Source: Galerina marginata
Lineage: Eukaryota; Basidiomycota; Agaricomycetes; Agaricales; Galerinaceae
Length of the DNA: 64,000 bases
Direction: 5' to 3'
NCBI GenBank assembly: GCA_023014335.1
Contig: JAECYW010000024.1
Location: 186,001 to 250,000 of the forward strand
Shown here: piece after piece, positions 1 through 64,000 of the stretch
Layout: the number at the start of each line of letters is the position of its first letter
Position numbering within the stretch: position 1 is the stretch's first letter
Translations under genes and position numbers: made by a program
The notes under the pieces: model-generated
What the model was told of the DNA's origin: nothing
Database searches by the model: none
What the model saw: only the letters and a program-made list of their open reading frames with translations

Positions 1-530
1 CTTACATAGCGAACAGGTCGTTTCTTGCGCTATCGTCAATGTACCGTTGCACGATTCCGGACTGGCGCCTCAATGTCACCCCAGTCCCGGCAAAAAAAGG
101 CCAAACTGGACCATGAAAGCGCCTAATACTAGCAGGCGATTTCCTTGTTTCCTAACAGAGGGCGTAAGGTGCCAGTGGAGTGGTTACGGACAGTTGGCGA
201 AGTAGAAATCAGGAATCCAGCAAGCCAAGGAGTCCTAGCGCACTGCCTGTGCTATCAGCATCACTGCTGCGCCGTCACGAGCATGATTATACTCGATCTG
301 CATGATCGCGACCCAGGTTCTGGCTTTAGTTCGGCCTAAGTTGCAGTTATCTGCATGAATAGCGATTTCACAGTTAACATACCGCCGTGTTCAAGCTCAA
401 TGCCGGAAGGACATCCAGCAAGCTACCTCCTCTCCTCGCAGTCACCAGCAGCGTCCAGCGTCGGTCCCGACCTAAGTTTGAATAAAGCCAATCAACCAGA
501 CTTCAGATCAGGAGGTAGATTTCTTCGTAG
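1..530. other. no gene recognised
   Basis: No reading frame here resembles a family I know. It may hold 5' exons or the promoter of the MYND gene that follows, but I could not chain any exon into that gene. Confidence 0.4.
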
Positions 531-1748
531 ATGTTCTTCTTCCAGATTGAATCCAAGATGTATCAGCGTTTGAACACTTTCTGCAGGCCGAGTAGTCGAT
601 GTATTCAGCGTTGTGGTCCAACGTTAGCATCTCGGAATCAGATCAAATTTGAAATGGCACGTGGGATCAGAAGGCTTCATGGAATTCAGTTTCAAACGAC
701 TACAATCAAAGGAGTTTCATCCGAATGCCACACCTTTCTCACCATACCAATGCAACCTCGTCTGCCGCCTCAAGGTCAACCTACCTATCCTGAAGAATCT
801 TCCAAAAAGTTCTCGGAAAACCTCAAGGTATCGAGAAGAGGGAAGCTGTGGAGTCCCGCATGTAGCCACTGCGGAAAGCCTCCCTCGGATGATGAACGTT
901 TCTCGAAGTGCGCCAGGGTAAGAGCGTGCCTTTTGATCGCCGAGTAGCTCTGATAATGATGCATTGGACGCAAATAGTGTAAAGCCATGGTCTACTGTTC
1001 TCGACAGGTATGTCATTCTGTATCTTAAAACCTCAGATACTTACTCAGACTTACTCTACCTATTACGACAATGAATCGTGATACCCTCACATCAGTGTCA
1101 AAAGAAAGACTGGTATAACTCAAAGCCGCCTTTCCGGTAATTTTCTGCATCTTCTAACGTTAAATAATTTCTAGGCCGGACCATAAATCTTCTTGCACTC
1201 AGGCAGAGAAGCAGCGCGATTTCGTCATCAAATGCATGCTCAGAATCAGTGACTCCAAAGAATTCAAAGACTCTTTAGGCCTCGCTCTCGCCGAGGAATT
1301 CTACGAAACACTCATAGCCGAACACAACACCAAGAAGATGTGGGTCGCAGCGGCGCATGTTTGCCTCCTCCCGCGCGACGACAAGGATTTCGACGAGTTG
1401 GAATCCCCGGATATCCCTATGGAGTCGCTACTACCGAAGCCGATGTCCAGCCGTTTCATGATTTCCAAAGTTGAAGATGGGTCCAACAAGGAGGATTACC
1501 CACTCGACGAACGCGCGCACGCTATATGGCAGCACACCCGGGATGCATTGGATAAAGCTGACCGCTTCGATAGTCATTCCATGCTCGTCTGCTTCGTATA
1601 TCACGGGAATATTTTCTATGTTGTCTCCAAAGCTGTGCATCCATATGATCTCCGTGATGTTGGTATCAGTCGCGCCTGGGGAGAGGTTGGCAATTGGAGG
1701 GAGAAGGGGATGCAGAATCCTGGCTTACAGTGTGTTTTTCTCGGATAA
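531..1748 (+). CDS. MYND zinc-finger protein (four exons, start uncertain)
   Basis: Exons 531-917, 978-1007, 1096-1136 and 1175-1748 join in phase to about 343 residues. The splice joins assemble a complete MYND finger that no single frame shows: CSHC near residues 111-114, KCAR-CK across intron 1, YCSRQ-C across intron 2, and a final DHKSSC. That reproduces the C-x2-C, C-x2-C, C-x3-C and H-x3-C zinc ligands of the family. MYND fingers bind two zinc ions and usually mediate protein-protein contacts. The C-terminal part of about 190 residues matches nothing I recognise, though many agaric proteins have this layout of a MYND finger plus an uncharacterised tail. The first methionine is unsure: in-frame ATGs occur at 531, 558, 654 and 750, and part of the segment before the finger could be intronic. 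The ORF ends at a TAA at 1746-1748. Confidence 0.72.
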
Positions 1749-2115
1749 CTGTGAAAGGAAAACGCAACTGACTTGAATTTGGACGTAGACGCATAAATGA
1801 CGTGATTACCCTTGAAGACTCTACTTCTAAAAAGTTCAGGTGCCTTATGGGTGATGAAGATAAGAGGTTTATAAGAGTGTGGTCGGCAACCTCTGCGGCT
1901 CTCGATCTCTCAATGAAGTCTTGACTTCGACTTAGAATCTAGTTTGTATTATTACTGTTCGCTCTCTTTCCGACTCCAAGAGGCGTTTAGTTCTACAATG
2001 TCCTAATGTAAGGTAGAAAGTTTACTGTGCAAGCGAACTGTCCCAATGTAAGCATCAATGCAACTTAGAGCGATGCTCAGCCAGTAATCGCGTCGGCTGA
2101 ACTATACGCGAAAAA

Positions 2116-3964
2116 TCATGGATTGTGAAATTCAATCCCGTTCGAGCTGATGTTCTCCAACCCTCTTATATAAGAGGAGATCATGGTGTTGGAGACGTCG
2201 TGAACGGCCGCCTCGCGAAGGTTCAGGACTAGTCGAGAGCCCTAATAAAAAGTTATTACAGGTGTACCAGCTTTATGGACCACCGTACCGCAACAACGAG
2301 AGTTATGGCCATCCAGCTAAAATATCGTCAATGAGTATGAGCATGGTTCAAAATGAATATACATACGGCTCGTATAGGAGGGTGAAAGGCCCAGAGACAA
2401 ATGCACCAGTAATGGCGCCGCCGATTAGCGTTACTAAACCAAAGACGAGGTTCAAAAGAGTGACAGAGTAGCACACCTGGACGTACCGACGACGCTAGGT
2501 TAAAAGTTTAAATAAAGTTGACGTTGGCATGAAGAGTATCTTCAAAACTTACGCAAGAAAATACACAGTGCCGTCTTTGACAAATGCCACAGCAAGCGGA
2601 GAAATGCTATACCTTCCTCCAGTTCGACGTGCTTCCCGGGCGGAATGGATGAACTGCGCTAGGGTCATAATAAAGCAGATTACTGTGCCGTATCGGACAT
2701 TCTGTATTGACCCTTCAGATGGTTGAACCCTCACCTGCCACAATTATAGACACGATCCTGTAAGATAAATCGTAAACCAGGGGCGCGAGCAATGAATGAT
2801 ACTTTACTGACCACATAGTCGTTATGGCAGAGAAATCTGGGGTGGCGGTGAGGCATCCCAGCATGTGTACACCCGTAGGGGGTATAAAAGCCGCGCTCAC
2901 GGTAGATATGCCAATCTTGACGCCAACATAAATCTGGACCTAGGTGACCTTGCGAAATGAAAAAAACAGTCACATTGGAACCAGGGTTCAAAAACTCACT
3001 GCGACCTCCGCTATACCAGAAGGGTCGTGAAAATTTCTAAGTCCAATTAATGCGACATACCCGAAAATAGAAGGCAAAGAAAGCATAGTACTGTTGCACA
3101 GATATTTGGAATATTAACGTCAATATAAAACTGAGAGTTACCGTTACTCACCATGAGGGTCACGACCATAGAGGGCGTATAAACGAAGGCCAAGAATGCC
3201 ATTTACGATGTTCAACAGGAAAGGATTCGACCCACTGAAATAAGGCGGTGAATTGTAGGCCAAAATATGAAACCAATACACTTACATCGACACAATGAAC
3301 ACGAAAAAAAGGCGACACCTGACACATTAACGGAAGGTATTCAGCTTACGGGTCGGTAAATAAAGTATTTAACGTAAAACCTCTACGAGTGCGTTGGAGT
3401 CAGATTCAGGACAGGCTGCGAGTCGATTACTCACGTTGGTTGATGTTTGGACAGTCGAATAAACTGCAGGAACAGAATCAATGAAAATTGTACGAAGTAG
3501 GAGTCGGTAGAAGGCACTCACCGATTGTGCTTAACCTATTGTCAGGCCTTGTCACGACTCGTTCTGGCAAGGTAGGGAGTATAGAGTACTCACATAATCA
3601 GAATCAGTCCCCAGTACCGTAATGCGAGGTACAATATCGTAGGGAGGGACCATTTCCGCCTGTAACGCCGACAATCAGTCACTGAAACATTGCTTGACTC
3701 AAGCTAATGATACCTCCAGATATAAGTTGCCTTGTCGAAAAGTAAGGCAACGAACTATAGAGCAAAATGACACCCACCTCGCGAGGAAGTGTCAAGATCG
3801 TGTCGTAAATCAACACTGTTAGCCCAGAGACTGAACACAATGATGGCCCATGTCAACTACCTTCTTGACTAGAAAGCTGACCGCTTACCCCATACGTAGG
3901 ATGTTATTTGAGTCTGTGAAATTCCTTTGAGAAGGAGGTCGGTAGGAGGGGGAGCAGCAGTCAT
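2116..3964 (-). CDS. DUF6533 multi-pass membrane protein, paralogue A
   Basis: On the minus strand four N-terminal exons chain in phase: 3964-3889, 3830-3778, 3730-3714 (17 nt) and 3659-3594. Together they spell the DUF6533 signature: a helix ending LIYDTILTLPREV, then IW, then WSLPTILYLALRYWGL. Further down, exons encode an APLVYD helix, a KDGTVYFLA segment near 2549-2600 and a final GSRLVLNLREA motif before a TGA at 2116-2118. These are the usual landmarks of this basidiomycete seven-helix family, which has no known biochemical function. Middle exon borders are not resolved. Exon 1 is 76 nt, exactly as in paralogues B and C, but exon 2 fuses what those two genes carry as separate 33- and 20-nt exons. 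I see no stop inside the exons I could chain. Confidence 0.75.
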
Positions 3965-6900
3965 TATAAGTAGTTGTAAGAGAAGGTTAAGAGACGTATT
4001 GGCCGTGCGTGTATGAGGCCAGTGAAGAGTGCTGATGGGCGTTTCCGCGAATGTCTGCGGGGTATTAATACGATCGTCAGGCGGCTCCAGAAAGGATCAA
4101 ATGAATGACTCCTCGATCGTAGCTCGTGGCGCGTGGCGTACAACACCGAGAAACACTAGGGTCCATTGGCATTCAGTTTGCCCATCCAGGGTCTTTTTAA
4201 TTACAGTGCTTGGGAGAGAGAACCACGCCAACAGGGAATATATTTTGTTCTGACGTTGCGTGGAATAAACTCGCATCTCTTTTGGCGGTCACCAAAATTT
4301 CAGAGAGAGCGCTCATAGAGTTTTTTCCGGCAATTTGTTGGTCGTGACCAATAGGCCAGGAAGCGAACCTTAGCTATTGATTACCAAGGGAGTAAGTAAG
4401 TTGTTAAGTTGTTAAGTTGGAAATAACAAATACAACCCTGTAGGCGCCAGGCTAAGCGTGAAATGGAGAATACAGAGTAAAGTGACAGCTGACCGTCAAC
4501 TACCAGGGAGGAAAAGTAAATAAGGATATGGCTGTCGACGCCTCGACGACCATCGCAACCAAAGCCTTCCAGGAACAAGAACTAAACGAAGCCTGGCCAA
4601 CGCTATGCTCGACGACGGCAGTACAAAAGCTTTGGGTCAAGGTACGTGCAAGATGGATTCACGAAACGAGCGACATTGCCCTGTGCCTGTTACTTCTAGG
4701 GACGGGATCGTCACCAGCGGGGAAAGGATAGCCTGAAAACCGGCTTTATCCAGACTAGGCACCGAGAAGCAGAATCGTGTTGGCCGGAAACACGGAGGCA
4801 GAAAGGGCTCAATCGTATAATAGACTCCTTCACAAGAATTCGGAACGGTTATCTAATTGGCGAACCAGCCGTAGGCAGCTAGTAGGGCCTAGCAATGATT
4901 ACATCGGGCAGAGGCGCGGTTTGGCAAAGCACGTTATGGAAAGTAACCCTGGATCATAATCACCGACCAAGAACACCTACGCGCCTGTAGAATAAAGGGC
5001 CAATAAGAGCGACGAAAAGTCAAGATAAAAACGACCAACTCTTCGAAAATTGCAGGCCAATCCGTCATAGTGGCGAGCATGACAACATGCACAAACCAGC
5101 ACCGGCGTTATGTTTAGATCTATTCTTGTCGCCACTGTAAAAAAGTCAACCTCGGAGTCGTTTGGGAGAAGACGGGTTCCTTGGTGGCAGCGGTAGAGGT
5201 CGTGTGTGATATGCAGGCCTCCCCAGATCGCCGCTCAAACATCTGGTTGGCTTCCTTCTTTGCCTTCGGATTGCAGCCGAATTCTCCCGTCCACACCTAG
5301 CAGCCTCGCCGCGGAGCCACATAGAAATACGCTCTCGCACGACAAAAGTTAGCCGCACTGTGTACAGCCCCGGCGCTCGGCGCTACGTCGATCGCTTCGT
5401 TCAGCGGCGTTAGATTTGCTTCCGTGTTTCAGGGCCTGATATCATAGGCGCGACCGTCAATCAGCAAGGCACAGCCCAGAGCGGGACGGTCATGAAGCGA
5501 TGGATGACAATAATCATGTGTTGGAGGTTGTCGAAAATGATTACAGGCTGAGGTGGTGGTATGGGAGTGATGATGATGCGCGTGCGTGTTGGTGCTGAGC
5601 AGGGCCAAGGTTGGTCCGGAGTTGGGGTCCAGGGGTGCTTAGAAAGAGGACCAGGGTCCGGTAAAGTGATTCCAGGATAACGACGACAAAGAAGACCGGT
5701 AGCTTCAAGGCAAGGTGGCTCTTGCCGCTCCCGGGAACCTGGTCCAATCCAGTAAATCCTTTCGGGAAGGAGCTCAAGAACGACCTGTTCATTACGTTTG
5801 CTGGTACCGCGAAGCCGGGTAAAACGCGGCATGGACATGCAGTTCGAGTTTATGGAGGTCGAGCACGGGGGTCGGTACCATCGCGCTTGTGAAAATACTT
5901 GAAGGACCACAAAAGCATTGTTGGGGGTGGAAGAAACGAGGTGGAAGTTCGTTAGTACTTAGTTTTTGCAGGCCAAATGACGTCGATGAAACAAATTCGT
6001 AGAAGACGGAAGCAAGATCCTTTTATGTCCTTTGACGTCCCAAACCAATCCGGGAGTAGAGAGCACGAGGCTCATTAAGAGCGCAATGGAGAAGGCTTTC
6101 GAGTCTACGAAAAGAGCGGCGAAACTCCTGGAGGTGTCAAGGTGGGTTAGAACTTCTGAGTAAAAAGGAAGATGAAAAGGAAACGAGATGGAGGACGAAG
6201 TGGATAACGCGGTGGTGTAGGTGCCGGCATTAATGATGGCTTAGAAAAATGTGACGAGGAAGGTTACCTTGCGACCGTGGCAGTCCAAAGAACCACCCAG
6301 TATCCTACACCAATGACGCACCAAGTAGACCAAATCGGAATGATCCAAGGATCTGAGCTAACTGCCTTGGCCCTTTATCAAGACTTCTCCTAGTCTGGTG
6401 TACCGAGCTGCACATAGTCCACACTATTCAGGCGGGGTGCGGAGCGCGAAAAGCACACCAGGGCAGTGGTTGTTGGTGAACAACTTGAATACAAATGGAA
6501 GCGTCATCCGGATTCCGCAGCCGCTGTGGCCACGCAATATGCATGATCCATAGGTTCGAGAAATCCGAGCAAGATTAAAGGCGAAGAATACTATCGGATT
6601 CCGTCCTCCAAGTGAGGTATCTTTCGAAGGCATCTTTCGTATCAAACAGGTGAGTACAGGAAGTCGTCGTGGGGATTGGTTGGCTGGTAAAGCTAAAGGC
6701 CCTGTCGACGTGTCGACTTGACAAAAAAAATTAGTCACGTGTTATAAACGCGTCGGGAACGCCCCCCTAAATTTTAAAATAAACCGTCGGCCAATCTGCA
6801 GTCAGCCAAGAATCCACCGAACAAACCTAGAAAAGAGGTAAGGCTGTAGCATTATTTTACTTGTTTCTGAAATGTACGAATGCTGTATTCCGAACATTTC

Positions 6901-7876
6901 CATTACTTCTTTTGACACCGTTTGAAATTCGGTCATTCATAGACTCGGATGCGACTGCTTCGCCATATCCCTCTAGCCCAAATTACGTTGAACAAATTTA
7001 AACATGAACTCAGGCAGATTTTAATCGGTTGAAGTGTGAGGCGTAAATCGAAAGGACATTCTTACTTAAAATGTACTTAGTCTGTTTTTTAACCTCGATA
7101 TTGTGCGTGAATGCGATAGCATTGTTCTATGGCTATTCTTTGATGCCAACGACGAGAGAGGATTCACGTAAGCCGAACAAGTAACCTAAGGAGAGATTTC
7201 CACCCTTTACCAAATGCGCTTCACAACATCCGTATTGGAACTACTAATAGCTCTCCCTTAGCTTTAATTGGAGAAATTTGACACGATAGGCAAACTCGGA
7301 CGACGCCAAGCAAGAGTTAGTGGAAAGCAGATTTTAGTGCCGCCAACTTGAACGTAGTGAAGTTTCCAAAGTCAGAAAGTGTCGCCTCGAAAGTGCTTCT
7401 TTCCCTATGTTCAGAGTGAAATCACTTCTGGACTGCTTGCGTCGAACTAGTATATAGCGGCTGCGACCCCGATTAATTGAGGTCTCTATCAGTTAAGTGG
7501 TTGTATTGACTAAGCAAAAGGCTTGACCAATGCTCGGGACCGTTCAAAATGCTCGTTTCACTAGGTCGAGTACTCGTAGTTGGAAATGTGCTACATTTGA
7601 AAGTGGAATGGTTCTACCAGTCGAGGTTCTATTCGCCTTCACTATGGCCTTGACGAAAGGAGTTCCACAAAGGCAAGGCACTGGATGTATAAATTGCACC
7701 GGTTCGCGTCGTGGAACCTCAGTGAATCTTCCTTCACTTATCTCATCGAGCAAAACCTCAGACCAACTTGACCTGCGAGAAACGCTAATACGCTCCAAAA
7801 AACAAGAACTTACTCGTATATTCAAACTATTCCCCTCGATACAGTACGTGTTCATCCGATCATTCCATAGTATGTT
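3965..7876. other. intergenic, decayed sequence
   Basis: I found no supportable gene in nearly 4 kb. A possible lone exon begins at 4528 (MAVDASTTIATKAFQ) and ends at a donor-like GGTACG near 4640, but no partner exon was found. On the minus strand near 5700 a short frame reads VPGSGKSHLALKL, which resembles a P-loop but lacks the leading Gly/Ala and has no helicase or kinase context. Both may be remnants of older genes. Confidence 0.3.
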
Positions 7877-7883
7877 TATAAAC
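7877..7883 (+). promoter_or_regulatory. TATA-like box of the 7911 secreted-protein gene
   Basis: TATAAAC lies 34 nt upstream of the ATG at 7911, followed by a short C/A-rich leader. Confidence 0.4.
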
Positions 7884-7910
7884 ACTGAACCCTTCAACCT
7901 ACCAGAAAAC

Positions 7911-8150
7911 ATGAAGTCCTTCGTAACCCTCGCAGTCTTCTTTGCCACTTTGTATGGAGGCATTCTGGCCTTGCCCATGGACAACAGTGCAAACGGAGCC
8001 AATGTCGTTGCGAATTCCCTTGGAAACGGCGTAAACGGCGGTGCGATCTCCATGAACCCACGCGCAGAAGAGTCAGAGGGCGCAATTTGCAGGAAAAAGA
8101 CCGCTGAATGCATCTATAGACTTACCTACGGAAAGCAAACCTTCTTGTAA
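7911..8150 (+). CDS. small secreted protein, MKSF family (short paralogue)
   Basis: A 79-residue frame starts with a signal peptide: MKSF, a hydrophobic core to about residue 18, then ALP. It is followed by an Asn/Gly/Ala-rich stretch. The frame is open upstream to 7530, but the signal peptide and a TATA-like box support starting at 7911. It is clearly related to the minus-strand gene at 15012-15410: both begin MKSF, both have ALP after the hydrophobic core, and both carry SANG followed by NGGAI with a similar next four residues. Here the dibasic Lys-Arg of the relative is replaced by Pro-Arg, and the C-terminal 30 residues are unrelated and basic, so this copy may be truncated or frameshifted. 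I know of no function. Confidence 0.55.
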   Translation: MKSFVTLAVFFATLYGGILALPMDNSANGANVVANSLGNGVNGGAISMNPRAEESEGAICRKKTAECIYRLTYGKQTFL

Positions 8151-8284
8151 TTAGAGGTAGTGGTGGTAGGGACCATGGTAAATGCGCGGCATGGCTTATT
8201 GATTGAAAATCGCTTTTCTGCGGGTAAAAAAACAAAATTCAATGACTGTCGGTATCTACTATCGAATGTCCAAAATTCAGTCCA

Positions 8285-10134
8285 TCAATCAGGGCAGGGT
8301 ACTTGTCGAAAAATAAATGGGTGGAGGATTATACAAGCATGGTAACCTCGCGAACGTGATTCCCTATTTGCGCTGTGACTTTCAATGTGGTCCCCAACAC
8401 CAGTCCCGGCCATTATTTCTGGATTGGAGTTATTATGGAAATTTTCCCTCTGAACTGCATGGCTCTCAGTCGTTGTGACGCCAGCGGTGCTGCCTCCTGA
8501 CCTAAACCGGATAGTCTCTCCAATGCGAAAACGGGTCCCATGGTCATTCGTCTCCGCTTCACGAATGTTGAGAATTAATCTACTTCCGAGCGTGCAGGAC
8601 ATGGCAACGGAAAATGAAACGGGAGCTTGTAGGAAAACACCCTAAAATTTCCGTTAGTAATTGTGTCTGAGCAGAGAATTATAACCTACAGTTCCTTTGA
8701 TCCAAACGACCAAGCAAATTAAGTAGGTGACACCGACACTGTCAAAAATTTCAATGAGTACAACGCGGATTGGGTAGAACTTTGAAACGCACCCAATAAA
8801 ATACATTATTGAATCCCTGATGAGGATGTCAATAAGACGACGCCCGCGTTGGAATATCGAGCCATGCGCATTAGACGAATTACGAATGCCTTTGGCGACT
8901 GCAAGAGTGCACAATAGACTTTCAAATAAGATCAAAGGAATCCAGAATGTGTAGTAAAAGGAAGGAGTGCTGGTACTGATGCAGAAGGTCCCCACCGGAG
9001 TTTGGATTGGGGAAAGTGCTTCAATTTCAAGATGTGAGAAATTAGAATGTTGGAGATGGCAGAGAGAATTTCGTACTAATGAACGTGATGGATGCTGCGG
9101 CCTCCAGAATCCATCCAGAGGTAGTTAAGCAAGCCAGATAAAGAATCAGCGTCATGGCCAGGAGTTTTTTGTTCATCGAGTAAAGGGCATATAATCGTAA
9201 TTGAAGAATTCCTGTTGAGTTCGTCAGCCTTTTATAAACGCCGGTTCCTGTTGAGTTGTAATCCACCTTCCGCAAGTACGCAGGCAAACAACCCTACGAA
9301 CCCTTCATATTGAATGAGAAAACGACCTAAATCAGTACAATGACTATCGGCGCAATTGTCGAAAATTCATAGTCCTACATACACCTGTGGGACAAGAAAT
9401 GCGAGTTTCAACCTAGAGTTTAGATGATTGCTCTGTGAAACGTTAAGAGTGGGACGCACATCTGAAACTCTCTATATGAGAAGTAAAGCTTTGACTGGAA
9501 ATTAGTACATACCCTGTCTGTCCAGTTAAAATGACCTGGGTGAATATTTTAGGTTCTGAATGCCAGTCGCTCAAAGTGCCAGTACATACGGTAAGTGATA
9601 ATCCTAAAGACCATTATTAAATCGAAGTTGCAAGCGGGCAAGGCATAATAAGTACATGGATACCGTCAGGGCAAAGTAGCGATTCTATAAGAAAGGGGTG
9701 AACAAGATGAGGCGTAGAAAAGGTTGTCCACTAACGATTAAAAATAGGACCTTTGCTAAAGACCACCTGCTAGGCTATCCAAAGGTGAGGAATACACCAT
9801 TAAAGAAGAAGCGCCCGTATGCGTACCCAGATAGAGGTTACCTATGCACACAATTATGAGTGTATAATGCAGGGAGAACACAAGCATGACTCACTTCGCG
9901 GTCAAAGGTTACAACTGGTAGAGTGCGGGTAAAAATGAAATTCAATGCTTCTCGGTATCTAGGACCTCACTGTGGTCATAGATGATTATCGCAGCAGCAG
10001 CCACTAAAGTTCTTTTTAATTTTTATGGTGTTCATGGCAAGTGAGAATAGGGCCATACCTCTTGTGCACAGCACGATTTGAATGCCATAGAATTCTGATA
10101 TTAAAGCTGGTGGAAATAAGGCAGGAGTAGACAT
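8285..10134 (-). CDS. DUF6533 multi-pass membrane protein, paralogue B
   Basis: Six N-terminal exons chain in phase on the minus strand: 10134-10059, 10003-9971, 9914-9895, 9841-9827 (15 nt), 9774-9736 and from 9684. They give a helix, then IIIYDHIVTFDREV, then IWPSRWSLAKVLFLI and NRYF, the DUF6533 core. Later exons supply ILQLRLYALYSMNKKLL (near 9150-9220), a FWIPLILFESLLCTLAV helix, a GRRLIDILIRDSIMYFIG segment (near 8820-8860) and MSCTLGSRLILNIREAE (8602-8550). The tail of about 90 residues is hydrophilic and ends at a TGA at 8285-8287. The junction after NRYFALT is not resolved. The order of helices matches paralogue C closely; the likely topology is seven helices with a cytoplasmic tail. 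Function unknown. Confidence 0.75.
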
Positions 10135-10856
10135 GGCGGAGGAACATGCAATTTGGGCAGTTCTTCGAGCTTTATCCTATTTTCTTCTCATGCCGGGCAC
10201 TAAAATGTCTCGAGGAATAGGTAGACTAACCTTGTTAGGGAAGTAACTCAGGTATTCCAAAGGAAGGCTTCGCTGCCCAAGTACGACGTCAACCTAATAA
10301 TTATATATAGTTGTGTCACAATGTTAGGCGAGATTTCTGATACCTCTGCTGATTTCTCGTGGTATGCAGAAGACTATTTTTTTGCCTGTAACTTATAAGG
10401 GTGGCCTTTTTTATTTGAACGAGCCTGATGAAAGAGGAGTGGTGGATGACCCTCAGAAAGAAGGGAGAAAGGGCCGCATTCGAAGTCATTTTTGGGTACG
10501 ACTTCTACGGCGTATTCTTCGAATTCGATTGGTAGTTCCATCAGAATGTTATAATCCTGGCACTTGAGGTCACGGTCGCACGAGTTATCGTAAGCCTTCT
10601 ACAGAATTGATATTAAGGCTTGACGTTGCCAATTCTGCCGGCAAATGGAGGAGTGAGGCGCCATGTAACTGACGTTTGCACGTGGATCGCACATTCGCCC
10701 ATCTTCCGCTCGCGGATCAAGTGCCAAATTAATTAATTGGGCCCTCGAGATAAACGGCGTGGTGGACGGATCTGTCAGTGTACCCAGAAATAGTAGACCC
10801 TGTACGGTCATGACAAGCGAGCTTTACCTAACATGCCAGTGGTTGCTGTGATATTA
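10135..10856. other. intergenic, nothing recognised
   Basis: No coding or RNA signal seen. The MITE that follows begins immediately after a TA at 10855-10856. Confidence 0.4.
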
Positions 10857-11021
10857 CAGTCGAACGCATACCCCCCGTGGACCCCCTAGCTATGTGTTAA
10901 GAGAGGTTATGCGTTATGAGGGGTCAATTTTGGTGTAAAACTTGGGTCTGGTGGCCGCCCAAACCTATGGGTTATTGCCTGTATGCGTTATGAAGGGTAT
11001 GCGTTATGAGGGGTTCGACTG
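10857..11021. mobile_element. 165-bp MITE with TA duplication (pogo/Fot1-like ends)
   Basis: The left end reads CAGTCGAAC and the right end GTTCGACTG, a perfect 9-bp terminal inverted repeat. Each end is bordered by TA (10855-10856 and 11022-11023), as expected for Tc1/mariner-type insertion. Three direct copies of TATGCGTTATG followed by A/G-GGGT occur inside, at about 10907, 10982 and 10998; the last abuts the right end. There is no coding capacity, so it is non-autonomous. Assignment to the pogo/Fot1 branch rests on the CAGT start and the TA target, and is tentative. Confidence 0.65.
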
Positions 11022-11023
11022 TA

Positions 11024-11984
11024 CCAGACAATATTAATTTAGCGAGTCGGGTAACAGCCGCCCAGGTCGGCGAAGAGAGGGGAGAGAAGAAAACGAACTC
11101 AAAGAATGTAAGTCCACTATGTACCCATCCAAGATGGACATACAACTAGTAGTTATTCACCGCCTATAAATTTAGGAACGGGTTCTACTGATTGAATCAC
11201 CACGTCTGTCTCTAGGTTTCTTAGTGGATCGGACAGAAATTATCTACCCTGTTTCCCAGGTCATGGAAACGGCCTTGAAACGGCAGGCCAGAATGTCCTC
11301 ACTTCCTCAGTCCTATGTCCAAGATTGCTGCGTCCGCAAAAGGACTCGCTTCCTAGCGCACTTCCCACTCAATGGAAATTCATTCACTCTATATCGCTCT
11401 CACAATTTCGGCGGGTTGCCTGCCCAACCGGAAGCGGACATTCAATGCCGATTGATGGCTGACAAATAAAGCCGCTTTGAAAAAGATCAGCGCGACCACG
11501 TTCACCGACAATTGTACAACCCACCAACGTCGTCGACCACCAGAGTTGAAGTACCTACTCGTCTACGCCGCCCTCCTGTCCACATTAGCATGTCGTACAT
11601 GCTCCAGGAACCTACCCCCTGACATCTGGCAGCAGAACGTTCGATTGACGACCCTCACAATATACTGTAATATACCTTGTATGTCCATTCCCTCGTCGTT
11701 CGGTTTGAACTACGCCGATTTAACGCGTTCTACTTCTTCAGAGCTTGATACCTACCTACGACGACTGTTCTGCGCAGTTCACGCGTCGTATGACGCGTTC
11801 TTGCTCTGTAGTTGGCATATGTGCCATTCATCAGCGACTAGATCACCTGTCCAGGCACCGACTTGAGTTCCTGCATCCAGAAGCTCCAAAGACGACTACT
11901 CCAAGACCCGTAAAGCTCTTCACAAGGAATCTCTGCCTAATGACCTCGACGGGGGAGGCCAAACGCTCCCAAGCGGGAATAGGA
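11024..11984. other. degenerate coding-like sequence
   Basis: A plus-strand frame at 11477-11866 contains NLPPDIWQQ, faintly reminiscent of an F-box start. It is followed by a Ser/Thr-rich stretch and a stop, with no repeats or partner exons. I take it as a decayed remnant at most. Confidence 0.25.
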
Positions 11985-13328
11985 GGATGGCTTTGCCTTT
12001 TCAGTATCAATCTGGGGCATAGGCGAGAGACCGACGAGGTATGCCCATTTCTTCTTGGGTAACCAATTTGTAAGCTGAATTTCTGTTGTTCTAGCAGCCA
12101 ACATATGTCGAGAAATTCCGACTAGCCACTCAGCCGCCCCGTCGGAACATATTTCAACGTAAGTCCGTTCTTTCAAGATTTTCTTCCACTTATGCGTACC
12201 TGATATTTTCTGTTAACAGAGATGCGACATCGGCACTTCTTATTTTAAAACATACAGCAGTAGACCGCCGCGAAGAGCCCTCAGCGGCGTTCTGCGCCTG
12301 TTTTCGTCTTTGTGTTGACTGACGAGTTTCAAAGAGATAACTTATTCAGTTCAACCGAACAGATTACCCTGGTATGTTCATATTTTGTCGTTCCCTGTTA
12401 ATTCTCTGAACACATAAGTAGAATATCTGCGCGACGTCCCTCGTCAACGTTCAACGAGGTAGAGAGTCCGTTTCTCCACGGTCAGCCCCTTCGTCCTATT
12501 GTAACGTCGCCGTATGTAATGTCTCCGTTCCTTCCATCCCAAGTCTAACTTCTGTCTTCATCAGTTCTCAGAAATGCCGACAAAATACCAAGCCTACTGA
12601 CGCTTCCTCCCTTGGGTTCGCTTCGAAGGGCTGCTTCGTGGCCTCGTGTGGCCTCGTGGCTTTGCCTTTTCAAAATCTGGAGCCATAGGCAAAAGATCGT
12701 CGAGGTATGACCGCTTTTAAACAAAGAAGCAAACCCTGAGCTGAATCTCTGTTGGTTCAGCAGCTAATGTTCGTCAAGTAACTTGGGAAAATGCCGCTCA
12801 TCCATTCAGCCGCCTTTCGGATATTTCGCTGACATATTTCGACGTACGGTTTGTTCTTTCTAATTCTTCTCCTGATGTGTAGTCTCATGTTTATCTATTG
12901 ACAGAGGGCAGAGATGCGACATCGAGACCATTTGCAAACGAACCTCAGCCGCGTTCTGTGCCTGTTTCATCTTCATGTTGACTGACGAGCTAGAAGTCGA
13001 TGACCCCCAGTGGTGAAACGAACGAGTTCGTCTGTTCGAGCGGGAGGATTGAAATGAACGCCACTGTATGTTCGTATTTCGTCCATCGCTGTGAAGTTTC
13101 TGAATTCCGGAGTAGAATATATGCGCGACATCCCTCGTCAACGTTCAACAACGTAGACGATCTGTTTCTGCTTAACTAGGCCTATTCGGCTTATTGTAAC
13201 TCGCTGTATGTCATGCCCTCGTTCCTTCTACCTTAAGTCTGACGCCTGACTCTGACTTCACCAGCCCACCGTCGAGGGGAGCAAAAAGCCACTCCCATCA
13301 AAATTCTCTCCCTTGGGTTCGCTTCGCG
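11985..13328 (+). repeat. diverged tandem duplication, two units of about 650-670 bp
   Basis: Unit 1 (about 11985-12625) and unit 2 (about 12657-13328) share a run of collinear words: GGCTTTGCCTTTTCA near each start, then AGAGATGCGACATCG, TGTTGACTGACGAG, GCGACRTCCCTCGTCAACG, and CCCTTGGGTTCGCTTCG at each end. Substitutions and small indels are frequent, so the duplication is old. In unit 1 a possible intron (GTAAGT near 12160, ACAG near 12221) separates two short open stretches, hinting that a spliced gene was copied, but I could not assemble one. Confidence 0.6.
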
Positions 13329-15011
13329 AGGCAGGATACCTAACTCCACCAGCATCAACGGAGACGATTCCTTAGACGGTAGTAGGTTTCTATTTTTCAC
13401 TATCTTCTTAGAGCTGTATTATGCTCATTCAACGAAACGGATTTCGCATGAAGTGGGACTTCAGAAAGAGCCAAATACCTGTATTATTTACCTGGTTCAT
13501 CCAATTCGTTCAAAGTACAGGCGTAACCTGTCCGTGTTAGCCTACTACAAACGCAGAAGGGGGGCTGGGCTTATAAATCCACTGGGCAAATCAAAACGGC
13601 AACTCCCATCGGCCGATGACCGATAATCGCCTCTCTCACAACCCTCATCCATATCTCTTCTTATCTTCATCCCCTCCTGCACTTTTTTCGACCCACCATA
13701 AATCTATCTCAATGATGATTGCCTTCGACAGCACTCCGCGATCTCACGTCCTGCATTGCAATATTTACTGGGTTAAAACCCACATCATCGTCCTCCCAGC
13801 TCGCAGTCTCTCGCCCCAACTCCAGGTAGTGCAGATCGATATAGATCCACAGGGAATCCCCCATCATGAATGGAATTCGACGTTGTGGATCTATTAAAAT
13901 TGACTTGGAGGACTTCCGCTGTGGATTGGGGCACTTGAAATTCTGCAGGTGGTCCGTTTGAGTCTCGTCGATGCCTTGGCTCTTGATATCTCAAACAGCC
14001 CTGCGTATTTTGGATTTTATCTACCGCGTACGCTCCAATATCCAACGCGTAGGCACTTTGTATGCATTCGCGCTGTATATATCCCCACTCCGTCGTTATT
14101 GCCGGGTCCGAACTCCTGCCCCAACTCCTGCGTATACATCGATCTCCCTAAAACTCCTCCGCTTTTTAAACGAGGATTTTGATTGTAGATCTCCCATTTT
14201 TTTGTATCTCCCAGTTAGGGCACCGTTTGCTCGAGTACGAATTCTCTTGTCACACATCTTCTTACCGACATCCACTGCGGAAATTCTGGGTCTCTTCCCT
14301 ACACCGCGAGCGCTGACCCTGCCTGCGCCAGCCTTCCAATTTAAATCGCTTCTTGTCTTGCCCTGAGTTATCTGGATGATAGCTAACAAAGACATCGAAC
14401 CTCCAAAGTCCAACCTGCAGTCATTCCGGCTCCACCCTTTGGAATCCACCGTCCCGATCCAGTTTTCCGAGCAGTCATAACGGTTTCACAGGACGGAACG
14501 ACCACATGGTGTTGGCCGTTTCAACCTCGAATCCTGCAGTGCTCAGTACAAGTAGATCGGGACAGAAAGCCAGAGGGGTCGTAGCGGCGTCTGCCGAGTT
14601 CTTTTCAATACTTAATTTGGCGTCTGTTTTTGAAGCCTCTACGATTGTACAGAAGGATTATTTATCGCTGTGTGCTCTTGCCGAAACATCTCCAAGTCAG
14701 ATTTCTGCAGCTTTCTGAGCTAGATCCGCAACAGGAAATGCATCGCTCTCGTGCGAGCTTTGAGCTGCCTTGCTGAATCCTGCGACGCAGGAAATGCGGG
14801 TTGTTGATATATGTACCGTATCGTCTCTTCGTTCGGCTACTGGAGAATCGATCTCTGATACACAAGGTTCAATTTAAGTGGCAAGTTGTTGAAGTTAACC
14901 CTCCCAGAGTTCTTCCAGCATACGTCGACCCCATCTCTTTAAAGCTCCATTCAAATAAATGGAGCGATCAGGTGAGTACTCCCTCACAATATTCAACTAA
15001 GCCTAAAGCCT
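13329..15011. other. intergenic with one weak promoter/ORF candidate
   Basis: A TATAAAT at 13572-13578, a C/T-rich leader and an ATG at 13712 precede a 61-codon frame ending at 13897. The leader looks like a real fungal promoter, but the product matches nothing I know and may continue through unseen introns. The rest of the interval shows only shadow frames. Confidence 0.25.
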
Positions 15012-15410
15012 TCAATCTTCGCGTTTCCCAATCGAAATACTACCCCCATTACCGCCGCTCCCACCTCGATTAGAACCGCCGTTTAACCCGATTGCAGCAA
15101 CGGCATTGGCATTCGCGGATACTGGGCCGCCTCCATTACCGCTTTTCGCGGTAGCCGACGCGGTGGCTTGTGCAGTCGCACCTGCAGGTCCAGACCAACT
15201 GGGGCCACGCCAGTAACCTTTACTGCTTTCTACCCTCTTGTTGATAAAAATTGCACCACCGTTCGCGCTGTTCCCGTCGTCGCTGTAACCATTGTTTGCT
15301 CCGCTTCTTTTAGAAGGATACGACTGTGTTTCTCCTTGGATTGAAGGTAATGCGAAGGTGCTTCCTGAAAATGTGGCGAGAAAGACGAGAGCGACGATGA
15401 AGGACTTCAT
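15012..15410 (-). CDS. small secreted protein with Lys-Arg processing sites (MKSF family)
   Basis: A single exon of 132 residues on the minus strand. Residues 1 to about 21 form a signal peptide (MKSFIVALVFLATFSG then TFALP). Three Lys-Arg dipeptides follow: one just after YPS, one after NGGAIFIN and one after NGGSISIG, the last only two residues from the C-terminus. Such sites are cut by the Golgi protease Kex2 in fungi, so the product could be released as two Gly/Ala/Asn/Ser-rich peptides. Two of the sites are preceded by the same element, NGG followed by hydrophobic-Ser/Phe-Ile and a short basic end, which suggests an internal repeat. The paralogue at 7911-8150 retains one such element. 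No function is known; a secreted peptide precursor or cell-wall-associated protein is possible. Confidence 0.7.
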   Translation of the reverse strand: MKSFIVALVFLATFSGSTFALPSIQGETQSYPSKRSGANNGYSDDGNSANGGAIFINKRVESSKGYWRGPSWSGPAGATAQATASATAKSGNGGGPVSANANAVAAIGLNGGSNRGGSGGNGGSISIGKRED

Positions 15411-15876
15411 GGTTGTCTAACGGATAGAAATGAAGCAGGGGATTGGCTTTAACACCGCAGCAAGTCTTTAATTCTAGCTCTTACTTATCGCTTAAGGCAA
15501 AGCCAGTTTGTTCTGCCTCTCCTTCTAGCTCGGACTTGAGGGTTCTTTAAACGGACTTATTTTAGCAGGGAAATATGCCAGCGTTTAGATTACACGCTAA
15601 GTAACTGCTAACATTTTATATCCACAGAACCCGGCCAGCTGTGGCCACAGCCGCTTCCTACTGCTATTTTCTACCTCTACATATCGAGGCTAAACTACTG
15701 GACTAGTCTGCCGTCGCTTATCAAGGCTATTGAAACGGTCCGAGACGAACCATGCGGCGATTTTCAAAAATTTCAAGAATTACGCGAAGCACGTTCGCTG
15801 CGCTGTACTTATTACCCAGGTCCCATCGCGCCTGCTCATCCCAACAGATCACAACCTGTAACGCCAATGCCTACAT

Positions 15877-16132
15877 CAGCAACTTCACAATTTACTTGTC
15901 CGCTTTTTACCCTTTTTGGACTTTTCGCAAGCCAAGAAAGCGAAAAAGCCGCAAAAATCAACAGAATTTTCTAGAAATTACGTACAAATGACTGATGGAT
16001 TGTTAGTTGCCAGGGACGCACAGGGTCGCTTTTCTAGAAAACGGACGCGGATTGTTTGACTTGTGGCTTTCGCGCTTTTTATCGCTTTTTTTCGCTTGCC
16101 CAAGCCAAAAAAAGTAAATTGTGAAACTACTG
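15877..16132. mobile_element. 256-bp MITE, hAT-like termini
   Basis: The 21-bp ends match at 18 positions as inverted repeats: each starts CAG and both contain TTCACAATTTACTT. Just outside, left GCCTACAT and right ATGTACAT share TACAT, compatible with an eroded 8-bp duplication. Subterminal sequence is rich in GCTTTTT/AAAAAGC words on both sides. No coding capacity. Confidence 0.5.
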
Positions 16133-16715
16133 ATGTACATTGGTTTCGGATGGCCAGATTCCGGAAAACAACCTCAATTTAGCTACTTACATCTGGAAAA
16201 ATGGACACTCAACTCGAAACTTCAACTCGGATGCCAGAACGAGTGTTTTACATACTTGTCCTATTCTGTTACCACCCTCGTGGCATTTTTCACCACGAGG
16301 GAGGTTTGATATTTGATTTATCCCATCCGATCGAGGCGAGCAATCAATTGATCGCCGCTGGATTTTCGCCTTGGCAGCCTGCCGGCGGCATTCTCGGGTG
16401 GAAATATGAATAGACCTGGCTCATAGTGATATGCTCGGAACGTTGAGGGCTACATACAGGTCATCTCGGAAATACAACAGTACTTTGACTGTAGAACTCG
16501 GCCTGTGGGGCTAGGCCCCAGCTTCCGCAAAGCTTCAGGGTATATACATTAATAGGTATCTCTAGGTTTCCACTATTTCTTCCCTCGCGGGGCATCAAAA
16601 GTCACCAAGCACTTCTTTATTTCGTGGTTACCCCTCAGATACCGTCCCAATGAACAGTAACTCGCTGGCCAAGTGAGACGAGGCGGGTATTGGTCGTGAA
16701 CACGCCAAAAATGCG

Positions 16716-16722
16716 TATAAAA
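16716..16722 (+). promoter_or_regulatory. TATA box of the cysteine-rich peptide gene
   Basis: TATAAAA lies 87-93 nt upstream of the ATG at 16809, followed by a C/A-rich leader without upstream ATGs in the last 60 nt. This would place transcription start near 16745-16750. Confidence 0.6.
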
Positions 16723-16808
16723 GCACATCAGTTCTACATTTCGAAAATCAAAATCGACTTCAAATTCACCCGATTAAAAAAATCCACACACGCAACCTCA
16801 CTCTCAAA

Positions 16809-17056
16809 ATGCGCTTCTCCGCTGTATTCTTCGGTCTTGTCGTCGGCATTGTCAGTGTCGCTGCCACTGCCGCCCCATCGTACGGGACGGACTCTATTCT
16901 AGAGGTCCGCAAGCGATGCTTCCCTGATTCTTGTGTAAGTGCACTGCAGACTATCACGGGTCTACGAAAACTGATTACCTCTTTCTGCAACTGTAGGTGT
17001 GCAACGAAGACGGTTGTTCTGCTGGCCCTCCGTGCTGCGCCGTGAGTGATCAATGA
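16809..17056 (+). CDS. secreted six-cysteine peptide precursor (two exons)
   Basis: Exons 16809-16934 and 16997-17056 flank a 62-nt intron (GTAAGT...TGTAG) and encode 61 residues. Residues 1 to about 21 form a signal peptide. A short propeptide ends in Lys-Arg at residues 35-36, the consensus cut of Kex2. The predicted mature peptide is only 25 residues long and has six cysteines spaced C-x4-C-x-C-x4-C-x5-C-C, enough for three disulfides. The intron falls inside this peptide. A TATA box, a clean leader and consensus splice sites argue that the gene is live. The spacing resembles small knotted or effector-type peptides of mushrooms, but I cannot name a family, and no activity should be assumed. 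Confidence 0.72.
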
Positions 17057-18229
17057 TAATTAGAGCCTGCTCAAGGCTGAACAGCGAGCTGACCGAATAT
17101 GACTGCTTTATAGAATGGCAGCTGCCCGTGCTAAACGGTTGGACATGTATAAAAGATGCTGGGGATGTTGTTGGATTGGGTGAGAAAGTAAATGTGCAGA
17201 GCACTTCCCTGTTCACCGAACCGCACACGGTGTTTTCCCTTGCCACGTCTTGAACGGGGAGAGTGGCTTGATTTGCACTTGAATAAATGTTGGTGTAATC
17301 TAGAAGTCCTGAGTATAGTAATCGATTGTTCATCCAAGTCTTGCTGGTTTTCTTTCGAACCGAATTGACGCGCGATCGGAGCAGCCCGAGCCATGGAAGC
17401 GGAGCTTTAATATTGACCGACGTACCCCGACGCCTCCCGCCACGGACCATCAACGTGTTCACTGTCCGTCCTGATCTCTGTCAAATCGTCCGCCTCTGCG
17501 GCGGGCTTTGCCATCAAAGCTTCATGGCCTCAGCCTTTCAATTGGGCGACCTGAAAACCGGAAATTTGAATGAGGAACTGCTGGCTACCAAAACGAGTCT
17601 CGGGCATAGATGGGAGATCGGGAAGGTAGGTGTGCTTTTTCTGCCTGGTGGCGAAATTATACTCCGAGTCCACAAGCACGTCTTGTCACGCTTTCCTCTC
17701 CGGGTAACGTCCAGGACCTGACATTCGCTCTTGTCAAGCTTCGCGGCCTGGACACCGTATTCTAGGAAACGAGAAGAAACGGGCTGGGCCCGTTGGCTGT
17801 GCAGTAGAACCAGGACGCGACGCGTTCATGTAGACAGAACCACAACACGATTCTTGCCTCGCCTTCATTGCGTCCTTCCGCCAGAGGCCGGAATCGCCTA
17901 TCCCACCGGCTCGGACCTCAATGAAGTACATAGATATGATAAATCTTGACGTAGATCTCGGCTCTTCCTGGGATTTTCTCAACTTATTCTGTCATTGATC
18001 TGTCCTTTGTCCATTCACAGTGGTCCGATCCCGGCATCAATTTTTTTTTTCCATTGAAAACATTCAAGGCAGGTCGAGGCTCTGCCCGCGTTCAGCACCT
18101 GGCTCCATGTTTACTGTTCACATCCCTATCACTACGCTACGTATTTTTTAATACATATCAAGTCCCGAAAGGATAACCAATGAGAACCAATGTCACAATG
18201 TATCTCGTGATTGTAGGCTGTTCTTCGAA
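17057..18229. other. intergenic, no gene recognised
   Basis: A plus-strand frame at 17326-17721 (131 codons) and a minus-strand frame at 16962-17462 overlap each other, and neither resembles a known family. A poly-T run lies near 18042-18051. Confidence 0.3.
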
Positions 18230-19975
18230 TCAAACTTCATGCTCATTGCCTGCAATGTCTGGATCAGAGGTATTCCACTCTGGCACTATCAGAATTTCCT
18301 CGCTAGTAGACGTCAAATTACTGACGTTATCTTCTCCTGACTTAAAACGCAGAGTCTCTTGAATGCAAAAACTTGAAAACCTGGACCTGTAGCTGGTCGA
18401 CTCCGCTTCTCGAATGTTGAGAACTAATCGACTCCCAAGTGTGGAGGACATGGCAATCGGAAACGTTATAGGTGCTTGAAGATATATCCCCTGACAAAAC
18501 CCTGGCACTGAACTTTGCTTCATCTGCGTAATTCTGTTTTTAAGGCTCACCGTTTCATTGATCCAAACGACCATGCAAATCAGGTAAACAACGCCGACAC
18601 TAACGAATATTTTGAGTCGGGGATGATAACGGTGAAGAAATTAAGCATTTACCCGATGAAATATATGACGGAATCACGTATAAGGATGTCAATAAGGCGA
18701 CGTCCGCGTTGAAAAAATGAATCATTGGCGTTGGAACATTCCCGAATACCCCTTACAACAGCAAGTGTGCACAGCAGAACTTCGCTCGAAAGCAAGGGAA
18801 TCCAGAAGGAGTAAAAATAGGTGGGATAACTGTGACTGATGCAGAAAAGGCCCACAGAAGATTGAACAGGAGAAATTGCTTCAAATCCGTACATTAGGGT
18901 GGCTGCCAGTAATATGGAAAACTACCAGTACTTACTTGTGGCTATAGTAGCTGCAGCAACCTCCATGATAGAAGCAGAAGTAATCAAGCACACAAGGTGG
19001 AACGCCAGTGTAAAGCCCAGAATTTTCTTATCCAGTGAATAAAGAGCGTATAAACGTAATTGAAGAATTCCTATTGAACTTTTCAGCTGTATATTTGATC
19101 TGGGTGGCCATTAATATTCTTCCGTACCTTGTGTAAGCATAAAAGAGATTAAACCAACCCAGCCTTCATACTGAATTAGCATGAGACCTAGAGTAAACTC
19201 GTTTCGGTTTACACAGGTGCTGAAGTCAAAAATCTTACACCTGCAGGGGAAATAGTAAATTGAGATATTAGAGCTTCCCCTAAAATCAAATATATTCCAG
19301 ACGTACATCTGCAAATATCTGGGTGAGAAAGGGAACTTTCGACTTGCGGCCAGTACCCACCGTCTCAGGTAGGTCAGTAAGCAAATGCCCTTGGCAGGTG
19401 TCTGAGCTTCTCAACGCAGCGAGGGAATATGAATGCATACTATAAATGATGAAGCTGACGATGATACTTAAATCAAATTCGAAACGCGACTAAAATAAAT
19501 ACCCACATGGCCACTGTCAGCCCGAAATAGCGGTTCTACCGAAGGCATATGTCTATAAGTATAGGCATGAACGATTGCATTCCACTTACGGCTAAGAACA
19601 AAAATTTTGCTAGGGACCGCCTGCTAGGCTACACAATTGTGAGAGGCGCAAGGATTCGTTCACAGTACATACCCAGATAGCGGCGACCTGTGCATGGAAT
19701 AATGAGGGCTATATGAAGAAAGCAGAGATGACCCACTTCACGGTCGAATGTCACGACTGGTAAGTTAGAACAATTCAGTAATTTTAGATCGGGCATGCGG
19801 CGCTTAGGAACCCACGATAGTCATATATAATTACCACAGCAGAAACCACTGGCGTTTTATTAGTTTCCAAAGGCCCGCCATTCGGTGAGATGTACTTACG
19901 TCTGGTGCACAGCACAATTTGGATGCCGTTTAAATCTGCTATCGAGACTGCTGTCGCTGAGATGGGCGTGGACAT
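18230..19975 (-). CDS. DUF6533 multi-pass membrane protein, paralogue C
   Basis: Minus-strand exons 19975-19900, 19848-19816, 19756-19737, 19687-19673 (15 nt), 19628-19590 and from 19535 chain in phase. They spell VVIIYDY in the frame LVSAVVIIYDYLV, then TFDREV, IWPSRRSLAKFLFLA and NRYFGLT, the DUF6533 core. Downstream exons encode QYEGWVGLISFMLTQ (near 19140-19185), IGILQLRLYALYSLDKK (near 19030-19080), FWIPLLSSEVLLCTLAV and GRRLIDILIRDSVIYFIG (18650-18800), then MSSTLGSRLVLNIREAES (near 18390-18450). A tail of about 50 residues ends at a TGA at 18230. The exon sizes and positions equal those of paralogue B, so B and C are recent relatives. The junction after NRYFGLT remains unresolved. Predicted seven-helix membrane protein of unknown function. 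Confidence 0.78.
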
Positions 19976-20010
19976 CGCTGGGATGTATTAATCCAAACGG
20001 TACCCAAGTC

Positions 20011-20018
20011 TTTATATA
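20011..20018 (-). promoter_or_regulatory. TATA box of DUF6533 paralogue C
   Basis: Read on the minus strand, TATATAAA lies 36 nt upstream of the ATG at 19975. Confidence 0.5.
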
Positions 20019-23000
20019 CTCGTAAATATCAGTAACCAACCCCAGGGCCTATGATAACAATTCTTTCCCCTTCCAATAACCAGTCTGTCAGGCTTTTAAT
20101 AGGGAATTCTCATCTATTTTGGTGGGTAGTTTCCCTCTTAACCGATGGTTTGCGTTAAATTGGCATGGGAAATGGGCTAACGAAGCTTACGAACTTCTTT
20201 GTAATGCCTATTATCTGAACATGTGGCACATCTTGATCAATGGCGATTCGCCGGCAGAACGGCATCCTTGTCGATGTACTTACCATTAGACCACGAGGTT
20301 TATAAGCGCGTCAATGTCGGCATCCATACTAGTAAGTAACATAAGTAGGCAATAAATCGGGCGCTCAGTTTTTGGAGACATTTTCTCATCGCAGCCAAAC
20401 CCAAAGACTACAGCTGATTCACGCCTTTGGTAAAGTCGCTTTTCTGGCGATGAAATCGATGTGATCGGTCAAGGAAGTAGGAAGCATAATAAAACGGCAC
20501 AACCACGGTTACTAGTCTAAGGCTGGGAGTAAGCACACCTCTCACCGGGGAATAGTAGCAAAACAGCAGGATTCAGAGCGGAAATGTAGAGGTTGTCTAT
20601 AATTGCCATACCTACCTTTATTTAGCGACAACCGTCAGGCTTAGTGTTCTAAATGATCAAGCGACGGAAAAGTACGCGTGGGTCACGGTCCTTCTATCTG
20701 AAGTTCGCGGATCAAAGACATAATTAACTAATTTCAAGGAACGGTTTGAGAATCTGGCAGATGGACGTGCAAGTTTTTAGGTCCTGGCTCAAAATTTTAG
20801 TATCTTTGGCAAGCGGCAGTGACTGACATTAAAGCCCAGTACCTGGGCGATTGAAACGGAAATAATTAGCGTGGCAGATCCCGGTGGAGATAAGGTATAG
20901 CAGGAGGAGAGAGAGTGATCATGACAACAAATGTAAAAGAATACAAAGATCCGTGAAGAGAGGCGACAGAAGCCTAAAGAACTCAGAACCCATGACGAAT
21001 ATCGTTACACTGAAGTCTATGCGGTTTTTGAAGAGGGGAATCGGTCACGTCGGCCGGACTAGCAACGGGAGTCAAATCAGAACTAGAGTAATGAGAGGAA
21101 TGTCAATGGAATTGAAGGATGCCATAATTTTTGGTCAAAGTAAGGCAGTACAATAATTTTCTCTGAGCGTCGTGTTGGTTACCTTTGGTACGGAGTGTGA
21201 GTTCAGTCGCTTATCATTTTATCCAAGGTGGTCAAGGCAAAAAAAATTGCGAGGAAGATTCGTTGATTGGAAGTCGTATCAAAATCGTTGTACTATAGAC
21301 GACGAAATTAGAGAGGTCGAGAAATTTTTTAAGACAGACCTGTGGATTGCTAAATTTTACCAGGACTTAGAACTTACGACTGAGGGATAACTTTTAAGAT
21401 AGATTTCGGTACCTTGTGATCGCTGACAAAGCGTTCTATCAATCCACTGGCGACACCAGTGACCAACGAACCTGAACAACCTCGTCACTGCCCTCCAACA
21501 GCACTCACTCGCACGATCCAGCGACGTCAAGCACGTAAATCACAGCACGCACCGCCACATCTTCCTTCGAATCGACGGCTGTCATCACAGCGCCTAATGA
21601 TGAGTAAGCCCCTTCCTCGTTTGCACCCCAACGACGGCGATCTTACAGTTAAAACCTCTCTCGTATTCTAGTATCTACCTATCTGTCTTCGAAGTGTTCA
21701 CATATGTGAACGCAATTAAGGGCAGTGATTCTGGCCTTGTGCAATTCGTTGTCGCGGGCCTAGCATTAACAGGTCCGTCAGAGCTGCATTTCGTACCATA
21801 CTTCGACTCAAACTTAAAACTTCCTCAACTTAGCGCATCGACCACCAGCGTAAAACGACCAGGAGAATGGCCCGATGAGCGGGATCTACACTAAATCAGC
21901 TCTTCGAAAACGCAACAAAAACATGTTTAATATTCAGCGAGACCTTGTTCCTTTACAGGCGGGATACATCGAGTCGAGACTGAACAATAGGCGTTAATTT
22001 GTGACCAGAGTTTCTCGCCCCAGATTCTAATGATATATGCCAGCGTATGGCCCTCTCTCCATCTCCGGATTCCTCGTTTTTCTGAAGTCAATATGAAGTA
22101 TGACGTTCATTCGTCCACAGACATGTACCCCCTCCATAATTTTACCAGCATGTGGTCATTGAGAGGATGACGTGGTACGTTGGATTTCAGAATATAAGTT
22201 AAAAATTGAACGGATGGCCTCAGATATCCGTCTTCCAATTTTGACGGCTATGAATCGCCAACAGTTTTCCCATTCGGGATTCAACGGTGCTATGTATCGA
22301 TGTACGTCCTCTTCTTACTCCTTTTTCTCCGCCGGCCTTATGCTAGTTTTGAATTCGTAGTTCGTCATGCGTAATCGTCGCTAAGAGGACTGCCATCGTC
22401 ACAGTTGCAGTTTCCGATACCTTCATCAGCAGAAGCCGCAGCACTGGCGTTACAGCAAAAATAATTTCGAAGAGAATCAGCGCTGAGAACCCATGAACCT
22501 ACCCTTGCCGTCAATTGCGGGTTGGGCGCCTACTTCTCGACTATGCGTAACAGTCGTAGCCATCTTCCTCCTCCTTCTTCCGAGCATCTTTTTTTCAAAC
22601 ATTCTTATGGTACTATTGATGTCCATCCGTCTCTACTTCGCTCTTCGACGCTCCTGCGCCTTCGTACCGCGACACCCTGATAAACCAAAGTTTCGAAGTG
22701 AGACCCCGGAACATCCTGTAAATAGTCTAGCTCATGCTTCTCCTACAATTTTTGTGATCAACAATCTATAGATATTCCGATCAGTATTTATTTTGAAAGC
22801 TGTTTGTTTAAAAATTAAACGCGTACTGCTGGCAGGTATGTAGGATGGGACATATGAGAAGTTAAGAAGTCTCTTAACGCAACATGCAATGTGCCATTAT
22901 AGGGCTGGTTGATTATGCGCCGAGTGTGGATTCAAAGGTGCGTCCCAACCAGCTTTTTGTTTGAGTCTTTGTTTCGGCATTTTAAATCTATTTATGTCAA

Positions 23001-24177
23001 AGTTGGCCCAGAGTACCGCTCATTTTTCGCATCCCCAACGATCATTATGGAGTTCTTGTACGACGTCAAATAAAGCAGGTATTCCCCTAATGGTATGGCT
23101 ACGGCATAGCAATAGTCGTAGGCCGAGGGAGATTTGTAACCTCCAATCCAACTTGGGTATGTCGGTGCAGGTTGGGAAACTGGACCCCCCAGCATTGAAG
23201 GAAGGTCCAATACCCCACCTGATGTGAGCATTCTGCAGGTCGGCATTTTAAGGTTAACTCGAAATCAATGTCCCACAGTCGCTCCCGGGCAATGCGCCAC
23301 ATTTTAAATTCGACAAGAGAACTTTCCCCCTCGCTTCCCGATATTTCGACCTGGCGACTCTCCTCACGCGGCGCGTGAAGTTATGCCTCCCAGCGGCGAT
23401 CCATCCGACAGTGATAATCTTGAGGTTAGTCGGTTTTCATATTTGCTTCCATTTTGTGATACTCACGGAATACACCCCGAGATCCAAGGTGCGGCGCTGA
23501 GCCTAGCTACCCCTATGGAGACCTGCCGGGTTGCGCTACATGAGTCAATTATTCAGTAGTTAACTTACTTTAACTTAAGAGGTCTTACTCGCCAACGGAC
23601 ACATCTCGTCATACCTTACTTACAGTTGGCTATGTTTTGGGTCGTCTTGCAGGCACTATCCCAATCCAATGAGATTGCCATCCACGAGTGACGACGACAT
23701 TTAAGTCTTCGCAACGAGAGGTAAGATTGTCATTTATCGTGGTAGCCCGTCGGCGTTGCCTTCAATGCTACTCTGGGCATCCTGAAAGGACGTCGACAGG
23801 GGGATATTGCAGCGTCGAGTGAATAATAAGGTAGTATAAGAAGTCCATTAACTACGGAAATGGACACAAAGAACTTTCGTTTAAACCAATACACATCTCA
23901 CATACGAACGAGTCGACGAAAAGAAATTAAAGAAAAAGCAATCACTATCCATAAAGAACCCTTCTTCCTTTTAGCTCCGTCCATTCAATGCGGCCGATAT
24001 CTTTCTAGGGTGATTCAGACCGCCAACTGTACTCGACCTTCAACTTGAACACCCGATTAGCACCGAGGCACTGGACAGCCAAAGTGGTATATCGAAGATT
24101 TACAACAAACGAAAACAATTTTGACTGATACATTCTACTTCTACAAGTTAGAAGAATTATATCCGGCCCGTAGCCAA
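20019..24177. other. gene-poor interval, nothing supportable
   Basis: More than 4 kb without a recognisable gene. A frame at 22493-22771 contains a strongly hydrophobic segment (FLLLLPSIFFSNILMVLL) but no family signature. A short start-plus-donor (MPPSGDPSDSDNLE then GTTAGT) at 23383-23424 has no partner exon. Both are left uncalled. Confidence 0.3.
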
Positions 24178-26217
24178 TCAACCGCTCCAGCCTGAAATGG
24201 CCGCGTTTGTGATTTTACCTGCCATGGCAAACCGTGAGCGTGTTTCGAATTCATCAGAGATTGAACGCACCTGCAACGCCTCCAGATACCTTAAGGTTGG
24301 ACCAATTCCAAGTTCCTAACCGGTGATATTTATTAGTTTTAAACTAGAACGCCGGTTGTTCATTCGGATGACGCACCTGTACAAGCTCCCTTGCCGCAGT
24401 TTACGGCGACTCTTTGTGCACCACTGTTGACGGTGAGCGATGTTGCTGGCGATACAAAGTTCACGCCCTTCGATCGAATCTTAGATATAGAGTAGTGAAG
24501 GTTCGACGCTAATCCTCACCGAAATAATCACGCCCGTTCCTGGAGTACCCAGCGTGTCAGGGTAGCTCTAAAATGTGGGATTGTTTCTCAGAGTCAACGA
24601 TGAGCCCCACGAATCACATACCTCGTCAATAAGAACGCCGAATTTTCGTATCCCAGTAGCAGTATTTCCCTACTAACTCGTCAAGATTTGAAGGTCAACA
24701 ACTTGAGAAAATCATACGGAATATGTGACGTTGCTAACTGTGCTTCCCGTCGACGCAGATTTCGTCTTGATGCGGAGAGCCTGGTCGCTGTATCCCTAAT
24801 GTTAACAGAATTTAGATGCAAAAAAGAAACAGGCCACTACTTGTTGATGATCGTATTTCCGGAAATAACAACCCCGGAGACTGTGACGTCCGAGTCAATG
24901 GAACCCTATACTACCAGTGAATATTGACTGACATATGTACTATGAAAAAGAAACTTACGATAGAGATTCCATGACCGCCATTGCAAGTATTTCCCTTGAA
25001 TACGATGTTCGAGCCTTTGTTAATAGCGAGGCAATCGTCCTGGGAAACGATGAGCTGTATCTATCCAGAGACTCAAGAGCACTAACCTGGTTGCGAACGT
25101 TACTGAAATGGGCGTAAGAACTCTGTTAATCGAGCTATCTTTTACATACCTGTTCTGGATCGTAAGATCCGTGGTGCTGACGTCAAAGCCGTCGGTGTTG
25201 TGTCCTTTGCAATGTTAGGACATCATTAGGTTTAGAAACAGGAAGTAAGCACCTGCGGCAAGTCCTCCACTGTTGGCGTTCGGGAGGTCTCCTTGGGCTT
25301 TTAAACCGTAGACCATGAGACCCGAATCCAGGTGAGCGAAGTAATTTTAACTTACAGTTATCGATTGTCAGGCCGGTCATTACTAAGGGTGCCGGGTTGG
25401 AGACTGAGTAAGTGTGAGCTGGAGAGTTGACCACCTTGACGTTCTGAATAACGGTAGTGAGATCTCGGGTTAAGGGCCGAGGTATAAGCAATCAATACCT
25501 CGAATGTGCCCGACATTTTGATCCTAAAGCTCCGTCAATATGAGAAGTATGTAACGCGTTATGTTGGACAAACTTCATCATTGGGCGTGGCTTTGTTACA
25601 CCGCCGTTGCTGCCTAGCCCATCCTGCGGAGGAATACCTGTCAGTTGAAAGGACATTCTGCTTGTTCACTGGCTATGCTTACCCAGTAGAAAGGCCCTCC
25701 TCCGTCAAACTTGTGGCCGTTGCCGTTGACTAGATTTAACAAATGAAAAAGATGCGATAACCGATAATTGAAGGGACTAACAAGTGATTGACGTGCCGCT
25801 ATATAGACCAATATCAGCAAAATTACGTTCTCTATGGTCATAAATTACAAACCTGATGGTGAAAAGTGGTCCCGCCCAGCTCTTATTTCCGAAAGAGATA
25901 TCGCCATCTATGATTGTCAAAAGGGTACATTGAGTACAACGTAGAATTTCAACCGTTCAAACTTACTCATGGTGACGGTGGTGCCAGTAGCCAGGGAGAG
26001 CGTTAAACCCTGTCCGGCGGGTACTGTGAACCCGTTGAGCGTTATGCTGGTACATTTTACGGCGTTGGCGACGTCTACGGATTATAGGTTAGAGGACTGA
26101 ACGATACGATTCTGAGGGATACATCTTACCGTCCAACGAACTGATGGTTGCAGAGCAGGCTGCATAGGCGAGTGTCGCGGCAGTGGAAAGTGTCAAGACA
26201 GAGAGAACCGAAATCAT
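24178..26217 (-). CDS. endopolygalacturonase, glycoside hydrolase family 28 (19 exons)
   Basis: Nineteen minus-strand exons chain in phase with GT-AG introns of 38-60 nt: 26217-26130, 26074-25967, 25907-25853, 25798-25782, 25729-25683, 25623-25574, 25523-25499, 25443-25356, 25297-25253, 25204-25150, 25102-25087, 25039-24959, 24905-24841, 24787-24718, 24669-24622, 24567-24520, 24479-24377, 24315-24271 and 24218-24178. The product is 364 residues, the usual fungal length. Residues 1 to about 19 are a signal peptide. GH28 landmarks are all present: [15 protein letters not shown] (91-105), NTDGFD (177-182), NQDDC with both catalytic aspartates (197-201), GGHGIS (219-224) and RIK (252-254). The enzyme hydrolyses alpha-1,4 linkages of polygalacturonic acid in plant pectin outside the cell. 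Endo rather than exo action is inferred from overall similarity. No stop or lost catalytic residue is seen, so the gene looks functional. Confidence 0.93.
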
Positions 26218-26251
26218 GTTGCTTTGACGAAAGCACCATGCTCGACTATGG

Positions 26252-26258
26252 ATTTATA
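26252..26258 (-). promoter_or_regulatory. TATA box of the polygalacturonase gene
   Basis: Read on the minus strand, TATAAAT lies 35 nt upstream of the start codon at 26217. Confidence 0.55.
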
Positions 26259-27489
26259 TCCCCCAACGCGGAGTAAAGCATCCTCATCGGCGGCCCGGTA
26301 CAATATTTGAGAAGTAAACAATTTCCGCTCCAAAGTGAACGCAACTTTAGGAAGGCTGTTGGCAGTAAATGACCTCTGCGCACCTGCACTAGGTATCCGT
26401 AGGGTATTCTCCGCATCTCTATTCACCTCGAGTCTGGGAACACGTCACAAATAGCTCGCTCGCATAATTCTCCTGGCCGTCCTTGTTTTGTCGGACGATC
26501 GCTGAAGGAGAAACCCCTAGTCCACCTGATAACCAGAAAATCAGATCACGATTAGAGATAAATGCCGATGTATAGTCTAGGATCGTCGCCGGGGTGAGTT
26601 TCCCGGCCTGACGTGTAAAGAACTGAGGAGTCATTTTAATCAGGTATCACCCGGTCCCTAGGTGTCTTAAAGTTCAAACCCCATACGGGTGGTCAAAGCC
26701 TGATCTTCGGAAGAGAGTATTGATAAAGCGCTACGAGATAGCGCTCTTTAGTGCAGTTTCGCAGGCCGAAATTTCGCCAAATTTGGAAGTGTAGATCCAC
26801 GAACAGAAAGAACCTGCAGCTTTTTTGGAGCTCTCGCGGGCCGGCCTACTCGTAGTTCGAAGGTTACTCTGCTATCGCCGGTTAAATAAATAAGCGTCCT
26901 GGTAGAATTCGACCCCGGACTAAATTTCAGAACCCAGTCACTACTACTCCAAGGCCTGTGCGGTTCACGAAGGATGCCAAGGCCATAGCAATAGAATATC
27001 AAAGCTTCTACTCTTAGAAGATACTGGCAGATGACCTCGGCATCTCGCAGGAATTTATGTTCGTCTTCCGTAGGGCCATGGGACCCAGAATTGAGCGGAT
27101 CAATAAGTGTTAGATTCAGTTTCGTCCGTAAGGTCGGATTGTCCAAGTAACGTACTGATCCTCCATGGTCAATGTTCGAGCCAGAATATGACCAGCTGAA
27201 ACAACGAGTCGACTATCGGAAAACGAGATTGCTAGAGTAATTCGCCGTTGTACTAAATCCAATCAACCTCCGTGGCGGTGAGAGTAGCAAGAAAGCCAAA
27301 CAAGGTTGGTTTCTAGAAGATGGTGTTGTATCGCCATCAGTATTGCTCTTTCTCGCAGCAAAACGGGGCGACTTTCGAATAAACATCGGACATGATCTGC
27401 CAGGACGCGAAACGGAGAGGCGGTCCGGACGGTCCGTGACATATCGTGAGCCAAGCCCAGCAATATGCGCCGAGGTGGCAACACCATCG
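26259..27489. other. unrecognised minus-strand frames
   Basis: A 132-codon minus-strand frame (27146-26748) and a 71-codon one (26634-26419) are open but resemble nothing I know, and no intron chain links them. They may be remnants or chance frames. Confidence 0.25.
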
Positions 27490-28550
27490 GACATCAGTGG
27501 AAATCATCGATTTCTGACGGTGATCAAACGAATACCCATTGAGAGCCATTGGTGAGCAATGGAATCCATGTAGCCAGATTGACACACCATTGGATATCAG
27601 TGTTGCCCATCCGATATGGGTAATAGCCACCGTAGTACATTGTAGATTAATTATCACATCCATCGAAGTCCGTTGTTGTCCACTGGCGCTCCAAATCTCG
27701 TGTCTACTGAATTCCGTTGGTAGTTGCTCGGAGCACCAGTGTATCTCAGTGGAACTCCACTAAATATCCATTGTCATACAATGGATTTCGGTCATTTTCC
27801 TTCGAAGATACGATCTATAACAGTGTAGGTTACGCCATATCCAATGAATAACATTGGATTTTGAGCCGGTTGGCTCAGAGTTCTGCTAATTATCGGCGTT
27901 ATTTTAATGTAAATAATCTACTGCATGTTAGAGCGAGATCTGCCTACAGCGCGCTTGCGCCATACAGAACATTACAAGTAAGCGAGCGGGTTTGAGGTAC
28001 TATTCGGGGCTCGTAGCATCCAACAAATAATTAACAATCTTTAAGATAATGGTGCGAGGGGCGAGATACAATGTCTGGAGCGAAATTGAAGCCATATACC
28101 ACGGACACGGAGACAGTGGTAAACAAAGTTTGAGAGTGAGGCGGACGTTGCAAGCAACGGAGTGCTATTCACGAAGTGTAAACGACGGTACAGGAGGGCG
28201 TAAATAGCATGGAGAACGTCGGGAAGTGAGTAAAAAGTAAGATGAGAAGAGAGGAGTTCAGAAAATATACGCTCAAAGAAAGAAATGAAACCTCCTGCCT
28301 GCGAATAACGCGTCGAACGCCAGGAAAATACGCCGAAGTTATCTCTTCCAATGGTGTGCGATGGAATCAGATGGATACCATTGGTGGGCGCCTGATATCC
28401 TTTTTAACCTCCGCCGCACATCGCCGTCCTACATTATCTAATCGTGTTATAGGATATCCACCAATCTCCTTCACCCTCCACCAATGTCCAACGGTGGTCA
28501 CCAGTATCCATTGGTGACCACTGATGTCCACCAATGTCTTTGATGGCACG
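27490..28550. repeat. degenerate CCATTGG/CCACCAATG-type repeat clusters
   Basis: The words CCATTGG, CCAATG and near variants, often joined to GATATC or GTCCA (for example CCATTGGATATCAGTG, CCACCAATGTCC, CCATTGGTGACC), recur at 27530-27850 and again at 28350-28545 in both orientations. Between them (27900-28340) the word is scarce. Spacing is irregular, so this looks like an old, eroded satellite or expanded hairpin rather than a clean tandem array. Confidence 0.45.
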
Positions 28551-28773
28551 GGGCATATGACTCGCCAAGCCAGGGTAATTTGAACTGGAACTTAGAAGGA
28601 GCACACTTGTACTGAAAGGTGGTGAAAGTGGTCATGACAGTCTTTAAGTAGTTTCGAGTAACGCCATAGTCGAAAGGCAGCATGGCTGAGGGCACGGAGG
28701 CTCTGCAAGGCCTCCTCTAAAAATCAAAATCGTCGAGTCACTGCGAGTGCCAGTGGCAGCGACTCCCAGTCAT

Positions 28774-29705
28774 CAGTAATTTGTCAAAAATGTTTTCAAG
28801 TTTTCGGTGGTTTCTACGGTTTTTTGAGTTTCTGAAAACCCGGAAACCGCGAAACCTCGAAAACTGGCTTACATGTTCTATGATAATATTTCTAAGTCTA
28901 CAAATACTAACTAGGGAGGTATTTTTGGTCTCTCAAATAGTAATAAAGCCAGAAATGATAAAAAGAGCGAAAAGAGCATAACGCGCATAACTAATCCCTA
29001 CCCATACCACGGCTAAAAAAGGCTGGAAGCGTGTCGTCACGTATATGGAACTATAAATGGATGAAAATCGAGAAAGCGCGCAGGTGCCATATGATCTGCG
29101 CACGCCACGTCGCCAAAGGCCCCAGCTATTTGAAAACAGATTCAGTTGCTGGTGGCCAACACCGTCATATGGCATGGACATTGGAGACTCACCCGGTGAC
29201 CGGTGACCTGGTATCCTTTGCCCATCCCAGCTGTACTCTTATTCATCTTCTCGTTGCATTTTGTCGTTGTTGAGGTTATCGTTGGTGACCAATGGAGGGA
29301 GCAGTGGTGAGATGGGCAAGGTCAAACGTTTGACACGGTGACAGCTTGGCAGTTGAAGGACAACGGAGTTCGAAAATTGTACCTTGGTCCGTGCGCGTGC
29401 AGGACTATATAATGAAACCCAACCCATCACATTTATTTCGTCGCCCATTAGGTTGGGCACCAGTATACTTTTGTGACTAACATGACTTTATACACCCAAA
29501 TCGAGAGGTCAACGTTCTCAATGAGCCTGGTTTTGAGGTTTCCGACGTTTTTCGACGTTTTCTAAGTTTTTGAACATGGTTTTTGAGTTAGGTTTCCGGT
29601 AAAAAGGACTTGGGTTTCCAAAACTCCGGGTTTCTGCGTTTTTTGGGGTTTTTTTGGGGTTTTTTAGGTTATAAAACCTCAGGAAACCTAAACTACAAAT
29701 TACTG
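28774..29705. mobile_element. 932-bp non-autonomous element, hAT-like termini
   Basis: The ends CAGTAATTTGT and ACAAATTACTG form a perfect inverted repeat (14 bp when the outer CAT/ATG is counted). About 100-170 bp inside each end is packed with GTTTTC/GGTTTTT words on one strand, as in subterminal repeats of hAT elements. I see no convincing 8-bp target duplication and no transposase, so it is an old non-autonomous copy. Confidence 0.5.
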
Positions 29706-31589
29706 ATGCAGCAAGCCATCATTCCCAGTCGACAGCGAAGTAAGCAGGAGGTTTTATCCAGGGTTTCTTAGTTGTAAACGCGCAGCCGTTCAGGTAAGTG
29801 ATATCAAAGAGGGCAAAATTGGGGCAAAAAGAGGAAGGAAAGCACCGAAATGCTCAGAGCGAGCGGGAAGCAAATCATTCGGTGCTGACTAAGCGATGAC
29901 CGGTCTCTTCCTCCCACTTCCAGAGTCCCCATCTAAAATCGCTCTCCACAGCACGTCAAGCACAGTCAATTCTCTCAGCGGTGGTGTCGACAGGGCTCGC
30001 TCTATGAATATGATCTGCCTCGCGAGGTACATCCTTGCCTCCTAGTCACTCAACAACGGTTACCCAATGCGTTATCATGATACTGCTCGAGCATCGTTCT
30101 GATACCACTGTTCTTTGACCGATGCTCTGGCTCTTCGTGTTCTTATACACTCCCTTGGCTTGTGGCACTTTGTCTGCATTACCATGAACTCTATTGCTAT
30201 CTTGACGTCTCAACTATTCGCCGCGATCCCAGCATACAAACGGAAGCCTCAGTAGCAGGCACCGCTGCTGTTGCCGAGGACATCCTGAACATTAGAAGAT
30301 TTAAAGCTAGCTGAACAGTGTAAAAAGTTTGTCAGAACCTGTGGGGTAAGTTCATGTCTTTGGATGGCTAGATTTGTTGGACCGACGTGTAAACAAGCCG
30401 CCTGATAGATGAGCAACCTCGTTCTTTTCAACTCAATGATATTCGTACGTCTTTCCTTCTCCACTTTCCCTACTTCAAATTTGACTTGTCCATTCGCTCA
30501 AAAATTCAGATGTTCCTTCTGACTTCAACTTCAACGAAATTTTCGACCCTCTGAAAGTAAAAGCCTCTGCTACATTTTGGTTTTTCATGTCCGTTGCCCA
30601 CTTTCGGGTTGGCCGTGAGTGTACCACCAGGAGTTGCATAGACAATTACCGATCGGAAACACATTTTTCCTGCACTTTTGGACGATTTCGCGGGGCTGAA
30701 CACGTTGCTTTAGAGCTCAAGACCTGGACATAACGCTCACAGTCAGAACATGGGAGCATGGTACGTTTTCGCACATGTTTTACGTTCGTTTCCCTTACCA
30801 AGCCTGTTCGCCGTACTATAGAGTGCCACCTGACTTGGAGGTCGCTTTGACGCGTTTTCTCCCTCTTGCACGGCTCTCTTCAAGTTTTCATCAACTATTT
30901 TTATCAGTATTCTCGTACGTCCGTGTTCCTTATTCTTTCTCTTCGTCTCACGTTCCTTCTTCAAGTCGCTTTTAGGAATTCAACTTCTTAAACGAATCTG
31001 TTTCCGCTCTCGTTGTTACTTGCATATTAGAACAGTCGACCTTAGTTGGGTCGACTGTATTGGTTTGAATGGAACACGCGGTCGCTTTGCTAAGCGGTTC
31101 ACCAGTACCAAAGTGTAAACTGAGAACCCCCTTCGAAAGACGCCGTCTCTGCGGCTCATCCAAATAGATGATCCACGCGGACGGCGACGAAAGCACGGCA
31201 GGCAAACGAAAGCACGGCAGGCAATATCAGCTGCAGTTCCATCAGCGACGACTTCAGCGTCGTGTCAGTGCGGATTTGAACACCGCGGTTATGAGCTAGG
31301 CCACGGTGGGTTGAATGGAAGTGCTTTGTCCGGGTAGGTAAGGAATTTCCTACTTTTCTGGTTCTTTTCCGTTCCTCACTCATCCACGACGCCAACTCAG
31401 CTCGTTCGATCAATCTAGGATCCAGGGCATAGGTGTCTGACACCTAGAATTTACTTGGCCAGGAGCAGTAAGACTAGGCCCCACACCATGCCTAACTGCG
31501 GCGCCGGCGCTCGCAATCAGGCTTCCACCGCGAAAAAAAGCGAACTAACCAGACATGGAGCGCTATCAATAGGTACGAAATATTAATAA
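29706..31589. other. intergenic, no gene recognised
   Basis: Only short overlapping frames occur. One hairpin of about 27 nt lies near 31031-31057 (ACAGTCGACC, a 7-nt loop, GGTCGACTGT). A 17-bp direct repeat (CGAAAGCACGGCAGGCA) occurs twice near 31189-31222. Confidence 0.35.
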
Positions 31590-32982
31590 TGGCAGGGAAT
31601 CGAAGACGCGAGCACTGACATGTCTAATTGAGTGCAAATTTGTTTTGTCCTTGGATCAACATGAAGCTTCCAAACGAATACGAGTTCGCAGCTTATGATC
31701 ATCTCGTTGATTTTTCACCGGCAGGATTCGATTTAATCATTCCTCGATTCGCGGATAGGTTTGTTATTGTATTAGCTAGACAATTCTGTCCGAAAAACTA
31801 AAAGTTAGCCAGCAGGACGATCAATGTGATTGTAGATACGTCCAGAGCAGTGGTATGTTTCTCCCTTTTTCTCGTTCTTTGATGGCCAGCGCTTATCTGG
31901 ACTACTTTGGCAGGACTTCTTTTACCCATTTGGAACTCGCCGTCATCGGGAACGGCGGTTGAGGACGACAGCGTCATAGACGCCGTCCTGGCTTCCTAAA
32001 TGAGCTGGGTTATCGTGGCATGTAAGGAGCTACTGTGTGTAGCTCATCGACTCCCACTCATCTCCTGGCTCAACTCGACTCATTCGACATACGAACAGAA
32101 ACATTGGGTAAAGTTGGGTACTATTGCAACTCATCTTGCTCAACTCCGAACCAGCGCTCATAATAAGACTACCATCACGAAAGTCAGTGACCTCGTCGGA
32201 CAATCATCGACAATATCAACAGACTTTTCGACTGCGGTATTGTTTTTGCTATCCAGGTAAATCTGCAATGCGTCAGGGATTTGTTAACTGGAATTCTTTT
32301 TTCCTTCTTAATCGGAAAGTGTAGATGGGTGAAGTGGAAGATATTGTCTCGAAAACGGATACCGCGATTCGACGAAGACACAAATTATGATCATAACATG
32401 GTGAGCAACCTGGTATATTTTTAGGACGCCTTAGCCATGTTCGGGCTTACGATTCTATGATCGCCCGGAGGCAGCTACTTTAGAGCTCTCGTCACGAACT
32501 GAGGCGATAGATTGATCCACTCCCGACGCTAAGACAATCCGGTGCAAGCGTTGGATTTAATTCATCGCCGCTCATGATTCAAATGCATTTTATCATACAC
32601 TTTGCCTTCCATTCTGATCATATATCCACCCAAAGGCCTGGTGGAAGGTCGCACCGTAGAGAAGCTGATCAGGTCGTAGATGGTGTGATTTAACGCGCAG
32701 GTTATCTGCAACGCGAATAAACTAGCTTCATCATGGCAAAAGAATGGGCCGTGGAGCGGAGCCACCATAGCAATGATCGTTTTCCGATGCTGGGAACGGT
32801 CGCTTGTCTGATATAACTTTCCAATCTGTGTATGCCCTTCAGCGGACTAAAAGGTATCAAAATTTGATTGAGCAACATACAGTGATCAGATACCAAAGAA
32901 ATTTGAGGTCATGATTATGTATGAAACTGATGAACATTGGCATCATCCATAGACGATCCATAATCACACCAATGCTTGGATT

Positions 32983-32990
32983 TATATAAG
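32983..32990 (+). promoter_or_regulatory. TATA box, membrane gene copy 1
   Basis: TATATAAG ends 49 nt before the ATG at 33039. The same box at the same distance precedes copies 2 and 3, followed by a conserved leader CCCTCAGTCACTG. Confidence 0.65.
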
Positions 32991-33038
32991 ATGGTTAGAC
33001 ACATAATACACTGTAAAACACCCTCAGTCACTGCTGCA

Positions 33039-34325
33039 ATGCCTGCGTTGTCCGATGCCATTGAGAAAGCAGATATCAGCGCTGAACTCAATTCCGCTGT
33101 AATGTTCACATTCCTCTTGGGTAAGGTCCAATGCATGTTGCCGATTTGTTGGGAAGGCTAATCCAATTATTCTAGGGATTTACACAACGGTCTATTTCGG
33201 TACTATATACCTATATTGCAAGTCGCCTTCTGTCAATTAGTGGGGGATTATACACTGAACCTAAGACGTTAGTGCACAGAAAGGGCTCTCGGCAGCGAGT
33301 GGTAGTCGCCACCATCACTGCGCTCTACTCTAATGGTGTGCTCCAGTTGGGCATTCAGTGGTGGTTTTTGAAGTTGGCTATTGTGAATAATGGGACCACA
33401 CGAGGGTATACCTTGGAAGCATTTTTGGATAACCCCCTGTGGTCGGAGGTTACAAACGATTTGAGCCAACTGCTTACGTTGATTCTTGCCGATGTACTTC
33501 TGGTGCATAATTTTCCATCTTTGCTGGGCAATAATTGATTAAATTATAGATTTGGCGATGCTTCTACGTGTGGAACCGTTCAATTCGTGTAATTGTATTG
33601 CCACTGCTTCTCCTCGTTGCAGAAATTGGTAAGGTCTCTGGTGTCATCGTAATAAACAGTTAGACTGAATTGTTCTTCTTTTTTGAAGGGATTTCTCTCG
33701 CATCTGTCATGATCAGGTACATTAATTTCGATACCGCATCGGAGAGCGCGGCTCGTCTCTACGAGCTGATGCGAATTGCTTTATTCTCCATATCATTCAC
33801 CTGCAGTATGGCAGTAACCACCCTCATCGCGTTCCGAATCCATTCGATTTCGAATCAGGAAAATACCCCCAGGGGACAGTTCAAACATATAATCGAGATC
33901 GTGGTTCAGTCGGCGGTCATCTACTCCCTTGCATTACTTCTGCAACTTGCCTCCAACGTCCACACCATATACGCATATGAAACGGTATATTTTGCATATT
34001 GCAATTATGCCTCAACTCTGGCAGTTGTTCTCGCAGTGCGTCGCATAATTTTAATTTGAGACTTGTCTTTCCCTGAACTACGAGCCAGGGACTTGCTCCA
34101 ACTATTATGGTGGCACGGGTATGCGTTTCACCCGAAGATAACACACATTTATCTAGCCTGCAACACGTATCACGCCTTCAGTTCCAAGGTCAATCTACAA
34201 GTCGCGATGTCAGCCAGGTTAGCATGGGTGGTATCGAACAAATGGAAGTCGACGCCATCTCGCCTCCTACAGGGGAAAAAAAGCACGGCATAATACACAC
34301 TAACCCCCAGTGCACAGGCGCTTAA
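33039..34325 (+). CDS. seven-helix membrane protein, triplicated family, copy 1
   Basis: Exons 33039-33120, 33176-33217, 33273-33502, 33550-33628, 33689-34035 and 34089-34325 join to an uninterrupted 338-residue protein. About seven hydrophobic segments can be seen, including YFGTIYLYL (34-42), WRCFYVW preceded by ILADVLLI (112-125), VLPLLLLVAEIG, and a helix after FKHIIEIVVQSA. The last membrane segment ends in APTIMVARV, after which the tail is hydrophilic (QHVSRLQFQG) and cytoplasmic by analogy. This is a large agaricomycete family of unknown function; receptor-like roles have been guessed but not shown. Intron 2 begins GC (GCAAGT...TTAG), forced by phase in all three copies. The donor of intron 1 is GTAAGG here. 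Compared with copies 2 and 3 the tail is 11 residues longer. Confidence 0.85.
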
Positions 34326-37300
34326 TAAGCCCAGTCAGCTTATTTTATATTGTAGATCAGCCAGCACCTAATAATTCATTAATTGTCGGGTCATGATCGA
34401 AATCTCCAGCTCTTATGTAAGGAAAGGCTCTACATATCCGAGTTATTCCAATTCAAGGTTTATGCTAGAACGAAGAGTATAGTATCTGAGCAGCATACTA
34501 ATTAAGGATCGGTACGAGGAACCTGGCACCGGGAATCTGTGGGGTGGGATTCGGGATCATTCGGGAAGGCCAGCTTAAGGTCAACATAGAGGATGAAAGC
34601 AAAGTCTGGGAATTAAAAGGAGAGGGAAATGGGGCCTTAGCGAAAATAGGGCAACTTAACACAACAGCGATCAAGATGATCTGTTGGGTTACAACCCAGT
34701 TTGCTGTCCTCCCTGTTTCTTTTCACCATTTTTCTCTTCGTATTTTCGGATGGGTTTTTCTTAGATCGGTCCAACGTATTTGGCGGCAGCAATGGACCTG
34801 CATGGTAGATTAACTCATAGACATTGTTATCAGTATCATGAATTTGCCGTCATTCGACCTGACAACATTTGCCGTTAATTGTTTGCCGTGCAGCTCCCAT
34901 CAGTTTTCCGCAGAGTCTCCTCAACAGTCAAAAGATAGTACTTTGGCTGAGCACTCATTCCGACATTCGGTGCAGATGCCCTTGACCCGGCCTGAGGCTG
35001 TACCGGCTGCACTAGCTTTCTGGGTTTCCTCGCTAGACGTCTGGGTATACCGATAGGATAATGACAGAGGATCTGGGAGGGAGAGCTGTTCAACATTCTC
35101 TAAAACCAACATCCTTCAACTTACAGAGTCACTGCGACGCGACGCGTCAAAGGTATTATAATTAATCACGTGTCGCACACATGTTTAGATATCTCGTGCG
35201 CCGCCCAAAGAAAAACTGCCAGCTGATTCTTGCCTTCAACTACCACCACCAAGGCGCAACTGAACCTTGGTTCCCAGTCGCGTACGATGACTACAATGCT
35301 ACACTGATACGCCTCTTTCCGTGGCCCCAGCATCAGCAATGTTTGCAGAAGCCTATTTGTCGTGAGTGTGTTTTTTTTTCGCTTTTTTTGTGTTGCATTC
35401 CACGTCAAACAAGGACTGACGCTGTTTTGAAGTCGCCTCAACCGCCGTTCTACCTTGGCTTGATGAATACCAGTCTGTATTATCTTGCTCCTACTTCTCC
35501 TGGGCACTCTGTTATCAGCGTCACCAACCTTCGGCGTCTCTACGTATGGGTATGCTCCAGTCTCCTTGAGGCTTGAAGGCAACTTTCACTCGCTGACCAT
35601 TTGTTATCGCCCTAGGCTTCGTTTTGTACACTGAACCTCATATTCAGGCCTCCTTCCTACCCTTCAAGATACTTGTTCTCGTCTTTCTCGAGACGTTTCT
35701 CCCGGCAGCTTCTGCACGACCTCAACCAGGACGTATTCGACATCATGTGCACTCTTCAACTATAGCTCTAGGGTTGGATCAGGTGTGTTGGAGGTATATC
35801 GTTAACCGAAAGGTCATTGATAACGGAATCAGTTATCTCGATCTCGAATTCAGAGCCCTCGTCATCATGTGCGTCTTTTTCCTCCCTCTTTATTTCTTTA
35901 TTTCTTATACTTGTTACTTGGGATTAGGCACCTCGTCAGACAACCACGAGACGTTCAACGTCTTCTAAAGATCTCGAGCCGTTTATCCAATTATTGATAT
36001 CTCCGCCTATGATGACTCGTTGTACGTCTTTCTTTGATCCGATGTTCAGTTTCGTACTGGTATACATCTGAGCCCAATGTCCTGCAGGAATAGCTAGAGC
36101 TACTTTAACGTCCCGTCAACTCGCTGACCCTAAACGATGCTCTTCTTGACGATGTTACAACTGTCGGGTGATGACTATGCCAGCGCATAGATTCAGTGAT
36201 GCTCTCGTTTGACGGCTCCATTTACCTGTATGTTGTTCCTATTCTCTCTGTTCGACCTTTCATATCTAAGGCATTCCGACCTCTAGCCCTCCGACACCTT
36301 CACCACGGACACAAGCTCGGACCTCAGTCCTGGGCTTTGCTTACCGGAACCGCCGGCCCGCAGTGGTGCCTGGATTTGGACCACGTCTGCCAAACTTATT
36401 TCCCGGCTTCCTTTCTCTCCTCGCTATTGTCAGCCTGGGTGGTTCGCATATCGAAGTCCACCTACTCGCCTTTTCTTCGCTCAAGTTCTCACCCTTCGCC
36501 TTCGACTGCCCGGACCTCGTCATCACTTTCAACATCAGCTCAAGTCCTGGGACCAGCTCATGCAGCTGTACGACTTTTGTACGCATTTCTTTGTCGACGG
36601 CTGCTGCTTGTAACGTCTTCCTCAACAATTTCTCTTGTCATGTTGGGTCGGTTGTGACTACATTCATGCGGCCGGCAGGGCCATGTCCTGAGGTCTAGTT
36701 TGTGGAACTCGTGCGATCGATCACGACGGTGCTGGTAACATAGAGACGCCGATGGAGGCGACACCTCTCGACGGATGAAATGTTGGAGCTGGGGGGCTGG
36801 GATGGAGGCTCTGATGTCCGTTTATAGAGGGATGAGGAGCTAGAGGAAGGCGGAGGACAGATACGGCTGGCAGGTGTATGTGAGGAGGGTCAACAAGAGA
36901 CGCTTTTGAGCGGAGGAGGCGGGCTGGGGGATGACGAGACCGCCCTTGCCGCTGGTAAATGGACGTTGATATGGCCTATTGGCACGCGTGGATGTGGGCT
37001 GGAGTAGGCGCTCGCGAAATCGAAACAAGGAATAGGAGGAGGGAAAGCGATGGGTTCTGGACTGAGGAAACTTTCTCTACATAACCTGAACGACCGCCGG
37101 CCTCCTCGTGGAACTTCATACATTTTATTTCCTGCTCTCACTAATTTTACGGTACCTACGTACACCGACGATGTTCCTCGGCGCGGTTCCAGTTGTCAAA
37201 TACCTTAGCTTGTTTCGCCACTCGGGGCTTGGAGTTGGGGAAAGGCTTACCTGACGCCGTGCGGTCTACGCAGTGGCTACGCTTTGGAGGGCATCTGGGA

Positions 37301-38157
37301 CCTGGAAATTTCGCCAGTTCGGCGATTCGGCGATTCGACGAATGATCGGCATATCACGGCACGCCGTATCCGCTCAACCGTGTGACCTCCGGGCTCTCGT
37401 CGAACGTTGACCGTCGTTGTGGCTCTCGCTCTTGAGCAAACCCCCCAGCTCGATGTCTCACTACTCGTCGTTTCTGGTACGTCATTTCTTGCGCATTTCA
37501 CTTGTTATTCGCTCATTGAATGGCGTATTACCGCCTTTGTAGAGGTTTATAACCCAGGAATTTGCTTTTCCGCCCCTTCCAACTGGTTCCCTCTTGCGAT
37601 CCCCACTCCTCAGCCCCAGTAAGAACCGGTTCTGCGCCACGCCGTGTAAGTCCGGTCAAATCCGAAATCACAGAACAGCACAGAGCAACTCGTCAGAAAT
37701 CCCCTCATTTTGTGATCATCTGAGATAGTACATTCTTTGTTTTCCGTAGAAGCACCTATTTATCTGCTTGGTTCTGCTCAAATCTGAGGTGGTCTGGGAA
37801 ATTCTGGGATCGTCTGTCTGAGAGAAATCATCTAATTATCTGCACATATCTGTGCGTATCTGCGTACATCTGCGGCAATAATGGCTAATCTGCAAGCTAA
37901 TTTACAACAATGCTATGGTGTCCATATCACGATCGAGTAGTCCGGTACTCGGTACTTGATTTAAAGGCACAGACAAAAGTAAGAGTTGACGAACTTTAAC
38001 TTTGCAACTTTCTGGCGGTAGGGAGTTTCCTAGGGAGAAGTTCTCGCATTCGAAGTTTGAACTACAACGATGTGGCTTTCTTTTGACGGGAGAGGGCTTC
38101 GTATTTCTAGGAAATAGGTGAGCTTTTTGCGAGAGGGGGAGGGAATGAAACACGTAC
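34326..38157. other. copy-1 downstream flank and unrecognised sequence
   Basis: 34330-36780 belongs to the segmental duplication. 36790-38157 is unique in the window. It has minus-strand frames (37165-36890, 37501-37277) without family resemblance, and AATCTG/TCATCTG-like short repeats between 37660 and 37900. Confidence 0.3.
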
Positions 38158-38495
38158 CTTAACGGTAGCTTTATCGAGCGCGTCATAAACTTCCTTGAAC
38201 TCGGAAACCGTGAGGAATACACTCGGCATCCGCCAAGTCCACACCAAGTCAAATCCACAAGATTCCAGGAAACTTACTGAAAGTATGCATTAGTGAGTGG
38301 GCAGCTAGTAGTTTTTTCGAGATATCGATGTACTTACCCAAGGGACAGAGCCTGAGGAAGCCGACTTAGAAGGGCGGCGAACCTGATAGAGTCAATATTA
38401 GCAAGAAGTCCACGCATGAATACAAAAATTTACCTCATCATCGGCGCTGCGTGCCATAGAGACAATGTTTGAGGCGAAAACTTGATTTGGGATGA
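38158..38495 (-). CDS. partial spliced gene, family unknown
   Basis: Minus-strand exons 38495-38434, 38382-38338 and 38272-38158 join in one frame with consensus introns. The joined frame includes LSLWHAAPMMRF, then LLSRLPQALSLG, then FLESCGFDLVWTWRMPSV and a charged end EFKEVYDALDKATVK that stops at a donor. More exons must exist on both sides. An open block at about 38880-38560 (ALETLPSHYLYRLPELFN) may be an upstream exon, but its join is not phase-clean. I do not recognise the family, and the locus may be decayed. Confidence 0.4.
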
Positions 38496-39323
38496 CTATA
38501 TGCGGGGGATTAGGGTATATGCGTCAAAATAACAGAATGCGTACCGTTTTTTGGGAGTTTGAACATTGGGAAGGCGCCTCTGCAACGCGTGTCGCTCAGC
38601 AATCCCCTATGGATTCTAAATGGCGTCTCACCGGAGCCCAAACCGCCACTCGTTGACCAGCCCGCCTGAAAAGGCGCATCCGCTCCCCCTTTGCCCTCAG
38701 ATCTGATATCGCGGTTTCCTTGACAGCGAAGGTAGTTTACATGTGTGCTGAATGCGTTGAACAGCTCTGGGAGCCTGTATAGGTAATGAGAAGGGAGGGT
38801 CTCTAGAGCTGCGGTGAACTGTGGTGGTGATGGTGGTGGTACGGAAGGAAGAGTGGAACGACGGACTTGGGAAGCGAAGTTGAGAATAGGCGAATTATGT
38901 CACGAAAACGAGTGCGAAGGAATTCGACCAAAGTGAACAAATCCCCCAGAGAGAAATCTTTGGGGTCGTTGAACAACTGAGCTGGACGTCATCGTCAGCG
39001 ACAGTCGACTTTTCGAGTTCTATATTTATCCTCAAGTCGTGTCAAATCTGGAAGCCATTCGGATTTGCTCGGACTCACTCGGCTCTGCACAGCTGTCTTC
39101 CACCTTCTCCAGAAAACAGCAGAACCGGTTTCCACTGGGAGGCCTCAGCCCTTGACGAAAAGTATGTGATCATGTTCTCTTTTTTGTGAGTGCTCTCTCT
39201 CCCTTTCTATGGTCTTTACTGATTGGGTCATTTGTGTGTAGCCTTCGACTACTCCAGCTCACGTCGCTCGTTTGCTTCCCAAATCACAGCTCCCTACCTC
39301 CTATACCTATCTTCCTTGTAAAT

Positions 39324-39877
39324 ATGGCTCTACATGGACTGGCCGACCTTAATTCAAACCTCGAAGGCCTCAACTGTAGTAATTGCGGTCGTTTTGTCAA
39401 ATTCCAGCCGTGCAAATCAGACAAAAATGGAAACAAGGGTGCCCTATTTGTGACAGTACGTATCATGCTGTTGTTCTCATCAAATTGACTGTTAACCTGA
39501 GAATCCTACAGTGTCACGGTATCAATGAGGACGGGAAGCGTTGCTCCTTCATTCGGAGGGCGTCAAGGTCACCGAGCGTCTCTCCCAAGCTCCCTTCTCA
39601 GCCTGTATTTGCCGGTCCTCCGGTCCTCCCTTCCACTGCCCTCGTGCCTGCCACAGCTGGCCAGTGCCCAGTTCGGGGCTGCGGACAGACGCGCCTCGCC
39701 GACGACTGTTCGAGCGGCATGTGTCGGAAACACTGCATCGAGCAACGCCAAGGCAAATGCGTTTCGAAGAAGCATAAGCCGACGGGAACAGCGACTGTAA
39801 CGAAGACTGTTGTACCTCCCCTTTCGGTCGCCTCGCAACCACTGTCCGCTTTGCATGGTTCTGGTTTCAATCACTAA
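39324..39877 (+). CDS. small Cys/His-rich, GRF-like zinc-binding protein
   Basis: Exons 39324-39455 and 39512-39877 flank a 56-nt GTACGT...TACAG intron and give 165 residues. The first cluster is CSNCGRFVKF, then FVTCHG, then RCSFIR; this spacing resembles a GRF-type zinc finger, and the intron falls just before its third cysteine. A second cluster, CPVRGCGQTRLADDC followed by MCRKHC, is rich in Cys and His and has a matching second zinc-site layout, ending in a basic KKHK. The C-terminal 30 residues are Thr/Val/Pro-rich. I have seen this pair of clusters in repeat-associated proteins of agarics, usually as part of longer proteins, so this may be a truncated relative. It probably binds nucleic acid or protein; no enzyme domain is present. 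Confidence 0.6.
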
Positions 39878-40986
39878 TTGTGGGCATCGATCATGCGAGC
39901 GCTGACATGTGTAATTGAGTGCAGATTTGTTTTTGTTCTTGTGTCAGCCCGAAGCTTCCAAACGACCACAAGTTCGCGGCTACGATCATCACGTTGATTT
40001 TCAGAGTTCGATTTTATCATCTCTCGATTCCCGGATAGTTTGTGATGGTATTTTCTAGACAATTCTGCCCGACAAACTATAAGCTAGCTAGCGGGGTCAC
40101 CAATGTGATTGTAGACACCCGGACCGGTGGTATGTTTGAATTTCTGAATCCCCCTGTTATTTACCTAGCGCTGATCTGCACCATCTTGGTAGGACTTCTT
40201 TTACTCGTTTTGGACTCACCGTCAACGGTTTGGGGACGACACCGTCCTAGCTCTCTAAACTAGCTAGCTTATCGTGGCATGTAATTGAAGAACTATTGTG
40301 TGTAGGTCACCGACCCCCACTCACCTCCTGGGCCAACTCGACTCATTCGATATACAAACAGTGCCCCAAAGTTCGATTTAACCGCTTCTGGAATCTGAAT
40401 TCCGCCATTGCCTCCCGCCCTCCTCCTCAATATATCGTGCACGACGTTTGACTCTTCGACTGCGGTATTGTTTGTCTTGTCTGCAACGCTTCAGGGCTTT
40501 ATTGCCTAGAACTCTTTGGCTGTCTCAATCGGAAAAGCGTAAATGGGTGAAGTGAACGCCATTCTTTCGGAAACGGATATCGGCGAAGACACAAATTTTG
40601 ATCGTAATACGGGCTTACGGAACTAGGATAGCCCGGGGCATGAATTTGGAGCTTCAGTCACAAACTGAGGCGATAGATTGATTCACTCCCGACGCTAAGA
40701 TAAAATAGTGCAAGCGTCGGATGTAATTTATCGCCATTTATAAATCAAATGCATTTTAACGTACGCACAGCCTTTCGAATCTACCCAACCAAATGACTCA
40801 CGGAAGGTTACACGGTAAAGAAGTTGATCAAGTCCTTGATGGTGTGATTCAACCCACAGGTTGCCTGCAAGGCGAACGGACTAGCGTCATCACGGCAAAA
40901 GCAAGGCCCGTTGAACAGAGGCACCATAGCCATGATTGTCCCTCCATGCTGGAAGCAGGTTGATAATCTGATATTTAATTTCCAGA

Positions 40987-40994
40987 TATATAAG
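40987..40994 (+). promoter_or_regulatory. TATA box, membrane gene copy 2
   Basis: TATATAAG ends 49 nt before the ATG at 41043, as in the other copies. Confidence 0.65.
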
Positions 40995-41042
40995 ACGGTT
41001 AGACACGGCATACACTGGAAAAAACCCTCAGTCACTGTTACA

Positions 41043-42299
41043 ATGTCTACGATTACCGATGGTGTTGAGAAAGCGGATATCAGCGCTGAACTCAATTCCA
41101 CTGTAATGTTGACATTCCTCATGGGTAAGGACCATTGCGTGTTGCCGATTTGTTGAGAAGGCTAATCCAATCATTCTAGGGATTTACACAACGGTCTATT
41201 TCGGCACTATATACCTGTATTGCAAGTCGCATTCTGTCAATTAGTGGGGGATTATACACTGAACCTAAGACGATAGTGCACAGAAAAGGCTCTCGGCAGC
41301 GAATGGTAGTTGTTACCATTACTGCGCTCTACTCTAATGGTGTGCTCCAGTTGGGCCTTCAGTGGTGGTTTTTGAAGTTGGCTATTGTGAATAACGGGAC
41401 CACACGAGGGGATATCTTGAAAAAGTTTTTCAATCTCCCCCTGTGGTCGGATGTTATAGCCGAATTGAGCCAACTGCTTATGTTGATTCTTGCCGATATA
41501 CTTCTGGTGCGTAATTTTCCGTCTTTGCTGGGCAATAATCGATTAAATTATATAGATTTGGCGGTGCTTCTACATGTGGAACCGTTCAATTCGCGTAATT
41601 GCATTGCCAGTGCTTCTCCTCGTTGCAGAGGTTGGTAAGTTTTTTGGTATCGTCGTAATAAGCGCTTAGACTAAATCGTCCTTCCTTTGTGAAGGGATTT
41701 CTATCGCAACCGTCGTGACCGGAGACATTAATTTTAAGATCCCATCGGAGAGCACAGCACATCTCTTCGGGGTGATGCAAATTGCTCTACTCTCAATATC
41801 ATTCACCGGCAGTATGGTGGAGACGATTCTCATTGCGTTCCGAATCCGTTCAATTTTTAATCAGGAAAATACCCCCAGGGGACGGTTCAAACATGTAGTC
41901 GAGATCGTGGTTCAGTCGGCGGTCATCTACTCTCTTGCATTACTTCTGCAAATTGCTTCCAACGCCCAACCCGAACGTGCACGTAACACGGTATACTTTG
42001 CATATTGCAATTATGCCTCAGCTCTGGCGTTTGTTCTCGCAGTACGTCACATAATTTTAATTTTGAGACTTATCTTTCCCTGAACTACGAGCCAGGGACT
42101 TGCTCCAACTCTTATGGTGGCCAGGGTATGCGTTTCACCCGATGACAACACCCATTTATCTGCCCTGCAACACGTATCCCGCATTCAGTTTCAAGGCGAA
42201 TCTACAAGTCAAGATGTCAGTCAGGTTAGCATAGGTGGTATAGAACAAGTGGAAGTCGACGCCATCTCGCCTCCTCCATGGGAAAAAAGCACGGCATAA
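41043..42299 (+). CDS. seven-helix membrane protein, triplicated family, copy 2
   Basis: Exons 41043-41124, 41180-41221, 41277-41506, 41556-41634, 41695-42041 and 42096-42299 join to 327 residues. The first five exons have exactly the lengths of copy 1. Intron 1 has a GTAAGG donor and intron 2 a GC donor (GCAAGT). The membrane segments and the APTLMVARVCVSPDDN end of the last helix are intact. Differences from copy 1 are mostly single residues, with a diverged loop after exon 5 starts (GDINFKIPSESTAHLF). The tail stops earlier, at EKSTA. All frames are open, so this copy is also likely functional. Confidence 0.85.
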
Positions 42300-45200
42300 A
42301 TACATATTGAGCCCCCCGTGCACCGGCGCTTAATAAGCCCAGTCAGCGCTTATTTTATCTTGTAGATAAGGCACCAACTAGTAATTTATTAATTGTCGGC
42401 TTATGATAGAAATATCCAGCTCTTGAGGCACGGCTATAGATATGTAAGCTATTACATTTTATGGTTTATGCTGTTATGCTAGAACGAAGAGTACAGTATC
42501 TGAGCAGCATACTAATGAAGAATCGGTATGAGATACCTGGCACCGGGAATCGGTTCTGTAGGAAGGCCAACTTAGGGATGAAAGCAAAGCCGGGGAATTA
42601 GAAGGAGAGAGAAATGGGGCCTTCGCGAAAATAGGGCAACTCAAAACCGCAGCGATCATGATTATCCGGCGGGTTACAAGCCAGTTTTCTGTCATTTCTG
42701 TCTCTTTTTATCCTTTTTTCTTCGTATTTTTGGATGGCCTTCGTTTAAATCGGGCCAAAGTCAGTGCGGTAGCAATGGAAATGGACTTGCATGATGGATT
42801 AGTTCATTGACATCGTGATCAGTATCATGAATTTGCCGTCATTCGACCTGACACAAGCCTGACCCATGTTCTTGACCTGCACAGGCTGCGCTAGCTTTCT
42901 GGACCTCCTCCCCAGTTGCAAGGATAACGACGGAGGAAGACCTATTCGACGCGACGCGTCAAGATATAAAAAATCACGTGTCCCACATATGTTGAGATCA
43001 TCTCGTGCCGCCAAGAAACTGCCAGCGGGATTCTTGCAAACCACCACCAGAACGATGTTATCGCTCGGCCACACCAACGTTGCTCAATCATGATTAAGGC
43101 TCCCAATCGCGTACACTGACCACCAAGCTTCACTTATCTGCTGCTTCCCGTGGCCCCAGCATCAGAAAGTTTGCCGGAGACCATTCGTCGTGAGTGCTTT
43201 CTTTCGTTCACTTACATCTCTTATGTTTACTTCCACGTCCTACAGGGACCGATGCTGTTCTGAGGTCGCTGCTACCGCACTTCTTCTTTGGGTTGAAGAA
43301 TTCCAGCTTGTATATTACCTGTACTCTGTTATCATCGTCGCCAACGTTCGGCGTCTCTACCTATGGGTATGCTCCAGGTCTCACTGCAGCCGACTTTTTA
43401 CTCATTAACCCATCTATATTGATCTAGGCTTTACTTTTCACGACGAAAAACATACTCAGGCGTCTGCTTCGTGTCATTAAAGACACTTGTTCACGTCTTT
43501 CTCAAGACGTTTTGCCTGGCGGCTTCTGCACGAGCACAGCCGGAAAGTATTCGAAATCATTTGCACTCGTTGGCTATCGCTCTAGGGGTAGGATTGGGTG
43601 TGCTGGAGGTGTAGAGTTAATGGAAAGATTATCGATAACGAGATCAGTTATTTCAACCGCGAATCTACAGCCTTCGTCACCATGTGGCATGTGCGTCTCT
43701 CTTCCTCCTTGATTTCTTTAATTCTCATGCTTGCTACTTGGTATTAGACACCTTATCAGATAACTGCGGGACATTTAACCTCGTCTGAAGACTTCGAAAC
43801 GTCTATCGATTTACTGATATCTCCGCCTATCGTGACTCGTTGTAAGTCTATCTTTGTTTGGGTTTCGGACTCATATACATCTGACCCCAACGTTGTCCAG
43901 TAATACCTGGAGCTACTTCAGGGTCCCGTCAGCTCGCTCGCCCCCAACGAAGGTTCTTCGACGTCGTTCCAGTTCTAGGGTGACGACTATACCAATGCAT
44001 AGACTCTGCATCGTTCTTATTCAAAGGCTCCATGTACTCGTATGTTCCAAGTCTCTCCGTCCGACCTTTCTTTCTTAAGCCATCCCAACTTCTAGCCCTT
44101 CGAACCGTCCACCATGGATGCAGGCTCTCACCTGAGACGTTTTCCGCGCATGATGGCCGACCTTATGCTTCTCGAGGATGTGCCCACGACCTGCTGGCGG
44201 GCGAACTCAGCTTGAAGGCATTTGACACCACTCCTTCTCCGCGCATGTCAGAGGCCAGACTCCCTGCTCTATCTTTGGCTGCCATCGTCCGAAGGTGCAG
44301 GCGTAGTCTAGACGCACTGAGTGCGCAGAGGACGTTAGCTGCTTCGCATCTACTAATAATTGAAGGCCATCGTTGCAAAGTAAGCCTTTCTTCCTCACTC
44401 TTGTTTCTCTCTTCTCATGTTCTCTATTTTGATTAGGATACATTATCTGACGGTCGCTGGAGGTCGAATACCAACTGAAGCTCTCCAGGTATCGGGAGGA
44501 GGAAGAGTCAGCGAGCAACAGAGCTCATAACTCATCATCGCCGGAAGAGTCGTAGACAACGACCAAAGGAGGACCCAAGCAAGTCGGTGTGGTGCTGCTC
44601 GTGCGTCTTATCATGCCACACAACATGCAGTTGCTCACGCCAGGACCTATCATCGCCCCATCTCGCTCTTAAAACACTCTTTCCAGCTTGTCGACGCGCA
44701 TATATCCACATCCTCGTCTTCTGATTTCGCCTATAACTCGGCAGTTGGCCTTATTTGGAACATACAGCGATGCCCATTACATCGCGGCCCAACCCAAGTG
44801 GGATATCAGAAGTTAATTCGACCTCTACGGTGCATGCGGCACTTTTATTTCGCTGGACTATGTATACTGTATTTTCTCTGAGAACGCCGATCATCCAGCG
44901 TTCGGGGACAAGAGGTGTGGGGTCGTTCCCCAATCCCACGAGTCAAATTTTTGTCCTTCACAAACTCCGATAATGGTTTTGGGCGTATGGGCCGATGAAC
45001 GTGGGTATAATGCTAGAGTCTGCGTCCACAAGCGAGAACGAGGAGGGGTCCTTGGCTTGGCTAACCGGAACCGCCGGCCCGCGGTGGTGCCTGGATTTGA
45101 CCACGTCTGCAAAACTTATTGCCCGGTTTCCTTTCTTTCGGACGATTCTCCTCGCTATTGTCGGCCTTGTTGGTGTGCACATCGAATTTCACCTACCCGC

Positions 45201-46686
45201 CTTTCTTCCCTCGAGTTTTCATTCTCGGAGCCCATATTCGCCTTCGACTGCCCGGACCTCGTCATCACTTTCAACATTCGGCTCAAGTACTGGGACCAGC
45301 TCCTGCGGCTGTATGACTTTTGTGCGCGTTTCCTTGTTGAAGGCTGCTACTTGTAACGTCTCCCTCAACGACTTCTCTTGCCACGTTGGGTCGGTTGTGA
45401 CTACATTCATGTGGCTGGCAGGGCCATGTTCTGAGGTCTAGTTTGTGGAACTCATGCGATCGATCACGCCGACGGTGCTGGTAACATAGAGACGCCGATG
45501 GAGGCGGCACCTCTCGACGGATGAAATGTTGGAGCTGGGGGGCTGGCATGGAGGCTCTGACGTCTACCCGTTTTGGACCCATCTTATCGTGGCCTGTAAA
45601 TCGTGGCATGTAATTAAAGAACTATTGTGTGTAAGTCACCGACCCTCATTCATCAACTGGGTCAACTCGACTCATTCGATATACGAACAGTAAGATTGGG
45701 TAAGATTGGGTATGGCCGTACTGCATCCTGCCCAACTGCGGCACCGGCGCTCGTCCTAAGGCCTTCACCGTGAAAATCAGTGACATGATTGGACTAGCAT
45801 CAACAATAACAACACAGAAGGGCCACCTCCGAGGAATGAAGGCAAGCGCTGGTGGGCATTAACCACCTGAGGTTCTCAGCTTACAATACTACCCACTGGC
45901 CCCAAAGTTCGATTTAACCGCTTCTGGAATCTGAATTCCGCCATTGCCTCACGCTCTCCTCCTCAATATATCGTCCACGACGTCTGACTCTTCAACTGCG
46001 GTATTGTTTGTGTTATCTGCAACGCTTCAGGGCTTTATTAACTGGAGTTCTTTGGCTCTCTCAATCGAAAAAGCGTAAATGGGTGACGTGAATGCCAATC
46101 ATTCGGAAACAGATATCAACAAAGACACGAATTATGTTCACAATACGGGCTTACGGAACTATGATCGCCCGGGGCATTACTTTAGAGCTTAGTAACAAAC
46201 TGAGGCGATAGATAGACTCACCTCCCGACGCTAAGACAAAATGGTGCAAGCGTCGGATTTTATTTATCGCCGTTAATAGTTCAAATCTATTTTACCATAT
46301 GCCCTGCATTTCGAATCTATCCACCCAACTGCGTCACAGAAGGTTACACCGTAAAGAAGATGATCAGGTCGTAGATGGTGTGGTTCAACCCACAGGTTTC
46401 CTGCAACGCGAACGGACTAGCGTCATCACGGAAAAGGCAAGGCCCGTGGAACAGAGGCACCATAGCAATGATTGTCCCTCCTAAGCTGGAAGCAGGTCGA
46501 TAATCTGATATTTAATTTCCAGATGTATGCCCTTCAGCCTAGCAAAAGAGCCTCCTGGTTTGATTGAACAACATGTACTGACCAAAAACCAAAGAAACCA
46601 TGAGGAAAAAATTGTTTGTGAAACTGATGAACACTGGCTCTATCTATGGACGATTCATGATCAGCTCAGGTTTCACCACTTGAACC
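42300..46686. other. duplicated flanks without an intact gene
   Basis: Most of this is copy-2 downstream flank and copy-3 upstream flank. A short plus-strand frame at 44115-44219 begins MDAGSHLRRFPRMM and ends in a stop after 34 codons. The 44150-45050 segment is single-copy here and shows no recognisable family. Confidence 0.35.
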
Positions 46687-46694
46687 TATATAAG
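46687..46694 (+). promoter_or_regulatory. TATA box, membrane gene copy 3
   Basis: TATATAAG ends 49 nt before the ATG at 46743, as in the other copies. Confidence 0.65.
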
Positions 46695-46742
46695 ACGGTT
46701 AGACACGGCATACGCTGGAAAACACCCTCAGTCACTGTTACA

Positions 46743-47995
46743 ATGTCTTTATTTTCCGATGCCATTGAGAAAGCAGATATCAACGCTGAACTCAGTTCCG
46801 TTGTATTAGGCGCATTCCTCACAGGCAAGGTCCAATGCATGCTGCCGATTCCTTGGGAAGGCTAATTAAATCATTTTAGGGATTTACACGACGGTCTATT
46901 TCGGTACTATATACCTATATTGCAAGTCGCCTTCTGCCAATTAGTAGGGGATTATACACTGAACCTGTGACGATAGTGCACAGAAAGGGCTTTCGCCAGC
47001 GAATGGTAATCGCCACCATTACTATGCTCTACTCTAATGGTGTTCTCCAGTTGGGCCTTCAGTGGTGGTTCTTGAAATGGGCTATCGTGGATAACGGGAC
47101 CACACATGGGGATACCTTGAAAACCTTTTTTTTGGCCCCCCTGTGGTTTGGGCTTATGGCGAGCTGTAGCCAAATGCTTATGTTGCTACTTGCTGATGTC
47201 CTTCTGGTACGTTAGTTTCTCTTTTCGCTGGGCAATATTGATTAAATCATAGATATGGCGATGCTTCTATGTGTGGAACCGTTCGGTTCGTGTAATTTTA
47301 TTGCCAGTGATTCTTCTCGTTGCCGAGATTGGTAAGCTTTCTGCGTGTCGTCGTAAAAATTGGTTAGACTGAATTGTTCTTCTTCTTTGAAGGGATTTCT
47401 ATCGCATCCCTCATGATCAGGTTCCTTAGTTTCAATTATGCATCGGAGAGCGCGGCTCATCTCTTCGGGGTGATGCAAATTGCTCTATTCACCCTATCAT
47501 TCACCGGCAGTATGGCAGCGACGATCCTCATTGCGTTCCGAATCCATTCGATGTCGAATCAGGAAAATTCCTCCAGGGGACGGTTCAAACATGTAATCGA
47601 GATCGTGGTTCAGTCGGCGGTCATCTACTCTCTGGCATTACTTCTGCAAATTGCTTACAGTGTCCAACCCATATACCCAAGTGACACAGTGTATTTTGCA
47701 TTTTTCAATTATGCCACAACTCTGGCATTTTTTCTCGCAGTACGTCGCCTAATTTAATTTTGAGACTTATCTTTCATGAACTACGAGCCAGGGCCTTGTT
47801 CCAACTCTTGTGGTGGCACGGGTATGCGTTGCACCCGACGATAACACCCATTTATCTACCCTGCAGCACATATCACGCCTTCAGTTTCAAGGACAATCTA
47901 CGAGCCGCGATGACATCCAAGTTAGCACGGGTGCCATTGAACAAATGGAAGTCGAGGCTATCTCGCCTCCTACAGGAGAAAAAGGCACGGCATGA
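46743..47995 (+). CDS. seven-helix membrane protein, triplicated family, copy 3
   Basis: Exons 46743-46824, 46880-46921, 46977-47206, 47253-47331, 47393-47739 and 47792-47995 join to 327 residues without a stop. Exon lengths match copy 2 exactly. Both intron 1 (GCAAGG) and intron 2 (GCAAGT) begin with GC here, whereas intron 1 is GT in the other copies. The remaining donors are GTACGT, GTAAGC and GTACGT. The conserved methionine before VARV is valine in this copy (LVPTLVVARVCVAPDDN). The hydrophobic pattern of about seven helices is kept. Confidence 0.83.
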
Positions 47996-48349
47996 ATACA
48001 TTGACCCCAGTGGACCCGCGCTTAAGCCAAAGTCGGCGCTTATTTTATCTGGTAGCACTTAGTAATTCACGTGATTGTCCGGTTATGATGTAAATATTCA
48101 GCTTTTAAAGAATTGTTAAAGATACATATCCGAGTTATCACTTTATGGAAGAAGAAAGAGTTTTTTGAGTATTTGGGCAGCATACTGATTAAGAATCCGT
48201 ACCACAAACCTGGCACCGAAAATCCTATGCGTCGGATCAATATCGGGAGTCCGTAGAATAATAACAAGGCCAGCTTAGGGTTAGCAGAGAGGCCGAAAGC
48301 AGGCACATCGGCACCATTGGTCTGGAAAGGACCTTTCCAGACGTATCAC

Positions 48350-48695
48350 CCACGATGTAAAATATTTAAAATATAAATGAATATATCTGAGAGTTAACCA
48401 TTTTAAATATATTGCTATGTGGCGGATACCTTGGCATTTGAAATGCCGAGCATCGTGGAAATAAACATTCCAGGCTGACAAACATTTCGAGTGAAAACCC
48501 CCGAGCCATGATGACCGGCATTTTAAATATAGGTGACGAAAGAAATAAAGAAAACATTTCAAATGAGAAATTCCCTTACAAGGAGTCAAACACTTCAAGT
48601 GGCGAGCAACGTGAATGAAAAATTTCTATTTTAAGTGAAAAGGATCTTGGAAAGTTTCCTTACACGGTGAATTTCATTTCAAATATAAAGTTCCT
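48350..48695. repeat. cluster of AT-rich imperfect palindromes
   Basis: About ten short words built on CATTT-N-AAATG or ATTTTAAATAT recur every 30-45 bp (near 48362, 48400, 48433, 48462, 48483, 48520, 48556, 48588, 48623, 48678). The best is GGCATTTGAAATGCC at 48433-48447, a perfect palindrome around one base. The cluster opens with another dyad, GGAAAGGACCTTTCC, near 48325. Confidence 0.5.
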
Positions 48696-48918
48696 TTCCA
48701 GAATGCGCCCACTCAGCGCCCACTCATCGCCCACCAATCGCGCATTTTGGGGACACTCAGCAGGCATAAGATAGCAAGAAGGAAGGTTTATTACAAGAAA
48801 TATAATATATACAGAGCGACTAGATTAAAACCTTCATAAAATATCTAAGTCGCTGGCGGTAGAGTTGGCGTAAAATAATGTACATGGGGGAGGCGCAAGA
48901 GGCCGGCGGATAATGCAA

Positions 48919-51900
48919 TCAATTTCGAAGAAAATCGGATGGAGAGTACTGGAGGAAATCGACGATGGCATGGTTCATTTGACGTACAAGCTGGGGGGCA
49001 GCTCCAGTGAGTTTGATTTTTTTTCGCCATTTGAGTCTCGCAAGTGGTTGACGAGATGCGCTCCTGGCCTGCTTAAGCCGACGAATAAACCAAGATTCAC
49101 ATTCGGGATTCCAATGTCCGACATTGAGGCCGGAGACAAGCCAGGCTTGCTCGGCCGGGAACCAGGAGTAGTAACCGACTTGATCTGAAGAAAAGGTGGT
49201 GAATAACAACAAAAAAGGAAAAAACCTGAAAATCGCACTTCTTGTTCCAGTAGCTTGCATGTAGGTTCCAACGAGGAAGTCTCTGACTTCCAGGGACAAG
49301 CCGTCATCCACATAGATCTCGTCGCCACACAGAAAAACATCTTGATTGCCCTGAAGCGCATCCTGAGAAGGGCCAGCGAGGATAGCAGAGACAGGGATGG
49401 CTTCTCTACCGAGACGTGCAATGACACCACCAATGGAGAGGGCACGACGGGCATTGCAGCGACTATCAAAATATCTGTCCCTGACGTCAGCATAATGCGC
49501 ATAGTCCGCTGCATCATAAATGTAGTTGGCCGGACGCTTTCCAAGTGGGCTTCTCCAAGAAGAAATTCTCGGACGAGGGGGTCGCGATGCCAATCGCTGA
49601 AGAGTGCGGAATTCTATCCCATGCACCACAAGGTATTCGGCCAGCTCATATGGATCAGGGCCAAATCCCCGACGTACACATTCGAGGGCAATCTGTGGTG
49701 ATACCGCAAGAATCCAAGGAGGGCACTTCTTGGGTTCAAGCCCGCGAGGATGAAGCAGGCAGTGAACCTTTTGGTCAAGGTGAACTACCTGGAGGCGAAA
49801 ATGAGAGCTGAGCATTTTACCGATCGACTCGAAATTCCCTGGATTGATATCCCAATAGTGAGGAGGGATTTCGTGAAATGGGGTCCTGGCAGTGATCAGC
49901 AAGTTAAGGAAGTCTTGTATGCTTTGCCTGTTTCGCCGAGACCCTGAATCCAGGTGCTGGCCACCCACGGCACGGCACACGTTCGTCCAATTCTTGATGA
50001 CCACCGGTATCACTTTGCCCGTGTAGTCCGAGCTATCATAGGAGTACCCATAGCGGTAATACACTAGGTCCTCTATAAATTCGTCCTCTGGCGGACATTC
50101 CTCGAGTTCGACGATGGGAAGGCGATTCAGGACATCTTGCTTTGAAAGTTCGAACAATTCATCAGATTCCATCTCGACGTCCTCCTTACGACTCTGCCTC
50201 AGTATCACCGGCGTCTCGTCGTCTGAGTCTGAGTCTTCATCCCCAGTGTCCATCCCCTCGTCCAGCATCTCAGCGTCTGGGGCTCTGTCCCCAATATCCA
50301 TCTTGTCGTCGTCGTCTTCCACTACAGGAAGTCGTCCACGCCCAACTGGCGAAGACGGCAATTGCAGCAGATTAGGCTGAGGGGGGGAGGAGAGTTGACG
50401 AGGTATCTGGCGAGGAGGGGACAGCTCACGAGGAAGTGAAGGGTCGGGAGGAGGAGACCTGCGAGGAGAAGGCTGACAAATGGGCGACAACTGGCGAGGA
50501 GGAGGCGACGGCTGGCGAGGAGGAGGCGACGGCTGGCGAGGAGGAGGCGACGGCTGGCGAGGAGGAGAAGGCTGGCGATGAGGAGAAGACTGGCGAGGGG
50601 GAGAAGGCTGACAAGGAGAAGGCTGGCAAGGAAGCGAGGGCTGAAGAAGAGGTGGTGGCTCGCGAGCAGGCTGACGAAGGGACGACTGGTTGTGAGCGGG
50701 CGAAGGCCGACGAACAGGCGACGGCTTGCGAGCAGGCGAAGGCTGACGAAGAGGCGATGGCTCGCGAGCAGGCGAAGGTCGACGACAAGGTGATGGCTTC
50801 CGACGACGCGACGAACGAGGTCCGAAAATGTCTGAATTGTCGTCAGAGTCGGACTGTGACTCAACTGGTTCCTCAAAGTCAGAACATAAGTCAAACTCGT
50901 CTTCGAATGAGTTATACTTGATTTCTCTTGACGAGTAGTCTTCCCAGACAAGCCCAATCTTATTGCGAAGAATTGCTTCTCTTATGCGAAAGCCCTTCGC
51001 GCCTCTTTCGACCCATCTATAGGCCCTGGGACCTTTTTTCGACGGGGTTTCCTTCTTCAGATTCTTAGTTTGGCGTGCTATACGACTCCGCTTGGCTTGG
51101 ATCGTTTCTGTCGCCTCGATTTTCTTGGCTTCAGCAGCCCGCCTAGCAAAGAAAGCCTCCATGGTTTCACCCGGCTTCTGGCCACTATGAGGTTCAACTG
51201 GTGGGAATCCTGGTGGTATTACCGGTGGTGGAGGCACTGGAGGCAGTGGTGCACGTGGATCTCTAACAGTTGGATTCGGTTTGAAGTGGGAAGCCCAGGT
51301 GCCAGCAACATCGGCGAAGGGTTTGGTGCCCCAGTAAAAGTATAGAGGAAGTTTCAGCTTGATCATGTAAGGAATCAAATTGCGCCATCGGCATTGAGGG
51401 ATATCAATGATGGCTCCATTACGAGCGACGGTATGATCGAATACTCCAACCCCGGACTCTTCGAGTTCTGCTGCCCACGCGGGATGAGGCTTCGACCTGG
51501 AAGCTTCGAGCAAGTCGGCGACGGTTTGAGGGGCCCAAGAATCTCCACAAGCCTGAAGTAGGCCGATCAAAAAAGAGGTGTAGGCCATGTACAGGACAAA
51601 TCCAGCAATTGAGTCCTTGGCCACAGCCAAGGCAGCCTCCTTAGTTTTCTGCGTGTCAAAGTACCCGTACGCACTAGGCTTCTTTGGGGGGGTCCACAAG
51701 CATTTAATCTCAGGATGCTTCTCCTTGAAAAGTGTCAGGAGGGCATCGGCCGTGGAGTATAACGTTCGCTCGAATACTTTCCACTCCTTCCCGGTGTCGT
51801 GCGGGAGGTGCCATCCGACGCTACCTTTCACGAGCCTGTGAGAATCAAAGTTTGCGAATCGCGACATAAGGGGACCGATTAAGGGCGATGTGGGAACGAA

Positions 51901-52168
51901 AGGGAGGTACGGATATCTGTCGTCAGCCCAATAGTGAAAGCACATATTGACAGGACGAGGCTCCTGGGCAAGTGGGTCGCGAGGAGGGAGGGGCAACCTG
52001 AGGGCATCCATTGTGGGGGACGTGTACCGATCGTTCTCGACAAAAAAATCAGCAGAGCGACTGGAATACAGGTGATAGTATTCCAGAGGCTTGGCTTCAT
52101 CGTAAAAGGCTGAAAAAAGGTTATAAGACGGTGTCACTGAACAAAATGATCGTGGTATACTTACACAT
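48919..52168 (-). CDS. 1046-residue lineage-specific Pro/Ser-rich protein
   Basis: Minus-strand exons 52168-52165, 52109-49239 and 49184-48919. Exon 1 is only ATG plus one base (context CCACCATGT), then a 55-nt GTAAGT...TTTTCAG intron. The second intron (54 nt, GTGCGA...TTCAG) removes an otherwise open stretch of low-complexity Phe/Leu codons. The N-terminal 350 residues are globular, with many aromatic residues (WADDRYPYLPFVP, GWHLPHDTGKEWKVFERTL). A lysine-rich stretch, RGAKGFRIREA and an acidic segment follow. Then come about 150 residues of PSP-R/C-RQP repeats and acidic blocks, and a C-terminal domain of about 350 residues ending near MNHAIVDFLQY. The layout matches a large uncharacterised protein that agaric genomes carry in several copies. 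No catalytic motif is recognised. Confidence 0.8.
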
Positions 52169-52238
52169 GGTGGACTGGAGCAGTAGCAGAAAGTTCGGCG
52201 CGTAGGAGATCGAGCTGGGACAACAGGCGATGCTTGAA

Positions 52239-52520
52239 ACGCGATCTCAGTGTGTCCAAACACAAAAGAGAGGGCGGCAGGGAAGTCTCCAAAGGTTGAA
52301 ACACGGCCAACGCGATCTCAGTGTGTACAAACACAAAAGAGAGGCGGCAGGCAGCTGGCTAAGCGCGATCTCAGTGTGTCCAAACACAAAAGAGAGGGCG
52401 ATGGGGCTGCCGGCAACACTCCAGATGGGAAAGAGAGGGCGGCAGGCGTTGGCGAAGCGCGATCTCAGTGTGTACCAACACAAAAGAGAGGGCGATGTGG
52501 CTGTCAGCAACACTCCAGAT
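52239..52520. repeat. minisatellite upstream of the 1046-residue gene
   Basis: Four copies of GCGATCTCAGTGTGT followed by CAAACACAAAAGAGAG-GCG occur at about 52240, 52310, 52368 and 52459. A longer companion (CAACACTCCAGATGGGAA) is present twice. The array lies directly upstream of the 52168 start codon. Confidence 0.7.
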
Positions 52521-52799
52521 GGGAAGGACGGCGTAAGGACGGCGGACGGACGGCGAGAAGTTATAGGAGGCTGAAATGAAGAAAGTCGTCAGTAAAAGAA
52601 AAAGGGCAGGCGATGGTACTTACTTTGAGGCGGGTTGTTGGTGGTTGGACTTGGTGGCTAGAGACTTAAGAGTTGAAACTTGAGGCGCGTTTGTTTGTTT
52701 GTAATTTGTGATGAAGAGATGGTCGTGCCAAACATTGGCGGCCTTGGAATTATTTCGCCCAAGTTAGATGGCACTCATCAGTACTCAACTCACGAAGAC

Positions 52800-53275
52800 A
52801 GCGACGGTCCTACAGATTGCTCTGAGGACTGTCGCTTGAGGTCCTCTCTCAACAAACCGCTGCCTCACTGTCCTCCACGACGCCCACTGCTCTGCGCAAC
52901 GCCGACGGTACTCGAAGCTCCACTACGCGACGGTCCTACAGATTGCTCTGAGGACTGTCGCTTGAGGCCCTCCCTCAACAATCCACGACACTCACTGTCC
53001 TCCGCCACGACCACGGTTCTCCACGACGCCGGTCCTCGAAGCTCCACTACGCGATGGTCCTACAGATAGCTCTGAGGACTGTCGCATGAAGAAGGCCTCA
53101 ACACTCCACGACGCCGCCGATGGTCCTTCAGATTGCTCTGAGGACTATCGCATAAACACGGCCCTCGAAACTCCACGATGCCGCCCATGGTCCTACAGAT
53201 CGCTCTGAGGACTATCGCATGAACAATACACGCCGCCGCCGATGGTCCGGGATTGCCATGAGGACTGCCTCGACT
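52800..53275 (+). repeat. tandem repeat with GATTGCTCTGAGGAC core
   Basis: GGTCCTACAGATTGCTCTGA followed by GGACTGTCGC recurs with substitutions at about 52805, 52932, 53055, 53121 and 53189, with a degenerate sixth copy near 53242. Spacing falls from about 125 to 65 bp. Confidence 0.7.
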
Positions 53276-53572
53276 ACGATACCACTTGATTCACCGACTT
53301 GCCCTGAGCCCCCGTTGTGTCTGCCAAATTTCACCTCGGATTGGTTTCCGTTTTGCAATGCTTCTGGCGCTTTATATATACCGTCTTCTCCGTGAACGTA
53401 AGTTGTTTTCGTCTTTTGTTTTTGGTCTTTTTGCTCATTTCTACTCTAAGTCTTGGGCGATCCCTTGGTCATCTGTTAACGCCCTTATTTTCTTTCACTC
53501 CTGTTCTGGTAAGCATCATCGTATATTCAATCTCCAAGAATGTATCCTAATTCCTTCCCCCAGCCCCACCTC

Positions 53573-55111
53573 TCAGTCCCTTCTTATCTTCCCAGCGAAG
53601 ACCGACGTCGCATTGAGCCAAGACGTTACGTCGAACCACGAAGCCGCTGTCGCCTCGATTGTGGAACTAGACCCTGCTGTTCCCCGCAGCTTTGGTTGGA
53701 AGTCGAAGAAATATGCACAAGCAAAGACGACCATAAGGATCTTCCAAACGAGTTCGATCAAACCCATCACCTTCCACCCACTGTTGTTGCCAAGGGTATT
53801 TCCGTGGCGAGAAGGTGTCCATCGCCATAGGACGATTGGACTAGACCCAGACGCAGTCGAGGACGCCGAGGCTATGGATACCGCCCCATCGTTGTTATCG
53901 TGGGCCTGTCGTTTATCAGGCTCTATCCACTGCAATATGTGTTAGAAGACTTACCGCGATAGTCTCCGCACCTCCTTGTCGACTATGCTTCAGCTTGCGC
54001 AGCACTTTGCCTGTTTTACGATCGAAGATATAGACCTGGCCATGGTCGCTTCCGCCGACGATCGCATGCGAGCGGTCCACAAAAGCGACGCCCTTCGGGT
54101 GTGTCTTCAAGGGGTCTCCCGTCGATAGCGTCCTCACAAAGCTGCCCGTGTCGACTTTGTATATGTCGAAACCGTTCCCAACGTTGTCGATGACGCAGAG
54201 CCTACGTTCAAGGTCAACCGCCGCATTGCCGCTACGATCATGATTCTTAATTAGCTACCCGTCGTTGGGAACTTGCTGGGCGGACTCACATTTGGGAACC
54301 GAGCTGGTACTTCGAAAGGGTGGTCGCATCTTTTCCGCTGTACTTGTACCTGCAACGAGTTGAGCCAGCGGTGGAGATGACAGTGTTGAGCACTCACAAT
54401 CCCCCGTCGTAAAGCCCAAACACAAAAAGATCACGATTCGCATTGTCATCGAAGGCCACCGATTTCGGCACAATCTCCCTATTATCCTTATACGCTTTCG
54501 AATAGACGGGAACGAGTTGGCAATTGGCCGAATTGAACAACCAGACTTGGACGCATTTGTCGCGTGTGCAAGTCGCGATCCGTGTCTGATCGTTTCCAGT
54601 GATGTCGGCGGTGACACACAATATCTCACCACCCCTTGCAATACGGGTGGAAAACACTGCCTCAAATCGGGACTGGAACCTCTCGTCAGTGGGCGGCACC
54701 GTTACCAATTGGCGGACTTGCCTCGTTTGGGCGATGCTGGAGGAATACCATGAAGCCCAGTGCATTCCCATAGCATAAGGTGTCGAACGAGTCGTTCTTG
54801 CGTGTGATCCAGCACACACTAGAAACTTGGGCCCTCTCGTGATACGATTGCTGAGGGATATTGATTTCCTTGTACGTCTTTAGGTCCCATATCTTCACCC
54901 CGTCCGCACCTGTCCTCAATTTCAGCTCAATTTCAGTGGCAATCGTGGCGCGCTCACCTCCGCTTGCCATAAAGGCTCCAGTCGGTGAGAAGGCAATGCT
55001 GATCACCGGGCCGATATGACCGTGTAAGGTTGCCGTGGTTTGAAGACGTCGGGAAAAGATATCGGAGATCACTGTCGGTAGCATCGAGTTCAGGAAAGTG
55101 GCAGGAATCAA
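53573..55111 (-). CDS. WD40-repeat protein with C-terminal membrane segment
   Basis: Minus-strand exons 55111-54958, 54909-54749, 54672-54398, 54349-54290, 54231-53955 and 53905-53573 give 419 residues. WD motifs include LHGHIGPVISIAFSPTGAF then ADGVKIWDLKT (residues about 28-65), DKCVQVWLF and GGSDHGQVYIFDRKTGKVL. The last exon encodes a hydrophilic Ser-rich linker and one helix, WKILMVVFACAYFF, about 50 residues from the end. The propeller should face the cytoplasm as a scaffold anchored to a membrane. The family is common in agarics and has no assigned role. One junction is uncertain: a 76-nt intron (54748-54673) restores the frame, but without it the gene would carry a one-base frameshift there. 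Confidence 0.75.
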
Positions 55112-55261
55112 GTTAATGGGAGGCGCTTGAGCAGAGAGGGCAGGTTATATGACGATTTCCACCTTTGTTTCCATGAAGGACTGGTGCCACCGGTCACACT
55201 TCCAAAATCGGCCAAGCCGGCGAAGCGATGTTGTCTCCTTTGTCTGCTTTGTCGGCCTTGT

Positions 55262-55268
55262 TATATAA
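55262..55268 (+). promoter_or_regulatory. TATA box of the 259-residue gene
   Basis: TATATAA lies 100 nt upstream of the ATG at 55368. The leader between them contains several GCCCAC words. An in-frame ATG at 55269 touches the box and so is unlikely to be the start. Confidence 0.55.
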
Positions 55269-55367
55269 TTGCCCACCTACCAGGAGCCACCCATCGAAAC
55301 TGCCCACTCACAACGCCCACTCATCACTGCCCACCGACAACGTCGCCCACCACCTGTTATCCCACCG

Positions 55368-56253
55368 ATGGCCCCAAACGCTGACGGTTCATTCACCGAA
55401 CTTTCTCCTTTCTACACACCCGGTGCTCCGCCTCCTACCCTCCCAATTCCCATTGCTCAGACGGAAGTCGGAAAGCTCCACTCACCGAGCAAACTCCTTG
55501 CCCAAGAAGAAATTGGGCCCAAGTCCAAATCGCATCGTAACCCTGTGGCACGATTTCATCCTTATCCCAAGCCAACCTCCAGCAAGTCAACTCGTTTTGC
55601 ACGTCAGCGGTCTCAGACTCCCAAGACCAGCAGCACCCGCGCCACTACACCACGTGCTGTTAGTCCCTCCAGTGACGAGGGGTCAGTTTCTCATCCCACC
55701 GCCAAGGAAGGTGAAGGCTCTCTGCAGGGTGGATCTTCTGAGGAGGACGAGGAAGACGATGAAGATGAAGATGAAGATGAAGATGGCGATCTTATTCCGA
55801 AACCTGAGGGTGAGGCTGGGCGGCCAGGACGGGGCGGTTATAATTTAGAGGAGACTTTAGGTTGGGAAAAGAAAGATTTTCAACGGGTCAAGGTATGTGG
55901 TTGTCGTCGTCTTTCTTTCAAAGTTTTGTACTCATTTTTCGATAGAAATACGTGACTGAACTTATTGATAAAGACCTTAACACTTCCAAGAGCCTTGCGT
56001 CCCAGTCGATGGCCTCGGTAGTCGCCGTTCGGAATCAGGTACGTTAGCATCACTGTGTGCTTGGAATCCGACTGACAACAATACCTTCCAGGTTACAGAG
56101 CGTTTCCCGGTTCTGCGTAACTATGCTCAGTCCTGGCCTGCAACCGACTTCATTCGCCTCCGACTGAAATACACATCTGGACGCGCTCGTCACACGGTAA
56201 ATAAAGCTGATGCGAAAATCGGAAAGTTGTTGAGGAGTTCCTCTCGCAAGTAA
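55368..56253 (+). CDS. 259-residue lineage-specific protein (three exons)
   Basis: Exons 55368-55892, 55946-56038 and 56092-56253 join in phase. The first 110 residues are Pro/Ser/Thr-rich and basic, then comes an uninterrupted acidic block (EEDEEDDEDEDEDEDGD, about residues 125-145). The C-terminal third is a conserved domain: GGYNLEETLGWEKKDF, then KYVTELIDKDL and, in exon 3, ERFPVLRNYAQSWPATDFIR with RLKYTSGRARH. I recognise this domain from many uncharacterised agaric proteins, but it has no known function. The mix of a basic tail and an acidic run suggests a nuclear or nucleic-acid-linked role (inference). It diverges from the minus-strand WD40 gene, with about 250 bp between the two starts, so they may share a promoter region. 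Confidence 0.75.
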
Positions 56254-56486
56254 TTCCACTAGATTTCGCGCTACCTTTCGCGTCACCTTTTGACTACTCT
56301 GTATTATATTCACTCAGAAAGATTGTATTTTAAATTTGATTTATTTGTTACTTTTTAAACGTGCGATGAAATCATGCCTGAGATAATTGACGAATGTATT
56401 GGTTTATCATGATACAAGTATAAGAGACTAGGGAAAGAACGGGTCGCTACACTATCGCTGCCCCTCAGAGCGTAGAGATGGAGGTA

Positions 56487-57183
56487 CTAGTCTTTGGATA
56501 GGATGATGAAGACGTGGAAGAGGGTGATAGCCAGTATAACAATAGCAATAGAACTAGAACAAATGATTAATATCGAACGACCTTCCTCGACATTCTTGAC
56601 CTAAGAACTTAGTCATCAAAAGAACAAAACTGATAATGCGCGAGACTAACCTCAGTCTTTCTGGCATATCTAGCTTGTATGACGCCTACGTTATCGGCAA
56701 CTTGATGTATGAGAGCCCTCCTAGGAAGAATAATATGTTATAAGTCGAGCTCCGTGTCGCATAGAAATATGGGCTTACATCAACACCGCAACATGCGCCG
56801 TCACAGCGTCTTGCGGATTGTCCAGACTCTTATGGCGTCCATTTTCATCGACCATAGACACAAAGTACTGATGTCTGCTTCGAATCCCCATGCCCAGAAG
56901 GCTTCGGTTGACTTTGGCCGGATTACGTTGAGAGAACACAACAAATCGCTGCCTGTTGGTTGAAAGGCGAGAGATATCCACGGGAGCTCTGTCTGACAGA
57001 AGGAGCTCGACATCGAGTTTATCGTGATAGTAGGGTACATCGACGACCTTGTCCCTTTCATCATCAAAGGAAAAAAACAAGCCAGTGACCGGGGATCGCT
57101 GGAAGCATTATAAGCATAAGAAATGATATTGAGAGAAAACTATATACCTGGGTAGACACTTGGGTGGACACTTGGGTGGACAT
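56487..57183 (-). CDS. 179-residue tail-anchored membrane protein (four exons)
   Basis: Minus-strand exons 57183-57148, 57098-56779, 56720-56651 and 56600-56487. Exon 1 is almost only a repeat, MSTQVSTQVSTQ. The body has RSPVTGLFFSF, then DVELLLSD, ISRLSTNRQRFVVFSQRNPA, LLGMGIRSRHQYFVS and DENGRHKSL. This block is conserved among many agaric proteins that I know only as hypothetical. The last exon encodes SILIICSSSIAIVILAITL and a few more hydrophobic residues next to the stop, so the protein should be tail-anchored with its body in the cytoplasm. The start at 57183 is preferred because a TATTTAAA box sits 77 nt upstream; the in-frame ATG at 57252 would be only 8 nt from that box. Confidence 0.75.
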
Positions 57184-57259
57184 TGGTTGAGATACGTTTG
57201 AATGACGACTGGAGAACGGGATGGAAAGAAGGTGGAAGAGTGGCAAGGCCATGAAAGGC

Positions 57260-57267
57260 TTTAAATA
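57260..57267 (-). promoter_or_regulatory. TATA-like box of the tail-anchored protein gene
   Basis: Read on the minus strand, TATTTAAA lies 77 nt upstream of the ATG at 57183. Confidence 0.4.
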
Positions 57268-57539
57268 TCCAATCTGACGTCACGTGCCAACGAGCCAGAA
57301 TGGGTGCAGGAGGTGTTCATGCGACAAGGAGAAGGAGTTTCTTGACGAAGAAGCAAAGTTAAGAGGGTACGCAGTGAAAGCAGGAGGTCTGGGCGACTTG
57401 GCAAAACAATTTGTGATGCGGTTCTCGGAACAAATAGCATGAAAATCCGACCGTTGCAAAACCCTGGGGAGGCTGGAGGCTAAATATCCTGCAAGTTTTC
57501 ATCCGGAGCAATGACGTTCCAGATATTCAAGGCTGGCCA

Positions 57540-58090
57540 AAAAGTAGATCCCGCTTGGCAGCCCCCTGAGCTACCATGGGGACCAGGCCTGTTTGCTACG
57601 CCTAGTGAACTTGAGAGGAGAACGTAGGGAGGCGTGCAGGAGTGGACATTGTAAGATGTCTCGCTTGATAGTCCTCAGAGCAATCTTGAGGACCGAGACC
57701 ATTGTCCGTAATTGGGAGATTGGCCAGACAGTAGATCCCATTTGACAGTCCTCTGAGCTATCACGAGGACGGGGACTGTTTGCTAATCCTAGTGGACCTG
57801 AGAGGAGAACCTAGGGAGGGATAGAGGAGTCTTCATAGAAAAATATCTCGCTTGATAGTCCTCAGAGCAATCTTGAGGACCGAGACCATCGTCCGTAATT
57901 GGGAGATTGGCCAGACGGTAGATCCCATTTGACAGTCCTCTGAGCTATCACGAGGACGGGGACTGTTTGCTAATCCTAGTGGACCTGAGAGGAGAACCTA
58001 GGGAGGGATAGAGGAGTCTTCATAGAAAAATATCTCGCTTGATAGTCCTCAGAGCGATCTTGAGGACCGAGACAATCGCCTGTAGTTGGG
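57540..58090. repeat. three tandem copies of a 187-bp unit with GTCCTC/GAGGAC dyads
   Basis: GTAGATCCC starts at 57544, 57731 and 57918, a constant 187-bp period. Copies 2 and 3 are nearly identical; copy 1 is diverged. Each full unit contains two dyads: GTCCTCAGAGC with a downstream GAGGAC, and GTCCTCTGAGC with a downstream GAGGAC. The first is the reverse complement of the core of the 52.8-53.3 kb array. Confidence 0.8.
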
Positions 58091-58535
58091 ATATCGGACG
58101 AGAGGAGGAAATGAGCTGTCCAGGGTTTGTTTGGTGCAATCGTCTCACACAAATAAGCGCGTTACCTAATCAGATTTCCTCTCACAAATAAAACCTTGAC
58201 CCGGCAGTGTTCGACAGAAAAAAATAGAATTGCGACCGTAAATTAAATGAACAAAATTGTACAAAGTTACAAGTAAATAATGGGAACCAAACTGAACTGT
58301 GTGAATCATAAACCACGAACTTTTGCAGAGAAACCTATCAGAGAAAACTATTCCCTTGAATAAGTGAAGGGTAGAACTGAATGCAAAATAACATACCGAA
58401 TTAGTTGCGAAGAGGGCGCTGACTCGCCCTCCCCTTGACAAAGTTGAGCGTTCGAGGAAGCCTGCGACCCGGAAGCAAAAAGCTCTGCATAGCAAACCTA
58501 AAATTACAATCAGGACGAGAAAGAAGGAGATATAA
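58091..58535. other. intergenic, no gene recognised
   Basis: Only a minus-strand frame (58582-58166) that overlaps the end of the next gene in another phase. It is probably a shadow or 3' untranslated sequence. Confidence 0.4.
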
Positions 58536-59066
58536 TCAGCAAACGCACTGTTTGATAAACCAATCGGCCAACAGAGTATCACGCTCTCGCATGTTCAGGT
58601 ACGAATCGTCTCTCTTTCCCAGCCTCATCACCAGCGCATCGGACCGCAGGCGCGGAGTTCGGCACAAAAGATGTTTGACGCATCTATTAGGAGCGATGCG
58701 GGAATGTCGCTTGAAAAAGATGATGAAGCGATATGTGTGGTGACCCTCCTGTACGCTGACAGTGTAGCTATGGATCCACGACTGGCGAGCAGCGTCACCA
58801 AGGTGAATTTCGACAAAGGGTGTACGATGAATTTCGGCTTTGTCGTTGCTGTCAGGAAGAGGTGGGACGGTGAGCTGTCGAGTAAGGATGTCGACTTGTT
58901 GAGGTTTGGTATGCATGACGGATGGGCGCAAACGAGCAGGGTATAAGCGTCCTCGAAGATTGATGTTCTTTGTCTGGATGGCGGAATCAGTGGGACTTGA
59001 AGAGAAACTGATGAGTGTAAGACTTACACTTGGACTTTGAGCAATATAAAGACGAGTGTTGCCCAT
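58536..59066 (-). CDS. small lineage-specific protein (two exons, about 156 residues)
   Basis: Minus-strand exons 59066-59028 and 58967-58536 flank a 60-nt GTAAGT...CAAAG intron. The intron length is a multiple of three, so an unspliced 176-residue reading is also open. Recognisable pieces are PQQVDILTRQLTVPPLP, HRTPFVEIHLGD, ARQSWIHSYTVSVQEGHHT, RIAPNRCVKHLL and VMRLGKRDDSYLNMRERDT. I have seen this pattern in hypothetical agaric proteins that lie near relatives of the neighbouring genes. No catalytic motif or membrane helix is visible. The leader upstream of the ATG repeats the CGCCCAC words also seen before the 259-residue gene. Confidence 0.6.
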   Translation of the reverse strand: MGNTRLYIAQSPSVSLTLISFSSSPTDSAIQTKNINLRGRLYPARLRPSVMHTKPQQVDILTRQLTVPPLPDSNDKAEIHRTPFVEIHLGDAARQSWIHSYTVSVQEGHHTYRFIIFFKRHSRIAPNRCVKHLLCRTPRLRSDALVMRLGKRDDSYLNMRERDTLLADWFIKQCVC

Positions 59067-59437
59067 ATTGACTTGACGAATGAGTGGCAGAGCGTCGGGG
59101 GAGTGGGCGATGGAGGTGGGCGATCAAGTGGGCACAAGCTCCCTAATAAACGATTTGGCATCGGGAAAAATGAGTGGCGAAGACATAAAGGTCTTTGTCG
59201 GATGTAAGGCCAGTTTGGGGACGAAGTGGGCGCGAGGCATTCCAATATCGTGACGGAAAGAAAAGTCACGTCACAGAACCGCCTGAGGACTTTGTTTTGA
59301 TTTTGAGAAGGGGCGCGAGGCATTCCAAAGTGCTCGACGGCCTTGTTTCTATTTCAAGGGCCGATTTTCTTTGACTGGGTAATATCAGCGTGAAGTGCGC
59401 GCCACTGCCCCCAATACTCCTCTTGCGACAGACCACT
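59067..59437. other. divergent promoter region
   Basis: Separates the minus-strand small protein from the plus-strand coiled-coil gene. It holds GTGGGCG words (CGCCCAC on the other strand) at about 59104, 59117 and 59227, and two copies of GCGCGAGGCATTCCAA near 59230 and 59311. Confidence 0.5.
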
Positions 59438-59653
59438 ATGTACGAACGCCAGGAAGACCCCATGGATGACCGTCAGGAAGACCCAATGGAGGACCCAATG
59501 GAGGACCAAGACGACGACCATAACTTGAACGTTTCTCGGGCAGGAAGCGTGTATCTTGACGCTGAAGACCATAACTCGAACGCATCTCGGGCAGGAAGCG
59601 TGTATCTTGACGCTGACGACCATAACTCGAACGCCTCTCGGGCAGAAAGCGTG

Positions 59654-59660
59654 TGTCTTG
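59654..59660 (+). repeat. left target-site duplication TGTCTTG
   Basis: TGTCTTG directly precedes the element and recurs directly after it at 62750-62756. The duplication could be read as 8 or 9 bp because the element end itself is GTG. Confidence 0.75.
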
Positions 59661-60074
59661 CACATAGGACAGTGCTAAAAATACATACTGTACGGGAATA
59701 CCCCGATCAACGAAGTAGACGTAATATACGGGTTCAGTCTGACAAACCAATTTTGCTACGAAGTCGACGGGTTCCATGGTCCGATCGGAATGGCTACGAT
59801 GTAGCCGTAGGGTATGGTCCGATTGGATTTTGCTTTTCACCTAGCGGAGACCGCAATTTTTTTTGCACCTCCAAAAAATGGCATTTCGGGGCCCATTGGA
59901 AAATTGTCAGTCTGTCGGGCTGCCGGGTTTGCTCAGGATTTTTTAGTGGGTTTCAATTACATCAATAATCAATACAATTACAGTGCAGTAGGTCTGAAAA
60001 TTGATCAGCATTTTGGGGGGGGGGGGGGGGGTACATTGGAATGCTTGCAGGGGGCCGACAAATTGAAAGTGAAA

Positions 60075-60530
60075 GGTCGGCCTCCACTGGGTGAATGATA
60101 ATATTTGCGGAGCCCGCAAAATTGAAATAGAATGTCGGCCTCCGCTAGGTGAATGATAATATTTGCGGTTCCCGCAAATTGAAAATAGAATGTCGGCTTC
60201 CGCTAGGTGAATAATAATATTTGCGGAGCCCACAAAATTGAAAATAGAATGTCGGCCTCCACTGGGTAAATGATAATATTTGCGGAGCCCGCAAGATTGA
60301 AAATAGGATGTCGGCCTCCGCTGCATGAATAATAATAGTTGCGGAGCCCGCAAAATTGAAAGTAGAACATCGGCCTCCGCTGTATGAATAATAATTGTTG
60401 CGGAGCCCGCAAAATTGAAAAATAGAACGTTGGCCTCCACTGAGCGAGCTATAATATTTGCGGAGCCCTGAAAAATTGAAACAACATGTCGGCCTTCACT
60501 GGGTGAGTGATAATATCTATGGAGGACCGC
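60075..60530 (+). repeat. tandem units of about 58 bp in the left arm
   Basis: GTCGGCCTCCGCTAGGTGAA followed by TGATAATATTTGCGGAGCCC and GCAAAATTGAAAATAGAAT recurs about seven to eight times with small changes. The long open frames seen here are by-products of the periodicity. Confidence 0.75.
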
Positions 60531-61829
60531 AATATGGAAAATAAAATGTTGGCCTCCACTTGGTGGATTATAATACCCGTAATATCCATCCCAATTGAAA
60601 ATAGGGTCTTGGTCTTGGGCTGGGTTACATCTAATATTTGCGGAGCCCCGGAAAATGAAAAATGGAATGGCGGGCTCCGCATATTGTAATCTGTGCGGGG
60701 CCCAAAAACTCGAAATGGTATCATAGTATGGAAATAAATTGGTACTACCTGAATAACATTCATCTGCAGTGTTTTTCAAAGTCTCAAATGTGGATATAGG
60801 CTGGTCATTTCATTTAGTGTACTATAGCAATATTCCACAGGGGTTTACACAACTTGTGGAGAACTCAAGAGGAAAATAATGGGTGAGGAGGAGGAAGAGG
60901 CCAAATCACTAATATGATATTTGTATCCACTTACTTCCTCAATATCATGTCCCCTACTCACTTTTATGCCATCCTCTATTACTGGATAATGCTAAAGGCA
61001 CTCCCAGGTATCTATAAATCTTACCAGCCGTAGAAAAACTGAATTACTTATATCACAACTTGGAACCTCCCATTTATGATACAAGACATTGTCCTACTCT
61101 GCCTCCTCATGGTTTATTTTCTTTTGAGGTCTCTAGAATTTGTTTAAGCCACTTTAAAATCATTCTACAGTAGACTAAAGTGAATTAGTAGCTTCTGTTC
61201 ATGTTCTAAGACCTTGAAATACAGTTGGTATTGACATTATGCAGTCCCAAAGGCTGAATTCAGCTTCAATTTGGCCAAACTCCATAGTTAATGCAATTCA
61301 CCCACAAGAAAACAATGTACTTCAGAGAGTCTGCATGGGGTCATGTAAGGGAAGCAATGGGTATACATATGGGTTGCAATCCACACACCTGTGACCCTCA
61401 AAACGAGCCCAAGGACTCAATTTTTGGTGGAGAATTGAATGAGATATACCTAATTTTGGGAAAATCATCGCAATTGGTTGTATCTTACTCATTTCTCCAT
61501 TGCTTTTGACGTTCTGGGAGCTGCTTTGAAGGATAAACTGTGCAGTTTGCGGGGTTAGGTACTGGCAAGTACAGATTCGGGTAAGGGCCCAGACACCTGT
61601 GGGTTAGTAGTTACCGATTTATTTCCATACTATGATACCATTTCGAGTTTTTGGGCCCCGCACAGATTACAATATGCAGAGCCCGCCATTCCATTTTTCA
61701 TTTTCCGGGGCTCCGCAAATATTAGATGTAACCCAGCCCAAGACCAAGACCCTATTTTCAATTGGGATGGATATTACGGGTATTATAATCCACCAAGTGG
61801 AGGCCAACATTTTATTTTCCATATTGCGG

Positions 61830-62345
61830 TCCTCCATAGATATTATCACTCACCCAGTGAAGGCCGACATGTTGTTTCAATTTTTCAGGGCTCTGCAAAT
61901 ATTATAGCTCACTCAGTGGAGGCCAACGTTCTATTTTTCAATTTTGCGGGCTCCGCAACAATTATTATTCATACAGCGGAGGCCGATGTTCTACTTTCAA
62001 TTTTGCGGGCTCCGCAACTATTATTATTCATGCAGCGGAGGCCGACATCCTATTTTCAATCTTGCGGGCTCCGCAAATATTATCATTTACCCAGTGGAGG
62101 CCGACATTCTATTTTCAATTTTGCGGGCTCCGCAAATATTATTATTCACCTAGCGGAAGCCGACATTCTATTTTCAATTTGCGGGAACTGCAAATATTAT
62201 CATTCACCTAGCGGAGGCCGACATTCTATTTCAATTTTGCGGGCTCCGCAAATATTATCATTCACCTAGCGGAGGCCGACATTCTATTTCAATTTTGCGG
62301 GCTCCGCAAATATTATCATTCACCCAGTGGAGGCCGACCTTTCAC
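61830..62345 (-). repeat. tandem units of about 58 bp in the right arm
   Basis: Reverse-complement counterpart of the left-arm array with one additional unit near 62220-62280, which accounts for most of the arm length difference. Confidence 0.75.
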
Positions 62346-62749
62346 TTTCAATTTGTCGGCCCCCTGCAAGCATTCCAATGTACCCCCCCCCCAAAAAAAT
62401 GCTGATCAATTTTCAGACCTACTGCACTGTAATTGTATTGATTATTGATGTAATTGAAACCCACTAAAAAATCCTGAGCAAACCCGGCAGCCCGACAGAC
62501 TGACAATTTTCCAATGGGCCCCGAAATGCCATTTTTTGGAGGTGCAAAAAAAATTGCGGTCTCCGCTAGGTGAAAAGCAAAATCCAATCGGGCCATACCC
62601 TACGGCTACATCGTAGCCATTCCGATCGGACCATGGAACCCGTCGACTTCGTAGCAAAATTGGTTTGTCAGACTGAACCCGTATATTACGTCTACTTCGT
62701 TGATCGGGGTATTCCCGTACAGTATGTATTTTTAGCACTGTCCTATGTG

Positions 62750-62756
62750 TGTCTTG
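62750..62756 (+). repeat. right target-site duplication TGTCTTG
   Basis: Direct copy of 59654-59660 on the other side of the element. Confidence 0.75.
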
Positions 62757-64000
62757 ACCCCGATGATAACTCTGGAAACGACCCCATGAGTGCCCAAACG
62801 ACACCTCGACCCCTTCATAGTAAACTCCCCACCAACCCAGCTGCCTTTGCCCTTTCCTCTGGCAGGAATGGCCCCAGGCACCCAATCCATTCCCAAGTGC
62901 CAACAACTTCTCATTTTGGCGTATCCTCCTTCTTGGGCCCACCAGACTCGATCCGCGCAAGATCTACAGATCCGCGCACTCGCCCTGGGCCGAGTACGTT
63001 CTCAGATGCCTTCAGCAGCGGGCTTCCCCGTCTGGATGCCTTCAGCAGCGGGCTTCCCCGTCTGGGTCTCATAACGCGACACCACCGTGATATCGACATG
63101 GACATGGTACTCGCCAATCCTTGGGAAGAGTCCGTTCTCGGTAAGCGCGTCGAGCACGATAGGCCTCCGTTGTTTCTACCAGATCCGGATTCTCCACTGA
63201 ATCAAACCAACGCCTTGGTTACGCCGGTAAGCCGCTGTAAAGGACCTAACAACCTGTCTGGCTGACCTCGAACACCTATAGACTCCAAAGCGTCCAAAGA
63301 TATTCAAAGAGCTAGAATCTGAGCCGATTTATCCACCTCCCACACGCAGAGTTCGCCAGGCCAATGCGACTCTGGTGAAGATGAATTCAAACTATATGAC
63401 GGAGCTGAATAACCACTTCGATCCGACAGGAACCTTTCAGAATGCTTTACTGGCAACATTCAGGGCGGACGCCGATTCAATGCTAAACACCGTTCAGCGA
63501 GAGCATGAACAGCGCATGCGGAAGCTGGAACATGATTACGAGGTTAGGGAGAGGGATTTGGAGGCAAAGGCAAAGGAGTTCCATGCGGAGGCGGAGAGGT
63601 TGAAACGCGAATCGGAGGCGAAGATGGAAGTGGAGCAGCAGCAACAGCAGGTATCGAGGAGGGAACAGCAGGTGGGCCAATGTTGATCGTTCTGTAAGGG
63701 TCTTGTTGATAAATCCATTTGCAAGGAGAGAGACTTGCGTGGTGCACAAGAGCTCGAAAAGGCGAAGGCCCTCATTTTTCGACAGGTCGAAGAGGCGAAG
63801 GAGCGAGTTGCTCAAGAGCTCGAAGAGGCGAAGGCGAAGGTACGCGTGATTTCCAACTGAGGTCGTTACCGACCCCATTCAAACTTCTCGCAGAACGAAG
63901 ACCAAGAAAGGAGACGCGTAGAATTGGAGCAAGAAATTGAAGAGATCCGGCGCGCAAAGCGTCAGACAGAAAAGTTATTGACTGATAGATTGGAAGAGCT

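Follow-up and report, generated by a model that had tools for sequence, protein, structure and literature searches.

A stretch of 64,000 nucleotides from Galerina marginata (the window, whose first letter is position 1 below) contains a gene whose first exon is broken, inside a coding repeat, by about 3.1 kb of DNA with inverted ends. The locus raises the questions of what this DNA is, whether it arrived by transposition and which enzyme could have moved it.

Structure of the inserted element

The insert and its parts are located as follows.

59661..62749, no strand: whole inserted element, 3,089 bp, without a KDZ match inside
59654..59660, +: left TGTCTTG of the 7-bp target duplication
62750..62756, +: right TGTCTTG of the 7-bp target duplication
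59661..60744, +: left arm, 1,084 bp
61612..62749, -: right arm, 1,138 bp
59755..59827, +: 35-bp stretch in two diverged copies (71%), 38 bp apart
60060..60575, +: left array, approximately 8.7 units, each 58-60 bp long, in which cores resembling GCGGAGCCCG and CGGCCTCCG face in opposite directions
61781..62354, -: right array, approximately 9.7 units of the same repeat
62193..62308, -: a 58-bp unit and its identical neighbour, one of the two being an extra unit absent from the left arm
60745..61611, no strand: interior, 867 bp
61345..61606, +: degenerate (approximately 73%) relative of a dispersed palindromic repeat of about 320 bp, inside the interior

The initial annotation had described a foldback-like element with identical, inward-reading ends and a TGTCTTG on either side, and both observations are borne out. 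The 15-bp end CACATAGGACAGTGC is present at 59661-59675 (+) and 62735-62749 (-), no further site exists in the window at up to two mismatches, and two such sites occur in none of 100 shuffles used as a control. The window copy by itself would allow a direct repeat of anything from 7 to 10 bp, since GTGTGTCTTG is present twice and shares its GTG with the arm end; the 13 other copies of the family described below fix the duplication at 7 bp.

Over 1,080 aligned columns the two arms differ by nine substitutions, and their alignment has two gaps, one of four bases in a poly-G tract and one of 58 bases, which corresponds to the extra tandem unit of the right arm: the left arm has one unit where the right arm has two successive identical units. 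The arrays lie inside the arms, and the whole has the shape of a foldback DNA transposon, as had been proposed. The short repeat at 59755..59827 has counterparts in several relatives, which carry a 38-bp repeat at a comparable distance from the end (82-166 bp in the five other short copies), the window element having a diverged form of it. In the interior, no other genome match is reported for the first two thirds in a search that skipped simple and very common words, and the last third (approximately 61331-61606) has reported relatives elsewhere in the genome, in the form of the palindromic repeat listed above. An Rfam scan of the window at gathering scores gives no match.

The host gene and its empty site

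The interrupted gene is laid out as follows.

59438..59660, +: exon 1, first part, with 74 whole codons; a 17-residue repeat is present in 2.8 copies
62757..63226, +: exon 1, continuation
63282..63671, +: exon 2
63726..63839, +: exon 3
63894..64000, +: exon 4, which continues beyond the window end

When the element and one TGTCTTG are removed, exon 1 can be read from the ATG at 59438 through 231 codons without a stop, and the three following introns (63227-63281, 63672-63725 and 63840-63893; 54-55 bp, GT..AG) keep the frame, in agreement with the earlier statements that the host frame reads through the undone insertion and that splice sites and frames beyond it are intact.

The empty site, which had been deduced from the window itself, exists as real sequence elsewhere in the genome. 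A search with the first 436 residues of the host protein yields 45 genome matches; the gene is a member of a dispersed multi-copy family, and the insertion has therefore not broken a unique gene. The junction (residues 74/75) is uninterrupted in all eight paralogues that match across it, two on contig C12, two on C16 and four on C14 (matches that stop short of the junction were left out), and the only interrupted place is that of the window. Four of the eight were aligned, namely both C12 copies, one C16 copy and the C14 copy near the contig start, and all four span the site. The C12 and C16 paralogues, approximately 88% identical to the host gene by BLAST with gaps elsewhere in the repeat region, contain the empty site GTGTGTCTTGACC with a single TGTCTTG (letters from one copy each), and the two C12 paralogues are 100% identical to each other over 2,344 bp. 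The closest paralogue, at the start of C14, is empty: its gap-free alignment through the site covers 1,033 bp, with 98.5% identity. Since this copy is empty and the paralogues are uninterrupted, the empty state is most simply read as the older one, which would place the insertion after the separation of the C14 and C17 copies. The recent movement claimed in the initial annotation thus stands as a relatively recent insertion, the word being relative only.

The scoring of 7,997 candidates gives the host protein no database relative at E <= 0.001, and its four exon pieces have no Pfam match at E <= 0.01. In the closest paralogue (C14:1189-5600), another insert, unlike this one and about 1 kb long, lies 53 bp downstream of the site discussed here, and two copies of the host gene family, that of the window and that of C14, have been struck by different inserts. 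Several paralogues lie less than 70 kb from a contig end, some form inverted pairs 17-59 kb apart (C12:4367952/4426652, C16:1151567/1175230 and C14:814237/831103), and 3.4 kb of one C12 paralogue match a C16 copy at 99.9% identity; the paralogue unit may itself be subtelomeric or mobile. Elsewhere in the window, 48922-52317 (-) is an open stretch of 1,132 codons with no Pfam match at E <= 0.01.

A family of long and short copies

The assembly searched comprises 69.3 Mb in 43 contigs. The first 400 bp of the element give 23 matches, which correspond to 11 two-ended copies, including that of the window, and one single end; a search with CACATRGGACAGT adds three more two-ended copies, for a total of 14. 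The 33 exact CACATRGGACAGT sites consist of the 28 ends of these copies, two single family ends (C5:2042393 and C40:505128) and three sites that diverge just past the 13 bases. With one mismatch allowed, 110 sites (55 + 55) are found against 99 (41 + 58) for the reversed control, and only the exact 33 were used.

Identical 7-bp duplications flank all 14 two-ended copies (11 + 3, all re-read), and the termini are CACATRGGAC..GTCCYATGTG in each, of the 5'-CA..TG-3' type. CACATA is unique to the window element, the 31 other exact sites reading CACATG. The genome thus contains 13 further family copies with 7-bp duplications, but the exact end CACATAGGACAGT is present only at the window locus. The window subfamily is single-copy in the assembly, and its best family-level identity is 86%, over the first 173-174 bp, to four long copies.

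Eight copies are long (13,489, 13,520, 13,865, 13,880, 14,003, 14,672, 19,129 and 45,939 bp) and six, including the window element, are short (3,089, 3,154, 3,155, 3,155, 3,344 and 5,247 bp). Among the at least 135 genome matches listed for the KDZ transposase domain (PF18758), a match is present in 8/8 copies of at least 13.5 kb and in 0/6 copies of at most 5.2 kb. The 45.9-kb copy (C5:1456205-1502143) contains a nested 3,154-bp foldback copy, each with its own 7-bp duplication.

When the terminal 145 bp are set against those of three long copies, the window element comes closest to the copies on C42 and C20 (86.2%), and the other short copies come closest to C39:3742038 (91.7-93.8%); these differing nearest long copies tie the foldback forms to at least two subfamilies. 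A preference for palindromic targets was considered and rejected: the 14 sites of 23 bp contain 41 complementary pairs out of 154 against a shuffle mean of 37.9, a value reached in 615 of 2,000 shuffles, and the 14 targets have neither a clear common motif nor a palindromic bias.

Repeat units in the arms

The arms measure 702-1,138 bp in the six short copies and 487-580 bp in the five long copies measured. All six short copies contain arrays of 47-60-bp units (58-60 bp in the window element, mainly 47-48 bp in the others), and TRF reports a tandem repeat in the arms of two of the five long copies, 2.8 units of 52 bp in that on C20 and 2.2 units of a different, 38-bp repeat in C39:3742038. The consensus units of the two groups of short copies have TTGCGGAGCCCG and TCGGCCTCC in common, a likeness equalled in none of 2,000 shuffles, and the groups share this core but differ in much of the spacer. 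Likeness of the units to the C20 arm repeat is weak, with 45 and 49 of 2,000 shuffles as good.

All 18 occurrences of the motif GCGGAGSCCG in the window fall within the element, the other 60,911 bases having none; the 18 sit in tandem repeats and are hence not independent. Within an arm, 12 of the 16 steps between neighbouring occurrences are 29-30 bp with a switch of orientation. A special role of the motif is argued against by its scarcity in the other short copies, which have the exact form only 0-3 times each and the looser GCGGWGSCCG 3-6 times, and by the abundance of the looser form in a coding repeat of the C20 copy. The paired core is a candidate binding site for the KDZ transposase.

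The strongest competing view is that the arrays have no function, that they are by-products of slippage or gene conversion such as any inverted repeat would produce, and that the terminal bases suffice for the element to move. The extra, identical unit of the right arm does show slippage or unequal copying, the three long copies in whose arms TRF finds no array indicate that movement needs no arrays, and a coding repeat accounts for most of the 24 looser motifs in the right piece of the C20 copy. Against this view, arrays are present in every short copy of both groups, and the groups have the unit core in common, unlike much of the spacer. An absence of function has a sizeable chance of being correct, somewhat short of even.

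Assignment of the transposase

Nine ORFs of two long copies were scanned with Pfam (a tenth ORF belongs to the flank), and KDZ matches (E 2.7e-36 and 3.7e-42) and CxC2 matches (E 6.5e-23 and 7.1e-22) are found, with no P-type match. The KDZ match of three long copies (C42, C39:3528216 and C5) contains a TAG, perhaps in an intron or as damage. The best named relative is a Galerina marginata protein with 66% identity over 86% of the query.

The TET/JBP matches at C3:1340143, C10:919628 and C39:268759 lie 3.6-4.4 kb from KDZ matches, as in the Kyakuja elements of other mushrooms. The KDZ domains of the two long copies are 47-58% identical to these three TET-linked KDZ domains and 26-29% identical to three other KDZ domains. 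In a tree of KDZ domains that includes no named Kyakuja, Dileera or Zisupton reference and in which 6 of 12 inner branches are open, the long copies are likewise nearer to the TET-linked domains. Of the 18 TET/JBP matches in the genome, none is inside the 14 family copies.

According to the available text of Kojima (PMC12730594), Kyakuja elements have 7-bp duplications and CA..TG ends, Zisupton elements have 8-bp duplications, and AG-type TET genes occur in both. The 7-bp duplications in 14/14 copies, the KDZ match in the long members and the CA..TG ends together make a strong case, at the level of sequence, that the family belongs to the KDZ superfamily, and likely to its Kyakuja lineage. The window element is a member only as a non-autonomous relative, having no KDZ match of its own. 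Inverted arms of 487-1,138 bp are present in 11/11 copies measured, unlike the two Kyakuja families of Laccaria bicolor, which the accessible part of the same source describes without inverted repeats, an absence that is not treated as defining the lineage.

Membership in Zisupton or another KDZ lineage is rather unlikely. The open forks and the choice of references in the tree would allow it, as would the AG-type TET genes used as an anchor, since these are found in both Kyakuja and Zisupton; the 8-bp duplications reported for Zisupton (PMC12730594, in the passages available) nevertheless differ from the 7 bp seen at every site here.

The initial annotation had linked the insert to Mutator-like elements. 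Long inverted arms with tandem units do resemble foldback elements and speak for a MULE transposase as the mover, whether of a Mutator-like or of a classical foldback element. MULEs usually make duplications of about 8-11 bp. The duplication length in all 14 copies, together with the KDZ and CxC2 domains in long copies that have the same ends, leads us to reject Mutator membership, and this origin is very improbable. An assembly error, in which mis-joined reads created the inverted repeat, might be suspected from the near-identical arms and the mostly single-copy interior and has a negligible chance of being correct, as the arms differ at nine positions and by one unit, the 7-bp duplication is of the kind seen in 13 other copies, and the paralogues supply the exact empty site of a true insertion.

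Movement and ageing of the foldback copies

Three foldback copies of 3.15 kb are 99.3-100% identical to each other and lie in three different 7-bp targets, and the foldback forms have therefore moved as such.

The two 145-bp ends of one element are 99.3-100% identical in six of the seven element types tested and 95.9% identical in the seventh (C39:3503471, 3,344 bp), whereas ends of different element types are 74-94% identical, except for the pair of the 3,344-bp and 3,155-bp elements at 98.6%. Because identity within an element exceeds that between types, copying between the arms of an element is suggested. The 3,344-bp copy argues against this being a strict rule: its own ends are less alike (95.9%) than its left end and that of its sister copy (98.6%).

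With the poly-G tract left aside, the arms of the window element differ by six substitutions, five of which fall on CpG (P about 4e-5), a share that is lower in three other short copies (3/9, 8/22 and 17/44). The changes in the window copy are as would be expected if its CpG sites had been methylated in the past.

Probable movement in trans of a non-autonomous element

Taken together, these results make it highly probable that the 3,089 bp represent a DNA transposon of foldback shape, without a KDZ match of its own, which was likely placed with a 7-bp duplication into one copy of a multi-copy gene by a Kyakuja-type KDZ transposase predicted in eight larger relatives. The window element is likely a trans-mobilised, non-autonomous Kyakuja-type element whose arms are putative amplified transposase-binding arrays, the function of the arrays being possibly nil.

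The steps of such a movement can be proposed as follows. The predicted transposase of the larger relatives would act on the element in trans, recognising the common terminal 145-170 bp or so, and would cut the target with a 7-bp stagger. The 58-60-bp units, most of which combine a core resembling GCGGAGCCCG with an oppositely oriented one resembling CGGCCTCCG at a distance of about 29 bp, may represent amplified accessory binding sites. The two arms would be kept alike through copying from one to the other, and change in the arms after insertion would consist mainly of CpG transitions and the gain or loss of one unit. The assembly contains no closely related donor, the nearest transposase-bearing copies being 86% identical over only 173-174 bp, and for this reason the use of the relatives' transposase is something that we infer.

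Comparison with known elements

As set out in the available text of PMC12730594, Kyakuja-1_LB and Kyakuja-2_LB of L. bicolor share the 7-bp duplications and CA..TG ends with the present family, whose long relatives carry KDZ and CxC2. The family differs from these elements, which are described without inverted repeats, in its long inverted arms and its short, non-coding foldback members, and TET/JBP is present in 0/14 copies.

Galileo of Drosophila, a member of the P superfamily, is similar in form. According to the portions available of PMC3573991 and PMC4168063, most of its duplications are of 7 bp, its arms are long (about 300 bp to 1.2 kb), its short copies are made up mainly of arms and some of its subfamilies have tandem repeats that differ in number between the arms; these arm repeats have been proposed as secondary transposase-binding sites. 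Galileo differs in having a P-type transposase instead of KDZ and a target consensus, GTANTAC, whereas the 14 sites here have no palindromic preference. KDZ1-KDZ3 of Cryptococcus neoformans (PMC12810828, in part) also have a KDZ transposase, with inverted repeats of 139-241 bp in elements of approximately 9-11 kb that have been shown to move, but they have CxC1 instead of CxC2 and duplications of 8 bp (KDZ1) or 4-8 bp (KDZ2 and KDZ3). With Foldback and Mutator/foldback elements such as Tm1 (PMC3169594, in part), the family has long inverted arms in common; the transposases are different, and the resemblance is one of shape only.

A wider proposal is offered tentatively and is more doubtful than the absence of array function discussed above: foldback parasites without coding capacity may arise repeatedly from KDZ/Kyakuja transposons, and in at least two subfamilies of the present genome such short derivatives would have amplified a paired, alternating accessory KDZ-binding site into long arms that are kept alike, letting the parasites compete for the enzyme. 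They would then be the KDZ counterpart of Galileo, arisen independently, and a Galileo-like form that uses the same 7-bp cut would have been reached in another kingdom and with another transposase superfamily.

Mushroom-forming fungi are rich in KDZ elements, few of which have been described to their ends. Here a single genome makes it possible to fix the boundaries of a family exactly, to find a transposase match in its long members, to see that short foldback members have moved and to read an actual empty site. Additionally, the paired arm core is a testable candidate for KDZ transposase binding, and no such site is described in the available portions of the KDZ literature examined. No foldback or non-autonomous Kyakuja with repeat arrays was found in that literature, covered at the level of titles, abstract openings and selected text, and an earlier description is possible. 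Long inverted arms may also bear on how stable a genome is; chromosomal inversions caused by Galileo have been reported (PMC2775673, in part).

In Marasmius oreades, about half of the DNA elements are KDZ or Plavaka, according to the text available of PMC8290104.

A further KDZ element of the present genome, of 21.4 kb (C4:747586-768946), was considered as an outside control for duplication length and dropped, as its edges, where found, have no target duplication. Its inverted arms, of at least 2,047 bp and 100% identical, start with CACTTCAGTGG, and repeat matches together with the KDZ matches listed point to two more places on C4 that perhaps hold similar elements. The arms of this element contain a more distant relative of the palindromic repeat of about 320 bp found in the interior of the window element. 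That dispersed repeat starts with TTAGGGAAATGCACGGG or nearly so, and one copy of it is 98% identical to each of three others.
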